Source of the DNA: Candidatus Melainabacteria bacterium
Lineage (GTDB): Bacteria > Cyanobacteriota > Vampirovibrionia > Obscuribacterales > Obscuribacteraceae
Direction: 5' to 3'
Length of the DNA: 64,000 bases
Assembly: GCA_016212515.1 (NCBI GenBank)
Contig: JACRFZ010000114.1
Span: 1 to 64,000, forward strand
Part shown: positions 1 through 64,000 of the stretch, piece after piece
Layout: every line of letters begins with the position of its first letter
Position numbering within the stretch: position 1 is the stretch's first letter
The notes under the pieces: model-generated
The model's input: the letters and a program-made list of their open reading frames with translations, nothing else
Databases searched by the model: none
Told to the model about the DNA's origin: nothing
Position numbers and translations under genes: made by a program

Positions 1-2
1 AA

Positions 3-890
3 GCCAGCAACCAGTCCGGTCCAATGTCAAAAGATGACAAGCAGAATCTATCTAAGGCTCTGTCCGGTTTTGCAAACGCCAGTGGTGGGATTCTAATTTG
101 GGGCGTGAAAGCTACTGAAGTCAAAGACAGCCCAGATGTTGCTCAAAAGTTAATGCCAATTAAAAATCTGAAGAGATTCATCACTGACCTAAACACCTTA
201 TCCCCCCAGCTTGTATCACCCTTTCTGGAGAATGTCTCCCACAAACCGATTCTTGAAGCCGGGCATTCGGATACCGGCTACGTTATAACATTCATTCCAG
301 AGGGCGGGAATGAACCGCATATGGCAACTGGAGCCAACTTACAGAGATACTACTGTCGTACCAGTTCGACGTTTATGAAGATGTCTCACGCAATGGTTGC
401 GGACAGATTTAATAGGATTGCCAAGCCTGACTTGCGTCTTTGCTTCAGCTACTTGCCTGCAGGGCACGGAATGAAGGCCCGTATCATGATCGGGATCGTG
501 AATATGGGGTTGGCTATAGCTCGCTATCCTGCAATTACGTTTGGACCGCGCTTTAGTATTCCAATTGGTCAGTGTTACCTGATACCTTGGTCCCTTGATG
601 CCGTGCCAATGGTCTCCATCGAGATGCAAAACGGACAGGTTTTTCAGGGACGTGAACAACTGGTTCTTCATCCCAAAACCATGCTGAGTTTCCTTAGATG
701 GGAAGAGCGGCTGCCAACTGATAGGCAGGCGCAGATCTTTACCGATTTTGAGGTTTTCGCATCGGGTTACTATAGAAAGAGCTTTGCTTACACGAGGCTC
801 GGGGATGTAATCGATGCGGCACCGGGATTTAAGATAGGAAAGGAAGCTCGGAGAGATTCAATTGTGCTTGCAGAAATTGAGCAACCCTGA
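3..890 (+). CDS. AlbA_2-type putative DNA-binding protein, 5' truncated
   Basis: The reading frame is open from the first bases, so the gene starts before the window; about 296 codons are visible. The visible start contains SFANASGGILIWGVKA-like residues (FANASGGILIWGV), which match the conserved core of AlbA_2 (Schlafen AAA_4-like) domains that sit at the N-terminus of many predicted regulators and defence proteins. The remaining ~200 residues show no domain I recognise. It lies about 150 bp upstream of an OLD-like ATPase on the same strand, so the two may be co-transcribed. Family knowledge: AlbA_2 domains are often linked to nucleic-acid binding and to anti-phage islands. The function here is inference only. 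An internal ATG at 24 exists but is inside the domain and is unlikely to be the real start. Confidence 0.7.
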   Translation, partial: ASNQSGPMSKDDKQNLSKALSGFANASGGILIWGVKATEVKDSPDVAQKLMPIKNLKRFITDLNTLSPQLVSPFLENVSHKPILEAGHSDTGYVITFIPEGGNEPHMATGANLQRYYCRTSSTFMKMSHAMVADRFNRIAKPDLRLCFSYLPAGHGMKARIMIGIVNMGLAIARYPAITFGPRFSIPIGQCYLIPWSLDAVPMVSIEMQNGQVFQGREQLVLHPKTMLSFLRWEERLPTDRQAQIFTDFEVFASGYYRKSFAYTRLGDVIDAAPGFKIGKEARRDSIVLAEIEQP

Positions 891-1042
891 GCGCAACGGT
901 GCCATTGTAGAATCTGAGTCGCCACTATGGCTTAGGCGTTATGGCGATTGGTACGGAGCATTCACACTGGCTATTGGCAACAGAGAAACGTCGAATTGTC
1001 CGCAGTACAATTTATGCTTGCGACAAACTATCCGGGAGCAAC

Positions 1043-2935
1043 ATGCAATTAATTTCGCTTGGCATTAAGGGCTTTATGGGTGCGTCTTTCGAGCGCGGAC
1101 TTTGCCTCGAAAACATGGGGAGAGTGAATCTCTTGATAGGCCCAAATAATGCGGGTAAGTCGATTCCATACAGGGCGATGCAAATCGTTCACCTTGTCGC
1201 CCGAGATGCGGCCGGATACACGCCTAGCGCGGGCTCGGCCGCATTGGAGTTGAGTTCCAACCAGTCCTGGTTCAAAGAACAAAGCAAATTGCCTCTTCAA
1301 TTTAACTTAGTGCTCAAATATGACGCTAGCGATATCGATCAGCTGAAGATAGAGCCATCTTGCGCGCATTTTAAAACCAGAAAAGAATTGGGGACTACTA
1401 TAGATATCGAAGTACTAGTTTGGAAGACTAACGTAATTTCGGCACTCATTAGCCCTATGACAAGGCGCAACAATGAAAATCTGCGAGAGATTAAGTTTTC
1501 TTCCAGCGATCGGACTTATTCGTACTTGACTGGTAACGTAAAGTCGACCAATTACGAGGGAAGCCCAGCGTCAGAAGAATGTTCGCAGAACGCGCGGAAT
1601 GACGCAGTCCGCCTTCTGAGAAGTGCAACGAATACGTTTAGCTTCGTCGCATCCTCCAGAGATTTAGGGCGCAATAGAACCGAGCAGCGCCTCAAGCTAA
1701 TTGATGGTTCCTCGGTTACAGACACAATTATTTCCCATCAAGAAGCCGCAGATCAGGAGATAAGAGCCAAGCTGGACTATATTCTAGCGCAGATTAATAG
1801 CGTCCTTTCACTGACAGGACCGAACAAGTTCTGCGAATTTCATGTAGCCAGAGGCGCGGATAGGACAATCAGCATTGTCGATGGACGTAACTTTAGGTTT
1901 AAGCTTTCCAGCCTTGGATCTGGGATAGAAGCGCTAGTTATATTGCTCACCGAGATTATGCTGGAACCGAGACCATGCATTTACTTCATCGAGGAGCCAG
2001 AGCACCACATGCACCCGGGACTATCAGCAAGGTTCATTCAATTTTTGAAGAGTTCTTGCTCTCAGCATCAGTTCGTCATCTCGACTCACTCCCACACCTT
2101 GCTGGACGGTTTAGACAGCAATGATCGAGTTTATCGGTTCAGCAAGACAGCTGACGGGGAGTGTATAGCAGATCAGTGCAAGGAGTTCACAGACTACCAC
2201 CGGACCCTAGATTTGCTCGGCGTCCGCGCCAGTAGTTTGCTACAAGTGAATTCTGTCATTTGGGTCGAGGGCCCATCGGACATCGAGTATTTAAGGGGAT
2301 GGATGGAAGCAATAGGCGATGCAGATCCGTCCAAGAGGCTCGTTGAGAACAGTGACTATGCTTTTGTGATTTACGGCGGCTCAAATATCGCCCACCTTAC
2401 TGCTGGCGACCTTGACGGCGGCGAATCCAACCAGATTCACATGCTTAAGATCTGCCGTCGAGCTGCACTAGTAGCCGACAAGGACGGTGGAGAAAGGGCG
2501 GAATTGAAGGATCATGTAAGGAGACTCAAGGGAGAATTTAAGAGGCATGCGGCTGCCCGGGTCTTTACTACGCAGAATCGAGAGATCGAAAACGAGCTGC
2601 CGTCAGAAGTCCTTAGGCAAGCACTAAAGGCGACGTTCCCGGACAAGTTGAAGGAGTTCCCGCTGGACTCCTTTACGCCAACTAACGATGACCGCATTCC
2701 GGCTCAGATACAAGCGCTTAAACCTGGGCGCAAGTTGGGCACGAAGAAGAACGAGTGGGATGCACTATACAACCAAAGGAAAACAAGACTGGCTGCCAAA
2801 GCCGTCGAAATTATCAAGGCTGGGCGCTACCCGTCGCCTCCGTATATCGCAGAACTCGTTGACTTCATTTTGGAGGGGAGAGAGCCCGAGAAGGCTGAAG
2901 GAAGCAAACTTCAGAACGCAGACGGCGCTGGGTAA
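1043..2935 (+). CDS. OLD-like AAA ATPase with C-terminal TOPRIM domain
   Basis: A 630-residue protein. The N-terminus has the ABC/SMC-type Walker A GPNNAGKS preceded by the typical INLLIGPNN-like strand; the middle has a signature/Walker B region (FIEEPEHHMHP) and the H-loop STHSHTLLD. After about residue 395 a TOPRIM-like half begins with VEGPSD and later has VADKDGG, candidate metal-binding acidic residues. This architecture is that of OLD-family nucleases, Gabija GajA and fused PARIS-type (AAA15 plus DUF4435) proteins, all of which act in anti-phage defence. I chose ATG 1043 because GGGAG stands 5-9 bases upstream and the ATPase fold begins immediately; an in-frame start at 941 would add an unconserved leader. 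The partner, if any, may be the upstream AlbA_2 gene. The exact family is not settled. Confidence 0.8.
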   Translation: MQLISLGIKGFMGASFERGLCLENMGRVNLLIGPNNAGKSIPYRAMQIVHLVARDAAGYTPSAGSAALELSSNQSWFKEQSKLPLQFNLVLKYDASDIDQLKIEPSCAHFKTRKELGTTIDIEVLVWKTNVISALISPMTRRNNENLREIKFSSSDRTYSYLTGNVKSTNYEGSPASEECSQNARNDAVRLLRSATNTFSFVASSRDLGRNRTEQRLKLIDGSSVTDTIISHQEAADQEIRAKLDYILAQINSVLSLTGPNKFCEFHVARGADRTISIVDGRNFRFKLSSLGSGIEALVILLTEIMLEPRPCIYFIEEPEHHMHPGLSARFIQFLKSSCSQHQFVISTHSHTLLDGLDSNDRVYRFSKTADGECIADQCKEFTDYHRTLDLLGVRASSLLQVNSVIWVEGPSDIEYLRGWMEAIGDADPSKRLVENSDYAFVIYGGSNIAHLTAGDLDGGESNQIHMLKICRRAALVADKDGGERAELKDHVRRLKGEFKRHAAARVFTTQNREIENELPSEVLRQALKATFPDKLKEFPLDSFTPTNDDRIPAQIQALKPGRKLGTKKNEWDALYNQRKTRLAAKAVEIIKAGRYPSPPYIAELVDFILEGREPEKAEGSKLQNADGAG

Positions 2936-3049
2936 TGGAGTATTGGAGGGATCCGTTTCATTCGCGCTCGAATACGTAGGATTTGCTGATTCCTCTCCAA
3001 ATGTTTGAAGGCTGTTAGCTTCAGCGGCAGAACGTGCAAATTAGCCAGA

Positions 3050-3592
3050 CTACTTCCTCAACCAAGGCGGTCGGAGCTCTTCAATTGGTCTAGGCGTCGT
3101 AAAGTGTGAGCTGTTACCAGTGCGAGAGGTGTCTGATTTCACGGTGAGTCGATCTATCAGCTGAATCAAGCCGTTAGCAAACGACACCAAGCAGTTCAAC
3201 GTCACTATAACGATAACAATTGCAGCTAGGACAGGGTGATTGGTGAGCGATTTCTTGAGCTTGTCGAGCGCTGTCTCTTTGATCTCTTGAGGTGGCTCCC
3301 TATACTCGTTCTTCTTAAATAGGGCTGCGTCTTCTATACCTCGAGGTGTTATCGAACAGTTCTGACCTGACGAAATAAGCCACCCTCGCTTGATCGCTGT
3401 CTCCTTAATAATCGCATAGTGATTGACCTGTTCTCTGCCAGATGTATTCTTAAGCTTGTTATAGTGGCAAATCCATCCCGGTCCATGATCGCTATTTTCC
3501 CAAAACTCATGAACGCCGTCCAAAGTGAACCTCGCAAGAAAATCAAGAGTCAACTTTGCTTCTATAGGTATTGGCTCGCTCTTCTTCGACAT
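3050..3592 (-). CDS. Single-TM protein with possible winged-helix N-terminus, unknown
   Basis: A 180-residue protein with no family I recognise. Residues ~1-105 are soluble and contain a stretch (YAIIKETAIKRGWL...ITPRGIEDA) that reads like a winged-helix segment ending in a short beta wing. Residues ~122-145 are strongly hydrophobic (HPVLAAIVIVIVTLNCLVSF), predicting one membrane helix, followed by a short polar proline-containing tail. It is the last gene of a tight three-gene minus-strand operon (11 bases after the stop of the gene at 3604-4044) and converges on the OLD-like gene. A small soluble sensor plus membrane anchor in a defence-like neighbourhood suggests a membrane effector, but this is inference. 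Confidence 0.6.
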   Translation of the reverse strand: MSKKSEPIPIEAKLTLDFLARFTLDGVHEFWENSDHGPGWICHYNKLKNTSGREQVNHYAIIKETAIKRGWLISSGQNCSITPRGIEDAALFKKNEYREPPQEIKETALDKLKKSLTNHPVLAAIVIVIVTLNCLVSFANGLIQLIDRLTVKSDTSRTGNSSHFTTPRPIEELRPPWLRK

Positions 3593-3603
3593 TCAACTCA
3601 AAC

Positions 3604-4044
3604 CTAAATTGGTATTACCACCTTGAAGAAAGATAGGAGAATCGCCAGTTCATCTAGACTGTTAATCCCATCAAGCTGACATCTTGTTGATTGAAGTCCC
3701 TTGCACTCCTGGGGCTCTGGAGCCTTGTCACAATTGCGGCAACGAATATTCACATGTTCAGAGCCGAAAGTTACAACAAATCCGTGGTTTAGAAGATCAT
3801 GGCTATCACATTCCATGACTCCATAGCGGGCTTTCCCTAAAGTTTTGCGCCCGGCCTTGACTCTTTGTATTGCTTCAGAACTAGAAACCTTATCGCCGCG
3901 CCAAACGGAAATTCCATTCTCGCGGAAACCGTTAGACGTCCCTTGCGCCCTGCGCTTAAGGTCGGCAGGCATCGGAGCGGACGTTTCCTCAGAGCCTCTA
4001 CGAGAAAACACCCTGTACAATTTCACTCCAGCCGAGCTGTTCAT
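3604..4044 (-). CDS. Hypothetical cysteine-containing protein, middle gene of 3-gene operon
   Basis: A 146-residue protein that I do not recognise. The first half is basic and polar; the second half has a cysteine-rich segment with RCRNCDKAPEPQEC and a further STRC, which could bind a metal ion. The C-terminal 25 residues are hydrophobic and leucine-rich. Its ATG overlaps the stop of the upstream gene by four bases (4041-4044), a classic translational-coupling arrangement, and the stop is 11 bases before the membrane-protein gene. The coupled layout strongly supports it being a real gene although no function can be assigned. Confidence 0.6.
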   Translation of the reverse strand: MNSSAGVKLYRVFSRRGSEETSAPMPADLKRRAQGTSNGFRENGISVWRGDKVSSSEAIQRVKAGRKTLGKARYGVMECDSHDLLNHGFVVTFGSEHVNIRCRNCDKAPEPQECKGLQSTRCQLDGINSLDELAILLSFFKVVIPI

Positions 4045-4481
4045 GCTGCCAAGGCTTGCATGAACTTCTGAGCAAGGACCATTTGACCACCCGAGTCAGT
4101 TGCCGTCTCTACTTGCGAGACCACTCTCTTGAACGCAAGACTATCGGATTCGATAACCGACTTTCTGCTAAACACCATTCTTACAGTTACTGTGTCGTCT
4201 GAGGTATCTAGAAATAAAATTGCATCTAGCCGACAATCTTCGCCTTTGGTCCAAGCTAGGCTTACCAACCCATCGTCGGCAATATGGAAGCCAGGTGGAC
4301 CAATCAAAATGTTTTGCTCCAATAGACCGCGCACAAAGGACTGAGCGGCTCGAATAACGAATTCATCCGGAGGAGTGATCTCTTCATCTTCGAGAGCATA
4401 GGCACGCAGGACATTCGCTTGCGTTTCAATGGCAAGGCAAAACTGATCGATTAATGCTGGATTTCTAGACAAATCACTCAC
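4041..4481 (-). CDS. Hypothetical acidic protein, first gene of 3-gene operon
   Basis: A 146-residue acidic, alpha/beta-looking protein without recognised motifs. It starts at GTG 4481 with a good Shine-Dalgarno (AAGGA, eight bases upstream). It is the first gene of the minus-strand trio ending at 3050 and overlaps the next gene by four bases. The size, coupling and location resemble small immunity/toxin-type operons in accessory regions, but nothing in the sequence identifies toxin or antitoxin folds. Confidence 0.6.
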   Translation of the reverse strand: MSDLSRNPALIDQFCLAIETQANVLRAYALEDEEITPPDEFVIRAAQSFVRGLLEQNILIGPPGFHIADDGLVSLAWTKGEDCRLDAILFLDTSDDTVTVRMVFSRKSVIESDSLAFKRVVSQVETATDSGGQMVLAQKFMQALAA

Positions 4482-4617
4482 GACAATAGTCCTTCAACCT
4501 CTTGTCATAATATATACAATATCCTCACGCCAATGCAACTGCTTAAGATGGACCAAGCGCTTGGCAATTGTTTAATTTTCTAACCCAGGGATGAATACAG
4601 GGAGGGCTTAGACAGGA

Positions 4618-4797
4618 ATGACAAGGAAGAATCTAGGATACTTCGTAAGAAAAAAGACCGGCAGCTACGTCCGCAGCAAATACAGGAACGGACAAGCTAG
4701 TTGGACCGATATGTCCGGGAAGAAACAGAAGCGTAGAAGACTGTGCCCTGATGCATTGATGCTAATCAAAATGGAACAAAAAGAATGGAAGTTTTAG
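4618..4797 (+). CDS. Small basic protein (59 aa), uncertain
   Basis: An ATG-initiated frame encoding 59 residues, very rich in Lys/Arg (e.g. GKKQKRRRL). AGGGAGGG lies at 4599-4606, about 12 bases upstream, and CAGGA abuts the start. It sits alone on the plus strand between two minus-strand operons. The composition suggests nucleic-acid binding. It could equally be a chance ORF; nothing else supports it. Confidence 0.35.
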   Translation: MTRKNLGYFVRKKTGSYVRSKYRNGQASWTDMSGKKQKRRRLCPDALMLIKMEQKEWKF

Positions 4798-4921
4798 ATA
4801 CTTCGAAGCAGGAAATCGGTAGAGACCGATACTGACAATTGGTGCTTTGAATGCTTAGAGACCATAGGCATTTACAAAACGCAGCCTAGAGATATAGTAG
4901 GTGCCTCCTGTTCGGAAATTA

Positions 4922-5944
4922 TCAGCCTCTCCGTTGTGCCCCGGTTTTCGCCTTTAGGTCAAGTGCCCCAATAATATCCTTACTGCTGTGCCCTTCGCCG
5001 CCTTCCCAGCACTTGAACCACTTGCCATTCCGTTTGTTGATATTGAGGTTATCGCCCGCCGTGTCTTTCCCTTGCGCGGCGCATGCAGGACAGCGTGTCG
5101 AATACCAATCTACAGAAATCGGGGTGAGGGTGGAAGGGTCAAGAATCTGAAGTAGATCGATCAATTCCACTGATTCCTTGCCGTCGTTCTGCGCTGCTCG
5201 CTCTGCCCTTTGCTTAGCTTCCTGTAAGGCTTTTCTCTCGTCTTCCTTGTGCTCTATCGCCTGTTGCATTTGACCGATCTTCTTGAGCCCCTCAGGCGTG
5301 TCATACGGTTGTCTGTTGATGTAATTTAATTGCGCCTCGATATCTCGGGGTGCGTCTTCGAACCATCCCCTGGCGCCGCCTGCGCCCGGCTTGTTGTGAA
5401 TCCCTAGTGGGAGCCTGACAGAGGACAAACCGATCTTGTTCCTCTCTTTCGGGCTTTGCTTCGGGAAGAATTCGATTGCTGGATTCAACTTGAGGAACGA
5501 AAGAAAGGCGCGAGAAAATGCCGCCAGTTCAAGAGCCGGGACCGGCTCAGAGAAGAACAACCAGACATGCCCAAAGCGCTCGACCCTACCGCCTTCCCTC
5601 ACTGGGTTCAATCCAAGCTCCCTAAGCGCACTTACAAGTTCCTCACCGCCGGGCTCGTTTGCGTCGAAATCCCAACAGCACCACTTGCAGCAAAACACTT
5701 CGTCCAGGGCTGCAACGGACAACGTGTCCGAGACTGACGAGGGCTGAATGTGGTTGCGGATGTGCGCGAGCCCTAAAGGTCTGTAATCTTCATGCTCTTG
5801 CTTTTTCCGGCAGTAGGTCAGTCGATGCGTTTGCTTCTTTGGCTGCCATATCAGTAGCTGATGCGACCAGAGAAAAGGTGTGTTGATGAAGCGCTCAAAG
5901 AAAGGATGTATATCCGATGTGGATACAACTTCGTGATTAGACAT
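4922..5944 (-). CDS. Archaeo-eukaryotic-type primase with C-terminal zinc finger
   Basis: A 340-residue protein. Residues ~90-200 show the primase signature of plasmid/phage PrimPol and TOTE-type primases: WDFDANEPGG (catalytic DxD-like acidic pair), then FGHVWLFFSEP, then FFPKQ and finally VRLPLGIHNK. A charged helical linker follows (~225-265). The C-terminus has CPACAAQGKD...WFKCWEGGEGH, a DnaG-like zinc-binding finger. Expected role: primer synthesis for replication of the mobile element. It is 15 bases downstream of the DUF3987 gene and on the same strand, so the two form a replication module. The lack of DnaG-type TOPRIM shows it is not the host primase. Confidence 0.8.
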   Translation of the reverse strand: MSNHEVVSTSDIHPFFERFINTPFLWSHQLLIWQPKKQTHRLTYCRKKQEHEDYRPLGLAHIRNHIQPSSVSDTLSVAALDEVFCCKWCCWDFDANEPGGEELVSALRELGLNPVREGGRVERFGHVWLFFSEPVPALELAAFSRAFLSFLKLNPAIEFFPKQSPKERNKIGLSSVRLPLGIHNKPGAGGARGWFEDAPRDIEAQLNYINRQPYDTPEGLKKIGQMQQAIEHKEDERKALQEAKQRAERAAQNDGKESVELIDLLQILDPSTLTPISVDWYSTRCPACAAQGKDTAGDNLNINKRNGKWFKCWEGGEGHSSKDIIGALDLKAKTGAQRRG

Positions 5945-5959
5945 CGTGGGTTAGTCCAG

Positions 5960-7780
5960 TTAGTCCAAAGGGGGTTCGGGAAGTCGATCAAGCTCTGTGG
6001 GCGTTTCAGAGGATAGTCCAGCTAGTCCACTATTTCCTTTGGAAATCGGAGGAACTAGGGCAGGATGAACCCGACGATATATACGCGGCTTGCCGCTGCT
6101 TCTGGTTTCAGTTTTCTGGTCGGACAGAATGAAGTGAGAACGAAGGACGGAGAAGGCGCGGGCTAGCCTTGCTTTCTCACTGTTCTTAAATCTGTTCAGT
6201 TTGTGTATGTCTGTCTCTGAGAATTCCGATAGGTGGTTGGAGACGATGTGACACAGGATGTACTCAGCATCTTCCCAGCATTTTTCACCCTCACCTATCC
6301 CGGCCAGAGCAAAGGCTTTTCTGATATGCGGAATGAGTAACAGGCAGAAGCGTATGGCTGAGTCCATGGTTTCAACATCGATGTCCCTGTCCTTTGCCTC
6401 TATTCCGTACTTTGCGATATGCAAAAGTCCGGCGACTCGGAGCATTAAGCCGTGGGCTTTTCTTGTCCAAGTTCCGATGGGCTCGAACATTCGGTCAGGG
6501 CGCCCTTGGTTGTCTTCCAGAAACTGCCAGGCATCTTCCCATGCTTCCTCTGCCGCTCCACTGGGCTTAATCCGATACTTGGATTTATTCGCAACTTCGG
6601 GGTTGTTCTCGTAGTTATACGTTAGAGAAAGGAGAGCCGTGAGAGCCTGTTGATAGGCGGCTCTGGTCGATGCTTGCATCCGCTTCTTACTTCTTACATC
6701 TCTAAAGCCCACTTTGCTTTCCGGCACCACGATAGCTGCCCTGCCGAGAAAACCTTTTTCAACGAGATGAGATTTACTTCCTGTTGCTGACTTCAGAGCA
6801 GACAAAACCTTTGGCTGGAAGGTGGTGCCAATCGAGAGATGTGGATTGTTTAATTCCACACTTCTCCCTTGTCTATCCACCTTGCAAGGACTGTTAGAGT
6901 AGGCTTGCATAAAGACATCGAAATTAGCCTTGCCGTTGTTGTAGATGCCGGTGAGGGTGTCAATGAAACCGGCTTCGTCCGCTATCAAGGCCATTCTTTC
7001 CTCGTTGTCACAAAGCAGGTCCTGCATTTTCTCTGGTGTTACATCGCCGGTCCACAGCTGCCTGCCCGGTGCTCTGTCCTGTCCTCTTAATTCCGCTTCT
7101 GCTATTTCTTTCGCTCTCTCATCGTCCGACTTCCCTTCCTCTGGGTTCTCTAGCTTCTTAGCTCTAGCCTTTTGAATGCGAGCTTTGGCGTTTCTTTCGG
7201 CGTCTTGCTGCTTTGTCTGCTCGGCAAGCTGCTTCTCCCAATCTCTTAGAGGCGCCGTTACCTCCCTGAAGACTGCCGTCTTGTTCTCACCGCTTAGCAT
7301 TACGACAAAGCCCCAGAAACAAAGAGGCTCAGTATGATCTGAATCGTCTCGATAGACTTCCCACTTCCCTTGTACGCTCGCGGCAATACAGGACAGGATG
7401 AGCATGATTCCCATTTCTACAGGTGTCTGTGTGCTTTCTGCCAGTTCTCTAGCGAAAGTCGCATATGGTTCTGGCAGAATGCTTACCGGAATTTCTGGCG
7501 CCTCGTTGTGAAAAGTCACCGGCGTTTCCCTACCAAAATCATGGACTAACTGGACTATCCCCTGAAACCCTGACGGGCGCCGATCGGTCTCAAAAGTACC
7601 CCATGGACCAACTGGACTATCCGCCTTGGTTTGAAGGAATGTTGTAAAGTCTTGCAGGAATTCCTCCGGTGATTTCTTCCGGTTTGCCCTGTTGAACTTG
7701 CCGATATCTTCGGCGCTCATTTGTGCCGAATTTCTAGCGGCATCATTGCTTTGTTCTTTTTGTGTTGGTATTATTTCCAT
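5960..7780 (-). CDS. DUF3987-family protein (predicted replication helicase-like)
   Basis: About 606 residues from the chosen ATG. The region LPEPYATFARELAESTQTPVE and the following GKWEVYRDDSD...VVMLSGENKTAVFREV match DUF3987, which pairs with primases on plasmids, phages and integrated elements; SGENKTAV sits where family members have a degenerate P-loop (SGxxKS). A Lys/Glu-rich coiled-coil insert follows. It is directly upstream of, and probably co-transcribed with, the primase. The frame is open to a TTG at 7915, but that would translate the inverted-repeat region, so the ATG at 7780 is preferred; its ribosome site is weak. Confidence 0.75.
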   Translation of the reverse strand: MEIIPTQKEQSNDAARNSAQMSAEDIGKFNRANRKKSPEEFLQDFTTFLQTKADSPVGPWGTFETDRRPSGFQGIVQLVHDFGRETPVTFHNEAPEIPVSILPEPYATFARELAESTQTPVEMGIMLILSCIAASVQGKWEVYRDDSDHTEPLCFWGFVVMLSGENKTAVFREVTAPLRDWEKQLAEQTKQQDAERNAKARIQKARAKKLENPEEGKSDDERAKEIAEAELRGQDRAPGRQLWTGDVTPEKMQDLLCDNEERMALIADEAGFIDTLTGIYNNGKANFDVFMQAYSNSPCKVDRQGRSVELNNPHLSIGTTFQPKVLSALKSATGSKSHLVEKGFLGRAAIVVPESKVGFRDVRSKKRMQASTRAAYQQALTALLSLTYNYENNPEVANKSKYRIKPSGAAEEAWEDAWQFLEDNQGRPDRMFEPIGTWTRKAHGLMLRVAGLLHIAKYGIEAKDRDIDVETMDSAIRFCLLLIPHIRKAFALAGIGEGEKCWEDAEYILCHIVSNHLSEFSETDIHKLNRFKNSEKARLARAFSVLRSHFILSDQKTETRSSGKPRIYRRVHPALVPPISKGNSGLAGLSSETPTELDRLPEPPLD

Positions 7781-7808
7781 GGTTGTTCTTTTAGTCCGTT
7801 GAAATGCT

Positions 7809-7941
7809 GTTTTCGTCCTCACCGAAAACGGCATTTTCTTTATGCGGTTGCGACGGCACACACCGTGTGCAACCCAAGAGCCTGAAGCACTCTTGAACTG
7901 TAACGCATGCGACAACGACTGAGGCCGTCTTGTCGCATGCG
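7809..7941. repeat. Cluster of three inverted repeats upstream of primase operon
   Basis: Three hairpin-forming repeats in 133 bp. GTTTTCG at 7809-7815 pairs with CGAAAAC at 7823-7829. GCACAC at 7856-7861 pairs with GTGTGC at 7865-7870. CGCATGCGACAA at 7904-7915 pairs perfectly with TTGTCGCATGCG at 7930-7941; each arm itself contains the palindrome CGCATGCG. The cluster fills the gap before the DUF3987-primase operon. It may be an origin of replication for the element or an operator; the sequence does not distinguish these. Confidence 0.6.
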
Positions 7942-8003
7942 GTCAAAATGGTGGTGGACGCGGTGTTTCTTCTGATTTATTCATGGTTCTTGTTCCTGCA
8001 TTG

Positions 8004-8207
8004 TCAGACTGGTGGCTCAGGCTTAGCGTCTAGCGCTTGTTCAATTCGCGTCCTTGCTCTCTCCAGCACTCTAATCACCTTTGACTGGATCTTGTCTTCT
8101 ACGCCACTTACGCCGAGGGCTTCAGCCGATCTCGCGCTGCGCTCAATATCCCCAAGGTGGTCACGAAGGTCGGCGAGTAGGTCCGCCAGTATAAGTAAGC
8201 CACACAT
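8004..8207 (-). CDS. Small helical protein (67 aa) coupled to excisionase-like gene
   Basis: A 67-residue, leucine- and charge-rich protein predicted to be all helical (heptad-like DLLADLRDHLGDIERSA). I do not recognise it. Its ATG overlaps the TGA of the upstream HTH gene in a TGATG arrangement, which implies translational coupling and supports it being real. It may act with the HTH protein as a regulatory partner; this is inference. Confidence 0.6.
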   Translation of the reverse strand: MCGLLILADLLADLRDHLGDIERSARSAEALGVSGVEDKIQSKVIRVLERARTRIEQALDAKPEPPV

Positions 8208-8386
8208 CAGCTTTCACCCTTTAGCAAGCGAGCCACCTCGACGCGGCTTATTAACAGCCTGCCGCCGTATCTTCGCGTCCGTACCTTTCCTTCTTTGATC
8301 CATCGGTACAGCGTGGCGACGCTGATCCCTAGCTCGCCTGCCGCCTGCTCTTTTGTGAGCATTTGTTTTACTGTTTCTTCTTCCAT
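8207..8386 (-). CDS. Excisionase/AlpA-like helix-turn-helix protein (59 aa)
   Basis: A 59-residue protein starting MEEETVKQMLTKEQAA. It has the classic excisionase-family HTH_17 pattern: L-T-x-E-x-AA-x-x-LGIS-x-x-TLYRWIKEGKV followed by a beta wing and ISRVEVARLL. Such proteins bind DNA as recombination directionality factors or as small transcription regulators of mobile elements. GAGG about eight bases upstream supports the start. It couples to the 67-residue gene downstream and sits between a second HTH gene and the replication module. No integrase is seen nearby. Confidence 0.8.
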   Translation of the reverse strand: MEEETVKQMLTKEQAAGELGISVATLYRWIKEGKVRTRRYGGRLLISRVEVARLLKGES

Positions 8387-8474
8387 CTCTTGTCCTCAAA
8401 GGTTCTCGCCGGGGCGCAGTTGCTACGCCCTCTAAGAACAATTTAGAACAGGTGAGAATCAAATCAATGTGTTT

Positions 8475-8729
8475 TCAGGAAGGATGCTTTCTTGGCGCGC
8501 CCTTTTGATGATGGCTGGTTTCGGCTGTCGATATTACTGTCTTCTGAGCTAGCCATAGCTCGACATCCTCCTTGCGATACAGCACTCTGTTCGCCAATTT
8601 GACATAGAGTGGACCGTTGCCATCTGCTCGATAACGTCGCAGTGTGCTGACGCCTATGCCGTAGATATGCTGAACTTCTTTCTCGCTCAGTGCCAGTTTC
8701 TCGTGGATGCTTGGGGATTGCGATTGCAT
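8475..8729 (-). CDS. Second excisionase/AlpA-like helix-turn-helix protein
   Basis: An 84-residue protein with an HTH_17 domain: LALSEKEVQHIYGIGVSTLRRYRADGNGP, then the wing LYVKLANRVLYRKEDVELWL. The start at ATG 8729 is chosen because AAGGAGAAG precedes it at ideal spacing; a longer frame to 8795 adds an unrelated leader. The polar tail ends in a basic stretch. It is likely a DNA-binding control protein of the integrated element, acting with or against the HTH protein at 8207-8386. Confidence 0.8.
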   Translation of the reverse strand: MQSQSPSIHEKLALSEKEVQHIYGIGVSTLRRYRADGNGPLYVKLANRVLYRKEDVELWLAQKTVISTAETSHHQKGAPRKHPS

Positions 8730-8811
8730 ATATGTTCTTCTCCTTCTTACTCTCGCATTTGCGCCGGGCAAGATTAGGAGAAAACAAAAGCTCACACCAA
8801 ACGTGTGATCC

Positions 8812-9504
8812 TTAATTCTCGCGCTTCAGTTTCGAGAGCATTCGCTTAATGCTCGCTTTTGACCAGCCCGGCTCGCCCTGGTGCCGTCGCTCAAGTTCCT
8901 TGACGGCTTCTTTGTGCGGCATCCCTTTGTCTAATAGCGTTTGCAGCTCTGTCGCGAACTGCTTCTGTTTTTCGGCTTGTTCGTTCTGCTTGCTTGTGTT
9001 CGCACTGCTCAGTCTTTTCAGGCGGCTTGTGGAGCCAGCCAGAGCTGTCTCATGAGTAGTCAATTCGATAAGCCGCGCCAGCTTGCCTAGTTCTAAGCCA
9101 AGAAGAAAAGCCTCATTTGCGCTCAGATTCCCTAAACCTTTATACGTTCCTCTTAGTGCTGGTGCTACCAGCTCGGACACTGCGAAGTAGTCGCAGATCA
9201 GGTTCTCGCCGTGTCTAGCAGGGTGGATGGCTGATACAGACTCTTCCCCAGCATCTTCGCTTGTCGCCAATGCATCCGCAAATTGATACTCGGGCGTCTC
9301 CGTTGCTGCGTCAAGAATTGCCAGATTCTCGTTCAGAAGCTCAATTATCCGCGCCTCAATCTCAGCGCCGGTTCCTTCTCGTATCCTCTCGACAATCTCG
9401 CTGCCGACCTTGAACGGATATCCAAATTGCTTGCGTTCCTTGGCTTTTGTTAATCTTTTCTCGTCTTCTGTCAGCACTTGTCTCTCTTTCCCCGCTCTTT
9501 GCAC
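8812..9504 (-). CDS. Hypothetical helical protein at element right end
   Basis: A 230-residue protein, mostly charged and helical, with GTG start at 9504. Residues ~1-60 (QFGYPFKVGSEIVERI...IIELLNENLAIL) look like a small helical domain; the C-terminal ~60 residues (LQTLLDKGMPHKEAVKELERRHQGEPGWSKASIKRML) read like a helix-turn-helix. I recognise no family. As the first gene of the minus-strand element module, it may be a regulator or a replication accessory protein. Confidence 0.55.
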   Translation of the reverse strand: MQRAGKERQVLTEDEKRLTKAKERKQFGYPFKVGSEIVERIREGTGAEIEARIIELLNENLAILDAATETPEYQFADALATSEDAGEESVSAIHPARHGENLICDYFAVSELVAPALRGTYKGLGNLSANEAFLLGLELGKLARLIELTTHETALAGSTSRLKRLSSANTSKQNEQAEKQKQFATELQTLLDKGMPHKEAVKELERRHQGEPGWSKASIKRMLSKLKREN

Positions 9505-9849
9505 GCTAAGATAACAGATTGTAAATGGGTTAACGATGGGTCAACGAGACCGCCCTAGCCATTTTTGCGAGCACCGAGGAAGAGTCCGAGAAGCTGAATA
9601 TAGCTGTAATTCAGAGCCAGAGAGGCTTTTGAAAAACATTAACAGTAATTAAGTTTTATCGAAATACTCCGAGGCGGCTCAATACCGGCACCAGTGAAGC
9701 GGGGGCGCGCCCTTGACCTCCTCCCGGCTTGCTAAGCGGCTTTGTGCTCGGCGCGCACCCTACTGTTATTTGTCAATCTCCTTTAGAATATATAGCGATC
9801 AGTACCGATCTCAAAGATTCGACGCGTTTTCGGAGACCGCTTTTCTGTT
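9505..9849. other. Intergenic junction between mobile element and grpE
   Basis: 345 bases without a convincing gene. This is where accessory DNA gives way to core genes, so an attachment site could lie here, but no tRNA gene or duplicated att sequence was recognised. A possible plus-strand promoter for grpE is TTGTCA (about 9768) with TATAGC about 15 bases further on, a poor spacing. No CIRCE-type heat-shock operator was found. Confidence 0.4.
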
Positions 9850-10821
9850 ATGGAAGAAAATCAGAACAACAACCAGGAAGAGGCACCAGTTGATCGCAAT
9901 GATCGTGCCAAGGCCTTCTTTCGAGCCATGTATGCCGGTGGTGAGCCCGATCCTGATCAATTTGGTATCGATGTAGGGCAGAAGCAGGCTCAGGCCGACG
10001 CTGTTTCCCAGGCTGCCGTCGCTCATCTGGAGACCCAGTTGAAGGAAGCGGAGCAGCGCGCCGTCGAAGCCGAGAACCTTTACAAAAGGCTGGCTGCCGA
10101 TTTCGAGAACTACCGCAAGCGTATCGATCGCGAGCGGGAAGAATTTCTCGTCAATGGCATGCAGAAAGCCTTCGAGGCTATCTTGCCGGCCCTTGACGAT
10201 CTTGATATGGCTCAGTCCAAGTTGACTGAAAAGACCGATTCCAAGGTCATGTTCGACAGCATGAAGATGGTCTTCACGCGCTTGAACCGCTGCCTCGAGC
10301 AGGTCGGCATCAAGCAGATGGATGTGATCGGGCAGCCCTTTGATCCACGTTTCCACGAACCCGTGCAGGAAGTGCCTACCCGCGAGGTACCGGAAGGTGC
10401 GGTAGTGCATCAACTGAGAGCCGGCTGGAATTTTAAAGAGAAGATATTGCGCCCCGCCCTCGTCAATGTTGCCACCGCCCCCGGTGATGATGCTCCGCCT
10501 GCCGTTGAGCCGGAAGAGACTGCCGCCTGTGATGTAGAAGAGAAAGTAGAAACAAAAGAAGACGAATTTGTCCGTCCCACTGCTCAAGAAGTTGTTTCTC
10601 AGACCGGCGTAGAGACCTGTGATACCCTTGATGTACTAGATAATCCTGCCATCAACCGCAGCACCCAAGATCTGCCTATCGAAGAGATCAAGGCGGCTAT
10701 TGCCGAGGCCGAAGAGAAAGACAGACAGGCTCTTGAGGCGGCGGCGGCTGCTTTGAGCGGTGATGAGGAAGCGGAAGGGAAACCCGGCAAAGTATATGAC
10801 CTCACCGATGTCGAGGAGTAG
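9850..10821 (+). CDS. grpE: GrpE nucleotide exchange factor with long C-terminal extension
   Basis: A 323-residue protein. Residues ~58-215 are a GrpE domain: a long coiled-coil helix, then ADFENYRKRIDREREE and the beta-domain pattern QPFDPRFHEPV...GWNFKEKILRPALV. It releases ADP from DnaK in the cytoplasm. Family members are usually ~170-220 residues; here about 105 extra acidic residues follow the domain. It is the first gene of a grpE-dnaK-dnaJ run and is 23 bases upstream of dnaK. The start ATG has GGAGA about 13 bases upstream. Confidence 0.95.
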   Translation: MEENQNNNQEEAPVDRNDRAKAFFRAMYAGGEPDPDQFGIDVGQKQAQADAVSQAAVAHLETQLKEAEQRAVEAENLYKRLAADFENYRKRIDREREEFLVNGMQKAFEAILPALDDLDMAQSKLTEKTDSKVMFDSMKMVFTRLNRCLEQVGIKQMDVIGQPFDPRFHEPVQEVPTREVPEGAVVHQLRAGWNFKEKILRPALVNVATAPGDDAPPAVEPEETAACDVEEKVETKEDEFVRPTAQEVVSQTGVETCDTLDVLDNPAINRSTQDLPIEEIKAAIAEAEEKDRQALEAAAAALSGDEEAEGKPGKVYDLTDVEE

Positions 10822-10844
10822 GTTCGCCCTTCTAAGAGTCAACC

Positions 10845-12722
10845 ATGAGTGATGACAAAATCATAGGCATCGACCTCGGTACTACGTATTCTTGCGTAGC
10901 TATTATGGAAGGTGGCAAACCGATCATAATTGAGAATGCCGAAGGTGCGAGAACGACTCCGTCAGTGGTGGCATTTACAAAGGGCGGCGAGCGCCTGGTC
11001 GGGCAGTTGGCTAAACGTCAGGCCGTCACAAACCCGGCCCGCACCGTGCAATCCATCAAGCGCGAGATGGGCTCGAACTATCGCATCGCCATAGACAGCA
11101 GTTCGCACAGTCCGGAACAGATTTCGGCCATGGTGCTGCAGAAGCTCAAAGTGGATGCGGAAGCCTACCTGGGCGAGAAAGTCAGTCGAGCCGTCATCAC
11201 AGTACCGGCCTATTTTAACGACAGCCAGAGGCAGGCTACCCGAGACGCCGGGCAAATTGCCGGGCTGGAGGTGATGCGCATCATCAACGAGCCCACGGCC
11301 AGTGCCCTTGCTTACGGGATGAATAAGCTGACCGGCTCTTCGGTGGTGCTGGTTTTTGACCTAGGCGGCGGTACCTTCGATGTCAGCATTCTGGAGATCA
11401 CCGACGGCGTATTTGAGGTCAAGTCTACAAGCGGTAATAATCGCCTCGGCGGCGATGATTTCGATGAGGCCTTAATCAATTACATGATCGACCTGTTCAA
11501 GGCCGAGACGGGTATTGATATTTCCAGTGACTTGATGGCCGTGCAACGCTTGAAAGAGACCGCCGAAAAAACAAAAATTGAACTTTCTTCCGCTCTTACA
11601 TCGGAAGTGCATCTGCCCTTTCTCACTGCCGACCAATCCGGGCCCAAGCACCTGGAGACTACCATTACCAGGGCTCAGTTCAATGATCTGACTGCCCACC
11701 TGGTGGAAGCCACTACCGGTCCTCTCAATCAGGCACTTGATGATGCCCAGGTTTCTGCCGAGGACATTGAGAGCATTATTCTGGTGGGGGGCTCTACGAG
11801 AATACCGGCTGTACAAGACATGATCCGGCGTTTCTTTCAAAAGGAGCCCTCCAAGTCGGTAAATCCCGACGAAGCCGTAGCTTTAGGTGCCGCCATCCAG
11901 GCTTCCATTCTGGCCGGCGACGTGCAAGATGTTTTGCTTCTGGACGTTATCCCGCTTTCACTGGGAATCGAGACAGCAGGCGGTCTCTTCACTCGTATCA
12001 TAGAACGGAATACGACCATCCCCACAAGCCGCACCATGACCTTTACCACCACGGAAGATGGTCAGACCTCGGTGGAAGTGCATGCCCTGCAAGGGGAACG
12101 GGATATTGCGGCCGCTAATAAAAGCCTGGCTAAGTTTCATCTGACCGGCATTCCGCCGGCACCCAGGGGCATCCCGAAAATCGAAGTCACCTTCGACATC
12201 GATGCCGACGGCATAGTGCACTGTTCCGCTCGTGACTTTGGTTCAGGCATCAAGCACTCGGTCACGATTCAGCGCTCTACCGGTTTGAGCCCCGAGGAAG
12301 TGGAGTCTTATAAGAGGGAAGCGGAAGAGTTTGCCGAACAGGACAAAGCCGTTAAAGAAAGAATTGCCGCCCGGGTCCAGGCCGAATCCCTCTGTGCGGA
12401 AGCGGAGCGCACCGTCACCAAATATGGCGAGAGGGTAGAAAAGGTTCATGTAGATAAAGTCTTGCGGGCCGTGGAAGCCGTAAAAGAAGCACTCGAAACC
12501 GATAATGATGAAGGTTTGCGCCCCCTCATCGCCGGTCTCGATGTATCCTTGCTTGATTTGGGTCGTGCCATTCACTCCGGCAACCGCAAAGTAGATAAGA
12601 CGCCTGAGTCTCCACGGTCCACAGTCAAGGAGAAATCCATGAAGAGTGAGCCTTTGGTGGAAACCTTTGCCGGGGAGGATGAGGACGTGCCGGAACTGGA
12701 TCTGGACTTAAGCAAGGACTGA
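10845..12722 (+). CDS. dnaK: Hsp70 chaperone DnaK
   Basis: A 625-residue Hsp70. It begins with the ATPase motif [14 protein letters not shown], then has [14 protein letters not shown] and [13 protein letters not shown], all ATP-binding elements, followed by the substrate-binding domain and a helical lid. It folds and rescues proteins with GrpE and DnaJ. The C-terminus is shorter in the lid and ends in an acidic sequence ([13 protein letters not shown]) in place of the usual EEVD-like tail of some family members. The gene follows grpE closely and is separated from dnaJ by a 132-base gap with a hairpin. Confidence 0.97.
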
Positions 12723-12756
12723 CGCTTCACAAAGGTAACGGAAGCCGGATGCGACA

Positions 12757-12773
12757 GGAGCCGTGGCGGCTCC
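12757..12773 (+). terminator. Short GC hairpin between dnaK and dnaJ
   Basis: GGAGCC pairs with GGCTCC around a five-base loop and is followed by CTTC, not a strong T-run. It may be a weak terminator or a processing/attenuation hairpin that lowers dnaJ expression relative to dnaK. Confidence 0.4.
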
Positions 12774-12854
12774 CTTCAACTTCATTAAAGCAATACAAAC
12801 ATTATGGGACTGGTTGCGGCTCTTGACTTTTAATAAAATACAGAGCGGATCAAC

Positions 12855-14186
12855 ATGGAGCAAGGTCTCTTGGATACTATGACTAAACGCGATTACTACG
12901 AAGTTCTTGGTGTCAGCCGCAGTGCCAGCGGCGATGAGATTAAGAAGTCTTTTCGCAACCGCGCCCGGCAATTGCACCCGGACAATAAGGAAAGTGGTGA
13001 TGAAGCCGCTTTCAAGGAACTGGCCGAGGCTTATGAAGTGCTCTCAGATGAGCAGAAGAAAGCCGCTTACGACCGTTATGGTCATGAGGGCGTCAAGGGC
13101 TCCACTCGAGACTTCGACAACGTCGACTTCAGCTCCTTCCAGGGCTTTGGTTTTGAAGACATTATCGACGCTCTTTTCGGCGGCGGCGGTGGCTTTAGAA
13201 GCGGCGGCTTCTCCTCCTCGCGCACTGGTCCGAGGCAGGGGGCCCATCTCAAGTATGACCTGGAGATCGAATTTCTAGATGCCGTCTTCGGCGTAGACAA
13301 GAAAGTAAGTGTCAAGCGCCTGGAAGACTGTGCTAGTTGTGAAGGTTCCGGCGCTGCGCCGGGCAGTCAGTTGAACACCTGTGCCACCTGCAACGGTCAG
13401 GGCCAGGTTCGTCAGATGGTAAACATGCTTTTCATGCAGAGCTATCAGGTTATTTCCTGTCCTGATTGCTCCGGCATCGGTAAGAAGATTGATAAGCCTT
13501 GCAAGGATTGTAAAGGCGCCGGGCAGACCAGAAAGACCAGAGAGTTCGATGTGAAGGTTCCCGCCGGTATCGATAGCGGTACCAGATTGCGCCTCTCACA
13601 AGCCGGTGATAAGGGTGCTCGTGGCGGTCCCTATGGAGACCTTTTCGTCATTATCTCGGTAAAGGAACACAAGCAATTTATCAGGGACGGTCAGACCATT
13701 CACTTGCGTCAGAACTTGAGTTTTTCTCAGGCTGCTCTTGGCTGTGAACTCAAGGTTCCCACGGTAGAGGGAACAAAGCCTTTGAAGATACCGTCGGGAA
13801 TTCAGTCCGGCAGTCAACTGGCTATGCCCGGGCTGGGCGTGCCGCAGATAGGCAATCCCAATCGCCGCGGCGAGCAAATTGTGCACATCTTCGTGGAGAC
13901 ACCGACCAGGCTCAGTTCGGAAGAGAAGAAACTTTTTGAAAGACTGGCGCAATTGCGCGGTGAGAAACTTTCAGCCGAGGCTGATAAGGAAGGCGACAAG
14001 CCGGAAAGCAAAACCGAAGAAAACGGTCGCAAAGACAAAAAGAAAAACGGCAAAAAAGAAGATGGACATGGTCATAAGCCTAAGGAAGAAGAAAACATCT
14101 TCGAGAAGATTGTCGATGTCTTTCGTCCCAAAGGCGACCACGATCATCATCATGATCAAGAGAATCATGATCAAGAGAAGAAATAG
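12855..14186 (+). CDS. dnaJ: DnaJ co-chaperone with histidine-rich tail
   Basis: A 443-residue type I J-protein. The J domain has [13 protein letters not shown] and the HPD motif (LHPDNK). Then comes a Gly/Phe region ([11 protein letters not shown]) and four zinc repeats: [24 protein letters not shown] and CKDCKGAG. The C-terminal substrate-binding domains follow. About 80 extra residues close the protein: Lys/Glu-rich, then [14 protein letters not shown], which might bind metal. The start could also be ATG 12879 (MTKRDYYEV), which is closer to the family norm. The end overlaps the next gene by 20 bases. Confidence 0.95.
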
Positions 14187-15624
14187 CCTCCCAAAGCTGC
14201 TTCCCATCTTTTATTCCCTGGTTCTACCGGTGCTGGTTCTCCTGCTGGTTCTTGCGGAGCCGGCGCTGGCCACCAAGCTCTCCCCGGCTTTGACCAGAGA
14301 CGTGAAGACCGTCTTCGGGGCAGAGACCAAGATCCGCCTGGATGGCTCACTGGAGACCAAGAGCGGAGAGCATTATTTGCCGGCCCTGCCGGCCGGCTTC
14401 AATACTCGCACCGCCCCCGGTAAAGTACTGGCCGTCCATCCTGCCCGTGGTCTGCCCGATTTAGTGGTATTCGAGGGCGGCTTTTGTTATGTGCGGGTGA
14501 TCAAAAGACCGGGACTGAGAACCCTGCCGCCCCTCTCCGGCCTTGATGAAAAGGCGCGCAAGTATCTCACTTCATGCCGCCTGGTGGCTGACTTAATAGT
14601 GCCGGAAGAATTTGTACTTGCCGGTGAGTATAAGCCTCTAGTGGGAGACCTGGCCATTACTGTAGGGCAGGAGCCCCCTGCTAGTCCACTTACTGCCCAT
14701 ACAAAAGACGATCACAAAAAGAGTCTGGGCGGCATTTATGTTACTTCTCCCGCCACCGGGTCCATCATTTTAGTCGACGAGAAGAGTCTCAAGAAGAGCA
14801 GTGAGTTTCCCACGGAAGGCACTCCGCTGGGTATGGCTTGCGTGGGAAACAGGCTTTACATAGCCGATCAGAGCAAGGCTCGCTTGCTCATCATAGACAC
14901 CTTCAAACGTGAATTTGTCAAAAGACAAATTGATCTGCCGCCGGGTTCTGCACCAAAAGCAGTGGCGCCACTGCCGAGTGGTCAATTGCTCTACGTGACT
15001 GAAAGCGCCACCGGTCTGGTGGATTGTATTGAGACGGACACTGGTAAGGTGCTGGTGCGCACCAAGGTGCCCCCCGGTCCTTCGCGGATGGCTGTTACCG
15101 CCAATGGAAATAATGTTCTGGTTTTGAATGTGCCTACGGGCCAGCTGAGCATCATTTCCACCATGAACCAGAAACTAATAGCTTGCATCAATGTGGGCCC
15201 CTCTCCTCAGTTCATAACTGTTGCACCGGACAGCAAGACGGCTTTCGTTTCATGCAAGAGCGCCAATCATGTTGTGCAGGTAGATTTAATCAGGCGTCTG
15301 GTTGTGGGCCAGATCAAGGTGGGTGCCGGACCGACTGGGCTTACTCTGAATCAGGATGGCACCAGACTTTTCGTAGCCTGTGCAAAAGACAACGTCATAG
15401 AAGAGTATGACACCACCAGCCGGGCACAGCTTCACTCCTATAAACTACCTCTGGATGTGGATTTCCCTGCCGCCATAGCACTTGAGCCCAATGGCCGCAA
15501 ACTGCTTGTTACCAGTGCCGCTACCGACACCATTGGTCTTCTCGATCTTGAAAAGGAACAGTTTTCTCAGATCAACATCGGCCGCAAGTCAGACGACATA
15601 GTTTACGTTCATGCCAGACAGTAA
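14167..15624 (+). CDS. Secreted YVTN-type beta-propeller protein
   Basis: About 485 residues. ATG 14167 gives an N-terminus with basic residues then [23 protein letters not shown], a signal peptide ending at ALA-TK. From about residue 190 on are repeated blades of the YVTN/lactonase type ([54 protein letters not shown]). Such propellers are periplasmic or surface proteins that bind partners or, rarely, act as enzymes; no catalytic residues are evident. The frame extends further upstream but would overlap dnaJ by 300 bases, so the later start is preferred. It overlaps the next gene by 14 bases. Confidence 0.8.
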
Positions 15625-16069
15625 AGAACTGGATAAGAAGCAGCGTTACGAAGCTTGTGTCTGCGACAGCGGCAAGCTTTACGGACGTTGTTGCGCTCCC
15701 TATCATGGCGGACTGGCCGCGCCTACCGCGCTGACACTGATGCGATCGCGTTTCAGTGCTTATGCTCTTGGTCTTTGCTCCTATATCGTGGCTACCACCC
15801 ACAAGGAGAGTCCTCTGCGGGAGGCCGATCTGGAAGCCTGGATTACCAGCATCGGTCGCTTCTGTGCCGCCACCAAATTTGATGGCTTGAAAATATTGGA
15901 AGAGGCAAGCGATACTAAGGATCCTGCGGTGGCTTTTGTTACCTTCCGCGCCTATCTTCGTCAAAAGGAAAACGACGCCAGCTTTACTGAGCGCAGCCGA
16001 TTCTTATATGAAGACGGTAAATGGTATTACTTTTCCGGAGACTGTCTTGATTCTATTGGTAAAGTATAG
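15611..16069 (+). CDS. YchJ-like (UPF0225) protein
   Basis: A 152-residue protein matching the YchJ/UPF0225 family: the N-terminal SEC-C-like metal motif CVCDSGKLYGRCCAPYH, then LMRSRFSAYALGLCSYIVATTH. The usual motif is CPCGSG; here it reads CVCDSG, so the Pro-to-Val and Gly-to-Asp changes are unusual, but the cysteines remain. The molecular function of the family is not established. It overlaps the upstream propeller gene by 14 bases and its 3' end overlaps the convergent TadE-like gene by 43 bases. Confidence 0.85.
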   Translation: MPDSKELDKKQRYEACVCDSGKLYGRCCAPYHGGLAAPTALTLMRSRFSAYALGLCSYIVATTHKESPLREADLEAWITSIGRFCAATKFDGLKILEEASDTKDPAVAFVTFRAYLRQKENDASFTERSRFLYEDGKWYYFSGDCLDSIGKV

Positions 16070-16491
16070 CGCTTGCGAAAGGTTATACCGCCCTCTGTCT
16101 CCGGTCCGAAGCAAATCAGCGGCACCGGCAGTTTTACTTTGCACTGGCTGGTGACAGTGACGGTAGCATTGCCGTCTTGATAGAGGAAGTTGACGGGATC
16201 AAACAACAGGGTTGGATTTTCCACAAACTGGTTATTGATCTTTTGCTGGGCGAGTGTTTCTCTGGCGGCTGCCATGGCTTTCTCGGAAGTGGTTTGCCTG
16301 GCTGCGGCCTGACAGGCCTCACGGCAAGCCCGGTCATTGACTTGCACACCGAACATGATCAACGAGACGTCGAAGATAGTCACAAGCAGTACCACCAGGA
16401 AGATAGAGCCGCCGGTCAATTCCATCGCCGCCCGGCCGGTGGCTCTCACCGGTCTCAGACCTTCTTCTTTAGTTCTCTTCCAAGAAAGCAT
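16027..16491 (-). CDS. TadE-like pseudopilin
   Basis: A 154-residue protein with GRAAMELTGGSIFLVVLLVTIFDVSLIMFG near the N-terminus: a short basic leader and a hydrophobic helix with Glu five residues after the Gly-Arg-Ala, as in TadE-like minor pilins processed by a prepilin peptidase. The rest is a polar domain with two cysteines. AGAGG precedes the start. Its upstream neighbour on the same strand is dnaB, and its 3' end lies inside the convergent ychJ-like gene. Related larger Tad-domain proteins lie at 21745 and 34335 in this window. Confidence 0.65.
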   Translation of the reverse strand: MLSWKRTKEEGLRPVRATGRAAMELTGGSIFLVVLLVTIFDVSLIMFGVQVNDRACREACQAAARQTTSEKAMAAARETLAQQKINNQFVENPTLLFDPVNFLYQDGNATVTVTSQCKVKLPVPLICFGPETEGGITFRKRYTLPIESRQSPEK

Positions 16492-16572
16492 AACCTGCCT
16501 CTTTCTTTGCCTGTTTTCACTATAGACAGACAGTGTGAACAGAGGGTGAGGCGAGCGTGAGTTTAACGTGAA

Positions 16573-17946
16573 TTACTGCTGGCCTTCCGGGTACTGGTTA
16601 TGCACTTTGTTGAGGAAGCGAGTGATGCTGCCCTGATAAAGCAAATCGACGGTACCAACGGGGCCGTTTCTTTGTTTGGCGATGATGATTTCCGCTTCGC
16701 CGCGTTTTTCACTTTCGGGATTATAGTATTCGTCGCGGTAAATGAACATAACCAGGTCGGCGTCTTGCTCGATTGATCCTGATTCTCTCAGGTCTGAAAG
16801 CATGGGGCGTTTGTTCTGTCTGGCTTCCACCGCCCTGGAAAGCTGGGAGAGAGCAATCACCGGTGTGTGCAATTCTCTTGCCAGAGTCTTCAGGCTTCGC
16901 GATATTTCCGAAACTTCCTGTACGCGGTTGTCGGTGGCTTTGCGCCCCTGCATGAGCTGAATGTAGTCGATGATGACCATGCCCAGCCCTTTTGCTTCGG
17001 CCTTGAGGCGCCTGCACTTGGCTCTCACTTCCAGAACGTTGACCATGGCGGAGTCATCTATATAGATGGGCGCTTCTCCCAGTTTGCCCATGGCCATGGC
17101 TAAATGGGTCCAGTCATTGGTATGGAGATGCCCGGTTCTAAGGCGGTTAGCGTCAATTTTGGCCTCGGAGCAGAGCATCCTCTGTACCAGAGATTCTTTG
17201 GACATCTCTAGAGAGAAGATAGCGCAGGGCACATTGTTTTCTACGGCACAGCTAGTAGCCAGGTTGAGCACGAAGGCTGTCTTACCCATGGAGGGACGAG
17301 CGGCCAGAATGATCAGGTCGGAAGGCTGGAAGCCTGAGGTCATGGCGTCCAGATCGTAGAATCCGGAGGGAACTCCTGATAGCACTTCCCGGTTTTCATA
17401 GCGTTCTTCGATTTTCTGAAAAGAAGTTTCGACAATATGCTTGATGTGCACCATGGATTGCATATTGCGCTTCTGAGCCAGGTTGAAGATCATATGCTCC
17501 GCCTTGTCAAGGGCGGCGTCGGCATCGGTTTCCTCGTAGCAATGGGCGACGATTTCCGAACCGGCTTTAATCAAATTGCGCAATACCGCCTTCTCTTGCA
17601 CGGTTTTGGCGTAATACTCAAGGTTGGCCGTGGTGGCCACGGAGAGCGACAGGTCGGTAATGTACTGGCGTCCACCGACCATATCTAGTTTGCCTTCATC
17701 TTTGAGGAACTGGGATACGGTAACGATGTCAATAGGTTCGTTGGCATCGTAGAGGTCGAGCATGGCTGCGTAGATGACCTGGTGAGCTTTGCGGTAGAAA
17801 AACTCAGGCTCGAGGCTGTCTACGACTCTGGAAACGCCGTCGCCCGATACCAGAAGGGCGCCCAGCACGGCTTGCTCCGCTTCCAGCGACTGGGGCGGCA
17901 ACCTTTCCAGGGTGGCATCGTGCAAAGTTGATAATTCGGCGCTCAT
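16573..17946 (-). CDS. dnaB: Replicative DNA helicase DnaB
   Basis: A 457-residue DnaB. The N-terminal domain starts LPPQSLEAEQAVLGALL. The RecA-like half has Walker A ARPSMGKTA, then IFSLEMSKESLVQRM, Walker B VIIDYIQLM and the C-terminal HRDRLx-like segment (IIAKQRNGPVGTVDLLY). It unwinds DNA at replication forks as a hexamer in the cytoplasm. No intein insertion is visible. It is on the same strand as, and upstream of, the TadE-like gene. Confidence 0.97.
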   Translation of the reverse strand: MSAELSTLHDATLERLPPQSLEAEQAVLGALLVSGDGVSRVVDSLEPEFFYRKAHQVIYAAMLDLYDANEPIDIVTVSQFLKDEGKLDMVGGRQYITDLSLSVATTANLEYYAKTVQEKAVLRNLIKAGSEIVAHCYEETDADAALDKAEHMIFNLAQKRNMQSMVHIKHIVETSFQKIEERYENREVLSGVPSGFYDLDAMTSGFQPSDLIILAARPSMGKTAFVLNLATSCAVENNVPCAIFSLEMSKESLVQRMLCSEAKIDANRLRTGHLHTNDWTHLAMAMGKLGEAPIYIDDSAMVNVLEVRAKCRRLKAEAKGLGMVIIDYIQLMQGRKATDNRVQEVSEISRSLKTLARELHTPVIALSQLSRAVEARQNKRPMLSDLRESGSIEQDADLVMFIYRDEYYNPESEKRGEAEIIIAKQRNGPVGTVDLLYQGSITRFLNKVHNQYPEGQQ

Positions 17947-18042
17947 ATTTACTTAGACGCTTTTTTCTGCTTCCAGGTTCAATTTCAATCAGTTCAGTTT
18001 AGCCGAGCGAGCCGTTCCCTGCACTCTTCAGCGCCGATTATT

Positions 18043-18077
18043 AAGGAAGGTCCCCGCCTTCATCGAAGGCGGAGACC
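18043..18077 (-). terminator. Rho-independent terminator of acs
   Basis: On the minus strand GGTCTCCGCCTT pairs with AAGGCGGGGACC (one T-G wobble) around a five-base loop, followed by TTCCTTAAT. It lies just past the acs stop codon and before dnaB. Confidence 0.8.
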
Positions 18078-18087
18078 ATTTCTTGCA

Positions 18088-19935
18088 TCAGTCGTCTTCC
18101 AGGGAAGAGGTATCGCCGGTGGGCAGGCCCAGTTCCCAGGCTTTCAGCAGTCGGCGCATGATTTTGCCGGAGCGGGTCTTGGGCAGGCTTTCTTTTACCT
18201 CAATTTCGCGAGGATAGGCATGGGCCGCCAACTGCTTCTTTGTGAATTCTTTGATGTCGTTCAAGAGTTCATCGGAAGCCGTGTATCCATTGGCCAGCAC
18301 CACAAAGGCTTTGATAATCTCGCCTCTTTCCTTGTCGGGCTTGCCGATTACTCCGGCCTCGGCCACTGCCTTATGCTCGACCAGGGCTGATTCCACTTCA
18401 AAGGGACCGACCCGGTGTCCAGATGTGTTGATCACATCGTCGGCCCGGCCTACGAACCAGAAATAACCGTCTTCATCTTTCCAGGCGTTGTCCCCGGAGA
18501 AATACCAGCCCGGTATCTTGAAGTATTCCTGGAATTTCGGTTCGTTGCGCCAGATGGTGCGCAGCATGCTGGGCCAACCCGGCTTGACCACCAGTTTGCC
18601 CAGTTCTCCCGCTTCCACTTCTTCGCCGTTTTCGTCCACCACGGCTGCATAAACCCCGGGCAAGGGTTTGCCCATGGAGCCCGGTCTGATGGCATTGCAA
18701 GGTAAATTGGCAATCAGTTGCATGCCGGTTTCAGTCTGCCACCAGTTGTCGTGGATGGGCAGTCCGTAGACTTTCATGCCCCAGCGCACCACTTCCGGGT
18801 TGAGCGGTTCGCCCACAGACAAAATGTGGCGCAGCGTGGAGAGATCGTGCTCGTAAACCACATCGTCGCCGGCTTTCATGAGCATGCGCAAGGCTGTGGG
18901 AGCTGTGTACCAGACCGTCACTTTCAGGTCGTCTATGACTTTGTACCAGCTATCGGCATCAAAACGTCCCTCATAGCTGACTACGGAAGCACCGTTCGAC
19001 CAGGGTCCGAAGATACCATATACGGTGCCGGTCACCCAGCCGGGATCGGCCGTGCACCAGTAAATATCGTCGTCGCGCAGATCCAGCACCCACTTGGTGG
19101 TCATGTGGTGACCGACTATGTCGGCATGCACGTGCACCACTCCCTTGGGTTTGCCTGTGGTGCCGGAGGTATAAAGAAGGTAGAGTGGATCTTCCGGATC
19201 CGTCTTCTCGCATTCCAGTTGGTTGGATTGCCCTTTCACCAGCTCGTCGTAGGACAGCTCGCCCTTGGCCAGTTTTTTGGAATCGGCGCCGACGACAATG
19301 ACATGCTCAAGGTCGGGCAGGTCTTTCTTGATGCCGTCGAGTTTTTCTTTCAGGGCCGGATTGGTTATAACAATTTTGGCCTCGGAGTCTTGCAGCCTGT
19401 CTCTGAGGGCATCCGGTCCAAAGGCTGAGAAGAGTGGGCCGGCAATGGCACCCAGTCTGGCGATGGCGATGGTGGCCACATAAAGCTCAGGCACGCGCGG
19501 CAGGAAAACAAAGACGCGATCGCCTTTCTTCACTCCCAGAGATTTGAGGGCGTTGCCCATGCGGCAGGCGGCGTCATGGATCTCCTGGAAGGTGAACTTC
19601 TGAACAGCACCGCTGGCGTCTACGCTGTAGAGGGCTACTTTATTCTTTCTGCCGCTCACCAGGTGTCTGTCCACGGCGTTGTAGGCGGCATTGACGCAGC
19701 CGTCCTGGAAATAAGAAATTTCGGAGCGGGCCGCTTCCCAGTTGAAGGTATCATAGGTAGTGGCATAATCTTCAAGGTTGCACTTGACCGGGAACTTCTT
19801 AATAAGCTCTTTTCGCCCGGTTTTTTTTGGACCTTTGTGGGTATCGGTCATGGTCGCCTCACCGGGCTTGCCGTCCTTCTTCTTTGTGTCAGGGCTGTCG
19901 CTCTTCTTGCTCGGAGTTTCTTGGGCGAGCTTCAT
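18088..19935 (-). CDS. acsA: Acetyl-CoA synthetase (AMP-forming)
   Basis: A 615-residue adenylate-forming enzyme. Motifs in order: YTSGTTGKPKGVVH (AMP-binding P-loop), WCTADPGWVTG, DNWWQTETG (the Trp-Trp typical of acetyl/propionyl enzymes), YFSGDNAWKDEDGYFWFVGRADDVI and the C-terminal PKTRSGKIMRRLLK, whose lysine is acetylated in related proteins. It makes acetyl-CoA from acetate, ATP and CoA. About 50 extra polar residues precede the domain. The closest type looks like Bacillus AcsA, and propionate use is not excluded. It ends at a strong terminator and its upstream region holds two inverted repeats. Confidence 0.9.
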   Translation of the reverse strand: MKLAQETPSKKSDSPDTKKKDGKPGEATMTDTHKGPKKTGRKELIKKFPVKCNLEDYATTYDTFNWEAARSEISYFQDGCVNAAYNAVDRHLVSGRKNKVALYSVDASGAVQKFTFQEIHDAACRMGNALKSLGVKKGDRVFVFLPRVPELYVATIAIARLGAIAGPLFSAFGPDALRDRLQDSEAKIVITNPALKEKLDGIKKDLPDLEHVIVVGADSKKLAKGELSYDELVKGQSNQLECEKTDPEDPLYLLYTSGTTGKPKGVVHVHADIVGHHMTTKWVLDLRDDDIYWCTADPGWVTGTVYGIFGPWSNGASVVSYEGRFDADSWYKVIDDLKVTVWYTAPTALRMLMKAGDDVVYEHDLSTLRHILSVGEPLNPEVVRWGMKVYGLPIHDNWWQTETGMQLIANLPCNAIRPGSMGKPLPGVYAAVVDENGEEVEAGELGKLVVKPGWPSMLRTIWRNEPKFQEYFKIPGWYFSGDNAWKDEDGYFWFVGRADDVINTSGHRVGPFEVESALVEHKAVAEAGVIGKPDKERGEIIKAFVVLANGYTASDELLNDIKEFTKKQLAAHAYPREIEVKESLPKTRSGKIMRRLLKAWELGLPTGDTSSLEDD

Positions 19936-19993
19936 ATAATTCCTCCCGGCTTATTGCATTGACCTGGCTGTTGTTAGAGATGCCTTTGAGTCT

Positions 19994-20068
19994 GCTGCCT
20001 TGATAGCATCAGGCAGCCCGAACCCTGGTGTTTTGTTTAGTTTAGCGCTTCGGCAACAAAACTAAACA
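19994..20068. promoter_or_regulatory. Two inverted repeats in acs / TPR divergent region
   Basis: GCTGCCTTGAT pairs with ATCAGGCAGC (one bulge) at 19994-20020. TGTTTAGTTT at 20034-20043 pairs perfectly with AAACTAAACA at 20059-20068. They lie between the acs start (minus strand) and the TPR gene (plus strand), where operators for either gene would be expected. Confidence 0.45.
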
Positions 20069-20213
20069 GTTTTCCCCCCGGTGATAGCTAGAAATTTCTA
20101 AAGAATTCGAACCTGTCTTCCCCTGACGGTCAAAAGTCCCTTACCCCTTGGCGATTGGAGGGCTCCCCAAGAGGGTAGAATGCCCCTTGGTAGAGCGTAG
20201 ATTGGGGGTAGCG

Positions 20214-20837
20214 ATGTCCTTAGTGTGGAACGATCTCAAGCAGTCGGCTGAAAAGGCAATGGAGGCTAATGACTGGTCCACGGCTTTGAGTGACTGGGAA
20301 GCAGCATTGAAGGAAGCTGAGAGTTTCCCGGACGGCGACGGCAGGCAGGTCACCACCCTGGAGGGGCTGGCTCGCACGAGATTCAGCCGCGGCGACCACG
20401 ATGAAGCGGAATTTCTCTACAAGCGTACTCTCGTGATCAGGCGAGATGAGCAGGGCAAAGACCACAAAGATGTGGCTTCCGTCGAGCGCAATCTGGGCGT
20501 GGTACTTTTCACCGCTGGTCGGTATGGTGAGGCTCAGAGCCATTTCGAGAAGGCGCTCAACCTCAAGAAAGCCGCTTTTGGTGATGCCCATATCGAAGTG
20601 GGGCGGACCATCTATCTGCTGGCCCTGGCCTGCCATGCTCAGGGGCATTACGATGAAGCCGATACCCATTATCGTAAAAGTCTCGATATCAAAAATAAGG
20701 CTCTGGGAAACAATAGCCCCGAGCTGATCAATCTTTTGCGTAATTACGCCGACCTCCTCCGCAAAACCAGTAGAGACAGTATCGCCGGGCAGATGGAACA
20801 GTTTGCCAAGGGTATAGAAGCGAAGCAGAAGCATTAA
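20214..20837 (+). CDS. Tetratricopeptide-repeat protein
   Basis: A 207-residue soluble TPR protein with about four repeats (e.g. AEFLYKRTLVIRRDEQGKDH, AQSHFEKALNLKKAAFGDAH, ADTHYRKSLDIKNKALGNNS), of the kinesin-light-chain-like 42-residue class. There is no signal peptide, so it is probably a cytoplasmic scaffold. ATG 20214 has GGGGGT upstream; a longer frame begins at 20148. Its TAA overlaps the ATG of the methyltransferase gene (TAATG), so the two are translationally coupled. Confidence 0.85.
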   Translation: MSLVWNDLKQSAEKAMEANDWSTALSDWEAALKEAESFPDGDGRQVTTLEGLARTRFSRGDHDEAEFLYKRTLVIRRDEQGKDHKDVASVERNLGVVLFTAGRYGEAQSHFEKALNLKKAAFGDAHIEVGRTIYLLALACHAQGHYDEADTHYRKSLDIKNKALGNNSPELINLLRNYADLLRKTSRDSIAGQMEQFAKGIEAKQKH

Positions 20838-21559
20838 TGCTGTCCGTTGATCTTGACCAATCCGACCGTCTGGTGCAGTGGCGTTGTCCTTACCCTGATT
20901 GTGCCGGGTTTTCTCTCCCCATTGAAAGTAGTGCGGTGGCGGCGCCGGTCTGTCCTGTTTGCCTGCGCCCCTTCACACCACGCTCCGCCGTTCACTTTGA
21001 GGAAATGCAGAAGAAGGTAAAGTCAAATCCGCAGGCGCCTTCTATTGTTCCTCCAGCCCCCTGCGACCTGGTGGTGGTAATTGAGGATCTACGCAGTTTG
21101 CACAATGTTGGCGCCGTATTTAGAACCGCCGACGGTGCCGGCTTCTCTGCTATTTACCTGTGCGGCATCACAGGCTTGCCGCCGCGCAAAGAAATTGCCA
21201 AAGTATCGCTGGGGGCGGAGGACTTCGTACCCTGGCAATTTCGCCCATTTATCGCCGGTTGCCTGCAGGAATTAAAGTCGGCGAATTTTTGCCTGGTGGC
21301 TCTCGAAAAGAATGACATTTCTTCGCCCCTCTACCGTTGCCTTCAGGAAGGCAAGCTCAGGCGACCACTGGCTCTGGTGGTGGGCAATGAAGTTAGCGGT
21401 GTGTCCAGAGAAGCCCAGTATTACTGCGATCAGGTCTGTCACTTGAGCATGAGAGGGCAGAAGGAATCTTTGAATGTTTCCGTCGCTTTTGGGGCGGCGG
21501 CCTATCTGATCAGTGAATTCTTCTCGTTTTCCGGTAACACGATTTGCCAGGAAATTTGA
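20837..21559 (+). CDS. SpoU/TrmH-family RNA methyltransferase with zinc ribbon
   Basis: A 240-residue protein. Residues ~15-45 have four cysteines (WRCPYPDCAG...PVCPVCLRPF), a zinc-ribbon-like N-terminus. Then come the SPOUT motifs LHNVGAVFRTADGAGF, LVVGNEVSGVS and LSMRGQKESLNVSVAFGAAAY, which form the SAM-binding knot. It likely 2'-O-methylates a tRNA or rRNA; the substrate cannot be read from the sequence. It is coupled to the upstream TPR gene. Confidence 0.9.
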   Translation: MLSVDLDQSDRLVQWRCPYPDCAGFSLPIESSAVAAPVCPVCLRPFTPRSAVHFEEMQKKVKSNPQAPSIVPPAPCDLVVVIEDLRSLHNVGAVFRTADGAGFSAIYLCGITGLPPRKEIAKVSLGAEDFVPWQFRPFIAGCLQELKSANFCLVALEKNDISSPLYRCLQEGKLRRPLALVVGNEVSGVSREAQYYCDQVCHLSMRGQKESLNVSVAFGAAAYLISEFFSFSGNTICQEI

Positions 21560-21562
21560 GGC

Positions 21563-21618
21563 TGGAAGCTGCCGAAAATTGGCTTCCATGCCGGGCGGGA
21601 CTACCCAGTCTGGCATGG
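21563..21618 (+). promoter_or_regulatory. Two overlapping, mutually exclusive hairpins
   Basis: TGGAAGC (21563-21569) can pair with GCTTCCA (21582-21588). CCATGCC (21586-21592) can pair with GGCATGG (21612-21618). The two share CCA, so only one can form at a time. They lie just after the methyltransferase stop, before the Tad-domain gene. Confidence 0.4.
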
Positions 21619-21744
21619 CGGGGGTAGAATATTAGTGGTTGTCTATTTCCGGCGATTGGCATTTCCCACGGCATCCTTACTAAGAATTTCAGGCAGATTT
21701 AAATAGACCGGGCACGTCTTCGTCTTAAGGCAGAGGGAAGAAAT

Positions 21745-23778
21745 ATGAATCTAAAGCACGGGCGCATTGCAAGAGAGGTGGCGGCATCAGACCGGCGTCG
21801 CCGACCGAGGGGCAATATGCTGGTTTTCATTACGGCTGCTACCATCGGGCTTATTGCCTTGATAGCATTTTTCGGATTGGGTTATGTGCGTTTGCTCGGT
21901 ACCAACAACGAGCAACGAACGGCCATTGAAGCCGCGGCACTGGCAGCAGCTCGTGACCTGAGTATGATTGCCATAGACACTCCCGATTACGGCTTCGTTT
22001 CACTTTCTGATGCGGCGCCGGTGGGCTCCACTACTGCGGCGGCTGATAATTTTTATACGCCTGTGCGCAGCATCAACGGCATCATCGGTACCCTGCGGCT
22101 CGATATGATTATTGCCGACAGGCTGGGTGATGTTAACCTCAAAGAAATCATCAAAAAAGATCTGGCCAAGGCTCTTGCCGCCCAGGCCTTGCTTGCCGCC
22201 GAGCTGAATAAGGCCATTGCCCCCGGCTATGTGTCCAAAGACCTGAGCGGAAACAACGTTGAAGTGTTTAAAGACGCCGAAACCGCCTATCAGCAAAACG
22301 GCATCCGCATGACCGGTAGCTCCAACTATGTGCCGGGTTCGCTCAGGCTCTCTCTTGGTGGTCTCAATGGTGGTTCCATCACCAACATCGGCCTGCCTAA
22401 TCCCACTGGATGGGCTAATGTGGCTGCCTCGGCCCAGCAGGGCGGCAAATATATGAGCTACATGAACATTCCCTACGACGGCACCGACTTCGTCTTTGCC
22501 GGTGTCGGCGATTCCATCAAGCTGGTTTCCGATAAGAACTGGACTCCGGTGGTGGCCGGCCTGCCATATCAAGTTCCGACGGTTGTACGTGCCGAAGCCG
22601 ACCAGAAGATGAACGACGCCAACAACCCCAACGGTTATACGGTGCATGCTTCCGCCTGCGCTCAACCGGCCAACGTAGTCGATCCCAAGCCGGCTCCCGG
22701 CGCGCTCACCTTCAGTTTCCCCGACGGTCTCTGCCCCGAGATCGCCAAGCCCGGCGACATGCTTACTTACGCTGATTTCAATAAGAACGGTACTCACTGT
22801 TCTTATCAATATTCAGACGGCGGCGACTTCCCCTTCCCTATGGGCGGCGCCACCTTGAGAGAGCGCACCTGGGAATTTGATCCTCTTGATCAAAATGTCG
22901 GCAATGTCTTCAGAAAGGCACTCTTTGACTGGTGGAAGCGGGCCGGTACCAAGCTGGATATGGCTTCTGCCCGGGCTATGCTTATCGATCCTGCTTTCAA
23001 ATTCAAGAATCCCAACCCCCTGATGGTGGATTGGAAGACCCATGCCAAGCTGGGTTCCACCCAGATCTATGTGCTCGGTCAGATTCCCAACGGCAACATC
23101 CATGTATACAGAGTGCGTCCCAGCGACGGCTTGATCACCTACGATGCCAAACAGCATGAGCCGGTGGAGTATCTGGTGGCCGGCGAGAATCAGCTCTACT
23201 CGGAGTCTATTGATGCCATCAAGAAGAGTGCCGTGGGCAAACAGAGCCTGGGACCATTCAACTTTGTGCCGGACCTGAAGGAGTTGAATAAAATGACTCT
23301 GGAGGACACCTGGGATGTGTACATCAGAGATCAGGTCTACCAGCCCGGTAAGTCTACCGGCGGCAGACATGCCGGTGAACCCCTCGATAACGACGATACG
23401 GCCATGGCTCCTTTCAATATGCAATTTGTGGCCCATGGTCTTGGTGCCAAGTCGTATGTAGCAGGTCCCAAAGGCACCGGTAAGACACCCATCCTCTCCA
23501 ACCAGTCCGACTTTGCTGAAACCAGCGGCTTTCCTGCTTCTTATTACAAGCAGTATGCCACCGGTTCCGGTAAGCGCCCGACCTATTTGACCAATGGTAC
23601 CGCTGTGGATATTCGTTTCCGCCGTCAGGTGGAAGCCGGCTCTTTGCATAAAATCCTGGGTGATAAAACCGGCTACATCGGCGAGAAGTACGTTGATCCC
23701 ACCCTGCCCGCTATTGTTCCTTCCCCGGGAACGGATGCCACCGGCGACGGTGACATCGACGGCGGCGACGACGACTAA
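21745..23778 (+). CDS. Giant Tad-domain (TadG-like) pilus-associated protein, copy 1
   Basis: A 677-residue protein. Residues ~26-70 (RGNMLVFITAATIGLIALIAFFGLGYVRLLGTNNEQRTAIEAAALAAAR) match the Tad-domain N-terminus of TadG-like proteins: one membrane helix and an Ala-rich helix. The remaining ~600 residues form a large exterior domain I do not recognise. The C-terminus is Asp-rich (DATGDGDIDGGDDD), reminiscent of calcium-binding repeats. SD AGAGGGAAG is well placed. A paralogue with clearly similar sequence throughout lies at 34335-36455. The Tad family suggests a role in a surface adhesion pilus; no other tad genes except a TadE-like one are in the window. Confidence 0.75.
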   Translation: MNLKHGRIAREVAASDRRRRPRGNMLVFITAATIGLIALIAFFGLGYVRLLGTNNEQRTAIEAAALAAARDLSMIAIDTPDYGFVSLSDAAPVGSTTAAADNFYTPVRSINGIIGTLRLDMIIADRLGDVNLKEIIKKDLAKALAAQALLAAELNKAIAPGYVSKDLSGNNVEVFKDAETAYQQNGIRMTGSSNYVPGSLRLSLGGLNGGSITNIGLPNPTGWANVAASAQQGGKYMSYMNIPYDGTDFVFAGVGDSIKLVSDKNWTPVVAGLPYQVPTVVRAEADQKMNDANNPNGYTVHASACAQPANVVDPKPAPGALTFSFPDGLCPEIAKPGDMLTYADFNKNGTHCSYQYSDGGDFPFPMGGATLRERTWEFDPLDQNVGNVFRKALFDWWKRAGTKLDMASARAMLIDPAFKFKNPNPLMVDWKTHAKLGSTQIYVLGQIPNGNIHVYRVRPSDGLITYDAKQHEPVEYLVAGENQLYSESIDAIKKSAVGKQSLGPFNFVPDLKELNKMTLEDTWDVYIRDQVYQPGKSTGGRHAGEPLDNDDTAMAPFNMQFVAHGLGAKSYVAGPKGTGKTPILSNQSDFAETSGFPASYYKQYATGSGKRPTYLTNGTAVDIRFRRQVEAGSLHKILGDKTGYIGEKYVDPTLPAIVPSPGTDATGDGDIDGGDDD

Positions 23779-23783
23779 GAGTC

Positions 23784-25976
23784 TCAGTTGTAGACCGTCA
23801 GCTCCATAAACAAACTGGCAAAAGTCACCACAAAGAAGAAAAGCGACACCTTGAGCATGGCTCCGCTATTTCCGGTGGTGGCTTTTCCTTTTATGTCCAC
23901 TCCTTCCATGCGGGAGATGGCAAAGGTGATTGTGGTGATAGCCAGAAGGGTGAGGGGCAGCCCGTAGTGAAGGATGGTGAGGGGCACAATGTTGGCCGAT
24001 ACCAGCCAGAGTCTTGTGGGCTTACCGGCCTTGATGGGCTTGACGTTCTTGAGCAAATCTTGCTGCTGGTTGTCCTTGAGCCCGGATTTTTCAGCGGCAG
24101 ACTCGGGCGCCACCTTAATCGGGGCGGTTTTGGGGCCTTTATCCTTTTTACGATTGCGGGCGTTGGTCTTTTTTAGCTCTGAACCACCTTTTGGTGGTTT
24201 TACCTGACTGTCGCTGCCGCCGGTCTGGGACAGGACGCTGTTGTCGGCCTGTATGACCAGACTGAGACCGGGTTTGGATTGCTTGATAAACTTGCCGTCG
24301 CGATCCAGACCTCTTACGAAGAAAGCGGTGGTGCGCTGCCTGTTCAATTTGGCATCGCCGTAGAGGGTGGTGTAGGTACAGATCTGACCGGGCTCCGTCA
24401 TCTCCGTATCCATGACCGTACCGCCGGTTTCCAGAACAAGCTGGGTGTTGGCATAGCTTTCGCCGGTTTCAGCCACTTGTTTTATAGGTATCGGTAAGAG
24501 CTTGCCGGTGAAGGGGCTATTGTAGCTGAACTCCGGGGTTGAACCGGGGGGCGGAAAGGTGGGGTAGGAGCCGGAGCGCAAGAAGATACCCTGGGCAAAG
24601 GCCGCCATCTTCTTCATCTTGGCTATGACGATTTGTTCTGATTCTTTGTCGCCGTAGTACATGATGCCGTCTTCCGCTTCGATTCCACCGGGTACTCGGG
24701 CGAAGAATATTTGCTTTTCAGTGAGGGCGCTGGCCATGACCTGCAAGTAATCGCCCCAGTTGTTGTCGATTTTTCTCATGGGTATGGTCATGGCACCATT
24801 GGCGGTGGCGACGACGGCGCGGCTGCCCGGCATCAGGCGCACTTCTTTCAGTCCATCTCCGGTTGCGAAAGTAAATTCCGGCTTGTCTGACTTGGCGCCG
24901 CTTGCCTCCACGGCGGAGCCTCGCTCTTTGCCGCCTGAGATAAGGGGCAGACAGCCATAGGCAATAATGCCCAGAAGTACTAGAAACCCTACAATCGGCA
25001 CCATGTAGTCTTTCATGATGCGACCCATGACTATGCGCGAATCGTCTTCCTGGGAAAATTTCCTGGTTTTTCCAGGGCCGTGTTGAATACGAGGCGTTTT
25101 TCTGCCGGTTAGATTTTCGATGTCCTCCAGGCTGTAATCATCTTCTTCATAGGCCCCCGGTACTTCTCTTTGTCCGAATACGGAAGAGCCGGTCAGATGT
25201 CCCTGGTGTGGAGTTCTGGCATTCTGAGCCATGAGGTCGGCATCAAGGGCTTTGGTTCGATTGATGCTTTCCAAATTTACTACGGAGGCGCTACCCAGGG
25301 CATCGTTGAGGGACGGACTGAAGGGCATGCGCTCTACGTTTTGATACTGATTGCCGAGATTCTCCACCGCTCCTTCATAGGGGCGCTCTTCCTGGCGGAA
25401 GGGAGCCGGAGGCGGTTCTTGCAAGTTTGTCTGGTAACTGCGCGGTGCCTCCAGGGTGTTTTCTATTTGCTGCAGATTGAGTGGATCTTCCCCCCGGCGC
25501 CGCATCTCATCCATCTCGCGCATCAAATTGCTCAAGTAGCTGTATCTCTCCACCACAGCTTTGGCCAGTTCCTCGTCGGGACGCAGGCAGAGCCTGGCTC
25601 TACTTAGAGCTTGATTGCACATCTCGAAGGAATCTTCCACCAGACCAAGGCGTTCGGCCAGGATGGACATCTTCCAGAGAACCGTCACTATTTGCGGATG
25701 ATTGGAGCCCAGGATGCTCTCTCCCAGCCGATAGAGCCGGTCGAATATTCTGAGAGAGTCGGCCGGTCTTTCTACTGCTGCATAAACGTCACCGAGATCT
25801 TGCATGTATTCGGCAAGTTCCGGAGCACTTTCGCCGAATGTACGTTCTGTGGCGCTTAATGCCGCCTCAAAATAGGGCACTGCATCGAGAAAAAGTCCTT
25901 GCTGGCAAAGTGCCCGTCCTTGCTCCAGATTAGCCGGCCCGTCCGTAGAGGGCATCCTGAAGTTTCCGCTTTGCAT
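23784..25976 (-). CDS. TPR-containing multi-pass membrane protein
   Basis: A 730-residue protein. The N-terminal ~150 residues hold TPR repeats (LFLDAVPYFEAALSATERTFGESAPELAEYMQDLGDVY...). A polar linker leads to a membrane helix (PIVGFLVLLGIIAYGCLPLIS, about residue 335). Then comes a ~230-residue soluble domain of unknown type and two more hydrophobic segments at the C-terminus. I recognise no enzyme motif. It converges with the Tad-domain gene, with only five bases between the stops. TPR in the cytoplasm and a domain outside suggest a bridging role; this is inference. Confidence 0.75.
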   Translation of the reverse strand: MQSGNFRMPSTDGPANLEQGRALCQQGLFLDAVPYFEAALSATERTFGESAPELAEYMQDLGDVYAAVERPADSLRIFDRLYRLGESILGSNHPQIVTVLWKMSILAERLGLVEDSFEMCNQALSRARLCLRPDEELAKAVVERYSYLSNLMREMDEMRRRGEDPLNLQQIENTLEAPRSYQTNLQEPPPAPFRQEERPYEGAVENLGNQYQNVERMPFSPSLNDALGSASVVNLESINRTKALDADLMAQNARTPHQGHLTGSSVFGQREVPGAYEEDDYSLEDIENLTGRKTPRIQHGPGKTRKFSQEDDSRIVMGRIMKDYMVPIVGFLVLLGIIAYGCLPLISGGKERGSAVEASGAKSDKPEFTFATGDGLKEVRLMPGSRAVVATANGAMTIPMRKIDNNWGDYLQVMASALTEKQIFFARVPGGIEAEDGIMYYGDKESEQIVIAKMKKMAAFAQGIFLRSGSYPTFPPPGSTPEFSYNSPFTGKLLPIPIKQVAETGESYANTQLVLETGGTVMDTEMTEPGQICTYTTLYGDAKLNRQRTTAFFVRGLDRDGKFIKQSKPGLSLVIQADNSVLSQTGGSDSQVKPPKGGSELKKTNARNRKKDKGPKTAPIKVAPESAAEKSGLKDNQQQDLLKNVKPIKAGKPTRLWLVSANIVPLTILHYGLPLTLLAITTITFAISRMEGVDIKGKATTGNSGAMLKVSLFFFVVTFASLFMELTVYN

Positions 25977-26070
25977 TCACCACAAACCTTTCATTCTTCT
26001 TAGCGTATACCCAGTTTATTGCTGTCTATACTTCTAATTAGTCTATATATGGCAATTGAGGAATTTGGCT

Positions 26071-26451
26071 ATGACCACCAAGCAAACCGGCAAGATTACT
26101 ATTGACTGGCGCTATCATCGAAACTCTTGCAGTACCTGTGAGAAGGCCAGCCTTTATCTTGCGTCTCATAATGTTGAAATTCTAGAAAGTGCAGATGCTC
26201 GCAAAGTGCGTATGGGCAAAGAGGAGACCCTGAAATTGGCCGGCAGTGTGGACCATATTTACGCTTCTCGGGGCACAAAGAGCGTCCATCTTGATCTAAA
26301 GGTGGATAAACCCTCCGATGACGAGCTCATAGCTTTGTTAATCGGCCCTACAGGTAATCTACGTGCTCCCACCCTCAAGATCGGCAGGCAGCTTCTAGTG
26401 GGCTTCGACAAGACAGGCTATGACCTGGTTTTCGCCGGAAGCAGCAAGTAG
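26071..26451 (+). CDS. ArsC/Spx-like thioredoxin-fold protein
   Basis: A 126-residue protein with an N-terminal CSTCEKASLYL redox motif (CxxC) after a beta strand (YHRNSCSTCEKA), then GPTGNLRAPTLKIGRQLLVGFD near the end, the arrangement of ArsC-like reductases and Spx. Catalytic cysteine and the cis-Pro-like APTL are present. It may reduce arsenate, or more likely act on another thiol or glutathione target. I chose ATG 26071 because GAGGA lies eight bases upstream; another start is at 26056. Confidence 0.7.
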   Translation: MTTKQTGKITIDWRYHRNSCSTCEKASLYLASHNVEILESADARKVRMGKEETLKLAGSVDHIYASRGTKSVHLDLKVDKPSDDELIALLIGPTGNLRAPTLKIGRQLLVGFDKTGYDLVFAGSSK

Positions 26452-26472
26452 ACCTCTATTGAATGCAAAGAA

Positions 26473-26515
26473 AGAGAGGACCGTCCATATAGAGGGTCCT
26501 CTCTAAAGCTTTTTT
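26473..26515. terminator. Bidirectional terminator
   Basis: AGAGAGGACC (26473-26482) pairs with GGTCCTCTCT (26495-26504), followed by AAAGCTTTTTT. It separates the convergent ArsC-like and small membrane protein genes. Confidence 0.85.
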
Positions 26516-26525
26516 GTTTAAGCGC

Positions 26526-26774
26526 TCAGGAGTTGGATTCCTCGAAGTGCTTTTCGTCTGTGACGAAGCCCAGGATCAGTCCAAATAGACCACCGGCAAG
26601 GGCTCCCCAGATAGCTCCACCTTTGAAACCCATCACCGGAACCACACTCACCGGCAGAGGCCAGTACTTGATTACTTCAAAAGAACCGCCCACGATGAGC
26701 GCGGAAAAAACCGCCATATAGAACATTGCCGCTACGGGCAGGGAAGAACAGCATTTATCGCTCTTATTGGCCAT
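26526..26774 (-). CDS. Small two-TM membrane protein (82 aa)
   Basis: An 82-residue protein with two hydrophobic stretches (VAAMFYMAVFSALIVGG and the glycine-rich GGAIWGALAGGLFGLILGF), so it is likely an integral membrane protein with a short acidic tail. I recognise no family. It lies between a bidirectional terminator and a ~170-base gap before the Nudix gene. Confidence 0.6.
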   Translation of the reverse strand: MANKSDKCCSSLPVAAMFYMAVFSALIVGGSFEVIKYWPLPVSVVPVMGFKGGAIWGALAGGLFGLILGFVTDEKHFEESNS

Positions 26775-26941
26775 GAGAAACCTCTAGCAGAACCAGAATT
26801 ATTTTCTTGAATCGAATCTGGAATTGAATCGTCACCTATATTATCACCAAGGGGGGTGCTACCGGGTACGCCTCTGCCGCTTCTTTCAGGGCGGACCATT
26901 ATCAAAGTTTTTTAAGCTCGGCTTTTTGGGTTACTGTGCAA

Positions 26942-27487
26942 TCAAAGCGAGTTGCAGCGGTTGCTCAAAAGACCAAGCCCGGCTACTGTCTTGGCATCTT
27001 GAATCTTACCCTGGCTGACTAAACTCCAGGCCTCGGCCAGGCTCAAGTCAAGTACTTCCGTCTCTTCGTCGAAATCGAGGTTCTTGCCCAGGAAGGTCAC
27101 CCCGGTAGCGTGATAGAGGTAGAGCACTTCGTTACAAAATCCAGGCGCCGAATAGAGTCTGGCCAGTTCCTGCCAGTGGCTGGCTCCAAATCCGGTCTCC
27201 TCGGTCAGTTCTCTCTGGGCGGCCGGAAGTGGATTTTCATCCTTTTCGATGCGACCGGCCGGCAGCTCAAGCAGGTCTTTGTCGATGGAGTAGCGGTACT
27301 GACGGACCAGCAGGACGCGCCCTGGTTCATGTTCACAGGCAATGACCACGCCGCCGTTGTGCTCCACCACCTCGCGCGTCACGGAGAGCCCATCTTCTGC
27401 TTCCAGGGAATCGATGCGCAGGGATATGATGCCGCCTTCATGCACCCTTCTGGTTTCTACCAGATGTGCCCTTGTGAATAATGCCAA
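26942..27487 (-). CDS. Nudix hydrolase (ADP-ribose pyrophosphatase type)
   Basis: A 181-residue protein. The Nudix box is GRIEKDENPLPAAQRELTEETGF (G-x5-E-x7-RELxEExGF), the Mg-binding catalytic loop. The preceding VVIACEHEPGRVLLVRQYRYSIDKDLLELPAGRIE matches ADP-ribose pyrophosphatases (NudF/YjhB-like), which cleave ADP-ribose and related nucleotide sugars. The frame starts at a TTG (27487). It is downstream of the esterase gene on the same strand. Confidence 0.88.
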   Translation of the reverse strand: MALFTRAHLVETRRVHEGGIISLRIDSLEAEDGLSVTREVVEHNGGVVIACEHEPGRVLLVRQYRYSIDKDLLELPAGRIEKDENPLPAAQRELTEETGFGASHWQELARLYSAPGFCNEVLYLYHATGVTFLGKNLDFDEETEVLDLSLAEAWSLVSQGKIQDAKTVAGLGLLSNRCNSL

Positions 27488-27531
27488 GTTAGTGCCTCAA
27501 TCTTTTTCTAGATTGTCAAATTCTACTGGAA

Positions 27532-28545
27532 TTACTGTTGTCTGGAGAAGCGCTTGAGAAAGTTCCAGGCCTCTTCCGTGGTATTGATAGGCGCTACTTC
27601 AGCCCCTTTGCCGCCGTACCAGAGGTGCTTTTGATCGTTCAGAAGCATGGTTTTAACTTCAGCGCCGGACCGTGCTTTCCAGACCAGCTCTTCAACTTCC
27701 GTACCGTCTTTGCCCATGCGTTTTGCCACTTCCGGCGCGCCCTCTATGCCGTGGGCCCGTTTGTAGAAGTCCTGCGTGTAAACTTCCGGTTTCATGGTGA
27801 TGCTGTACCAGGGATTGCCGTCTATGGGTACGGTGCCGTCAGTTTTAGATTGAATGGACATGATGGGAAACGGCTTGTCCGGCTGTTTCTCCTTGCCTGT
27901 CATCCAGCCGCCGTTTTCAACTACGGCCGCTACTCTCTCTGAAAGTTCGTTGGCGACCCGGTGGCTGAAACTGCCCCCTTGTGAGTAACCGATGATGTAC
28001 ATGCGGTTTTCGTCTACATTCAACTTCTCTTTCAGGGTATCCATTATGCCGCTGGTCAGGGCTTTGTCGTCTCGTCCAGAGAAAAACCACTGACCGTTAT
28101 TCCAGGAGTAAGAGCTTTGGGGGTTGCCGTCGGGATAAACGGCAATAAACTTTTCCCGGTCCGCCAGCTTGCTCAAACCGCTCACCTCTTCCATGCCCCG
28201 GGCGCCTTTGTCGGTGTCACCCTGACCCCGTCTTATGCCGTAGCCGTGAAACATGAAAACTACGGGCAGGGGAGTTTTGCCGTCATAATCCTTCGGCACA
28301 TGCAGCCTGTAGGGAGCCTCCGAGCCGTCGGCCAGGATTATTTTTTCTATGGAGGTCTCTCCCGGCCTTGGGGCTTCCAGTTGGCTTTGACTTTCTGAGC
28401 GGCTCTCTTTGGCTTCGCTTGCCCTGGCCGGGCGCACTTCGTCCATTACCCGAAGAAAGAGTGACTGGTCTGAGTTTCCGGCATTCAGACTTAGTTCCGG
28501 CAGAGCATCGGCAGCAGTTGCGGCTGTGGGGGTATCGATTGGCAT
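27532..28545 (-). CDS. Esterase / PHB-depolymerase-like alpha/beta hydrolase
   Basis: A 337-residue protein of the polyhydroxybutyrate-depolymerase/esterase (LpqC-type) group. The oxyanion hole region VVFMFHGYG is followed by GYSQGGSF (nucleophile Ser), then QSKTDGTVP (catalytic Asp) and DQKHLWYGG (His). It may hydrolyse a short polyester, feruloyl ester or other ester; PHB itself is not proven. No clear signal peptide is seen. The start at ATG 28545 has GGAAG just upstream; an in-frame TTG is at 28560. Confidence 0.8.
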   Translation of the reverse strand: MPIDTPTAATAADALPELSLNAGNSDQSLFLRVMDEVRPARASEAKESRSESQSQLEAPRPGETSIEKIILADGSEAPYRLHVPKDYDGKTPLPVVFMFHGYGIRRGQGDTDKGARGMEEVSGLSKLADREKFIAVYPDGNPQSSYSWNNGQWFFSGRDDKALTSGIMDTLKEKLNVDENRMYIIGYSQGGSFSHRVANELSERVAAVVENGGWMTGKEKQPDKPFPIMSIQSKTDGTVPIDGNPWYSITMKPEVYTQDFYKRAHGIEGAPEVAKRMGKDGTEVEELVWKARSGAEVKTMLLNDQKHLWYGGKGAEVAPINTTEEAWNFLKRFSRQQ

Positions 28546-28726
28546 AGTGCTTCCGTTCAAAAGAAAATGGGGGTGAACATCCTCATTAAACAGAGCGCTT
28601 GTGACATTCTCATGACCCGGATGAAAACTGCTTTATCAAAATTTCTGCCCCTCCCTGGCGCTGCTCACGCAACAATTGTGGTTTGCTTGAGTCGGTCTTG
28701 CCTCTCATCAGTTACCATGTTCTCTC

Positions 28727-30169
28727 GTGTCGTCTATTTTGATTGCCGATTTGTCTCAGTCAGACATACCTCAAGCCAAAAGCCTTACTTATGAAGAGTG
28801 CCTTGACTACCTCCAGTCAATAGGTCCTACATTTGAGCGTCCCGGCCTTGAGCGAATGGAACGCTTCTTTGCCTGCCAGGACCATCCCCAGCCGCAAAAC
28901 AGAATCGCCGCCGTGCACGTGGGCGGCACCAACGGCAAAGGCAGTGTCACTACCTTTATTGCCAGCATCCTGGAAGCTTTTGGCTACAGAACGGGGAAGT
29001 TTACCGGTCCGCATTTGAAGCGCTTCAACGAGCGTTTTGTCATTGACGGCCAACTCATTTCCGATCTGGACTTTGCTAAGACTTTGACGGCCGTGAGGGA
29101 AGCCAGTCTGCGCTTTGCCCATGAGCACCCAGAGCATGGCGCCCTTACCTGGTTCGAGGTGCTCATGGCTATGTCGGTTTCTTATTTCAATGATGCAGGC
29201 GTTCAGGCTTGCGTCTATGAAGTCGGTCTGGGTGGGCGTTTTGATGCCACCAATGTGCTACAGAATGTGCTTGTTTCGGTGCTCACCAATGTGGAACTCG
29301 ATCATGTTCACATCCTCGGCGATACCAGGGAGAAAATAGCCTTCGAAAAGGCCGGCATCATCAAGCCGGCGGTGCCTCTAATAACCGCCGTACAGGAGCC
29401 GGCCCTCAGTGTTTTGAAGGAGCGGGCCCTGGCTCTCAATGCCCCGCTTCTGGCTATATCGGGTGCGTCTTATGACAGTCAATTTTTCCGGAATTTTGAG
29501 TTGACCATGCAAGATCCCTCCGGCCTGTTCTCCCGTGAACAGCGTCAGAGCATAGAGTTTGTGGAGCGCTCTTTGCGTGAGGGAATTATAGTAGAGCTTG
29601 GGCTGAAGGGCGCTTACCAGCGGATCAACGCCATTGTGGCCATTTTTGCCGCCGTCAACTATCTGGTTCTGCGGGAAAAACGCAGCTTCAGGCAGGACGA
29701 CCTTAGCTCAATGCTTGCCGGTTTGAGAAAGTCCTACTGGCCAGGCCGCTTTCAAATCCTGGAAGAACCGCCTGCCATCCTGGACGGTGCCCATAATGGA
29801 CATGGTGCTCTGGCATTGCGCCGCTCCCTGGACGAACTCTATCCTGGCAAGAAGCTTGTCTTCATTTTTGCTTGTTTTGCCAATAAAGATCACGAGGATA
29901 TTTTGCAAAACCTGCTCAGGGCAGGGGATAGGGTTTATTTGCCGCACTTGAGTAACACCAGGGCGATTCGCAGTGCCTTCGACCTGGAGGTGCTGGCCAA
30001 TAAACTGGGGGCTCTTGCCGAGGTGACTACTACTTTTCAGGAAGCCAGTCTGAAAGGGCAAGAATTCTTGCGGGAAAATGCCGGAGCCTTTGGCGAAAGG
30101 CTTATTATTACCGGCTCTTTCGCCCTCATTAAGGAGGCTTTGCCCCTGAAGGGAGAGCCCTTGAACTGA
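28727..30169 (+). CDS. folC: Folylpolyglutamate/dihydrofolate synthase
   Basis: A 480-residue Mur-ligase-like enzyme. P-loop VGGTNGKGSVTTFI, then TGPHLKRFNERF, VYEVGLGGRFDATNVL, VELDHVHILGDTREKIAFEKAGIIK and ILDGAHNGHG are all present. It adds glutamate to folate in the cytoplasm. The start is a GTG; no in-frame ATG is better placed. About 30 residues longer than typical FolC, mostly at the N-terminus. Confidence 0.95.
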   Translation: MSSILIADLSQSDIPQAKSLTYEECLDYLQSIGPTFERPGLERMERFFACQDHPQPQNRIAAVHVGGTNGKGSVTTFIASILEAFGYRTGKFTGPHLKRFNERFVIDGQLISDLDFAKTLTAVREASLRFAHEHPEHGALTWFEVLMAMSVSYFNDAGVQACVYEVGLGGRFDATNVLQNVLVSVLTNVELDHVHILGDTREKIAFEKAGIIKPAVPLITAVQEPALSVLKERALALNAPLLAISGASYDSQFFRNFELTMQDPSGLFSREQRQSIEFVERSLREGIIVELGLKGAYQRINAIVAIFAAVNYLVLREKRSFRQDDLSSMLAGLRKSYWPGRFQILEEPPAILDGAHNGHGALALRRSLDELYPGKKLVFIFACFANKDHEDILQNLLRAGDRVYLPHLSNTRAIRSAFDLEVLANKLGALAEVTTTFQEASLKGQEFLRENAGAFGERLIITGSFALIKEALPLKGEPLN

Positions 30170-30239
30170 GGAGCCGAGAAATATTCTGCACTTAGTTCAA
30201 ACTGCTAAAATATAGCTCACTACAGGAGCATAAGCGGCG

Positions 30240-32078
30240 TTGTCTTCCAGTTCAGGTCAGCCAGCCAATAGCAGGTCTCAGCGAGAGCTGACCGGATTTA
30301 CCTACAATCTGGTCGGTCATGTCAAACATCAGGGACTACCGGTGGCCAATCTGCAGATTGCAGTTTTTGATCAGTACCAGCTCTTTGAGCCCGGTTCGGA
30401 GCCACTTTCCCTTGGTTTGACCGGTAGCCGCGGTGAATTTTCCTTCGCGGTCAGACCAGGTGTCTACACCTTGCGCACCATACCCAATGTCGAAGCCGGC
30501 ACCCGCTTCCTCTCCAAATCTGTGGAAGACGTGAAAGTGGTTGGTAATACCACCGTCAATATCAACCTCTCTACCGGTTGTGTCATCCACGGCCGGGTCA
30601 ATCTCGGACATTACCAGGAGAGAGGGGAGCTTTTGGAATCCTTTTTCGCCAGTATCGAACTCCTGGCCCTGGGCATAGAACCTTCGTCTTATCGAGCTCT
30701 CGCCTCGCTTTCGCAAACGGGAGAGTTCTCTCTGGTGGTGCCCAGGGGTAAGTATAATCTGGCTCTCCGGGCTCGTTCCCACTTTGAGGAGGGGGCACCG
30801 CGTTTTAATTTTCTTACTACTCGTACGGATGTGCTGACGGTCACGTCCGACGAAGAGATAAACATCAATTTGCCCGACCTGGAAGGTTTCGGCGGCGAGG
30901 TCGTGGATCTGCTCGGTGCACCTGTGGAAGGGGCTCGCGTTACACTGACACCGGCGCACTTGAGCGGAGACTCTTCCCCGGAACAGATTCTCATTGACGA
31001 ATTGGAGCTACGCTCCACTGCCGTCACCGGCCCCGAGGGCAAGTTTCAATTTGCTCTTGAGCCGGGTCTTTATGATCTTGTGATTGAGCCCAAAGCCGGG
31101 TCCTATTTCTTCACCTACAAGCAGGCGGGTGTGCTGGCCCAGGCCAGTGAGAACGGGCAACCAAAGCGGGAACGTTTTACCTTGCAGGAAGGGCATCGCC
31201 TCAAGGGTCAGGTGGTATATGACACAAGGCTGCTTTCGCAGGCGCTGGTGCAGGTTGTCTCTCAAGATTTGCAGAACGAATATCTAACCCGTACCGATGG
31301 AGATGGACAGTTTGCCATTTCCGTTCCCTCCGGCAGTTATAAGCTGACAGTCAGTGCTCATCCCAAGGATGCTCCTACCATTTCCATCGACAATATCGAA
31401 TACGCCAGTCTGGCGCCCTTTACGGCCAATGTGGTGGTGGGCGGCGAAACTCATGTGGCGGTGCGTTTGAATATCGGCACTGCCCTTTATGGAAGAGTTT
31501 CCGATGACGCCGGCCAGGCCAGACCGGGGGTAAAAGTCGCTGTTTACCCCGGTAATTTTGTCCTGCCGGAAAACGGCGAGAAAGAATTAGACGATGCCCT
31601 GGCAGTGGCCTCTGGTATCACTGATGGTGAGGGGCGTTATTGTCTCTTTCTGGCTCCCGGCGTTTACAATCTGGTTGTCCACCGAGATTTTGCCGGTAAG
31701 CATCGAGTGGAATTGAAGGACGAACCCTTTAATTTAGACATAGTCTGGCATGGCTGGTCGCAGGTCAAATTTACTGTGTTTGGTGAAGATGGGCAGCCGG
31801 TGCCGCGCTGCCGCGTCTCCTATACGCCCTACGGGGAGGAACCGGGCGACAATTCCGCCCCTCCTTCTCAGATTATCGGGGCCCGCTCTCTGGGTTATCC
31901 CCATGGCTTTGTGGTTACCCATGATGACGGCAGTTGCTGTTTGACCCTGCCTTCCGGAGTTTATAGTTTTAAATTCCTTCCGCCCCAGGCCGGTTCCTAT
32001 GCCGTGCGCTCCATTCGGCAACTCTCCATATCGGCCGATGTGAACAGGAAAGTTACTCTCGAGCTGAAAGAACACTAG
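30240..32078 (+). CDS. Carboxypeptidase-regulatory-like (Ig-fold) repeat protein
   Basis: A 612-residue protein made of about five or six repeats of the carboxypeptidase regulatory-like/transthyretin-type fold: GHVKHQGLPVANLQIAVFD...GEFSFAVRPGVYTL, GEVVDLLGAPVEGARVTL...GKFQFALEPGLYDL, RVSDDAGQARPGVKVAVYPG...GRYCLFLAPGVYNL. No signal peptide is visible, so the location is unclear. These repeats often mediate binding or surface structure. The start is TTG 30240 with AGGAG upstream. Confidence 0.75.
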   Translation: MSSSSGQPANSRSQRELTGFTYNLVGHVKHQGLPVANLQIAVFDQYQLFEPGSEPLSLGLTGSRGEFSFAVRPGVYTLRTIPNVEAGTRFLSKSVEDVKVVGNTTVNINLSTGCVIHGRVNLGHYQERGELLESFFASIELLALGIEPSSYRALASLSQTGEFSLVVPRGKYNLALRARSHFEEGAPRFNFLTTRTDVLTVTSDEEININLPDLEGFGGEVVDLLGAPVEGARVTLTPAHLSGDSSPEQILIDELELRSTAVTGPEGKFQFALEPGLYDLVIEPKAGSYFFTYKQAGVLAQASENGQPKRERFTLQEGHRLKGQVVYDTRLLSQALVQVVSQDLQNEYLTRTDGDGQFAISVPSGSYKLTVSAHPKDAPTISIDNIEYASLAPFTANVVVGGETHVAVRLNIGTALYGRVSDDAGQARPGVKVAVYPGNFVLPENGEKELDDALAVASGITDGEGRYCLFLAPGVYNLVVHRDFAGKHRVELKDEPFNLDIVWHGWSQVKFTVFGEDGQPVPRCRVSYTPYGEEPGDNSAPPSQIIGARSLGYPHGFVVTHDDGSCCLTLPSGVYSFKFLPPQAGSYAVRSIRQLSISADVNRKVTLELKEH

Positions 32079-32101
32079 CATCTATTGAGGTTTAAGGCTT
32101 T

Positions 32102-32785
32102 ATGTCCTTTCAGTTTCCAGGACGCGGTCTCTTCGCTCTTTTGCTTGTGCCTCTGCTCAGCGCTTGCAACCAGCAAAACCCTGCTCAGAGCACCGGCATC
32201 AGTCTGGATGTGAAGCCGCTGGAAAAGGATGTGGTTTATCTGGAGGACCGCCAGGATCTGGCCGGACGCTGTAAGGACCTCAATTTTGAAGCTTTCACTG
32301 AGTGGTTTTATCACTGCAATGTAGAGCTTTTCTATGATGAGATCAAGAAGGAGGATGCTTCCGGTTTCGGCAGTTGTACATTGATGATCAAAGGCGCCCG
32401 GGTAAAGCTCTCCTGTCCGGTGCAAGTCTGCGTTTCCAAGAAAGCTCCGGCTGATACTCTCGCCCATGAAGAAGGACACGTGGAGATTTGCCGGCGTGTA
32501 TACGCAAAGGCTCCCGCGGTAGCGCAGAAAGCCTGCCAGGCTTTGATGGGCAAGCGTTTTTACGGTATGGGGCGAACCTATGAGGCGGCCCGCAAGCAGG
32601 CTCTGCAACTTGCTTATGGCGAGGTTGCTCAGGCTTTTCGTCAGCGTATTACTGATGTGGCGGAAGAAGCCTCCGACCGCTATGACAGGTTGGCGGCGCG
32701 CCGCGAGGGGCAGAAGGAGTGGACCGTGAAAGTACTAATAGAAACCGCTCTCCGCAATACGGAGAGCGGTCTTGGGGGGCAGTGA
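32102..32785 (+). CDS. Lipoprotein with HExxH zinc-metalloprotease motif
   Basis: A 227-residue protein with a lipoprotein signal (FALLLVPLLSAC, lipid-attachment Cys at the LSAC lipobox) followed by a soluble domain. APADTLAHEEGHVEICRRVY contains HEEGH, a consensus HExxH zinc motif, next to four cysteines that could form disulfides. It resembles DUF922-like predicted proteases; no fuller match is recognised. A candidate cell-surface or periplasmic metalloprotease. The ORF end overlaps a perfect hairpin. Confidence 0.65.
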   Translation: MSFQFPGRGLFALLLVPLLSACNQQNPAQSTGISLDVKPLEKDVVYLEDRQDLAGRCKDLNFEAFTEWFYHCNVELFYDEIKKEDASGFGSCTLMIKGARVKLSCPVQVCVSKKAPADTLAHEEGHVEICRRVYAKAPAVAQKACQALMGKRFYGMGRTYEAARKQALQLAYGEVAQAFRQRITDVAEEASDRYDRLAARREGQKEWTVKVLIETALRNTESGLGGQ

Positions 32786-32811
32786 GCGCTCTGCTTAACA
32801 CGGAGAGCGCT
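32744..32811. terminator. Pair of hairpins at convergent gene ends
   Basis: ACCGCTCTCCG (32744-32754) pairs perfectly with CGGAGAGCGGT (32760-32770), inside the end of the lipoprotein gene. AGCGCTCT (32785-32792) pairs with AGAGCGCT (32804-32811), followed by TTCTATTT. The second is a bidirectional terminator between convergent genes. The repeated CGGAGAGCG sequence could allow alternative pairing. Confidence 0.65.
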
Positions 32812-32813
32812 TT

Positions 32814-34157
32814 CTATTTCTGGGCTCGCTTGGGCTCGGGGAAGCGGTAGCGGGCCTGGTTGGCCATCCAGCGCTGTCCGTACTTGGCGGCTTCGGCAGT
32901 CTTGCCGTTTTGCACCAGGTTCCAGTAAAGCCATGAGAGAGTCTTGGAAAAGTTGGGGTTGGCATCGGCGCTCTCTTTGCCGCCAAGTTGTGTCTCTTTT
33001 TCTTTCACGTATTGCTCCGGCGCCTTTACCATGTCTTCTACCGACCAGCCGCCGCCCAGTCCGTCCGGATTGCGGTTCATGTAAGACTGGTCATAGACTT
33101 TGCCCACCGGCAAGACTGCTGATGATGCTGCCGTCGCTGCCACCGGCTTTGGTGCCTTAGCTCCTTTTGTTCTAGCTTCCTGTTCCTGCACACTGGCAGT
33201 CAGTCTTTTCACTGCTTCTGCGGCCTGATCATCATTGCCGTTCGATACCATTTGCTCGATATCGAAGAATTGTTTGATAAACGGACCTATACCGACGCCC
33301 TGTTTGTCGAGCCCTTGTAGTTTCTTGAGCACTAGGCTACGTTCGTCTTTAGCCGCTCCATCCACAACTTCTAGCGCCTGGATATCTATCTTGGCGGTGA
33401 CAGGGTTGATCTGTATGTTGTACAAAGCCGACTGCAGGTTTTTGTCGTAGGAAACAAGCTGAGCGGTGTCAAAGCTGATTTCTTTGAAATTGCCTTTGGC
33501 GATGGGGTCGGCAAAGCTTACCTTGACTCGATTGGTTTTGGCCCCTGCCTTTTCCATGGCCTTTTCAGCGATTCTGAGCGCTTCGTATTTGACGTCACGT
33601 TCGCTCATATCGGGATCTAGGTCAGCCACCACTTCCATGGTGTCGCCGTTCATATAGGTTTCGATTTTCTTGCGGGTTCTGGCCGACTCTCTTTGCTGTA
33701 AGTAGGCCGAAAGTCTGGCAGCCGGATCGTTCAGTTCCGTATCTTTGATGGCGATGGAAGCCAGGAGTTGTTCCTGGGATAGTTGACCTGCTCCGAAAGC
33801 TTTTACGTCACCGGCGGTCACCGCCACTTCTTTTCTTTTATTCAACCTGAGAGCGTTGTAGAAGTAGACTGTCACCCTGCTGATGTCGGCTGGTGCTAGA
33901 TCCATGATTGTCTTGGCCACCAGAATGGCCTCGATTTTACAGTCGTCATCGGTAGCGCGGGCGTTGCGATAAGTTGAAACGTAAGCTTCCGGACCGTTTA
34001 CAGAGGCGGCCACCCTTGTACCGGTGGAGAGCACTTTCGCCTTTTCAATGGCCGAGACCAGGTCTTGAGAAGATGGTGCTGCCGATGCTGCAGTCAGGGG
34101 CAGGTAAGCTGAGAGCAAAATAGCTTGCAGGGCCACCGCTGTCACTAGAGACTTCAT
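32814..34157 (-). CDS. Secreted protein with two internal repeats, unknown
   Basis: A 447-residue protein with a signal peptide (VTAVALQAILLSAYLPLTAASA). Residues ~70-135 (DCKIEAILVAKTIMDLAPADISRVTVYF...) and ~190-250 (DVKYEALRIAEKAMEKAGAKTNRVKVSF...) look like two copies of the same small alpha/beta unit. The C-terminal part is Ala/Pro-rich then TPR-like (SKTLSWLYWNLVQNGKTAEAAKYGQRWM). Exported, probably periplasmic; the function is unknown. The start at 34157 has GGGAGG six bases upstream. Confidence 0.6.
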   Translation of the reverse strand: MKSLVTAVALQAILLSAYLPLTAASAAPSSQDLVSAIEKAKVLSTGTRVAASVNGPEAYVSTYRNARATDDDCKIEAILVAKTIMDLAPADISRVTVYFYNALRLNKRKEVAVTAGDVKAFGAGQLSQEQLLASIAIKDTELNDPAARLSAYLQQRESARTRKKIETYMNGDTMEVVADLDPDMSERDVKYEALRIAEKAMEKAGAKTNRVKVSFADPIAKGNFKEISFDTAQLVSYDKNLQSALYNIQINPVTAKIDIQALEVVDGAAKDERSLVLKKLQGLDKQGVGIGPFIKQFFDIEQMVSNGNDDQAAEAVKRLTASVQEQEARTKGAKAPKPVAATAASSAVLPVGKVYDQSYMNRNPDGLGGGWSVEDMVKAPEQYVKEKETQLGGKESADANPNFSKTLSWLYWNLVQNGKTAEAAKYGQRWMANQARYRFPEPKRAQK

Positions 34158-34281
34158 CAAAAACCTCCCGATTTAGAAGAGCTTATTACTGGTAATGCTG
34201 GCATATTTTAGCAGTCTCTAATGCTTCCTGCTCTCCTTGAGGCTTGCCAGGTGCTTTCAATTTTGCCGACCTTAAATGAGG

Positions 34282-34310
34282 AAAGGACCTGCCCCAAGGG
34301 CAGGTCCTTT
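34282..34310 (-). terminator. Terminator of second Tad-domain gene
   Basis: AAAGGACCTGCCC (34282-34294) pairs perfectly with GGGCAGGTCCTTT (34298-34310) around a three-base loop. On the minus strand TTTCC follows. It closes the 34335-36455 gene. Confidence 0.8.
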
Positions 34311-34334
34311 TGCTTGGCTGACTTCCTTAGCGGC

Positions 34335-36455
34335 TCAGGGACTGGGAACCGGGTCCGTGGCCGGAGGCGTGGTCGGATCTGTGGGAGTAGGGGTAGGATC
34401 CGGCACAGGAACCGGGTCCGGCGGCGGAACGTAAGGCAACATGGTCTTGGAGGGGACTGCGTCTCCATACTTCTCACCCACGTAGCCTATCTTGATGCCC
34501 AGCACGTCTGAGAAGGTTCCGGGGTCGACCTGTCTTCTAAAGCGCACGTCCACAGCCATGCCGTTTTGTGTGTAGGTGGGTCTGATACCCGAGCCCACAG
34601 CATATCTCTGGTAGAAGTTCGTGGGATAGCCGGCGGTTTCTGCCAGGTCGGTCTGGGCTGTGATGGCAGGTGGTTTACCTTTGCCTTTCACACCCGGAGG
34701 GTTGTACGGCTGCGGAACACCCATCACAGGGGGGGAGTCCCAGCTCTTTTTGGCACCCATGCTACCGGCTCCCAGTTCTAACAAGCCGGGAGTTGGGCGG
34801 ACGAAAGCCGTCTTGGGATGGCTCATGGGCTCTCCCCCATGTTTGCCTCCCGGTCCAGTGCCGGGCTGATAAACGTAGTCGCGGATGTAGCAGTCCCAGG
34901 TATCGAGGAGGTAGACGGTGTCAAACAAGTCACCGGTGTCGGGATACATGAAGGGACCTACGGTCAGCTTCCCGACGGAACTCTTCTTAATGGCATCTAT
35001 GCACTCCGAGTACATCTGGTTATGAGCAGCAACAGGTATTTCTATCGGGTCCAGCTGCTTGGCCTGATAACTCACCATGCCTGTATTGGGGTCTATTCTG
35101 TAAACATGGATGTTGCCGTTGGGAATGGGACCCAGGTCATAGAGGTCGCTGCCACCAGCCTTGGTGGGGGTCTTCCAGTGTACAGTCGAAGGAGTCGGGG
35201 GCTTGAAGTTGTAGTTGGGGTCGGTGAGCATTGCTATTGCGGAGTTGATATGCAGCTTGGTGCCAGCTCTCTTCCACCAATCGAAAAGTCCACGTCTGAA
35301 AACAACTCCGGAGTTGCAGGGCATCTCCGCGCTGTAAGGGAAGCCCAGGTTCTTGATAGAAGCACCGGTATCGACTGGGAAGTCACCGCCCTCTGCGTAT
35401 ACATAGGAACAGCCGGCGCCACCTGCGGCATTCAGCCTGGCGTGAGAGAGCATGGCACCGGGATTGGGAATCTCAGGTACGAGACCATCGGGGAAGCTGA
35501 AGGTGAAGGCTCCGGGAGCCGGTTTGGGATCGGTAACGTTGGCCGGTTGGGCGCATGCTACTGCGTGCACCTTGTAGCCCTGTACCTCATGCCCATTCAT
35601 CTGTTGATCTGCTTCGGCCTTGACGATGGTTTGCATCTGATAGGGCAGACCAGGAGCTGATGCTACCCATTTCTTGGCGTCTACCAGTTTGATACTGTCG
35701 CCGATACCAGCAAAGACATAGTCGGTGTTACCCACTGGAATGTTCGTATAAGACAGATAGAAGCCGTTTTGCTTGGCGGCGGCGGGCACCTGTGCCTTGC
35801 CTGCCGGCTTGGGTGTAGCAGTGTTGGTGACGCTGCCGGTGGAGAGAGAACCCAGCGTGAGCTTAAGGGTTCCCGCTACGTGGCTGCTTGAGCCGGTCAT
35901 GCGGATGCCGTTGGAGTCATAAGCAGCCTGGGCGTTCTTATAAACTTCCACCGGTTGGTCGTCTACATCTTTGGCCACATAGCCGGGCGCCATAGCCTTC
36001 ACCAACTCCGCTTGCAGTTTAGCCTGTGCCTGTTTGGCTAGCTCTAAATCTTTCTCCGCTATGATCTTTAGCCAGTTATCGTTCAACTCCTCGGCGATAA
36101 TGCGGCAGACGCGGTTGGTGCCGATGATGGTATTGATACCCTTCACCGGCACGAAGTAGTTGTCGTCGGCTTTAGTGGCTGAACCGTTGGGGGCGCCGTC
36201 TGAGATGGAAATCCAGCCGTATTCCGGGGTCTCTATGGCAATGCGGCTGATGTCTCTGGCGGCTGATAGGGCTGCCGCCTCGATAGCGGTGCGCTGTTCG
36301 TTATTGGTGCCCAGAAGCCGTACATAACCCAAAGCAAAAAACGCCAGACCACCAATGATAATGAAGGTGGAGGCGGTGATGAAGACCAGCATGTTGCCAC
36401 GGTCAGCCCTGGTTGTCTTGCCAGTAGCCCTTTTCCGTACTTTTCTGACATTCAT
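34335..36455 (-). CDS. Giant Tad-domain (TadG-like) pilus-associated protein, copy 2
   Basis: A 706-residue paralogue of the protein at 21745-23778. The N-terminus is almost the same: RGNMLVFITASTFIIIGGLAFFALGYVRLLGTNNEQRTAIEAAAL, a Tad-domain membrane helix plus Ala-rich helix. The large exterior domain follows the same pattern (NGIRMTGSSxHV, DYVFAGIGDSIKLVDAKKW, ACAQPANVTDPKPAPGAFTFSFPDGLVPE). The C-terminus differs: Pro-rich (PVPVPDPTPTPTDPTTPP) in place of the Asp-rich tail. It may present a surface domain on a Tad-type pilus. A terminator lies directly after the gene. Confidence 0.75.
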   Translation of the reverse strand: MNVRKVRKRATGKTTRADRGNMLVFITASTFIIIGGLAFFALGYVRLLGTNNEQRTAIEAAALSAARDISRIAIETPEYGWISISDGAPNGSATKADDNYFVPVKGINTIIGTNRVCRIIAEELNDNWLKIIAEKDLELAKQAQAKLQAELVKAMAPGYVAKDVDDQPVEVYKNAQAAYDSNGIRMTGSSSHVAGTLKLTLGSLSTGSVTNTATPKPAGKAQVPAAAKQNGFYLSYTNIPVGNTDYVFAGIGDSIKLVDAKKWVASAPGLPYQMQTIVKAEADQQMNGHEVQGYKVHAVACAQPANVTDPKPAPGAFTFSFPDGLVPEIPNPGAMLSHARLNAAGGAGCSYVYAEGGDFPVDTGASIKNLGFPYSAEMPCNSGVVFRRGLFDWWKRAGTKLHINSAIAMLTDPNYNFKPPTPSTVHWKTPTKAGGSDLYDLGPIPNGNIHVYRIDPNTGMVSYQAKQLDPIEIPVAAHNQMYSECIDAIKKSSVGKLTVGPFMYPDTGDLFDTVYLLDTWDCYIRDYVYQPGTGPGGKHGGEPMSHPKTAFVRPTPGLLELGAGSMGAKKSWDSPPVMGVPQPYNPPGVKGKGKPPAITAQTDLAETAGYPTNFYQRYAVGSGIRPTYTQNGMAVDVRFRRQVDPGTFSDVLGIKIGYVGEKYGDAVPSKTMLPYVPPPDPVPVPDPTPTPTDPTTPPATDPVPSP

Positions 36456-36644
36456 ATTTTTGATTCCTCATAAGGCAAGCGGGGTTAGTTCTGTTGCCTG
36501 TAATGCGTTGGGGGAGCAAAGCTTAAATCTGTATAATTAGAAACCGATAATTTTACCCCTCCAATCGGGGTGAATCTTAAACGCCACTAATAAATATCCT
36601 ATTCCCCGCTGCTCATCCTGTCAATTGCACCAGAAAATGATGAA

Positions 36645-36670
36645 AGCAGAGGCACACCCATGCCTCTGCT
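36645..36670 (-). terminator. Terminator after winged-helix gene
   Basis: AGCAGAGGCA (36645-36654) pairs with TGCCTCTGCT (36661-36670); on the minus strand TTTCATCATTTT follows. It appears to end the TPR-RpoB operon run. Confidence 0.75.
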
Positions 36671-36707
36671 CTCAAGCCCCACTGAGAAAGCTTATATCTA
36701 TTAGGTT

Positions 36708-37478
36708 TTAGACCGCGATGGGCGGACTGGTGTAGCTGGCCATATAGGTCGGCGTGGTTAAAGTTAAGCCTGTTGCCAGATTAATATTGGCGTTATCCAA
36801 ATTTTGCCAGGTGGAAGACATGATGCCCTCTCTATATAGATCCTGGTGGGTGGAGAAGAGTACTTTCTCGCCAAGGGTTGCCAGACTTGCTTTTACAGCT
36901 TTCTGATCGGCTTCTTCCCGGGTTATGACCAGGGTCCAGTCAAGCTTCTCGGCGAGCTGAGACTTCAAGAGATGCTGGGCCGAGATGTCACTAACTTCTG
37001 GATTATTAACCAGGCCTAAGCTTTTGACTTCACCACCATGCTTGAAGGTAACCCGAGCGTTTAATCCGGTCTCGAGCTGGCGCTCCTTTTTGTAGGTGGT
37101 CCAGGTCAGGTCGGAGATGATACCGTTCTTCTGGGCTACCAGAAAAAGCATGCGCAAGTTGGCTATCTCCAGATGATGTCTCTGGAAGTCGCTATCGAGA
37201 ACGTCGTCCTGATTTTCACCAAAGCCGTGCATTTTGCGAGCCATGGGAGAGAGCATGTAGACCAGCGGCTTGGTGGGTGTGGTCCACCAGGGCAGTTTGC
37301 TGCCATGTCTCTGGCAAAGCAGAAAGTCCAGGTAAAAAAGCTTCCGGAGGCGGTCTCTGATCAAGACCGGCTTTTCATCGCCGGCTATGAACCAGGAAAT
37401 GTGTTTTTCCAGGAGTACTTCGTGCTCATCGATCAGTTTGAATATCAACTGATCCCGCTCGTTTAATTGAATCGCCAT
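36708..37478 (-). CDS. Winged-helix protein, replication-relaxation-like
   Basis: A 256-residue protein. The start LNERDQLIFKLIDEHEVLLEKHISWF...RDRLRKLFYLDFLLCQ reads like the winged-helix domain of replication-relaxation family proteins (conserved on conjugative elements), followed by MLSPMARKM and an unrecognised C-terminal domain. It is the last gene of a minus-strand series that starts at 45306, but 73 bases separate it from the preceding gene. The assignment rests on the N-terminal pattern only. Confidence 0.5.
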   Translation of the reverse strand: MAIQLNERDQLIFKLIDEHEVLLEKHISWFIAGDEKPVLIRDRLRKLFYLDFLLCQRHGSKLPWWTTPTKPLVYMLSPMARKMHGFGENQDDVLDSDFQRHHLEIANLRMLFLVAQKNGIISDLTWTTYKKERQLETGLNARVTFKHGGEVKSLGLVNNPEVSDISAQHLLKSQLAEKLDWTLVITREEADQKAVKASLATLGEKVLFSTHQDLYREGIMSSTWQNLDNANINLATGLTLTTPTYMASYTSPPIAV

Positions 37479-37551
37479 TTTGTCGTGTGCCTCAAGGGGG
37501 GTGCGGTAAGCGCGCGTTGGAAAAAGAAAACTAGGAAATTAAGTTGCTTAC

Positions 37552-38271
37552 TTACTTCTGTTTAGGCACTCCCATTACATAGTTTTGCAGAGCATCGGAT
37601 TCGCGCGGTTCGTGCACGCGATACAGTCTTCTCAAGCGACGGTCCATGGCCAGAATGGTTGTTTTGGAATGTTTGACGGCATCTGCATCCTGATCTACTT
37701 TGCGCAGTTGGGCCTCCAATTCTTCCATGGTCTGGGCCGGTGGTTTTGGTTTAATCATCTCCTCGTAGACCCGGGCGGCGCTATCGAACCATTCCGCCCT
37801 CATTTCCTTGTATTCTTGCAGATCAACCCTGCCGTTGGGAATCTGGAGATTACGTAGTGCCGTGGCAGTATTACGATAACGTTTGGCCACACTGCGGGCC
37901 GTTCTAGTCCAGCGCTCAACTTTTTCCAGTTCGCCGTCAAAGTTTTGAGAGAGGTAAAAGCGCTCTTGCTCTTTTGGCCAGCCTCGAAAACAGATGGTGT
38001 CGAGAGACTCGAAAAAAGTCAGTTCGGGAGAAGCCGCCGACGTCATGGAAAGGGCGCCCGGGGCCGTCACGGCATTGGCCGGTTGCACCGGCGGCGGTGC
38101 TACATAAGTATTTTTCTTGACGGGTTTGGTGCCGCTCTGGGGCATAGCTCCGAACATTTCGTTGGCAGGAGCGGCTTGCGCCTGGATTTGCCCAATTAAG
38201 CCAGGAACGAGCAGACAAAGCAGAGCCAGAACCTGCCTTATTTTTCTTCCTGGTTTAGTGACTTTCTCCAT
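37552..38271 (-). CDS. Secreted protein of unknown function in rpoB operon
   Basis: A 239-residue protein. The N-terminus has basic residues then VLALLCLLVPGLIGQIQAQA, a signal peptide. The rest is polar: a proline-rich stretch followed by helices (LEKVERWTRTARSVAKRYRNTATALR...). I recognise no domain. It lies 25 bases downstream of the two-TM gene and so is probably co-transcribed with the TPR-RpoB genes. Confidence 0.65.
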   Translation of the reverse strand: MEKVTKPGRKIRQVLALLCLLVPGLIGQIQAQAAPANEMFGAMPQSGTKPVKKNTYVAPPPVQPANAVTAPGALSMTSAASPELTFFESLDTICFRGWPKEQERFYLSQNFDGELEKVERWTRTARSVAKRYRNTATALRNLQIPNGRVDLQEYKEMRAEWFDSAARVYEEMIKPKPPAQTMEELEAQLRKVDQDADAVKHSKTTILAMDRRLRRLYRVHEPRESDALQNYVMGVPKQK

Positions 38272-38296
38272 GACCTTATTTGCTCTCGTCTATTGC

Positions 38297-39229
38297 TTAG
38301 TTGCCTGAATTAAAGAGGGGTTGTACGGGAACGCCGGACCTACCCGTTGTGGTGGCACCGACAGCGGGAGTAGCCGGTAGATTCGGTCTGGTCATGAAGG
38401 CGTCCTGAACCTGGGCCCCGCCGGCTTTAGCCTGAATCTGGGCGGCTCGGTCGGAGTTGGCGTTGAAGGTATTCATCTGTACTATTTTCCAGATTGTATA
38501 AGAGGCTAGGAGCAAGAAGAGCCCCGAGGCTGCTCCCAGAACGCGGGCGCCGCCATAAGGACTGCCGTTCACCATGGAATAGGCGGCCAGAGCCATGAAG
38601 ACCGTAGCTGATACCACGCCCAGAATGACCAGGTAGCGGCCGAAAGTGGCCACAGTCGGAATCACGCCGGGAAAGGCGTAGATGGCTTCCCGACCGGGCA
38701 GCGGCCTGCCTGCTGCTGGATTGTCGCCGGTAATTTGTTTGCGTCCGCCGTTCATTGAGGTTTGCGGATAGGCAGCCATGGCTTCATTGAGCTGCTCTAA
38801 TTGGGCATCGGAGACGGTGACGTCCACCGATTGCTCGCCGGAATTCATATTGACACCAAGAATGCCGCCTATCTGGGCCTGCTGTTGGGGCGTCAGGGTG
38901 TCGGGTCTGATGGTCTGCACCATGCGCTGACCACGTCCATCCATTTTATAGATTCGTACCACGGTGCGATCGGAGCCGGCACCGACAGGAAAATTCGTAC
39001 CGGCACTGCCGTCGGCCCCGCCGGAGGGTACTGCCGGAGCGCCACCGGTGTCGCCTGGATCAAGGGGCGGCGGGACACTGCCGTCGCCGGGCGGCGGCGG
39101 TTGAGGTACGCCTACCTGGGCTTGGGCTGTCTGGGGAAAGAGCAGGAGGGAGAAACCGGCAATCACCAGGAAAGCTAACACTGTCAGTTTTGCGCTTAAT
39201 TTGGCATTTGTAAGGAGTCTTTCAGACAT
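38297..39229 (-). CDS. Two-TM VirB2/TrbC-like protein in rpoB operon
   Basis: A 310-residue protein. It has a signal-anchor (KLTVLAFLVIAGFSLLLFPQTAQA), a Gly/Pro/Asp-rich region, a middle domain with MVQTIRPDTLTPQQQAQIGGILG, then two hydrophobic helices separated by a short loop (YLVILGVVSATVFMALAAYSM and GLFLLLASYTIWKIVQM). The two-helix pattern resembles TrbC/VirB2 pilin subunits of type IV secretion, but this is a weak match. It is 21 bases downstream of rpoB, so probably in the same operon. Confidence 0.55.
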   Translation of the reverse strand: MSERLLTNAKLSAKLTVLAFLVIAGFSLLLFPQTAQAQVGVPQPPPPGDGSVPPPLDPGDTGGAPAVPSGGADGSAGTNFPVGAGSDRTVVRIYKMDGRGQRMVQTIRPDTLTPQQQAQIGGILGVNMNSGEQSVDVTVSDAQLEQLNEAMAAYPQTSMNGGRKQITGDNPAAGRPLPGREAIYAFPGVIPTVATFGRYLVILGVVSATVFMALAAYSMVNGSPYGGARVLGAASGLFLLLASYTIWKIVQMNTFNANSDRAAQIQAKAGGAQVQDAFMTRPNLPATPAVGATTTGRSGVPVQPLFNSGN

Positions 39230-39250
39230 CTGTTCCCTCTACTTAACTCC

Positions 39251-42200
39251 CTAGCTGGAGTTTTCATCGGACGGTTGCTTGTTTTCTTCCGTGGGCAAGT
39301 GGACCGCTTCCTTCTCTATTATGCGCCTGCCTTCCGCCGGTTGTTTGAAATAGCCGCTGGGCGGCAGTTCACTTTCAATCAGGGGTTCGGTTTTCAACTC
39401 CGCTTGTGCTGCCTGGCTTTGGCTTTCATTCTGGCGCTTGCCGGTTATGGCTGCCAACTCCCTGGCCAGGACCGTAAGTTCTGAGAAGGCCGGGAAGCCG
39501 CTTATGCCGCCCGGTCTGACTAGACTGTTGCCTATCTCTCTGGCCAGCAGTTCAGGTAATTCCGGTAAGTTTGCTTTGCCATGGTCTCCGTTTGGCGGCG
39601 GTGTAACCGGGGGGCTTTGCGGTTGCGCTTTTTTCTGAACTGCCGTGTCGAAATCTTTGGGAATGTCGTCCGGCATATCCATTTCATCGTCGTCGCCACC
39701 GAGGGTGATTTCGCTGATGAAAGCGTCCACGAAGGATGGTGTCGAGGCTGGTTTTTCTTCAGCTTTTGGCACCTGACTCTCGTCTATGTCATCAAACAAC
39801 GGTTCCTGCGACATTTCAATACGTGGTTTCCCACCATGTTTACCGCTGGTGATGGAGGTAATGACCGGAGGCGCCGGTGGTTTCGTGACCGGAACGTAGT
39901 CGCCGGCGGGGATTTCCAGGATTTTGGTGCCGTCACCGGCTTCCAGCTTGTCAACTCTGGAGACCTGATAATGTTCTTCCAGAGTTTTCGTAGGAGTCCC
40001 ATCATCTTTTTTCTCTTTGGCACTTTCGCCTTCTTCGGCCACGCCTTTGAGGGGCATGGGTTCGAAGGTGTCCACCACTTTGCCGAGGGTCACTTCCATA
40101 CCCAGACCGCGAATTTCGCAGCAGAGTCCGTCGAAGGCAGCGGTGCGGCCGCCGGGCTGAATTTCATTGCCCTGCACCATATCGGCATAAGACTGGTGGC
40201 GGCCCTGAATGTCGTCGGCTTTGATGGTCATCATTTCGTGCAATACGTTGGCGGCGCCGTAGGCCTGGATGGCCCAGACTTCCATCTCGCCCATTCTCTG
40301 ACCGCCGTGGTTGGCTTTCCCGCCCACTGGCTGCTGGGTGACGGCGGCATAGGGGCCGCCCAAGCCGGAGCGGGCGTTTATCTTGTGCAAGACAAGCTGG
40401 TTTAGCTTGAGCATGTACTGCCGACCCACCAGAACCGGTCTGTCGAAAGCTTCACCGGTACGACCGTCGTAGAGTTTGACCTTGCCGTCTTCGCCCATCC
40501 ATTGATAGTTGGGCAGTTTTCTCACTTCCTTCAGGGCATCGGTGACTAGCCTGAAACTGGCATCCGGGGCGATGGATTCGTCGAACTGGTGGATGCGGTA
40601 ATAGCGATTGAGGATGCTGGCATAGAGTCCCAATTGGGTGTCGAAGACCTGTCCCACATTCATACGGCTGGGCACGCCCAGGGGATTGAGCACCAGATCA
40701 ACTGGGGTGCCGTCCGGCAGGTAGGGCATGTCGCAGTCTTTCACCACAATGGCCACGATGCCTTTGTTGCCGTGGCGTCCAGCCAGTTTGTCGCCGACTT
40801 CCAGGGGGCAGAGCCTGGCAATCAATACTTCTATTTCACAGATGATGCCTGCTTTCAATTCCGGTGTAGTTTCCGGCGTGAAGATGCGCACATCGATAAC
40901 TCGACCGCCGGAGCCGTGGGGCACGCGCAAGCTGGTGTCGCCCATTTCCTCGGCCACCTTGCCGAAGATTGCTTGCAATAATTCTTCTTCCGCTGAAAGG
41001 GCTTTTGCTTCCTTGGGTGAAAGTTTAGAAACTAATATGTCGCCGGGATTGACATAGCTACCTATTTTGGCGATGCCGCGGTCATCGAGATGCTCGAGGT
41101 CTTTGCCGGCCACATTTGGCAATTCCGGTGTGAGAATTTCCGGTCCGCGCAGGGTCTGGTGTACGCCGATGGAATGTTTTTCAATTTCAATGTGGCTCAA
41201 TTTGTGGTCTTTCACAAGACCTTCTCTGACCACAATGGCGTCTTCAAAGTTGTAGCCGTTCCAGGAGAGGAAGGCAATTAAAAGGTTACGCCCCAGGGAT
41301 AATTCACCGTTATCGATGGCCGGTCCGTCGGCAATTATCTGCCCGGCTTCCACCTGCTGTCCCACTTTTACGGAGGGGCGCTGGTCGAGGATGGTGTTCT
41401 GGTTGGTGCGGTCGTATCGGATCAAACTGTAAGACCGGGCTTCGCCGGAGGCCTGGGTGATGACGATTTCGTTGGCCGTCACTTTGGTGACCGTGCCGGC
41501 GCGCCTGGCAATTACCGAATGACCGGAAGAGCGAGCCACAATGCGCTCCATGCCTGTTCCCACCCTTGGTCTCTCCGGGCGAATCAGGGGCAGGGTCTGG
41601 CGCATCATGCCACCACCCATGAGGGCGCGGTTGGCATCGTCGTGTTCGAGGAAGGGAATCAAGCCCGAGCCCACCGAAATGAAGCCCTGGGGTGCGATGC
41701 CGATCATGTCTACTTCTTCGGGCGTTACCTCCATGAAGTTTTCACCACGACGGGCCGCCACCATGGGACCTAAAATTTTGTTGCCCTCTACCTTTGTATC
41801 GGGTGGTGCCAGGGTATGCCGCTTGTCGTCACCCGGTCCCAGAAACTTGACTTCATCAGTGATGATGCCGTTTTCCACACGCCGGTAAGGCACGGTCATG
41901 AAGCCGTCGTCGTCGATGCGGCAGTAGGTAGCCATATAGGAAACCATGCCGCAATTCTTACCTTCCGGTGATTCCACCAGGCAGACTCGCCCGATTTGAG
42001 AAGGGTGTACGTCGCGCATTTCTACCGGTGCAGCAGCCGGGTCGATGCCCCCCGGACCGAAGGAAGTGATACGGCGCCGGTGTGACAGCTCTGAAAGCGG
42101 GTTCTGTTGGTCGAGATATTGCACCAGTGGATTGCCCGTGAAATATTTGCTGATGGCGTTGGCAAAAGGTCTGGTATCGAGCAGGTCGTTGGGGGAGGCT

Positions 42201-43246
42201 ATTTCCTCATCCTCGTTCAACTCCAGTCTGGTGCGAATGGAGCGCGTCATCTGACCAAGAGCCGGTCGCACCGCTCTCGTCATGGTTTCACCCACACCTC
42301 TCAGGTGCCGGTTCTCCAAGCTGTCGATGTTATCCATGTGACCCATGTCCAGGGGCAAGCCGAGGATATATTCAATGGCGGCCATGAGATCTGTGGCCGT
42401 GAGCTGATGTCCTTCTCCTTCCAATCCGAGCTTGGCGTTGAGCCTGCGTCGTCCCAATTTTCCAAGGGAATAACGGCGTTTATCAGTCAGTTCCTTCAAG
42501 GCTGTGGCGCCACTGCCGGCACCACCACCGCCGTCTGGTTTCCAGCCTCGACCAACCACTGCCAGTGCTTCAGACTGAGAGAGTTTCTTGAAGTCGATGC
42601 GGTTGCGCTCCAGTAAGGAACCCAGCCTCCTCTGAATGTCCTGGGCGTCTACACCCATGGCCAGCAAAACGGTGGTGGCGGCAATCCAGGAACGCTTCGG
42701 TAATTTGATACGACATTTTGCCCGGCTGGTCTTGCCCATATTGGGATCAAGTTCCAGTTCAAAGGCAATGGGCGCGCCCATCTCGGCCAGCATCAGGGCC
42801 TTGTACGAGGTAGGACCGCTGGAACTGAAATAGATACCGGGGGCGCGTACTAGCTGCCCCAAGACCACGCGTTCCGAGCCGTTGATGACGAAAGTGCCGC
42901 GGTCGGTGATGACCGGTACATCGGTCATATAGGCGGTGGACTTGCGCAGTTCACCGGTCTGGTTGTCTCTCAGGTAGACATCCATGAGCAGTCTTCTGGC
43001 ATGGGTCATATTGGTTTTTCGAGCCATCTCCGGTGAGGTGGGATAGCCTGAATCCGGAGCATAGTCTTCAAAGCGCCAGTGCACCTTACCATCTGGCGCC
43101 ACAAAGGTTATCTCGAAACGTCCGGCGTATTCGCTGCCCACCGGTGAAATTTCTGAGAAAAGGTTGCCCAGGGTCTCTTCCAGAAATCTTCTATAGGAAC
43201 GCCTGGGAAATTCGGCCAGATCAGGTGCCTGGAAATAGAAACTCAT
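39251..43246 (-). CDS. RNA polymerase beta subunit (RpoB), probably a second copy, with long C-tail
   Basis: A 1331-residue RpoB. Catalytic and structural motifs are kept: protrusion start (DLAEFPRRSYRRFLEE), the Rif cluster (371-400), GYNFEDAIVVRE (664-675) and KLAGRHGNKG (820-829) with both basic residues, GVPSRMNVGQVFDTQLG (857-873) and GGQRMGEMEVWA (981-992). Departures: ESPEGKNCGM where most have ETPEGPNxGL, T where Ser531 (E. coli) stands, a Gly-rich insert at 239-246, and about 277 extra Pro/acid-rich residues after 1054. The start codon overlaps the TPR gene's stop (ATGA). No rpoC or ribosomal genes are near, so it is more likely a paralogue than the housekeeping subunit; that needs genome-wide checking. 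Confidence 0.85.
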   Translation of the reverse strand: MSFYFQAPDLAEFPRRSYRRFLEETLGNLFSEISPVGSEYAGRFEITFVAPDGKVHWRFEDYAPDSGYPTSPEMARKTNMTHARRLLMDVYLRDNQTGELRKSTAYMTDVPVITDRGTFVINGSERVVLGQLVRAPGIYFSSSGPTSYKALMLAEMGAPIAFELELDPNMGKTSRAKCRIKLPKRSWIAATTVLLAMGVDAQDIQRRLGSLLERNRIDFKKLSQSEALAVVGRGWKPDGGGGAGSGATALKELTDKRRYSLGKLGRRRLNAKLGLEGEGHQLTATDLMAAIEYILGLPLDMGHMDNIDSLENRHLRGVGETMTRAVRPALGQMTRSIRTRLELNEDEEIASPNDLLDTRPFANAISKYFTGNPLVQYLDQQNPLSELSHRRRITSFGPGGIDPAAAPVEMRDVHPSQIGRVCLVESPEGKNCGMVSYMATYCRIDDDGFMTVPYRRVENGIITDEVKFLGPGDDKRHTLAPPDTKVEGNKILGPMVAARRGENFMEVTPEEVDMIGIAPQGFISVGSGLIPFLEHDDANRALMGGGMMRQTLPLIRPERPRVGTGMERIVARSSGHSVIARRAGTVTKVTANEIVITQASGEARSYSLIRYDRTNQNTILDQRPSVKVGQQVEAGQIIADGPAIDNGELSLGRNLLIAFLSWNGYNFEDAIVVREGLVKDHKLSHIEIEKHSIGVHQTLRGPEILTPELPNVAGKDLEHLDDRGIAKIGSYVNPGDILVSKLSPKEAKALSAEEELLQAIFGKVAEEMGDTSLRVPHGSGGRVIDVRIFTPETTPELKAGIICEIEVLIARLCPLEVGDKLAGRHGNKGIVAIVVKDCDMPYLPDGTPVDLVLNPLGVPSRMNVGQVFDTQLGLYASILNRYYRIHQFDESIAPDASFRLVTDALKEVRKLPNYQWMGEDGKVKLYDGRTGEAFDRPVLVGRQYMLKLNQLVLHKINARSGLGGPYAAVTQQPVGGKANHGGQRMGEMEVWAIQAYGAANVLHEMMTIKADDIQGRHQSYADMVQGNEIQPGGRTAAFDGLCCEIRGLGMEVTLGKVVDTFEPMPLKGVAEEGESAKEKKDDGTPTKTLEEHYQVSRVDKLEAGDGTKILEIPAGDYVPVTKPPAPPVITSITSGKHGGKPRIEMSQEPLFDDIDESQVPKAEEKPASTPSFVDAFISEITLGGDDDEMDMPDDIPKDFDTAVQKKAQPQSPPVTPPPNGDHGKANLPELPELLAREIGNSLVRPGGISGFPAFSELTVLARELAAITGKRQNESQSQAAQAELKTEPLIESELPPSGYFKQPAEGRRIIEKEAVHLPTEENKQPSDENSS

Positions 43247-45306
43247 TTGTTCTCTCCCGTTAAGGAGCGTTGATGAATTTTTAGAACTCTGGCCAGGTCT
43301 TCCGCATAGGTCCTGTTGCCAGGATCGAGGGCGCTGGCGATTCTTAGTTCCGAAAGGGCTTCGCTGGTCTGTCCCAGATTGACCAGATCCAATCCAAGGC
43401 GGTGGTGAATATCCGGGTTCTGTAAGTTGTTGGGCAGGGCATTTTTCAAAATTTCCACAGCCCCGTTGAAATCGCCTCGCATTTCCAGGGCGGCCACTTG
43501 CTGCAGGACGGGATTTTCGGTCTTGGCCGCGGCCCTTGGCGGTGTCGAATTCGGTGCTTCGCCGCCTCGCTCTACCAGGTCGCGCCGGCCGGTATCACCG
43601 GTGGTTTCGCTCTCCCGCCTCTCGTCATGGGTGGCAAAGCTGCCTGTGAAAGGTGCCGGTTCGCCGGCTTGCGCGGCGCCGCCCCCTTCAAACATGTTTT
43701 TCTGATAGATTTGCGGATTGGCGCTATTGCCGGTCTGAATCGCTTGACCGGGTTGACCCGGTTGGGTTCTGGGAGCGGGAACCTGGGTTTGCGGTTGCTG
43801 AACGGTTCTCTGTAGTTGCGGACGTGCCTTTTCAGCTTCCGGCGCCGGTTGCTGCGGTCTTGCCTGATTCTGCCCCTGACCGAACTGACTCATGAGCTCT
43901 CTCATGCGTCTTGCCCCTTCTTCGTTCTTAGGGTCGATGAGGACGCTCTTGCGGTAGGCTGCCAGGGCATTTTGATAGTCTCCGGCCCCTTCCAGATACT
44001 CGCCCATCTGGAACTGGTAGCGGGCGTTATTGGGTTCCATCATGGCGGCCTGAGCCAGTTCGGAGAGGGCTTCTCGTTTCAAGCCCTGACCATAAAAAGT
44101 TTCGGCGGCTTCCCGGTGTTTTTCCGCTTCCCTGTGTTTGCGAGCCTTGGCCAGGCTGTTTCTGGCCGGTGTGAGCTGGGGATTTTGCCGGTCCAGCTGT
44201 TCTACTTTCATATACTCGCTCTCGGCGCCGTCGAGGTCGCCGGTTAGCTGCAGGGCCGTACCCAGACCCAGGTGATTTTCTGCCAGAGTAGGTTGAGTTG
44301 CTACTTGTTTGCGCCAGATTTCCACCAGCGCTTGTCCGGCGGCGGAGTCGTCACCATTGGCGATGACGGCTTTGCGCAGGGCCGAGGCCGCCGAGGTGAA
44401 GTCCTTCAGCATCATGTAGGCGAAGCCCATGCCCCGGTGCGCCGGACCGTAGCCGGCATCCTTGACTATAGCCTGGCGGTACCAGGAAACGGCATTGGGA
44501 ATCTGCCCGAAGCGCACGGACATGTCGCCCATTTTTGTATAGGTTTTGGCGCAGGGGTCAAGCTGCATAGCCAGGGTGTATTCGAGAGTGGCTCCGGTGA
44601 GATCGCCGCCGGCTGCCAGTTGATCTCCCAGCCCGATGCGATTGTCGGCCAGGGCCGGATCGAGACCCATTTTCTTGACGGCCTGGCTGAGACCCTGACC
44701 GGCCAGGGCGTTGTTGGAAGCCGCCCCCAGGCTCTTGCGAAAGAGATGAGCGGCGCCCGAGGCGTCACCCTGTTTGAGTCTTTGTTCACCGTACTTGCAG
44801 TAAGCGGCCGATAGATTGCGTTTGAATTCTTCATTACCCGGATCTATTTTGCAGGCCTTTTCGTGCTGGCTGACTGCTTCCGCCCAGCGTCCGACCCGCC
44901 CGAAACCGACGGCGGTATTATTGGCGTTTATGGCTTCCTGCTGCAGAGCTTTGATGGCTCTGACCTGTTCTTGTTTGGCTTTCTCCGCCTTTTGTACTTC
45001 GGCCTGGGCTTTTTGAGCTTCCTCTTCTTTTTGCCGTTTTTGTTCGTCCCGGTAGTCGGGCTTACGGTTAGCCCAGAGGCTGGGCGGCATCGGATCGGCG
45101 TTACCACTGCCCTGACCGCTGAAGTCTTTGGCCGGGCGATCAAAAGTGGAGAAACGCGGTAAGGGTTTGGCGTTGAGCTTGGTGGCCAGGGCTTGCTGGC
45201 AGGCGCCTGTGAGGGTCATGACACCAAGGGCAGTAGCAAAGCAGGAAAGTGTTTTGCTTCCCGTTTTAACTATCCTGGTCTGGCTTTGAACTCTCGCGGA
45301 CATCAT
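43243..45306 (-). CDS. Exported TPR protein coupled to rpoB
   Basis: A 687-residue protein. The N-terminus (LSCFATALGVMTLTGACQQALATK) is a signal peptide or anchor. A Lys/Glu/Gln-rich coiled coil follows, then many TPR repeats (e.g. WAEAVSQHEKACKIDPGNEEF, ISWYRQAIVKDAGYGPAHRGMG, YQNALAAYRKSVLIDPKNEEGA). A Gln/Pro-rich linker precedes a final TPR pair. Its TGA overlaps the ATG of rpoB. An exported repeat protein and a polymerase subunit in one operon is very unusual. The start follows a palindrome cluster at 45360-45406. Confidence 0.8.
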   Translation of the reverse strand: MMSARVQSQTRIVKTGSKTLSCFATALGVMTLTGACQQALATKLNAKPLPRFSTFDRPAKDFSGQGSGNADPMPPSLWANRKPDYRDEQKRQKEEEAQKAQAEVQKAEKAKQEQVRAIKALQQEAINANNTAVGFGRVGRWAEAVSQHEKACKIDPGNEEFKRNLSAAYCKYGEQRLKQGDASGAAHLFRKSLGAASNNALAGQGLSQAVKKMGLDPALADNRIGLGDQLAAGGDLTGATLEYTLAMQLDPCAKTYTKMGDMSVRFGQIPNAVSWYRQAIVKDAGYGPAHRGMGFAYMMLKDFTSAASALRKAVIANGDDSAAGQALVEIWRKQVATQPTLAENHLGLGTALQLTGDLDGAESEYMKVEQLDRQNPQLTPARNSLAKARKHREAEKHREAAETFYGQGLKREALSELAQAAMMEPNNARYQFQMGEYLEGAGDYQNALAAYRKSVLIDPKNEEGARRMRELMSQFGQGQNQARPQQPAPEAEKARPQLQRTVQQPQTQVPAPRTQPGQPGQAIQTGNSANPQIYQKNMFEGGGAAQAGEPAPFTGSFATHDERRESETTGDTGRRDLVERGGEAPNSTPPRAAAKTENPVLQQVAALEMRGDFNGAVEILKNALPNNLQNPDIHHRLGLDLVNLGQTSEALSELRIASALDPGNRTYAEDLARVLKIHQRSLTGENK

Positions 45307-45359
45307 TTCTATAGCTGGGCTTACCTTTGAAATCTTATATATGGTTTAGATTAACCAGA

Positions 45360-45406
45360 ACTTTGCCGAGGTTCCATGGGAATATTCCCCCTGCAAAGTA
45401 CTTTGC
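45360..45406. promoter_or_regulatory. Nested palindromes upstream of TPR-rpoB operon
   Basis: ACTTTGC at 45360-45366, the perfect 12-bp palindrome GGGAATATTCCC at 45378-45389 and the perfect 14-bp palindrome GCAAAGTACTTTGC at 45393-45406. ACTTTGC recurs exactly 40 bases apart. This is the pattern of a multi-site operator, 54-100 bases before the TPR start codon. Confidence 0.6.
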
Positions 45407-45502
45407 CTGCCTCACTTACAATATTTATTGAACCAGGTTTTTTGCCTCTTTTCATGGTTTTCCCAAACTAAATAGGGCAGGAAACGTGCAGGAGGGATAT
45501 GT

Positions 45503-45637
45503 GAGAGACATTCTCTCGGCCCTGTGAGAGCAAGTTCCAGGTGCCTGCCTGGCCTGGTCCGGTGACTGAAAGAGCTTTCAGTGCTTGCTCTTGAGACTAT
45601 GCCGCCAACTTTCCTGTTTGCAACTGCAGTGGCGGCA
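45503..45637. ncRNA. Candidate structured RNA
   Basis: GAGAG/CTCTC hairpin at 45503-45517. AGAGCAAG (45527-45534) pairs with CTTGCTCT (45584-45591), enclosing two hairpins: CCAGG/CCTGG (45537-45552) and ACTGAAAG/CTTTCAGT (45565-45582). TGCCGCCA (45600-45607) pairs with TGGCGGCA (45630-45637). Strand and function are unknown; the stems could also be DNA sites. Confidence 0.4.
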
Positions 45638-45806
45638 ATCGTCAGCAATTCTCTAGTTATCAGCAGCCCGGGGGTCGCCATTAACGATTAGATTTAATAG
45701 AATGGCGGAAAAATGAATTTAGCTCTTTTACAATTTGCCGACCTTGTTACAATAAATACGGTTCCCCAAAAGAGCCAAAGGCGGCTGGGGATATTGGGAG
45801 ACTTTC

Positions 45807-46640
45807 TTGGATTCAGCTATATCGGTCCAGAGGCATTCTGTGTTTCGTCCACGCACTGTACTATGCGAGAGGCATGAGCTGATTCGCTTCGGTTTGAAGC
45901 GGGTAGTTTCGGAAGTGGTTGAAATCGTCGGCGAAGCCGCAGACGGTATGGCCGCCACCGAGATGATTCGTAGATTGAGACCCGATTTCGTCATTCTTGA
46001 TGTGGATCTCGATGTGCTCAACGGAGTGGAAGTTTGCCGGCGGGTTTCGCAGGAACTGCCCAATGCCAATGTCTTGATTTTGACCGATTCTTACCATGCC
46101 ACTAAGTATCACAACCAGTTGAGCCGGGCGGGCGCCCGCGGTTTCTGTCTGAAGAGTTCCGGTCCCCGTACCCTTTTCGAGGCCATAGAGCAGGTCACAA
46201 GGGCTCTGCCTTACTGCGACCCGAAGATTACCCAGCTCGTCAAGCAGACCCCCACTACTAATATGCCGAATTGCAATCTCACCGACCGTGAGATTGAAGT
46301 TCTGATTCGCCTCGACCTTCGCAATAAAGAAATTGCCGAAGAGCTTGATATGAAGCTGAGAACGGTAGAGAAGCATATTGAGTGTATTCTTGCCAAGTTG
46401 AAAGTACCGACCCGTACTGCCGCTGCCTTGAAAGCCGTGCAGTTGGGTTATGTGCTTCTGCCCAAGATGCCCGGACGGGATCCAGTTACCGGTGTCAGTC
46501 ATGAACAGACTGTGGCGGAATTGCAGGCCGAGCTGGCCATCGCCAACGAGCATTTGAAAGCCCTTCTCAGACAAAATGAGCTTTTGAAGGAAGCCCTGAA
46601 CGAGAAGATGCGCAATCCTAATACTAATCCCAATACCTAG
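45807..46640 (+). CDS. NarL/LuxR-family response regulator with C-terminal coiled coil
   Basis: A 277-residue protein. The receiver domain has FVILDVDLDVLNG (phosphoacceptor Asp) and GFCLKSSG (conserved Lys). A LuxR-type HTH follows: LTDREIEVLIRLDLRNKEIAEELDMKLRTVEKHIECILAKLKV. After the HTH, family members usually stop, but here ~55 residues continue as a heptad-rich coiled coil (VAELQAELAIANEHLKALLRQNELLKEAL) ending in NPNTNPNT. The TTG start has GGGAG at six bases. It is divergent from the TPR-rpoB operon, so it may regulate it; that is inference. Confidence 0.88.
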   Translation: MDSAISVQRHSVFRPRTVLCERHELIRFGLKRVVSEVVEIVGEAADGMAATEMIRRLRPDFVILDVDLDVLNGVEVCRRVSQELPNANVLILTDSYHATKYHNQLSRAGARGFCLKSSGPRTLFEAIEQVTRALPYCDPKITQLVKQTPTTNMPNCNLTDREIEVLIRLDLRNKEIAEELDMKLRTVEKHIECILAKLKVPTRTAAALKAVQLGYVLLPKMPGRDPVTGVSHEQTVAELQAELAIANEHLKALLRQNELLKEALNEKMRNPNTNPNT

Positions 46641-46719
46641 ACTCGGGCTCGCAAGCGCTTTCTTTTCAGGCTCGGCGGGGTGCCCGTATCTTTGCTATAT
46701 TGACCTCGTTGGAGGTCGT

Positions 46720-47616
46720 ATGCGCAAGATTTTTCTACTTGTTACGGTCGGTGCGGTTCTATATCAGGGCTTTTGGGTCTGGCCGGTGCAGGCCGAAGAC
46801 GGGCCTAAAGTGCCTGTCGCTAAGTCCAAAGAGCCGCCCTTCAAAATCGGCTCCCGGGTGTCGCGCACCTTGCAAACAGTCACCGGTCTCAATCTTCTGA
46901 CGGAAGTGGTGGCCTCTCAGGCGGCGCGCCTGGCTATTCAGAAAAAGGTGGGCGGCAAGGTGAAGGTGAAGGTAAAGACCTTCAGTTTTACCGATTTGCT
47001 GGCTGGTAAGGTAAAGGCTGTAGACGTCCAGGTGCTCGATCCGAAGGTGAAGGGTTTTGGTGCCGGTGATATCAAAATTACTTCCGACAGTCCTTTCTGG
47101 TATCAATACAGGCGCGGCAAAGGGCAGAAGACCGGCATGCAGACGCCTGTGCTCATGAGTGTGAAGGCTGAGCTTTCCGAGAAGCAAATCGAAGCGGCCC
47201 TCAATACGCCGGAGGTGGCCAACAGTTTGCGCGGTCTCAAACTCGATCTGCCCGGGCTTGGCGATCAGACTTTACAGGTGCTCAAGCCCAAGGTTGATTT
47301 AGCAGACGAGCGTATAACTCTTACTGCCGTTCTGGTGGTGCAGGGTGCTGCGGAAGAAACCGGCGTACCGGTGAAAGTTTCAGCTAAACCGCAACTGGAG
47401 GGAGATCGCAAGATTTTGCTGACGGATTTGAAGGTAGACTCCGATGGCATTGTGGAACCCGAGAAATTCGCAGCCTTTGCCGAAACCCTCTTGAATCCTG
47501 TCATTGATTTCGCGCGTCTGGATAGGCGGGACCACGCTTTTCGCCTCAATCATTTTAAAATTGACGGAGAAGAAGTGGTCGGTGACGGCAAGCTTCTCTT
47601 GACACCACGGCAATGA
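46720..47616 (+). CDS. DUF2993 (LmeA-like) secreted protein
   Basis: A 298-residue protein with a signal peptide (LLVTVGAVLYQGFWVWPVQA). The rest matches DUF2993: LLTEVVASQAARLAIQKKVGGKVKVKVKTFSFTDLLAGKVKAVDVQVLDPKV and a final beta-rich part (DRRDHAFRLNHFKIDGEEVV). Family members are common in cyanobacteria and actinobacteria and are thought to bind lipids in the envelope. GGAGG precedes the ATG. It overlaps the GerMN lipoprotein gene by four bases, implying a shared operon. Confidence 0.75.
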   Translation: MRKIFLLVTVGAVLYQGFWVWPVQAEDGPKVPVAKSKEPPFKIGSRVSRTLQTVTGLNLLTEVVASQAARLAIQKKVGGKVKVKVKTFSFTDLLAGKVKAVDVQVLDPKVKGFGAGDIKITSDSPFWYQYRRGKGQKTGMQTPVLMSVKAELSEKQIEAALNTPEVANSLRGLKLDLPGLGDQTLQVLKPKVDLADERITLTAVLVVQGAAEETGVPVKVSAKPQLEGDRKILLTDLKVDSDGIVEPEKFAAFAETLLNPVIDFARLDRRDHAFRLNHFKIDGEEVVGDGKLLLTPRQ

Positions 47617-48206
47617 AAGAGCCTTCTTTGATAAAAGTGATACATAAACTTCCGACTTACCTGCTGTTTCTCTCTTTCCTTATCCCTGGCTTGCTTTTGA
47701 CCGGTTGCAGCCGTCAGGTATTGCAAGAGGGTCAGGTTAGATCGACCACTGCTCCCAAATACAAAAAGGAAAAGCTGCCAAGGCTCAGCCAGATTGAAAT
47801 CTGGTTTGTCAAACCGCAGGGCGAAGAACTGCGTCTGGAAAAGGTTTTGCGCTCTTACAACGGTCCCTATACAACCTGTGACTATCTCGACTTCGCCATG
47901 AAGGAATTGACCAAAGGACCCGACGGTAACGAGGCGCAGCAGGGACTTTCCAGCGAGTTGCCGCGGGGGACGGTACTGATAGACATCCGCAAGAAGGGTG
48001 AAAGGGAGGTTGCCATAAACCTCTCGCGCAGTTTCTTTCAGGGTGGCGGCATCGAGTCTTTCGAAACGCGCATGGAGCAGTTGCGCCGCACTGTCACCGG
48101 CATAGTCGGACCGGCAAATAAGACTCGAGTCTACCTGGACATTGAAGGGGAACGCCTCACTCGCACGGTGGGTGAAGGGCTGGAAGTAAAACAGCCTCTC
48201 AACTGA
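47613..48206 (+). CDS. GerMN-domain lipoprotein
   Basis: A 197-residue protein with a lipoprotein signal (FLIPGLLLTGC). A GerMN domain follows: IEIWFVKPQGEELRLEKVLR...AMKELTKGPDGNEAQQGLSSELPRGTVLIDIRKKGEREVAINLSRSFFQGG. GerMN proteins act at the cell envelope in spore germination or peptidoglycan-related steps in non-sporulating bacteria. Its ATG overlaps the stop of the DUF2993 gene. Confidence 0.8.
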   Translation: MKEPSLIKVIHKLPTYLLFLSFLIPGLLLTGCSRQVLQEGQVRSTTAPKYKKEKLPRLSQIEIWFVKPQGEELRLEKVLRSYNGPYTTCDYLDFAMKELTKGPDGNEAQQGLSSELPRGTVLIDIRKKGEREVAINLSRSFFQGGGIESFETRMEQLRRTVTGIVGPANKTRVYLDIEGERLTRTVGEGLEVKQPLN

Positions 48207-48329
48207 ATTTAAGATATTTAAGGCGCTGCTGTTACGGGACCTTACGAAATGCTCAGTATCTGCCTACAGTACATAGCAGGTGTGATATCTTTCTTGAGTA
48301 TTTGTCTATAGATTTTCCAGGGTGCCGTA

Positions 48330-48545
48330 ATGAAGGAAGGAATTCACCCCAAGTACTTTGAAGTTGTCGCGACTTGTGTCTGCGGCGCTGCGGTACAGAT
48401 GGGTTCCACCAAAAATCAAATTCGCGTAGAAATCTGCAGTTCCTGCCATCCTTTCTATACAGGTCAGCAAAAAATTGTTGACACAGAAGGTAGGGTAGAC
48501 CGCTTTGTCAAGAGATACAAGCTCGACAAAGCTGCTGCCAAGTAA
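48330..48545 (+). CDS. rpmE: Ribosomal protein L31
   Basis: A 71-residue L31 of the zinc-binding (C+) type: [23 protein letters not shown]... and [33 protein letters not shown]. The CxC and CxxC pairs bind zinc. It joins the 50S ribosomal subunit. A terminator follows. Confidence 0.96.
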
Positions 48546-48599
48546 CTTCCAGAATTCGTCAGCGCTTTTGCTGATATTCGCAATTTAGAATTTGTCATT

Positions 48600-48630
48600 C
48601 GGCTTGGCACTTTTAGTGTCAGGCCGTTTT
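48600..48630 (+). terminator. Terminator after rpmE
   Basis: CGGCTTGGCACT (48600-48611) pairs with AGTGTCAGGCCG (48615-48626), including two G-T wobbles, followed by TTTT. Confidence 0.7.
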
Positions 48631-48685
48631 GCAGATGATTATTTCAGTTATGGCTCTATTCATATTTTCATTGCAGTGAGGAACG

Positions 48686-49432
48686 ATGCTTACAATGCCG
48701 GCTTTAAGCAATAATTTGACCGCTCGGGAGAGACTCATCGTTGCCCTTGATGTGGACAGCATGGAAGAAGCAGAGCGTTTGATGGTGCTCCTCAAAGATG
48801 AAGTGGGCATGTTCAAGATAGGCCTGGAACTCTTTACCTCAGTCGGTCCCGCTCTCTTTGAAGTAGTGCGCAAGCATGGGGTGAAGGTCTTTTTTGACGG
48901 CAAGTTCCACGATATTCCCAATACGGTGGCTGGTGCCTGCCGAGCGGCCGTGCGGCATAACGTCGATATGTTCAATATTCACGCTCTGGGCGGCGCCAAA
49001 ATGATGTGTCAGGCGGCCAAGGCCACGGCGGAAGCGGCAGTGGGCAAGACGCGACCGGCTCTCATCGCCGTCACCATTCTCACCAGCATGGACGAGAAGA
49101 CCCTGGCCGAAGATTTGAAAGTAAATGTGCCCCTCAAGAAGATGGTGCCTTATCTGGCTGGTCTGGCTCGGGGCTCCGGTCTTGACGGTGTCGTAGCTTC
49201 AGCTCAAGAAGCTCCGGCCATCAGGGAAGCGGTGGGAGAAGATTTCTTGATTGTCACTCCGGGAATAAGACCTTCTTTTGCTAAGGCTGATGACCAGGCC
49301 CGCATCGTCACTCCCAAAGATGCCATTGCCGGCGGTGCTGACTATATTGTCGTCGGTCGTCCGATTTTGAAAGCGGAGAGCCCTGTTGATGCGGCCAGGC
49401 GTGTAGTGGAAGAATTGGACGGAGCCTACTAG
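48686..49432 (+). CDS. pyrF: Orotidine-5'-phosphate decarboxylase
   Basis: A 248-residue TIM-barrel enzyme. LIVALDVDSMEEAERL, then FFDGKFHDIPNTV (the catalytic DxKxxD), and VTPGIRP with GADYIVVGRPI near the end. It makes UMP from OMP in pyrimidine synthesis. Two ATGs (48686, 48695) are near GAGGA; the second has better spacing. Confidence 0.96.
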   Translation: MLTMPALSNNLTARERLIVALDVDSMEEAERLMVLLKDEVGMFKIGLELFTSVGPALFEVVRKHGVKVFFDGKFHDIPNTVAGACRAAVRHNVDMFNIHALGGAKMMCQAAKATAEAAVGKTRPALIAVTILTSMDEKTLAEDLKVNVPLKKMVPYLAGLARGSGLDGVVASAQEAPAIREAVGEDFLIVTPGIRPSFAKADDQARIVTPKDAIAGGADYIVVGRPILKAESPVDAARRVVEELDGAY

Positions 49433-49452
49433 CCAACCGGAATACTCGCCAA

Positions 49453-50499
49453 CTAGCGGGAATGAATCGAGGTCATTAGTTCCAGAAGTTCGTTGAACAT
49501 CTGCGATAGTGTGGCTTTGACGTCGGATAGCATCGCTTCCCTATCTTCCAGCACATCGATGTCGACCCCCTTTACCACAGGCGTTGTAGAGCAGAGCAGG
49601 GCCACCCTCTTCTTTTGCTCCGCCGTTTCCAGTCCGTCAATGCGTTTGAGTTCCAGCCAGCGTCTCATTAAGCGCTCTTTGCGCGATTCTTTGGCCGCTG
49701 AGCCGGGTGGAATATTGGTGAAGAAGCGCCAGATTTGTCGGGGATAGTCATGCTCGGCCCCTGTGGGTAAACCAAATATTTTGGCCAGCATATTGGGGGC
49801 GATAGTGGCCGTGCGTTTCTCGCCGCCGGCAATTTTTAGAGACCAGGCGGAAATGCCGGTGGAAGTCGCCCCTCCCAGGGTTCCGATCATGGCGCCTACA
49901 GTTTCCGGAGCTTCTCCCGGAGCTATCTCCATGCCGTTTGAAATCATGCTGAGGGCGCCGCTCACGATGAAGTTGGAAATGTTGTTCAGTCTGATGGCTC
50001 GGTCACGCCGGTCTTCCAGGTAGGAGCGGACAGCATTGTAGGCGGTTATTTCATTATCGATCTTGCTGATTACCACTCTCAGCTCGAGCACGGCCGAAAG
50101 TATGGTCTCGTTGATTTCCTGGCGCAGCAGCACTATTTGCAGGGCGTCCGGATCGTCGGCCGCCAGGGAGCCAACTTTGGTTGTGTCATTACCGGCGGTG
50201 CCCTGACCTCTGGCGGCCAATCGCTTGTTTCTCCGTTCACGCAAGGAAAAAAGAGCCGTCAGGTCGTCTTGAATGCCCAGATCGATAGCCATTTCTCTGG
50301 AACTGGGAGAAAGAGCCTGGAATTGGAACAGTCCCGGGTCTTGCTCCCCGCCTTCGTTATTTTGCGCCAGGACCGATGCCGGCTGGCTTAAGCCCCAAAG
50401 TAGTGTGAGACTGAGAATAATGCTAGAGAGCCTGCTCCGCTTCCGCTTGTTTGCGTGTGAGTCTGTCACTTTTGATTTCAGGCTCGGAATTTCCGGCAT
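49453..50499 (-). CDS. Secreted protein of unknown function downstream of cdaA
   Basis: A 348-residue protein: a basic leader and hydrophobic SSIILSLTLLWGLSQPASVLAQ form a signal peptide. The rest is mostly helical (VLELRVVISKIDNEITAYNAVRSYLEDRRDRAIRLNNISNF) with a glycine-rich central part. I recognise no family. The first 77 bases overlap the 3' end of cdaA, so the two are probably translated from one mRNA. Confidence 0.65.
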   Translation of the reverse strand: MPEIPSLKSKVTDSHANKRKRSRLSSIILSLTLLWGLSQPASVLAQNNEGGEQDPGLFQFQALSPSSREMAIDLGIQDDLTALFSLRERRNKRLAARGQGTAGNDTTKVGSLAADDPDALQIVLLRQEINETILSAVLELRVVISKIDNEITAYNAVRSYLEDRRDRAIRLNNISNFIVSGALSMISNGMEIAPGEAPETVGAMIGTLGGATSTGISAWSLKIAGGEKRTATIAPNMLAKIFGLPTGAEHDYPRQIWRFFTNIPPGSAAKESRKERLMRRWLELKRIDGLETAEQKKRVALLCSTTPVVKGVDIDVLEDREAMLSDVKATLSQMFNELLELMTSIHSR

Positions 50500-51403
50500 T
50501 GCTTACTCTTGGCTCGTCTCTGGTCCCTAATGATAGCTCCTGTACATCAATTTTTCCTCCCCTGCCGAAGAGAGAGAGGAAGGAATTTAGGGGACCAGAC
50601 CCGCCTTTGTCGCCGGTATTGTAGAGATAACCGAGGGGCTCGACCAGGTCGTCGGCCGAATTGTAACGGGCCAGCATGCCCCGGCTGGCAGCGGAAATTG
50701 CCCCGGTTTCTTCGGATACTACGATGCAGAGTCCGTCGTATATCTCAGAAAGACCAATGGCTGCTCGGTGTCTGGTGCCGTATTTGTAGCTCAGTTTTTG
50801 ATTGTCGGTCATGGGCAGGATCACCCCTGCCGCCACAATCTTGGCTTTGCGAATGACAACGGCTCCATCATGGAGGGGAGATTTGGGGAAGAAGATTGTC
50901 AGTAGTAAGGTGGCGGAAATGTCGGCATTGACCGGGGTTCCCGGACTGACGTAGTCGCGTTCGCCTTCGGGCGGTTCGATTACTATGAGGGCGCCGATTT
51001 TATTTCTTGAAAGCTCTCTTACAGCCTTAATGATTTCGTTTATATGGTTGGAAATGCTGGCCTGATTGGTATGCAGCAGGGAGAGGTCGACCTTGAAAGT
51101 CTGCACTCGACCCAGATAACCAAGACCGCGTCTGATCTCCGGTTGAAAGACGATGACCAGGGCCATGGCTGCCACCGGGATGACGTGCTGCAACATGGAG
51201 GTGATTATGGTCAGTTGCAAGGCCCAGGAGAGGACGGCAATGAAGATGAGTACCAGCATGCCCTTCACCAGGCGCTCCGCGTGGGTGCCGGCGATACGTC
51301 GCCAGAGCCAGATGACGCCATAGCAGATGACGAAGAGCTGGACCATGACTTTAGCCAGGGTTAGCCAACTTATTTGGTTTAAGAAGTCAGCGAAGTTACT
51401 CAT
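50423..51403 (-). CDS. cdaA: Diadenylate cyclase CdaA
   Basis: A 326-residue protein. Three membrane helices occupy the first ~90 residues (LTLAKVMVQLFVICYGVIWLW, LVKGMLVLIFIAVLSWALQL, VIPVAAMALVIVF). The DAC catalytic domain follows with SPLHDGAVVIRKAKI and GTRHRAAIGLSE, the two signature DGA and RHR motifs. It makes c-di-AMP from ATP at the membrane. It lies 23 bases after lysA; the lysA-cdaA order is also familiar from cyanobacteria as I recall it. Confidence 0.93.
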   Translation of the reverse strand: MSNFADFLNQISWLTLAKVMVQLFVICYGVIWLWRRIAGTHAERLVKGMLVLIFIAVLSWALQLTIITSMLQHVIPVAAMALVIVFQPEIRRGLGYLGRVQTFKVDLSLLHTNQASISNHINEIIKAVRELSRNKIGALIVIEPPEGERDYVSPGTPVNADISATLLLTIFFPKSPLHDGAVVIRKAKIVAAGVILPMTDNQKLSYKYGTRHRAAIGLSEIYDGLCIVVSEETGAISAASRGMLARYNSADDLVEPLGYLYNTGDKGGSGPLNSFLSLFGRGGKIDVQELSLGTRDEPRVSNAGNSEPEIKSDRLTRKQAEAEQAL

Positions 51404-51426
51404 GGCCGGGTTTTCCAGTTGCTATC

Positions 51427-52764
51427 TTATTTTAGCCAGCTCGGGATGCGGTCTAGCCTCAATAAGTCTTCTTCCGTCTCCGGGGCGATCATCAGTTCCG
51501 AGTGTCCATCTTTTACAAGTACGCAAGCCGGTCTGGCCGTGCGGTTGTAATTGGAGGCCATGCTGTAGTTGTAGGCGCCGGTAGCAAATATCGCGATGAT
51601 ATCCCCCGGTGCCGCGTCCAGTTTGGCTTCCTCTACGATTATATCCCCTGACTCACAGTACCTGCCTACTATGGTCCAGGTTTTCAGATGCTCTTCCCTT
51701 GGTTCCATGCGGTTTGCCACCATGGCCGTATAGGCTGCCTGATAAGTTATAGGGCGTGGATTATCGGCCATTCCTCCATCCACACTCAGGTAATTAATCT
51801 GCTCCAACTGCTTCATTCGTCCGACCCGGTAGAGGGTGACTCCGGCCGTGCCCACCAGGCAACGCCCCGGCTCAATGGAAAGAGAAGGCAGGGGGAGACC
51901 GCGTTTCTCCTGAAAGGCTTCCACCATTTTGGTGGAGATGGTACGGGTCCACTCTTCCAGGGCTATGGGTTTGTCGCTTTCCACATAGGCAATGCCCAGT
52001 CCGCCGCCAATATCCAGATGGGGCAGGACATAGCTGAAACGCTTCGAAACTTCCTCGTAGATGTCGGCAAATACTTCTATCACCTGTTGGAAGGGTTCCA
52101 GGTCCATGGCCTGACTGCCGATATGGGCGTGCAGTCCCATAAGTTTGATGGATTTTTCGCTCAGGCAATAAGTGATGGTGTCGTTTAACTGTGAGAGCGG
52201 AATACCGAACTTGCTGGTGTCGTGACCGGTCTTGATGTGATCATGGGTATCGAGGTCGATGCCCGGTATGATGCGCAGCAAGACCTCGGTAGTTGTATCT
52301 GACCCGGTCTTGCTGTGCAGTTCCACCAGTCTTTCCAGATCTTGCTGGTTGTCTGCCACTACCTTCAAATTGTGCTTGACGGCCAGAGCTAATTCTTCGT
52401 CGGTTTTGTTATTGCCGTGCAAGTAGATGCTGCCCTTGAAATTTGCTGCCAGGGCTGTTTCTATCTCGCCTTTTGAGACCACATCGAGGCCGAAGCCCAG
52501 TTTCTCCACGAGTTTGACCATGGCGGTGCAGAGAAAGGCTTTGCCGGCGTAGCAGGGCAGTGCTCCCGCCGGGTAGTGCTGCAGTCCGTTCTTGATCTCT
52601 CGGGCGGCGGCTTCAATAGTGTCCTGGCACATGATCCAGAGGGGGGTGCCGAAATTCCTGGCCAGGACCTCGGTGCTGACGCCGCCCAGGGTGAGCATGT
52701 TTCCTTTGGACACCCTGGCCGATACGGGCATGATGTTTTGATTGGGGCTGTTTGAAGATTTCAA
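51427..52764 (-). CDS. lysA: Diaminopimelate decarboxylase
   Basis: A 445-residue PLP enzyme. PCYAGKAFLCTAMVKLVEKLGFGLDVVSKGE contains the PLP lysine (YAGKA; most have YAxKA). Later HIGSQ, DIGGGLGIAY (PLP phosphate site), EPGRCLVG and a final CESGD motif are visible. It makes lysine from meso-diaminopimelate. The frame begins at TTG 52764; ATG 52731 or 52698 may be real. Upstream of cdaA in the same orientation. Confidence 0.94.
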   Translation of the reverse strand: MKSSNSPNQNIMPVSARVSKGNMLTLGGVSTEVLARNFGTPLWIMCQDTIEAAAREIKNGLQHYPAGALPCYAGKAFLCTAMVKLVEKLGFGLDVVSKGEIETALAANFKGSIYLHGNNKTDEELALAVKHNLKVVADNQQDLERLVELHSKTGSDTTTEVLLRIIPGIDLDTHDHIKTGHDTSKFGIPLSQLNDTITYCLSEKSIKLMGLHAHIGSQAMDLEPFQQVIEVFADIYEEVSKRFSYVLPHLDIGGGLGIAYVESDKPIALEEWTRTISTKMVEAFQEKRGLPLPSLSIEPGRCLVGTAGVTLYRVGRMKQLEQINYLSVDGGMADNPRPITYQAAYTAMVANRMEPREEHLKTWTIVGRYCESGDIIVEEAKLDAAPGDIIAIFATGAYNYSMASNYNRTARPACVLVKDGHSELMIAPETEEDLLRLDRIPSWLK

Positions 52765-52799
52765 TTTTCTTTGAGTTTCCAGAGATGGCAGGGTTTAGC

Positions 52800-53774
52800 C
52801 TAGCATCTATCAGGGCTCAGGTTCTCGTGTTTGTTCTTCCAGTAGCTCTGGCTCACCCTTTGTGATGAGCCGCCGGCAATGAATTTGGGCAGTTCTTCTT
52901 TGTGCTTAAAGGAGCTTGATAGACCGCCGTCTTTCTTGTCATGGGCAATGTGTTCCAGTTCGTCGTAGTTGAGACTGAGTGACGTGTGCTGGCTTGCCGA
53001 AAGTGGTGTTTCTTCAATACCGGTGACGGAGAAAGTACATTGCTTCAATTCCCAGATATTGCAGGCCAGAAGCTTGGAGGCTTGCACATCGGGGTGAGCC
53101 AGTTTGCGGTAAATTTTTTCGATGCTTTCGCGGGTGTTTTCCAGCCAGCCTTCTTCAAAAGAAAAGACACCGTGAATTTTGCCTTTGAAAATGTAAATGA
53201 GGGCGGCATTGTCTATGCCTTCATTGAGAATAATGGTGCCGGGCATGAGGCTGTCCATCAGGTGCTTGAGGGCAAAATCGAGGCGCTCTTTGACGGGCTG
53301 GGTGCTGGGGGCCTGATAGGGTTCGCCGTGAAAGATAGCCGAGGCTGCAATGGCCGTTTTGTCGTCAATCTTGTAAGTGTCGATGATGGTGTCGGAGGAG
53401 AGAATTTCCAGACCTACCCTCTGAAAAGCTTCTTCGCCCATGAGCTGCAGCAGCTCGCCGTCGTGTTCTTTGCGCCCGTAGACGCAGCCGAGAACGCGAC
53501 CCCTCAATATCAATACCGCCGCCCTGGATTTATTGCGCTGGGAGATAAGCCTCAGAACGCAGGTCTCTTCCTGCCCTTCAATGTTGACCAGTAGCTGTCG
53601 GCATTTGATCTGGCTGGCGAAGTCTACGCGCCGGGGCTGCTCTTCCCTCGGATGGGGGAAAAGACCCATGGCCCTCTGGTTGAGACCGTCGGCACTGCCG
53701 ATTATTTGTTCCAGGCGCTCTTTATCGTCGAGCTGACTTTTCCTTTCAGACCAGACAAACATATCCTTCCTCAC
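52800..53774 (-). CDS. Hypothetical protein with two DUF4388-like modules
   Basis: A 324-residue soluble protein. Two stretches look similar: AAVLILRGRVLGCVYGRKEHDGELLQLMGEEAF and AALIYIFKGKIHGVFSFEEGWLENTRESIEKI. Each reads as strand-strand-loop-helix, like DUF4388 (PatA-type) domains found in signalling proteins. The C-terminal part is polar. It precedes lysA on the same strand with a 35-base gap. The identification is tentative. Confidence 0.5.
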   Translation of the reverse strand: MRKDMFVWSERKSQLDDKERLEQIIGSADGLNQRAMGLFPHPREEQPRRVDFASQIKCRQLLVNIEGQEETCVLRLISQRNKSRAAVLILRGRVLGCVYGRKEHDGELLQLMGEEAFQRVGLEILSSDTIIDTYKIDDKTAIAASAIFHGEPYQAPSTQPVKERLDFALKHLMDSLMPGTIILNEGIDNAALIYIFKGKIHGVFSFEEGWLENTRESIEKIYRKLAHPDVQASKLLACNIWELKQCTFSVTGIEETPLSASQHTSLSLNYDELEHIAHDKKDGGLSSSFKHKEELPKFIAGGSSQRVSQSYWKNKHENLSPDRC

Positions 53775-53890
53775 ACTGCCCTATTGCTATTTTATCCAGG
53801 CCAGGGCTGTTTCCACTTACAACCGCCGGGAGAAACTGCCCCAACTTGGGTTAAAGATATTTCAATCGGCAGCCGACAGAGTGAAAGAGC

Positions 53891-54391
53891 TTAGAAAAGC
53901 TCTTTGAAATGTTGAATGCGGGAGTTTTTAGCCAGGGCCGGTTGATCCATGGCATCGATGTAGGCTTTTAGCTGCGTCCTTGTCAGGGCAATGTCGATGA
54001 GAATCAAATCGAAGCGCATGGGCATGCGACCGCTGCCCCAGCTACTCAGGGTGGAAAGTCGCTCTCTTGCCGAACTCAGATAGGCAAAGGCCGCCCTGAT
54101 AATTTTCTGTCTCTTGCGCCTGTCTACGGACATCTGCCCCGTATGTTCGAAAGCGCTGGTGGGAGAGTCGAGGCGCCTAGTCTTCACCTCGATGAAAACC
54201 AGGCAATCTTTTTCAGAGTCAGAATCAGGTTCAGGTTCGAGGGCAATTATGTCTATCTCACCCTCTCGGCCGTGGTGGAAATTTCTGGCTAGAATCTCAA
54301 GGCCAAGGGCTGAAAGGTGCTGGGCTGCCAGTTCTTCCCCCAGTTTGCCCAGGCTTTGTCTACGGTTCTTAGCAATAGCTGTCTCTTTCAT
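53891..54391 (-). CDS. YraN-like (UPF0102) predicted endonuclease
   Basis: A 166-residue protein. LGKLGEELAAQHLSALGLEILARNFHHGREGEIDII...LVFIEVKTRR is the YraN/UPF0102 pattern with the restriction-endonuclease-like EID and EVK catalytic residues. The true nuclease role is not established. Divergent from serS with 71 bases between starts. Confidence 0.88.
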   Translation of the reverse strand: MKETAIAKNRRQSLGKLGEELAAQHLSALGLEILARNFHHGREGEIDIIALEPEPDSDSEKDCLVFIEVKTRRLDSPTSAFEHTGQMSVDRRKRQKIIRAAFAYLSSARERLSTLSSWGSGRMPMRFDLILIDIALTRTQLKAYIDAMDQPALAKNSRIQHFKELF

Positions 54392-54462
54392 GCAGGTGAC
54401 CCTCCTGAGTGGCTATAATCGACTTTCCTTTAATAACGTCCCGCAGCCCTGAGAAGTTCAAA

Positions 54463-55746
54463 ATGCTCGACCTGAAACTTATCCGTGAGAAAGCCGATTT
54501 CGTAGAAGCCCAGTTGGCCAGACGCCATGGCGGCTTTTCCATCAAGCCCATAGTCGAACTGGATGGACGCTATCGCAAGGCTCAAGCGGAATGGGAGAAT
54601 CTCAACCGCCGTCGCAACGAGATCTCCGAGTCTTTCAAGACCGGCAAATTGCCCAAGGAAGAACTGGAAGCTTTGCGCAAGGAAGCCAGTAGCGCCAAAG
54701 AGAAGCAGGATCAGGTTAACGAAGAGAGAGTCAACCTGGAGCAGGAACTGAACCAGATGCTGCTTTCCATTCCCAACCTGCCGGCGCAAGAAGTACCGGA
54801 CGGCGAGGACGAGAACGGCAATAAAGAAATTTCCACCTGGGGCACCATCCCCAGTATCAAGAATCCCCGTCATCATTATGAAATCGGTACCGACCTGGGC
54901 ATCTTCGACTTTGAGCGCGGCGTCAAAATAGCCGAGTCGCGTTTCACGGTGCTGATGAACTGGGGCGCCAAAATTGAGCGGGCCCTCATGAATTTGATGC
55001 TCGACACCCACGCCGGCAAGGGCTATGTTGAGGTCTTCCCGCCTATCCTGGTGAACCGTGACTGCCTGGTCGGTACAGGGCAATTGCCCAAGTTCGAAGG
55101 CGATTATTACAAGCTTGCCGACGATGATCTTTATCTGGTTCCCACGGCGGAAGTGCCCGTCACCAACCTCTACAGAGAAGAAGTGCTGGAGGAAGAAAAG
55201 CTTCCTATTTTGCACTGCGCCTATACGCCGAACTTCAGAAGAGAAGCCGGTTCTGCCGGAAAGGACACCAGGGGCTATATTCGTCAGCATCAGTTCAATA
55301 AGATTGAACTGGTCAAGTTCACTACCCCGGAAACTTCGGAAGAAGAGCATGAAAAGCTGACTCGCGATGCTGAGACCATTCTAGAAATGTTGCAGCTTCC
55401 CTATCGCCGTGTCTTGCTCTGTTCCGGCGACATTGGTTTCTGCGCCCGCAAGTGCTATGACCTGGAGGTCTGGTTCCCGGCCCAGGACAAGTACAGGGAA
55501 ATCAGCTCCTGCTCCAACTTCGGTGACTTCCAGGCCCGTCGTGCCGGCCTCAAATACCGCCCCAAAGATGGTGGCAAGCCTCGTTTCCTTCACACCATAA
55601 ACGGTTCCGGTCTGGCCATCGGTCGCACCCTGGCCGCCATATTGGAGAACTATCAAAACGACGACGGTTCGGTGACTGTGCCTGAGGTATTGCAGTCTTA
55701 TCTGGGCGGCATTAAGCGCATTGAGCCTCAGCTTACCCATGCCTGA
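54463..55746 (+). CDS. serS: Seryl-tRNA synthetase
   Basis: A 427-residue class II synthetase. The N-terminal antiparallel coiled coil (MLDLKLIREKADFVEAQLARRHGG) is followed by the catalytic core with motif 2 FRREAGSAGKDTRGYIRQHQFNKIE and motif 3 NGSGLAIGRTLAAILENYQ. It charges tRNA-Ser with serine. The start at ATG 54463 matches the family; the frame opens earlier at 54409. It overlaps the next gene by eight bases. Confidence 0.96.
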   Translation: MLDLKLIREKADFVEAQLARRHGGFSIKPIVELDGRYRKAQAEWENLNRRRNEISESFKTGKLPKEELEALRKEASSAKEKQDQVNEERVNLEQELNQMLLSIPNLPAQEVPDGEDENGNKEISTWGTIPSIKNPRHHYEIGTDLGIFDFERGVKIAESRFTVLMNWGAKIERALMNLMLDTHAGKGYVEVFPPILVNRDCLVGTGQLPKFEGDYYKLADDDLYLVPTAEVPVTNLYREEVLEEEKLPILHCAYTPNFRREAGSAGKDTRGYIRQHQFNKIELVKFTTPETSEEEHEKLTRDAETILEMLQLPYRRVLLCSGDIGFCARKCYDLEVWFPAQDKYREISSCSNFGDFQARRAGLKYRPKDGGKPRFLHTINGSGLAIGRTLAAILENYQNDDGSVTVPEVLQSYLGGIKRIEPQLTHA

Positions 55747-56533
55747 GTTCAGCCAGGCAAGCGCCCTTTCGTCGGCACCGTCGCCAATGCGCCGACATCG
55801 CTTCGTGCAGGCTGCTTGTTTGTTCTCTGCTGTGGCCCATGTGGCGGCTACTCTCATCTGTGTCTACACATTCAAGGAAGGCAACTTCCTGCAATTCTCT
55901 CCCGTCAAGCTCATGCAATTTGTGCCTGAGCATATCTGGCTCTGGCGCTCTTCCTGCCTGCTCGTGATGCTTTCCTCGGTTTCCACCCTGGTTTTCATTC
56001 TGGCCATGAGGGAGGTTCTGGAAGAAAAGTATCGCTTTCTGGTAGGTATTGCCGTCTGTTTCTCCCTGATTGCCTGCAGTCAGGATCTGGCTGCCATAGC
56101 CAGAATGATGGTACTTTTCTCCGATGTTTGTTTGCAGGGAGTTCTGAGCGGCTCTCTCGCCAATGTCCGAGCCGACTATGCCCAGAGCGGCTGGTTCATT
56201 CTCAATGAGTCCATCACTCAGAGTTTTTTATTGGCTTCTTTCCTTTACGGCATGGGTGGACTCTGCATCGCCCTCTGCCTGACCCGCACCAAAATTCTAG
56301 AAAGTCGCCTGGCCTTCGCTCATTTACCGGTCTGGCTGGTGATGATTGCCAGTTCGGTGACTACCTTCTTCGGTCTTTTGCCGGCTTCTGTGGTGCTTCT
56401 ATTTCTAGCCAATCTCGGTATCTCTTTGATCAGTGCCTTTTCAGGCGTGGCTACCGATGCCGTATTAAAGTCGCCGCTAGCCAGGGCTCCCGGAGAAGTA
56501 GCTACCGATCTCGATAATTCGGGTTTCTTCTGA
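55739..56533 (+). CDS. Polytopic membrane protein
   Basis: A 264-residue protein with about six hydrophobic segments (e.g. FVQAACLFSAVAHVAATLICVY, SCLLVMLSSVSTLVFILAM, FLVGIAVCFSLIAC, LPVWLVMIASSVTTFFGLLPASVVLLFLA). I recognise no family. Its ATG overlaps the end of serS by eight bases, so it is likely co-translated with it. Confidence 0.65.
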   Translation: MPEFSQASALSSAPSPMRRHRFVQAACLFSAVAHVAATLICVYTFKEGNFLQFSPVKLMQFVPEHIWLWRSSCLLVMLSSVSTLVFILAMREVLEEKYRFLVGIAVCFSLIACSQDLAAIARMMVLFSDVCLQGVLSGSLANVRADYAQSGWFILNESITQSFLLASFLYGMGGLCIALCLTRTKILESRLAFAHLPVWLVMIASSVTTFFGLLPASVVLLFLANLGISLISAFSGVATDAVLKSPLARAPGEVATDLDNSGFF

Positions 56534-57092
56534 TGCAAGATTTGGCAGATGCGGACTCTGCATTCGCGCACTCTGCATTCGCGCACGAGGAGCGGCGTAG
56601 CTCTTTTGCGGAACCACTGCAAATGTAACAATAGCGATTTGAAGAAATATTGCATCAGGGTTTCGGGACTTTTCCAAAAATGAAAGCTAGTCTGGGTTGG
56701 CGTTTTCACTGTCAAACAGATTTTATTTTTCTGGTTACATGAGTTTAGCGATTTTTTGACCAGGCTCTCCAAAGATAGGGAGCCTCTTGGTTCCGGCCCG
56801 CTTTCGAAAATGAACAGTTGCAGGGTAGCTGACTGCCAAGCTCGCTTTGAACGGCAATTATTTTCAGCCGGCGGGTGAAGGGGGGGCAGATGGCAGACGG
56901 CAGATGGCTTCTACAGGCGGCTCAGCCAAGAAAAATTTTAGATTGGCTTGCTTGTCTGGGGTGATTGATTCGATTGGCTGGATGGTTGTATTATTGTCCG
57001 CCTGTTGTGGGAATTGGTTGGGATGGCTTTGAACGGGCTTGCTTCCAATCCAGGCTTCCCTTTGTAGCTTGCTTCGGTGAGTAGGGTCTAAA
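56534..57092. other. Long intergenic region before pdxR
   Basis: 559 bases with no convincing gene. It has a 15-base tandem repeat (56555-56569 and 56570-56584), an A/T-rich middle, and near its right end repeated ATTGGCT sequences that continue into the start of pdxR. Short frames here show no conserved features. Confidence 0.6.
56555..56584. repeat. 15-bp tandem duplication
   Basis: ACTCTGCATTCGCGC occurs twice in perfect tandem just after the membrane-protein stop codon. Probably a replication-slippage duplication. Confidence 0.85.
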
Positions 57093-57118
57093 TTGGCTGG
57101 TGTCTGGTTGAATTGGCT
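56942..57118 (+). promoter_or_regulatory. ATTGGCT direct repeats upstream of and over pdxR start
   Basis: Four exact copies of ATTGGCT at 56942, 56973, 57092 and 57112, with near-copies between (GAATTGGTTGG, GATGGCT). PdxR/MocR regulators often bind direct repeats near their own gene and pdxS; these could be such sites. Confidence 0.45.
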
Positions 57119-58631
57119 TGATCTATTTTCAGACTTTGACGGCAGCGTCGGTGGCAGACCCCTTTACCGGCGCATAGTCGATCATCTGGCCGCTCTCATT
57201 CAAGGCGGTACCCTGCCGGGAGGCACCCGCTTGCCCACCAACCGTGAGCTTGCCGCCCTTTTGCAACTGGACCGCTCTACCATCGCTAGAGCTTATGAAG
57301 AGCTTATCTCTATGGGCCTCATATACTCCCACGTCGGTCGGGGCAGCTTTGTCTGCGATGCTCCGCCGGAGAGCCGGTCCGATGCCTGGAGTGGTCGCTA
57401 TTCCAGTTATGGTGGTGAACTCAAGCAATTAATGGAATGCCTGCCGGACCCTTCGGTCAGAAGCTATCCCGGGGGAGTCATCTCTTTTGCCGCCGGTATA
57501 CCATCTGCTGATTCTTATCCGGAAGAAGAGTTTTCCTCCATAATCAAGACTCTCGCCGATGGCAATGCCGGGACGCTCTTTAAGTTTTCTCCGGCAAGCG
57601 GTGAACCCACCCTGCGCAAACTGGTGCTGGAGCATCTGGCTGGTCGTTCACTCATGGCCAGCGATGCGGAGCTCATGATTTTGAGCGGTTCCCAGCAGGG
57701 CATCGACCTCATGTCCAATATGTTTCTTGATGCCGGAGATCTGGTGGTGACGGAAGATCCCACATATTTCTGGGCAATTTCCAATTTCCGGGCGCACCGG
57801 GCCCGCATCGTCGGCATACCCTTAGATGAAGAAGGCATTCGTCTGGATATGCTCCAGGCGGTTCTGCAAAAGGGGCGAGTCAAGTTCATTTACTTGATGC
57901 CTTCCGGCCAGAACCCCACAGGTCTGACTATGTCGATGGAAAGGCGGCGGGCTGTATTGGAACTGGCCAGGCGCTACAACACTCCCATTTTTGAAGATGA
58001 TTTTTCCGGAGATCTTGATTACGAAGGCGGCCCCTTACCGCCCCTGAGAGCCCTTCCCGGTGGCCAATCTCTGGTGGTTTACCAGGGCACCTTCTCCAAG
58101 GCCCTGGCTCCCGGCATACGTCTTGGCTGGTTGGTTGCTCCAGCACCAGTGGTAGAGCGTCTCAACTTCGCCAAGCGCGGTAGCGACCTTTCCACCAGCT
58201 CCCTCACCCAGACTCTTCTGTCCGAGTTTCTACGCCGTGGTTCTTATGGTCGCCATCTGGAGCGCATTAATGCACTGTATGCCGCTCGTCGTGATACCAT
58301 GCTCGGTGCTCTCGAGCGGTGCTTCGCCAATAGCGGCGTCACCTATTTGCGACCCCGCGGCGGGCTCTTCATCTGGATGACCTTGCCGGAGGGTATGGAT
58401 GCTCGTAACTTCCTCAGTTTCGGCGAGCAAGAAGGGGTTTCCTTTTCGCCCGGCGACATATGTTACGTGGGTAAGGCCGATCCCTGTACCTTGAGACTTT
58501 CCTTTATTCAAAATGACACTACTGCCATTGAAGAAGGCGTCGAACGTCTGTTTACCGCTTTCAGAAAATACCGTAGAGCCATGGGCCTGCAAACAATAGA
58601 TATAACCGAACCTGAGCATGTCTTGATCTAG
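57093..58631 (+). CDS. pdxR: PdxR-type MocR regulator
   Basis: A 512-residue protein. The N-terminal GntR-type wHTH ([54 protein letters not shown]) is fused to a type-I aminotransferase-like domain with [29 protein letters not shown] and the PLP lysine in [17 protein letters not shown]. Such proteins sense pyridoxal phosphate and regulate pdxST. It is directly upstream of pdxS on the same strand; in many bacteria it is divergent. The start is TTG 57093. Confidence 0.88.
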
Positions 58632-58659
58632 ACGTGCCACCAAAAAAGAGGAGCTTGAA

Positions 58660-59580
58660 ATGACACGGGTTACTAAAACAGTAGAGACGATTGGCAAGAT
58701 TGCTACCGGCACTGAACTGGTGAAGCGCTCTCTGCCGGCCATGCTCAAGGGCGGCGTCATCATGGACGTGGTCAATGCCGAACAGGCCAAAATTGCCGAA
58801 GAGGCCGGTGCCGTAGCGGTCATGGCCCTTGAGCGCGTGCCCGCCGATATCAGAGCCGACGGCGGCGTGGCCAGAATGTCCGACCCTGAGCTGATAAGCC
58901 AGATCATCGAAGCGGTTTCCATACCGGTGATGGCTAAAGCTAGAATCGGACATTTTGTGGAAGCACAGATTTTGCAGTCGCTTGGAGTTGACTGCGTGGA
59001 TGAAAGCGAAGTCTTGACTCCCGCCGATGAGCAGTACCATATCGACAAAAACCAGTTTGATATCCCCTTCGTCTGTGGTGCCAAAAACCTCGGCGAAGCT
59101 CTGCGCCGCATCGGCGAAGGTGCTGCCATGATCCGCACCAAGGGCGAGGCCGGTACCGGCGACGTTGTGGAAGCCGTGCGTCATGCCCGCACCATCCTTG
59201 GTGAAATTAGAAGGTTGACCGTTCTTCCCAAGGAAGAACTGATGACCTATGCTAAAGAAATAGGCGCCCCCTTCGAGCTGGTCAAGCAAGTGGCGGAAGA
59301 AGGCAAATTGCCGGTGGTCAACTTCGCTGCCGGCGGTATCGCTACACCGGCTGATGCTGCTTTGATGATGCAGATTGGTGTGGAAGGTGTATTTGTGGGC
59401 TCCGGTATCTTCAAATCCGGCGATCCCATGAAACGGGCCTGTGCCATCGTCAAAGCCACCACCTTCTACAAAGATCCGGAAGTACTGGCCAAGGTCAGCC
59501 GCAATCTTGGAGAAGCCATGGTCGGTCGCTCGGCGCGCACCCTGGTCGGTGATGAAACCCTGGCTGCCCGCGGCTGGTAA
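58660..59580 (+). CDS. pdxS: Pyridoxal 5'-phosphate synthase subunit PdxS
   Basis: A 306-residue enzyme of the SNZ family. [68 protein letters not shown] and [18 protein letters not shown] are near-invariant family blocks. It builds PLP from ribose 5-phosphate, glyceraldehyde 3-phosphate and ammonia from PdxT. GAGGAG precedes the ATG. pdxT begins 17 bases after. Confidence 0.97.
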
Positions 59581-59597
59581 GAGGAAAACCTGTAACT

Positions 59598-60245
59598 ATG
59601 ACGAAAACTGATCGCCGTCCCCTGGTGGGGGTTCTTGCCCTGCAGGGCGATTTCAGCGAACACGAGGCCAGGTTGAGGGAAGCTGGTGCCGATACCAGAC
59701 AGATTCGCTATGCCTCTCAAGTAGCCGACCTTGACGGTCTGGTCATTCCCGGTGGTGAGTCCACCGCCATTGCCAGACTGACGGAAGAGGGGGCGGCGGT
59801 CATTTTCGCTACAGTTAAGGAGCGCATTTTGGAAGGCATGCCTGTGTGGGGCACCTGCATGGGTTCGATTTTCCTGGCTGAGGAAATCGAAGGTAGTGCG
59901 CAGGGGCGCCTCGCTGTTATGTCCATAAAAGTTCGGCGTAATGCCTTCGGTCCGCAGAAGAGAAGCTTTGAGTGTCCTCTGGAAATCACCGGTCTGGGAG
60001 AACCTTTCCCGGCTGTCTTTATCAGAGCCCCTCTAATAACGGCTGTGGGTGATGGCGTGGACGTATTGGGTGTTCTGCCGGCGGAACTGAATGCCGGTGC
60101 CTCAGGCATAGTTATGGCCAGGCAAAAGAATATGCTGGTGACGGCTTTTCACCCGGAGTTGACCGCCGATTTGCGTGTCCATTCTTACTTTCTGCAAATG
60201 GTTGGCGAGCACGTTTCTCGTCCCCTCAGCAGTACCGGCGTATAA
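59598..60245 (+). CDS. pdxT: Pyridoxal 5'-phosphate synthase glutaminase PdxT
   Basis: A 215-residue glutamine amidotransferase. VGVLALQGDFSEHEARL, VIPGGESTAIARL and VWGTCMGSIFLA (nucleophile Cys) are followed by FHPEL (His/Glu of the triad). It supplies ammonia to PdxS. Ends 32 bases from the convergent kinase gene. Confidence 0.96.
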   Translation: MTKTDRRPLVGVLALQGDFSEHEARLREAGADTRQIRYASQVADLDGLVIPGGESTAIARLTEEGAAVIFATVKERILEGMPVWGTCMGSIFLAEEIEGSAQGRLAVMSIKVRRNAFGPQKRSFECPLEITGLGEPFPAVFIRAPLITAVGDGVDVLGVLPAELNAGASGIVMARQKNMLVTAFHPELTADLRVHSYFLQMVGEHVSRPLSSTGV

Positions 60246-60277
60246 TCAGCGAAAAGTTTTTACCCGTCGCCCCGTAA

Positions 60278-63136
60278 CTACTTTAGTTCTCTCAGCGGTT
60301 GGCTCTCCGCCGCGAGATTTTGCTGCAGGTCTTTTATAGATCGGCTCAGACTTTCGGCCCGCTCCAGGTCGTGTCTGTAGGTGGCGGTCCTTTTGGCTGA
60401 CTCTACCTCAACTTTTAGATACTTCAGATTTGAATCTATTTCATAAGCCGCTTTCTCCAAGTCTTGTTTTGCTTCGCTTGGCTGCAGAAGCTCCTTTTGG
60501 CACAATGCTCTCAGATAGAGAATCTTAGCGCTGAAAAATTTTGCCTTCAGCCTGCTGACTCTGGCAAATTCAGGATCTTCACCCTCCGCTTCCTCCACCA
60601 CCTTTTGGTCACTGAGCGCAGTCTCCAGGCACTTCATAGCGGCCTTGACGTCGAACCAATTCGGATTCAGTCTGTCGCTCATTACTTCGGCCAGGGCTAT
60701 ATTGGTGTCTCTTCTGTGGTGGGAACGGTATAGTCCGGATAGATGCAGCCTATCTTCAATGACCTGCGCTAACTTTAGTAATTTCATTTTGACGGGCAGC
60801 GTAAAGCGACTGGAGTAGAAGTCAGCCAGTTCTTCCAGGGCCGTGGCTGCTTCCGGTAGGTTGCCCATACCGTAATGGAGGGAAAAGAGGCGATAATTTA
60901 TTAAAGGCTCTCGTTTTTCATTGAGGAGGTTTTTCAAGAGATACTCTTTCAGATAGAGCATTCGGGCTAGATAAATATTGGAGCGGCTGCTGTCGGCCTG
61001 GAAAAGAGCCAGGGCTGATTCTAATTTCCTTCTAGCTATTTCTCGAGGGGAACCTTCCCTGTCGGTGGATTTCTTCCCATCTTTATTGCCGTCCGGATTG
61101 GCGGAGGCCTGTCCTACCCTGCCCAGGCAGGCAAAGTAGCTCAAGCGGGCATCTCCTTCATCTCTATCGAGCCAGCGGCGGCACTTACGAATTAGATCCA
61201 GGCATTCCGCTTCATTGAATTCCTTCAGCATGAAATGGGAATGACAGTTCATGCCTCTTGCCAAAAGGGTTCTTTTGTCGTCTTCATGATAGATTTTTTG
61301 GAACAGCTTTTGCGCCTCTTCAAAGCATTCGTAAGCGTCCCAGTAGTCCTCCGCGGAGGCATAGAAAGAGCCCAGATAATAGTAGTTCCAAGCCAGGTCA
61401 TCAATATTATTGTCTTTCTTGAGTTTCGGCAGTTCGTTTTTCAGGTCCCAGAGTCGGTCTGACTCCCCCTTCAGATAGGCGCCACCTGCTTCAGCCCGGC
61501 GCAAGGCGCAGAGGGTTCTGATCAGGCTTTTGGCGGCGGCTTCGAAGGTCGGATCATTTCTGGTGAGTTCGAAGGCCCGGTCAAAGATCTGCATCTGCAG
61601 TGACAGAGGGATGTAGCCGTCATCTTCCAGAAGCATGGTCTTGAGGCGTCCGTAAGTCTCCGTGTCCAACTTCTTGAGTCGGTCCAATTTTCCCTTCAGG
61701 TATTCGGCGTTTTTTATGCGTCTGGAACTATGGGCCTCGGGTAGCTTCGTCGGTGTCTCGGTGCTGTTGTCCTTGATTTTCTTGATGAAGTCCAGGGTAT
61801 CAAGATCGTCTCGGCTTACGCCGTAGGCGTCATAGTAGACGCTGTCTTCTTCTATTTTTGCCAGGTTTTTGACCATGGCTGTCGCTTCCTTGAGAATAGG
61901 CTCGCCGGACGGATCTCCGCTATTTAGTAGCTCCTGCGCGGAGAGCATTTTGTGCTGCCAGTTGAGCAGGTAATCTAGGCGAGCGGCAGGCCCTTTCTCC
62001 ACCGGAGCTGTTTCACTAATGATGGGCTCGGTAGCGCCTGTGCTGCTGCGACCCCAGAAGTAGCCGCCGGCTGCGGCCAGGCTGCCGGTTGTAATTAAAA
62101 CGAGAAGCGGAACCAGTGGGCTTCTGTTTTTCTGGCGCGACTTTTTCTTAAGGACGGCCTGGAGATCCTCTTTCAAGGCGGCGATTGATTGATAGCGATG
62201 CTCGGGATCCTTTTCCAGGCAGGTGGAAGTGATGCGGGAGAGTTCCTTGATATGAGCGGTGTCCGGTACGACTTTACTGAGGGGACGGGCTTCTACGCTG
62301 GCTTGCAGACGCAAAGTATCGAGGGAATTTTTGCCTACAATAGGCGGCTTACCAGCTAGAAGCTCGTAAAGAATGCAACCCAGTGAGTAGATTTCCGAGC
62401 GTTCATCGAGGGTTTCACCGGCGCATTGCTCCGGACTCATGTGTTGCGGTGAGCCCACTACTTCGCCGGTGGGGGTATAGAGAATGCCCTGACTGTCGTC
62501 ACCGTCAGGGGTGATGGCGCGGGCGATGCCAAAGTCGATCAACTTGACCAGGTCTTGAGGCATGCCCTTGCCTGGATGTGATTTCTCTTTTACCAGAATG
62601 ATATTGCCTGGTTTCAGATCGCGGTGAATGATGCCCTGAGAGAGAATGTATTCGAGGGCATCGGCGATTTGCAAAACAATTTTGACCGCTCTTTCGGCGC
62701 TCAAGCGCTGCAGCACCGAGAGTTCCTGCTCCAGCGAGCGGCCTTCCACGAAGTCCATTACCAGGAAGGGCGGACCGTCCGTTGGCGAGGCAAATTCCAT
62801 GGTTCGCACTATGTTCTTGTGCTCCAGCATGGTTGCCAGTTTGGCCTCTTGTTGGAAGCGCTGGAGCCCCCGCCCATCCTGATCCATCTGGGGCAAAATG
62901 ATTTTTATGGCTCGCAGTTGATTGAGAAGCAGATGCCTGGTCTTATAAACCAGGCTCATGCCGCCTTTGCCTACGAGTTCGATGACTTCGTAATGACCAC
63001 CGATAATCTGACCGGGTCTGTAGCCGCTCACGCTAGTGGGACCCCGGGCGATGACGCTCTCGGCGGAGGTCATGCCGTCCACCCGCTGGGTGTGCTCCTG
63101 CTCCTGCCTGTTTGCCCCTTGAGAATCCGGCTCCAT
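60278..63136 (-). CDS. Membrane Ser/Thr protein kinase with helical-repeat domain
   Basis: About 952 residues. The Hanks-type kinase domain has YEVIELVGKGGMSLVYKTRH (Gly loop), RAIKII (ATP lysine), HRDLKPGNIIL, DFGIAR and SPQHMSPEQCAG. A membrane helix follows (PLVPLLVLITTGSLAAAGGYFWG). The large C-terminal part is mostly alpha-helical repeats (TPR/SEL1-like). It probably phosphorylates cytoplasmic targets in response to an extracytoplasmic cue. ATG 63136 has AAGGA 11 bases upstream; a TTG lies at 63145. Confidence 0.92.
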   Translation of the reverse strand: MEPDSQGANRQEQEHTQRVDGMTSAESVIARGPTSVSGYRPGQIIGGHYEVIELVGKGGMSLVYKTRHLLLNQLRAIKIILPQMDQDGRGLQRFQQEAKLATMLEHKNIVRTMEFASPTDGPPFLVMDFVEGRSLEQELSVLQRLSAERAVKIVLQIADALEYILSQGIIHRDLKPGNIILVKEKSHPGKGMPQDLVKLIDFGIARAITPDGDDSQGILYTPTGEVVGSPQHMSPEQCAGETLDERSEIYSLGCILYELLAGKPPIVGKNSLDTLRLQASVEARPLSKVVPDTAHIKELSRITSTCLEKDPEHRYQSIAALKEDLQAVLKKKSRQKNRSPLVPLLVLITTGSLAAAGGYFWGRSSTGATEPIISETAPVEKGPAARLDYLLNWQHKMLSAQELLNSGDPSGEPILKEATAMVKNLAKIEEDSVYYDAYGVSRDDLDTLDFIKKIKDNSTETPTKLPEAHSSRRIKNAEYLKGKLDRLKKLDTETYGRLKTMLLEDDGYIPLSLQMQIFDRAFELTRNDPTFEAAAKSLIRTLCALRRAEAGGAYLKGESDRLWDLKNELPKLKKDNNIDDLAWNYYYLGSFYASAEDYWDAYECFEEAQKLFQKIYHEDDKRTLLARGMNCHSHFMLKEFNEAECLDLIRKCRRWLDRDEGDARLSYFACLGRVGQASANPDGNKDGKKSTDREGSPREIARRKLESALALFQADSSRSNIYLARMLYLKEYLLKNLLNEKREPLINYRLFSLHYGMGNLPEAATALEELADFYSSRFTLPVKMKLLKLAQVIEDRLHLSGLYRSHHRRDTNIALAEVMSDRLNPNWFDVKAAMKCLETALSDQKVVEEAEGEDPEFARVSRLKAKFFSAKILYLRALCQKELLQPSEAKQDLEKAAYEIDSNLKYLKVEVESAKRTATYRHDLERAESLSRSIKDLQQNLAAESQPLRELK

Positions 63137-63239
63137 TTCAATCAAGTTCCTTAGAGAGCAGAAACTACATTCTACTAGTAAGATGGAGTGACCGGTGCCC
63201 TGTCCCGCCCTGAAAATTATTCCCTGACTGAGCCTGCCT

Positions 63240-63599
63240 GTGCTGAGTTTTTATGTCTATCAGTTTCTGCCTATTGTCATCGTGGAAGCGATAGTGCTCT
63301 GGCGTATGCACTGGGGCAGTCTGCCGCGCTGTTTCTATGATTCCCTGATGATGAATTTTGCCTCCTTTCTGGGACTGGTGCTGGGTCTTGGCCCATATCT
63401 CACCGGCAGCAGCCCCTGGGGACTGACCCTCTTCGGCACCTATTCGGTCATGGTGGAAGGCACCGTGCTCATGCTTCTGGAAAGACGTGATGCTCGCCAG
63501 GTATGGGCTTGCGCCCTGACAGCCAATTTGCTGGGTTGCATACTCCTGGCCATCGAAGTGCTTGTGCGCTCGATTCCCGAACTGCTCTCAGTCAAATAG
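63240..63599 (+). CDS. Small membrane protein (119 aa)
   Basis: A 119-residue protein with three hydrophobic segments (FYVYQFLPIVIVEAIVLWRM, FASFLGLVLGLGPYL, VWACALTANLLGCILLAIEVLV). The start is GTG. I recognise no family. It is divergent from the kinase and precedes the Acs-like gene. Confidence 0.6.
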   Translation: MLSFYVYQFLPIVIVEAIVLWRMHWGSLPRCFYDSLMMNFASFLGLVLGLGPYLTGSSPWGLTLFGTYSVMVEGTVLMLLERRDARQVWACALTANLLGCILLAIEVLVRSIPELLSVK

Positions 63600-63727
63600 G
63601 AAATTTATCTGAGTTTCAGGCTTGTAAAGAGCCACTTCCCGGTAATATGAGCGTCGTTCGGTGCTCCGCGCCCTGTCTTGGGTGCCGCAAGCACCTTGTA
63701 CCCCTCTTCTAAAAGAGTGCTTTTGCA

Positions 63728-64000
63728 ATGAGTCAAACCATCACCCAGGAAGTTATTTGGCAGCCCAGCGGCAAGTATCTGGAAAGTCGCGTCGCTCAGT
63801 TCATGAAAGAGCATCAGATTTCCGACTGGCGGCAGTTGATCGAGCGCTCCAATGAAGACACCGAGTGGTTCTGGGAAAATGCCCTCAAGTACATGGGCTT
63901 TCAGTGGCACAAGCCGTACAGCAAATTGAAGGATGAAAGCAAGGGGTTCGCCTGGACCAAATGGTTCGTGGACGGCCAGTTGAATATTATCTCCAACATC
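63728..64000 (+). CDS. Acetyl-CoA-synthetase-like enzyme, 3' truncated
   Basis: The first 91 codons of a gene that runs off the window. YLESRVAQFMKEHQISDWRQLIERSNEDTEWFWENALKYMGFQWHKPY and KGFAWTKWFVDGQLNIISN match the N-terminal ACAS_N domain of acetyl/propionyl/acetoacetyl-CoA synthetases. The AMP-binding domain is beyond the window. A second relative of acsA at 18088-19935. Confidence 0.85.
   Translation, partial: MSQTITQEVIWQPSGKYLESRVAQFMKEHQISDWRQLIERSNEDTEWFWENALKYMGFQWHKPYSKLKDESKGFAWTKWFVDGQLNIISNI

Follow-up and report, generated by a model that had tools for sequence, protein, structure and literature searches.

Is the second RNA polymerase beta subunit gene of a Melainabacterium placed under an operator of its own, and which regulator would act on it? 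Bacteria usually alter their transcription by the exchange of sigma factors. The Obscuribacteraceae are non-photosynthetic relatives of the cyanobacteria, and the window analysed here, a stretch of 64,000 nucleotides from one of their genomes (contig JACRFZ010000114.1, positions 1 to 64,000), carries an operon in which a TPR-repeat protein gene is followed by an unusual rpoB. A preliminary description of the window had pointed to two palindromes and a short repeat upstream of this operon as a multi-site operator, with the divergent response-regulator gene as the obvious candidate for its regulator. The window belongs to a 6.1-Mb genome (G000, contig 96), which was compared within an order set of 53 genomes, 50 of them from the family labelled f1, apparently the Obscuribacteraceae, and three from a second family, f2.

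The operon and its second rpoB

The genes of the operon and the divergent regulator gene are laid out as follows.

37552–38271, minus strand: 239-aa gene, no Pfam or NCBIfam match; same strand, downstream, possibly in the operon
38297–39229, minus strand: 310-aa gene, no Pfam or NCBIfam match; 21-bp gap, probably in the operon
39251–43246, minus strand: rpoB2, for a second beta subunit of RNA polymerase (1331 aa); its start and the TPR stop share ATGA
43243–45306, minus strand: TPR-repeat protein of 687 aa, whose gene opens the operon; N-terminus resembles a signal peptide by eye
45807–46640, plus strand: response regulator of the NarL/LuxR type (277 aa), its C-terminal extension conserved; divergent, candidate regulator

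The rpoB gene had been called unusual, and so it proved, being a second, intact copy. G000 has two rpoB genes (two PF00562 matches), and the housekeeping one is a 1169-aa frame on contig 77, just upstream of the only rpoC match. RpoB2 is 45% identical to the housekeeping RpoB of its own genome and 43–45% identical to housekeeping copies across the class. Its Rpb2 domains 2, 3, 45, 6 and 7 score above the Pfam cut-off and domain 1 below it (21.9 vs 28.2), and the protein reaches 1014.9 bits against TIGR02013 (cut-off 801). Seven RpoB motifs, which we take to be the catalytic and beta-prime contact motifs, were compared between 57 rpoB2 rows (many of them near-copies) and 10 other rows; all seven are kept in rpoB2, among them NFEDAI, GDILVSK, AGRHGNKGI, GVPSRMN and GGQRMGEMEVWA. 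The rifamycin region (NPLVQYLDQQNPLSELSHRRRITSF) has several differences from that of housekeeping RpoB, although over 90% of the rpoB2 rows retain the histidine that corresponds to H526 (ELSHRRRITS). The last ~270 residues form a variable, low-complexity tail. Judging from these features, RpoB2 would work as an alternative core subunit.

Orthologues of rpoB2, at 68–88% identity, occur in 46 of the 50 f1 genomes and in one of the three f2 genomes, and the four f1 genomes without one have a completeness of 83% or less; orthologues of the TPR gene also exist in the family. By comparison rpoC (PF04997) gave exactly one match in 36 of 40 genomes and none in four incomplete ones. A search with six peptide patterns in 84,980 species returned 24 loci of at least 71% identity as well as two Kiritimatiellae loci (36% and 52%). 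The 24 loci are mostly assigned to Melainabacteria, Obscuribacterales or Cyanobacteria, with a few unclassified, and the contig of the one labelled Actinobacteria matches an f1 genome (G005). In a quick tree, whose two outgroup rows are very long and whose root is not fixed, the rpoB2 sequences cluster together (support 92), separate from the canonical copies of the class (100). No rpoB2 was seen in the f2 genomes G024 and G025; the third, G026, has one on a short contig (L057, G026:C92), with a G+C content of 0.39 against 0.38–0.42 for f2 rpoB. This copy branches at the base of rpoB2, and its position and f2-like G+C hint that rpoB2 is older than the family.

The upstream palindromes and the family operator

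The region between the operon and the divergent regulator gene contains the following elements, in which the operator units are putative assignments.

45348–45353, minus strand: predicted −10 hexamer TAATCT, read by eye; 17 bp from the −35, aligns with the family TTAAGCT block
45360–45366, plus strand: first copy of ACTTTGC, probably incidental; within the predicted −35/−10 spacer
45371–45376, minus strand: predicted −35 hexamer TGGAAC, read by eye
45377–45390, minus strand: proximal operator unit, 14 bp, family form TGGGA-N4-TCCCA/CCCCA; placed by alignments A1 and A2 only, with a poor matrix score
45378–45389, minus strand: GGGAATATTCCC, a perfect palindrome of 12 bp forming the core of the proximal unit
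45393–45406, no strand assigned: 14-bp perfect palindrome GCAAAGTACTTTGC, probably incidental
45397–45410, minus strand: position at which the family has the distal operator unit (TGGGANNNNTACGA), 20 bp further upstream than the proximal one; eroded in the window genome

The two perfect palindromes of 12 and 14 bp are present at 45378–45389 and 45393–45406, as is the repeated ACTTTGC, with its second copy at 45400–45406, 40 bp from the first; the whole stretch lies 54–100 bp upstream of the operon, the TPR start being at 45306. The palindromes had been described as nested; they are separated by 3 bp and are therefore adjacent. Even palindromes of at least 12 bp number 26 in the window, where 200 first-order Markov simulations averaged 15.9 (sd 4.1); those of at least 14 bp number eight against 4.3 expected in the same simulations. 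Neighbouring palindromes no more than 20 bp apart, one of them 14 bp or longer, should occur 0.05 times per 64 kb, and 10 of the 200 simulations produced such a pair at least once; the window has two such pairs, 45378–45406 and 17055–17099, so the pair upstream of the operon is unusual, yet not unique even within the window. The other pair, at 17055–17099, is made up of CATCTATATAGATG and CCATGGCCATGG.

The 14-bp palindrome did not turn out to be a motif. A search with GCAAAGTACTTTGC found one exact copy in the 6.1-Mb genome, and with up to two mismatches 23 places against 16 for a reversed-pattern control, so the 14-mer is not recurrent. The two other genomes of the genus (G001 and G002) read GGCAAGAATTACCG at the homologous place, without the palindrome, and the 40-bp ACTTTGC repeat is absent from both; the stretch at the first ACTTTGC copy shows no conservation in alignment A1. 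The 14-bp palindrome looks accidental. It appears to overlie an eroded distal site, and is private to the window genome among those compared.

A different picture emerged when the regions upstream of the TPR gene were aligned from 24 f1 genomes. Alignment A1 has 23 rows (the full set minus G006; MAFFT shifts G013 in it), and alignment A2 has 17, from which the three genomes of the window genus, G011, G013, G006 and G003, with more divergent sites, were left out. Outside the window genus the upstream block reads TGGGAnnnnTACGnA-N5-GTGGGAnAAACCCCAATAGACT, followed after ~15–17 bases by TCGTTAAGCTGTGCTCAC. The family operator is a pair of 14-bp dyads, each TGGGA-N4-TCCCA (or TACGA, often in the distal unit), whose starts are 20 bp apart, and its proximal dyad abuts a sigma-70-like −35. 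The geometry is fixed: TGGGA or GGGGA stands at both units with the 20-bp spacing in all 17 rows of A2, and 24 of the 50 columns of the TPR-rpoB2 promoters are invariant or of a nearly invariant type. Variants of the distal unit include TTCGTATTCTTACGAA (G022) and TGGGAATTCCCCCA (G021, G045), and the third target of G007 has GGGAATATTCCCA, the same as the window's palindrome; the half-site of the family dyad would thus be either TGGGA or TCGTA. An RNA element was considered and rejected: RNAalifold on A2 gave only a 4-pair hairpin, with no compensatory change and a covariation term of 0.06.

In the window genus, g1, the proximal unit before TPR-rpoB2 is a perfect palindrome. The 16-mer GGGAATATTCCCATGG around it is identical in G000, G001 and G002, whereas its flanks differ among the three, and the corresponding unit of G011 reads GGGGAATTTTCCCATGG. 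The TTAAGCT-like block follows at 35 bases in these genomes, against 36–37 in the others (by eye). The distal unit has eroded to GGCAAGAATTACCG in G001 and G002 and to GGCAAAGTACTTTGC in the window, which with this loss lacks the paired arrangement of dyads, spaced by 20 bp, upstream of the −35. The family matrix scores the window TPR site at −25.4, rank 2360 of 127,930 positions, and ranks its proximal half alone 288 of 127,970. The identity of the window site derives from its alignment with G001, G002 and G011 and from its promoter position, which make the 12-bp palindrome a likely remnant of the family operator.

The preliminary description thus located an operator in the window for a partly wrong reason. 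An operator before TPR-rpoB2 is there, and in the family it is multi-site; as sites of it, neither the 14-bp palindrome nor the repeated ACTTTGC is supported, since G001 and G002 lack the palindrome and the first ACTTTGC copy falls in the predicted promoter spacer. A lack of conservation upstream of orthologous operons had been named as what would refute the idea; by this test the 12-bp palindrome passes and the 14-bp one, absent from G001 and G002, fails. A second block, AAAACCATGAAAAGAGGNAAAAAACCTGNTTCAATAAATA (45420–45462, minus strand, ~30–75 bp upstream of the proximal dyad), is conserved in the three g1 genomes and was not seen in the other aligned genera.

A small regulon

A sequence-only model built from A2 (R1) and run on the 53 genomes matched before TPR-rpoB2 in 43 of the 50 f1 genomes, 17 of the 43 being training rows. 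The E-values were 1e-4 or better in 42 of them and 0.0055 in G006. In G000, G001, G002 and G011 the operator is visible by alignment only, and G041, G052 and G056 have no assembled locus. An exact operator pattern, tried on 24 genomes, gave five matches, all before TPR-rpoB2, and was too strict; R1 and a refined model of 24 rows (R2) were used in its stead. R2 was run on 19 genomes, and its best match was 1.8e-5 or better in each of the 17 f1 genomes among them, several of which, G000 included, had supplied training rows. The f2 genomes G024 and G025 gave only E 0.17 and 0.12, and in another 14 genomes, G026 plus 13 from other families, no match fell below E 0.0106. The window TPR site itself is missed by R1 and receives 3.7 bits from R2.

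In many genomes R1 found a second match upstream of a 78-aa gene (MSMFQDP..., G000:C107:3807-4040, L179), which has no Pfam family and is present in 47 of the 50 f1 and all three f2 genomes at 69–100% identity to the query. As an independent test, a matrix made from the 17 TPR-rpoB2 promoters alone was applied to the 200 bp upstream of this gene in the 46 f1 genomes in which that stretch is complete or nearly so (in G062 it is cut by the contig end). The operator was found in all 46, each scoring above 100 of 100 Markov shuffles; the genomes are related, so these are not 46 independent events. Scores ranged from 2.2 to 47.9 bits, the lowest (G005 2.2, G010 10.5, G052 15.0) being variant sites, and the G000 site is best read, by eye, with 21 bp between the units. 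The same matrix found no operator before the 78-aa gene in the three f2 genomes. Since the operator recurs before an unrelated gene, it marks a small regulon, whose reality for the family is close to certain.

Other targets, with an operator of the same layout, are lineage-specific. A 350-aa gene in G000, G001 and G002 has R1 matches of E 0.03–0.04 and R2 matches of 1.8e-5 in G000 (a training row) and 0.43 and 0.28 in G001 and G002. Further targets are large proteins without a Pfam family in G040, G022, G015 and G006 (E 6e-5 to 0.013), 436–438-aa proteins in G003 and G023 (E 1.5e-5 and 4.3e-5), a 332-aa frame in G055 (E 0.0016) and 62-aa frames in G014 and G054 (E 0.07). DUF2225 proteins have operator-like promoters in G007 and G058 (L258, L265), with a look-alike in G012 (R1 0.02–0.04), and a good match on contig 102 of G022 (1.1e-6) has no clear gene downstream. 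The weaker of these lineage-specific targets may be due to chance. The place of the operator before rpoB2 and before the 78-aa gene suggests that an alternative RNA polymerase stands at the centre of this small regulon.

Regulator, mechanism and known systems

The choice of the divergent response regulator as best candidate has held up. Orthologues of at least 82% identity occur in 47 of the 50 f1 genomes and one of the three f2 genomes (G064 has it in pieces, G021 as a contig-edge fragment), and in 41 of 43 genomes the gene shares a contig with the operator at a distance of no more than 15 kb, which shrinks to 1 kb or less in 28. The protein has a receiver domain (Response_reg, E 6e-17, residues 19–128) and a GerE domain (E 7.8e-11, 157–209). 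By eye, the receiver has its Asp in VILDVDL, Thr in ILTDS and Lys in FCLKSS, and its acidic pair reads E-R (CERHE) instead of two acids. The HTH and the C-terminal extension are nearly invariant among 31 sequences; the extension looks like a coiled coil and might bridge a pair of dimers bound at the 20-bp repeat. G014 has another copy of the regulator (G014:C12:109901-110686), 82% identical to that of the window. Autoregulation through the same operator was considered and rejected, the best own-strand scores in 15 intergenic regions being −1.0 or lower.

From this linkage the NarL-type regulator likely acts on the operator, and its binding and activating there is plausible. The operator could be real and nonetheless be bound by another transcription factor, an unlikely reading that is still the best placed of the alternatives. 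In the f2 genome G025 a regulator orthologue is present, rpoB2 was not found and the 78-aa gene has no operator, which indicates that regulator and operator do not match everywhere; moreover, 1.7–14 kb of other DNA separates the two in 13 of the 41 genomes with both on the same contig, in G012 they are on different contigs, and the regulator gene has no operator on its own strand. Against this stand the persistence of the linkage in 41 of 43 genomes, the near-invariant DNA-binding domain, which fits a fixed operator, and the resemblance of the 14-bp, GAATATTC-centred dyad to the RcsAB box of a NarL-family regulator.

The mode of action is read from the promoter. Family promoters, by eye, have CCCCAA, then TTGTNN or TAGACT, and TANNNT ~17 bp further; the place homologous to the window −35 likewise reads TAGACT or TTGTNN in relatives. 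Counted from these predicted hexamers, the dyad centres lie near −43 and −63, presumably the usual positions of class II activators. The hexamers are weak, as read by eye, which fits a dependence on an activator. That the operator is instead a repressor site also seems unlikely: the proximal dyad does touch the −35, where repressors also bind, but the −35 is weak in sequence, and the dyads are placed ahead of the core promoter, with none over the −10 or the start. The preference for activation over repression comes from position alone.

The window palindromes might also be accidents or leftovers of mutation that have no role in this genome, regardless of what the operator does in the family. 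The window site scores poorly, its distal unit is lost, and palindromes are in any case abundant in the window (26 vs 15.9). This reading is nevertheless rather improbable, in view of the 16-bp block that is identical in the three genus genomes, with diverging flanks, and of the operators that the window genome keeps before its 78-aa and 350-aa genes. It is highly improbable that the conserved block is a promoter class for an alternative sigma factor or for the RpoB2 polymerase, with rpoB2 driving its own regulon: the block does include a conserved −10-like part (TTAAGCTG/TTAAACTG) besides the dyads, and few promoters per genome carry it, but symmetric dyads repeated at 20 bp ahead of the −35 mark a bound dimer and not a sigma factor, the −35/−10 positions shift between targets as the dyads stay, and alternative half-sites (TTCGTA) stand in for TGGGA.

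The reading we favour, at a probability of roughly two in three, is that GGGAATATTCCC represents the proximal part of an activator operator conserved in the family, which would define a small regulon of the NarL-type regulator with the alternative RpoB2 as its main product. The operator would serve the TPR-rpoB2 operon as well as the 78-aa gene and a few lineage-specific genes elsewhere in the genome. The phosphorylated regulator would bind the two units as tandem dimers with centres near −43 and −63, the 20 bp between dyad starts amounting to two helical turns, and would recruit RNA polymerase by class II activation. As RpoB2 rises, it would compete with the housekeeping beta for the only beta-prime seen, and would enter a working polymerase. 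In the window genus, Obscuribacter, the distal unit before TPR-rpoB2 would have eroded and the proximal unit become a perfect palindrome.

A bolder proposal, which we advance only tentatively, is that the Obscuribacteraceae switch the core of their polymerase: on a signal sensed by the response regulator, the regulator and its two-dyad operator would turn on an ancient beta subunit that replaces the housekeeping one on the single beta-prime, together with the 78-aa protein, which may act on the alternative polymerase. If so, a two-component system would here control the exchange of a subunit of the catalytic core instead of a sigma factor, and if the old second beta indeed has its own operator and linked regulator, a whole family would change its polymerase core on signal. 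The operator offers a direct handle on the matter, as it names co-regulated genes, the 78-aa gene first, and promoters and a protein to test.

In the open-licence PMC literature, no second rpoB and no such operator were found reported for the Obscuribacterales or Melainabacteria. The rpoB of the group has been used as a marker or clock, in the relevant sections of these papers with no mention of a second copy (PMC8047818, PMC4914512); the two very different copies in the Obscuribacteraceae call for caution with rpoB as a marker gene. Duplicated full-length rpoB genes are described for actinomycetes, namely rpoB(S)/rpoB(R) of Nonomuraea gerenzanensis and rpoB2 of Nocardia farcinica, and the sections of that report on the duplication give two full-length copies per genome, which predict two polymerase forms differing in beta, and an altered rifamycin-region sequence in the second copy (PMC5431353). 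The present case is alike in these respects and in its second full-length rpoB beside a housekeeping one with a single rpoC. It differs in that RpoB2 shares only 45% identity with its housekeeping counterpart, forms an old clade of its own kept in nearly the whole family, and has upstream of its operon a conserved operator to which a response-regulator gene is linked; in addition, it keeps the H526-equivalent histidine, unlike the H526N-type change in the portion of the actinomycete report concerned (PMC5431353).

The operator unit itself recalls the RcsAB box, whose consensus, in the part of the source that treats it, is TaAGaatatTCcta with T1, A3, G4, T10 and C11 conserved: both are 14-bp imperfect dyads with a GAATATTC core near promoters and belong with a NarL-family regulator (PMC4325325). 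Unlike the RcsAB box, the family operator has outer half-sites TGGG/CCCA and two units at 20 bp, and comes from a different phylum. The window unit TGGGAATATTCCCC (plus strand, 45377–45390) matches four of the five RcsAB letters and has G at position 3. In class II activator promoters of two-component systems, tandem dimer sites abut the −35 and the regulator gene is divergent or nearby. The tandem dyads abutting the −35 and the divergent or nearby regulator of the Obscuribacteraceae follow the same plan, whereas their targets are set apart as a second polymerase subunit and proteins without a known family.
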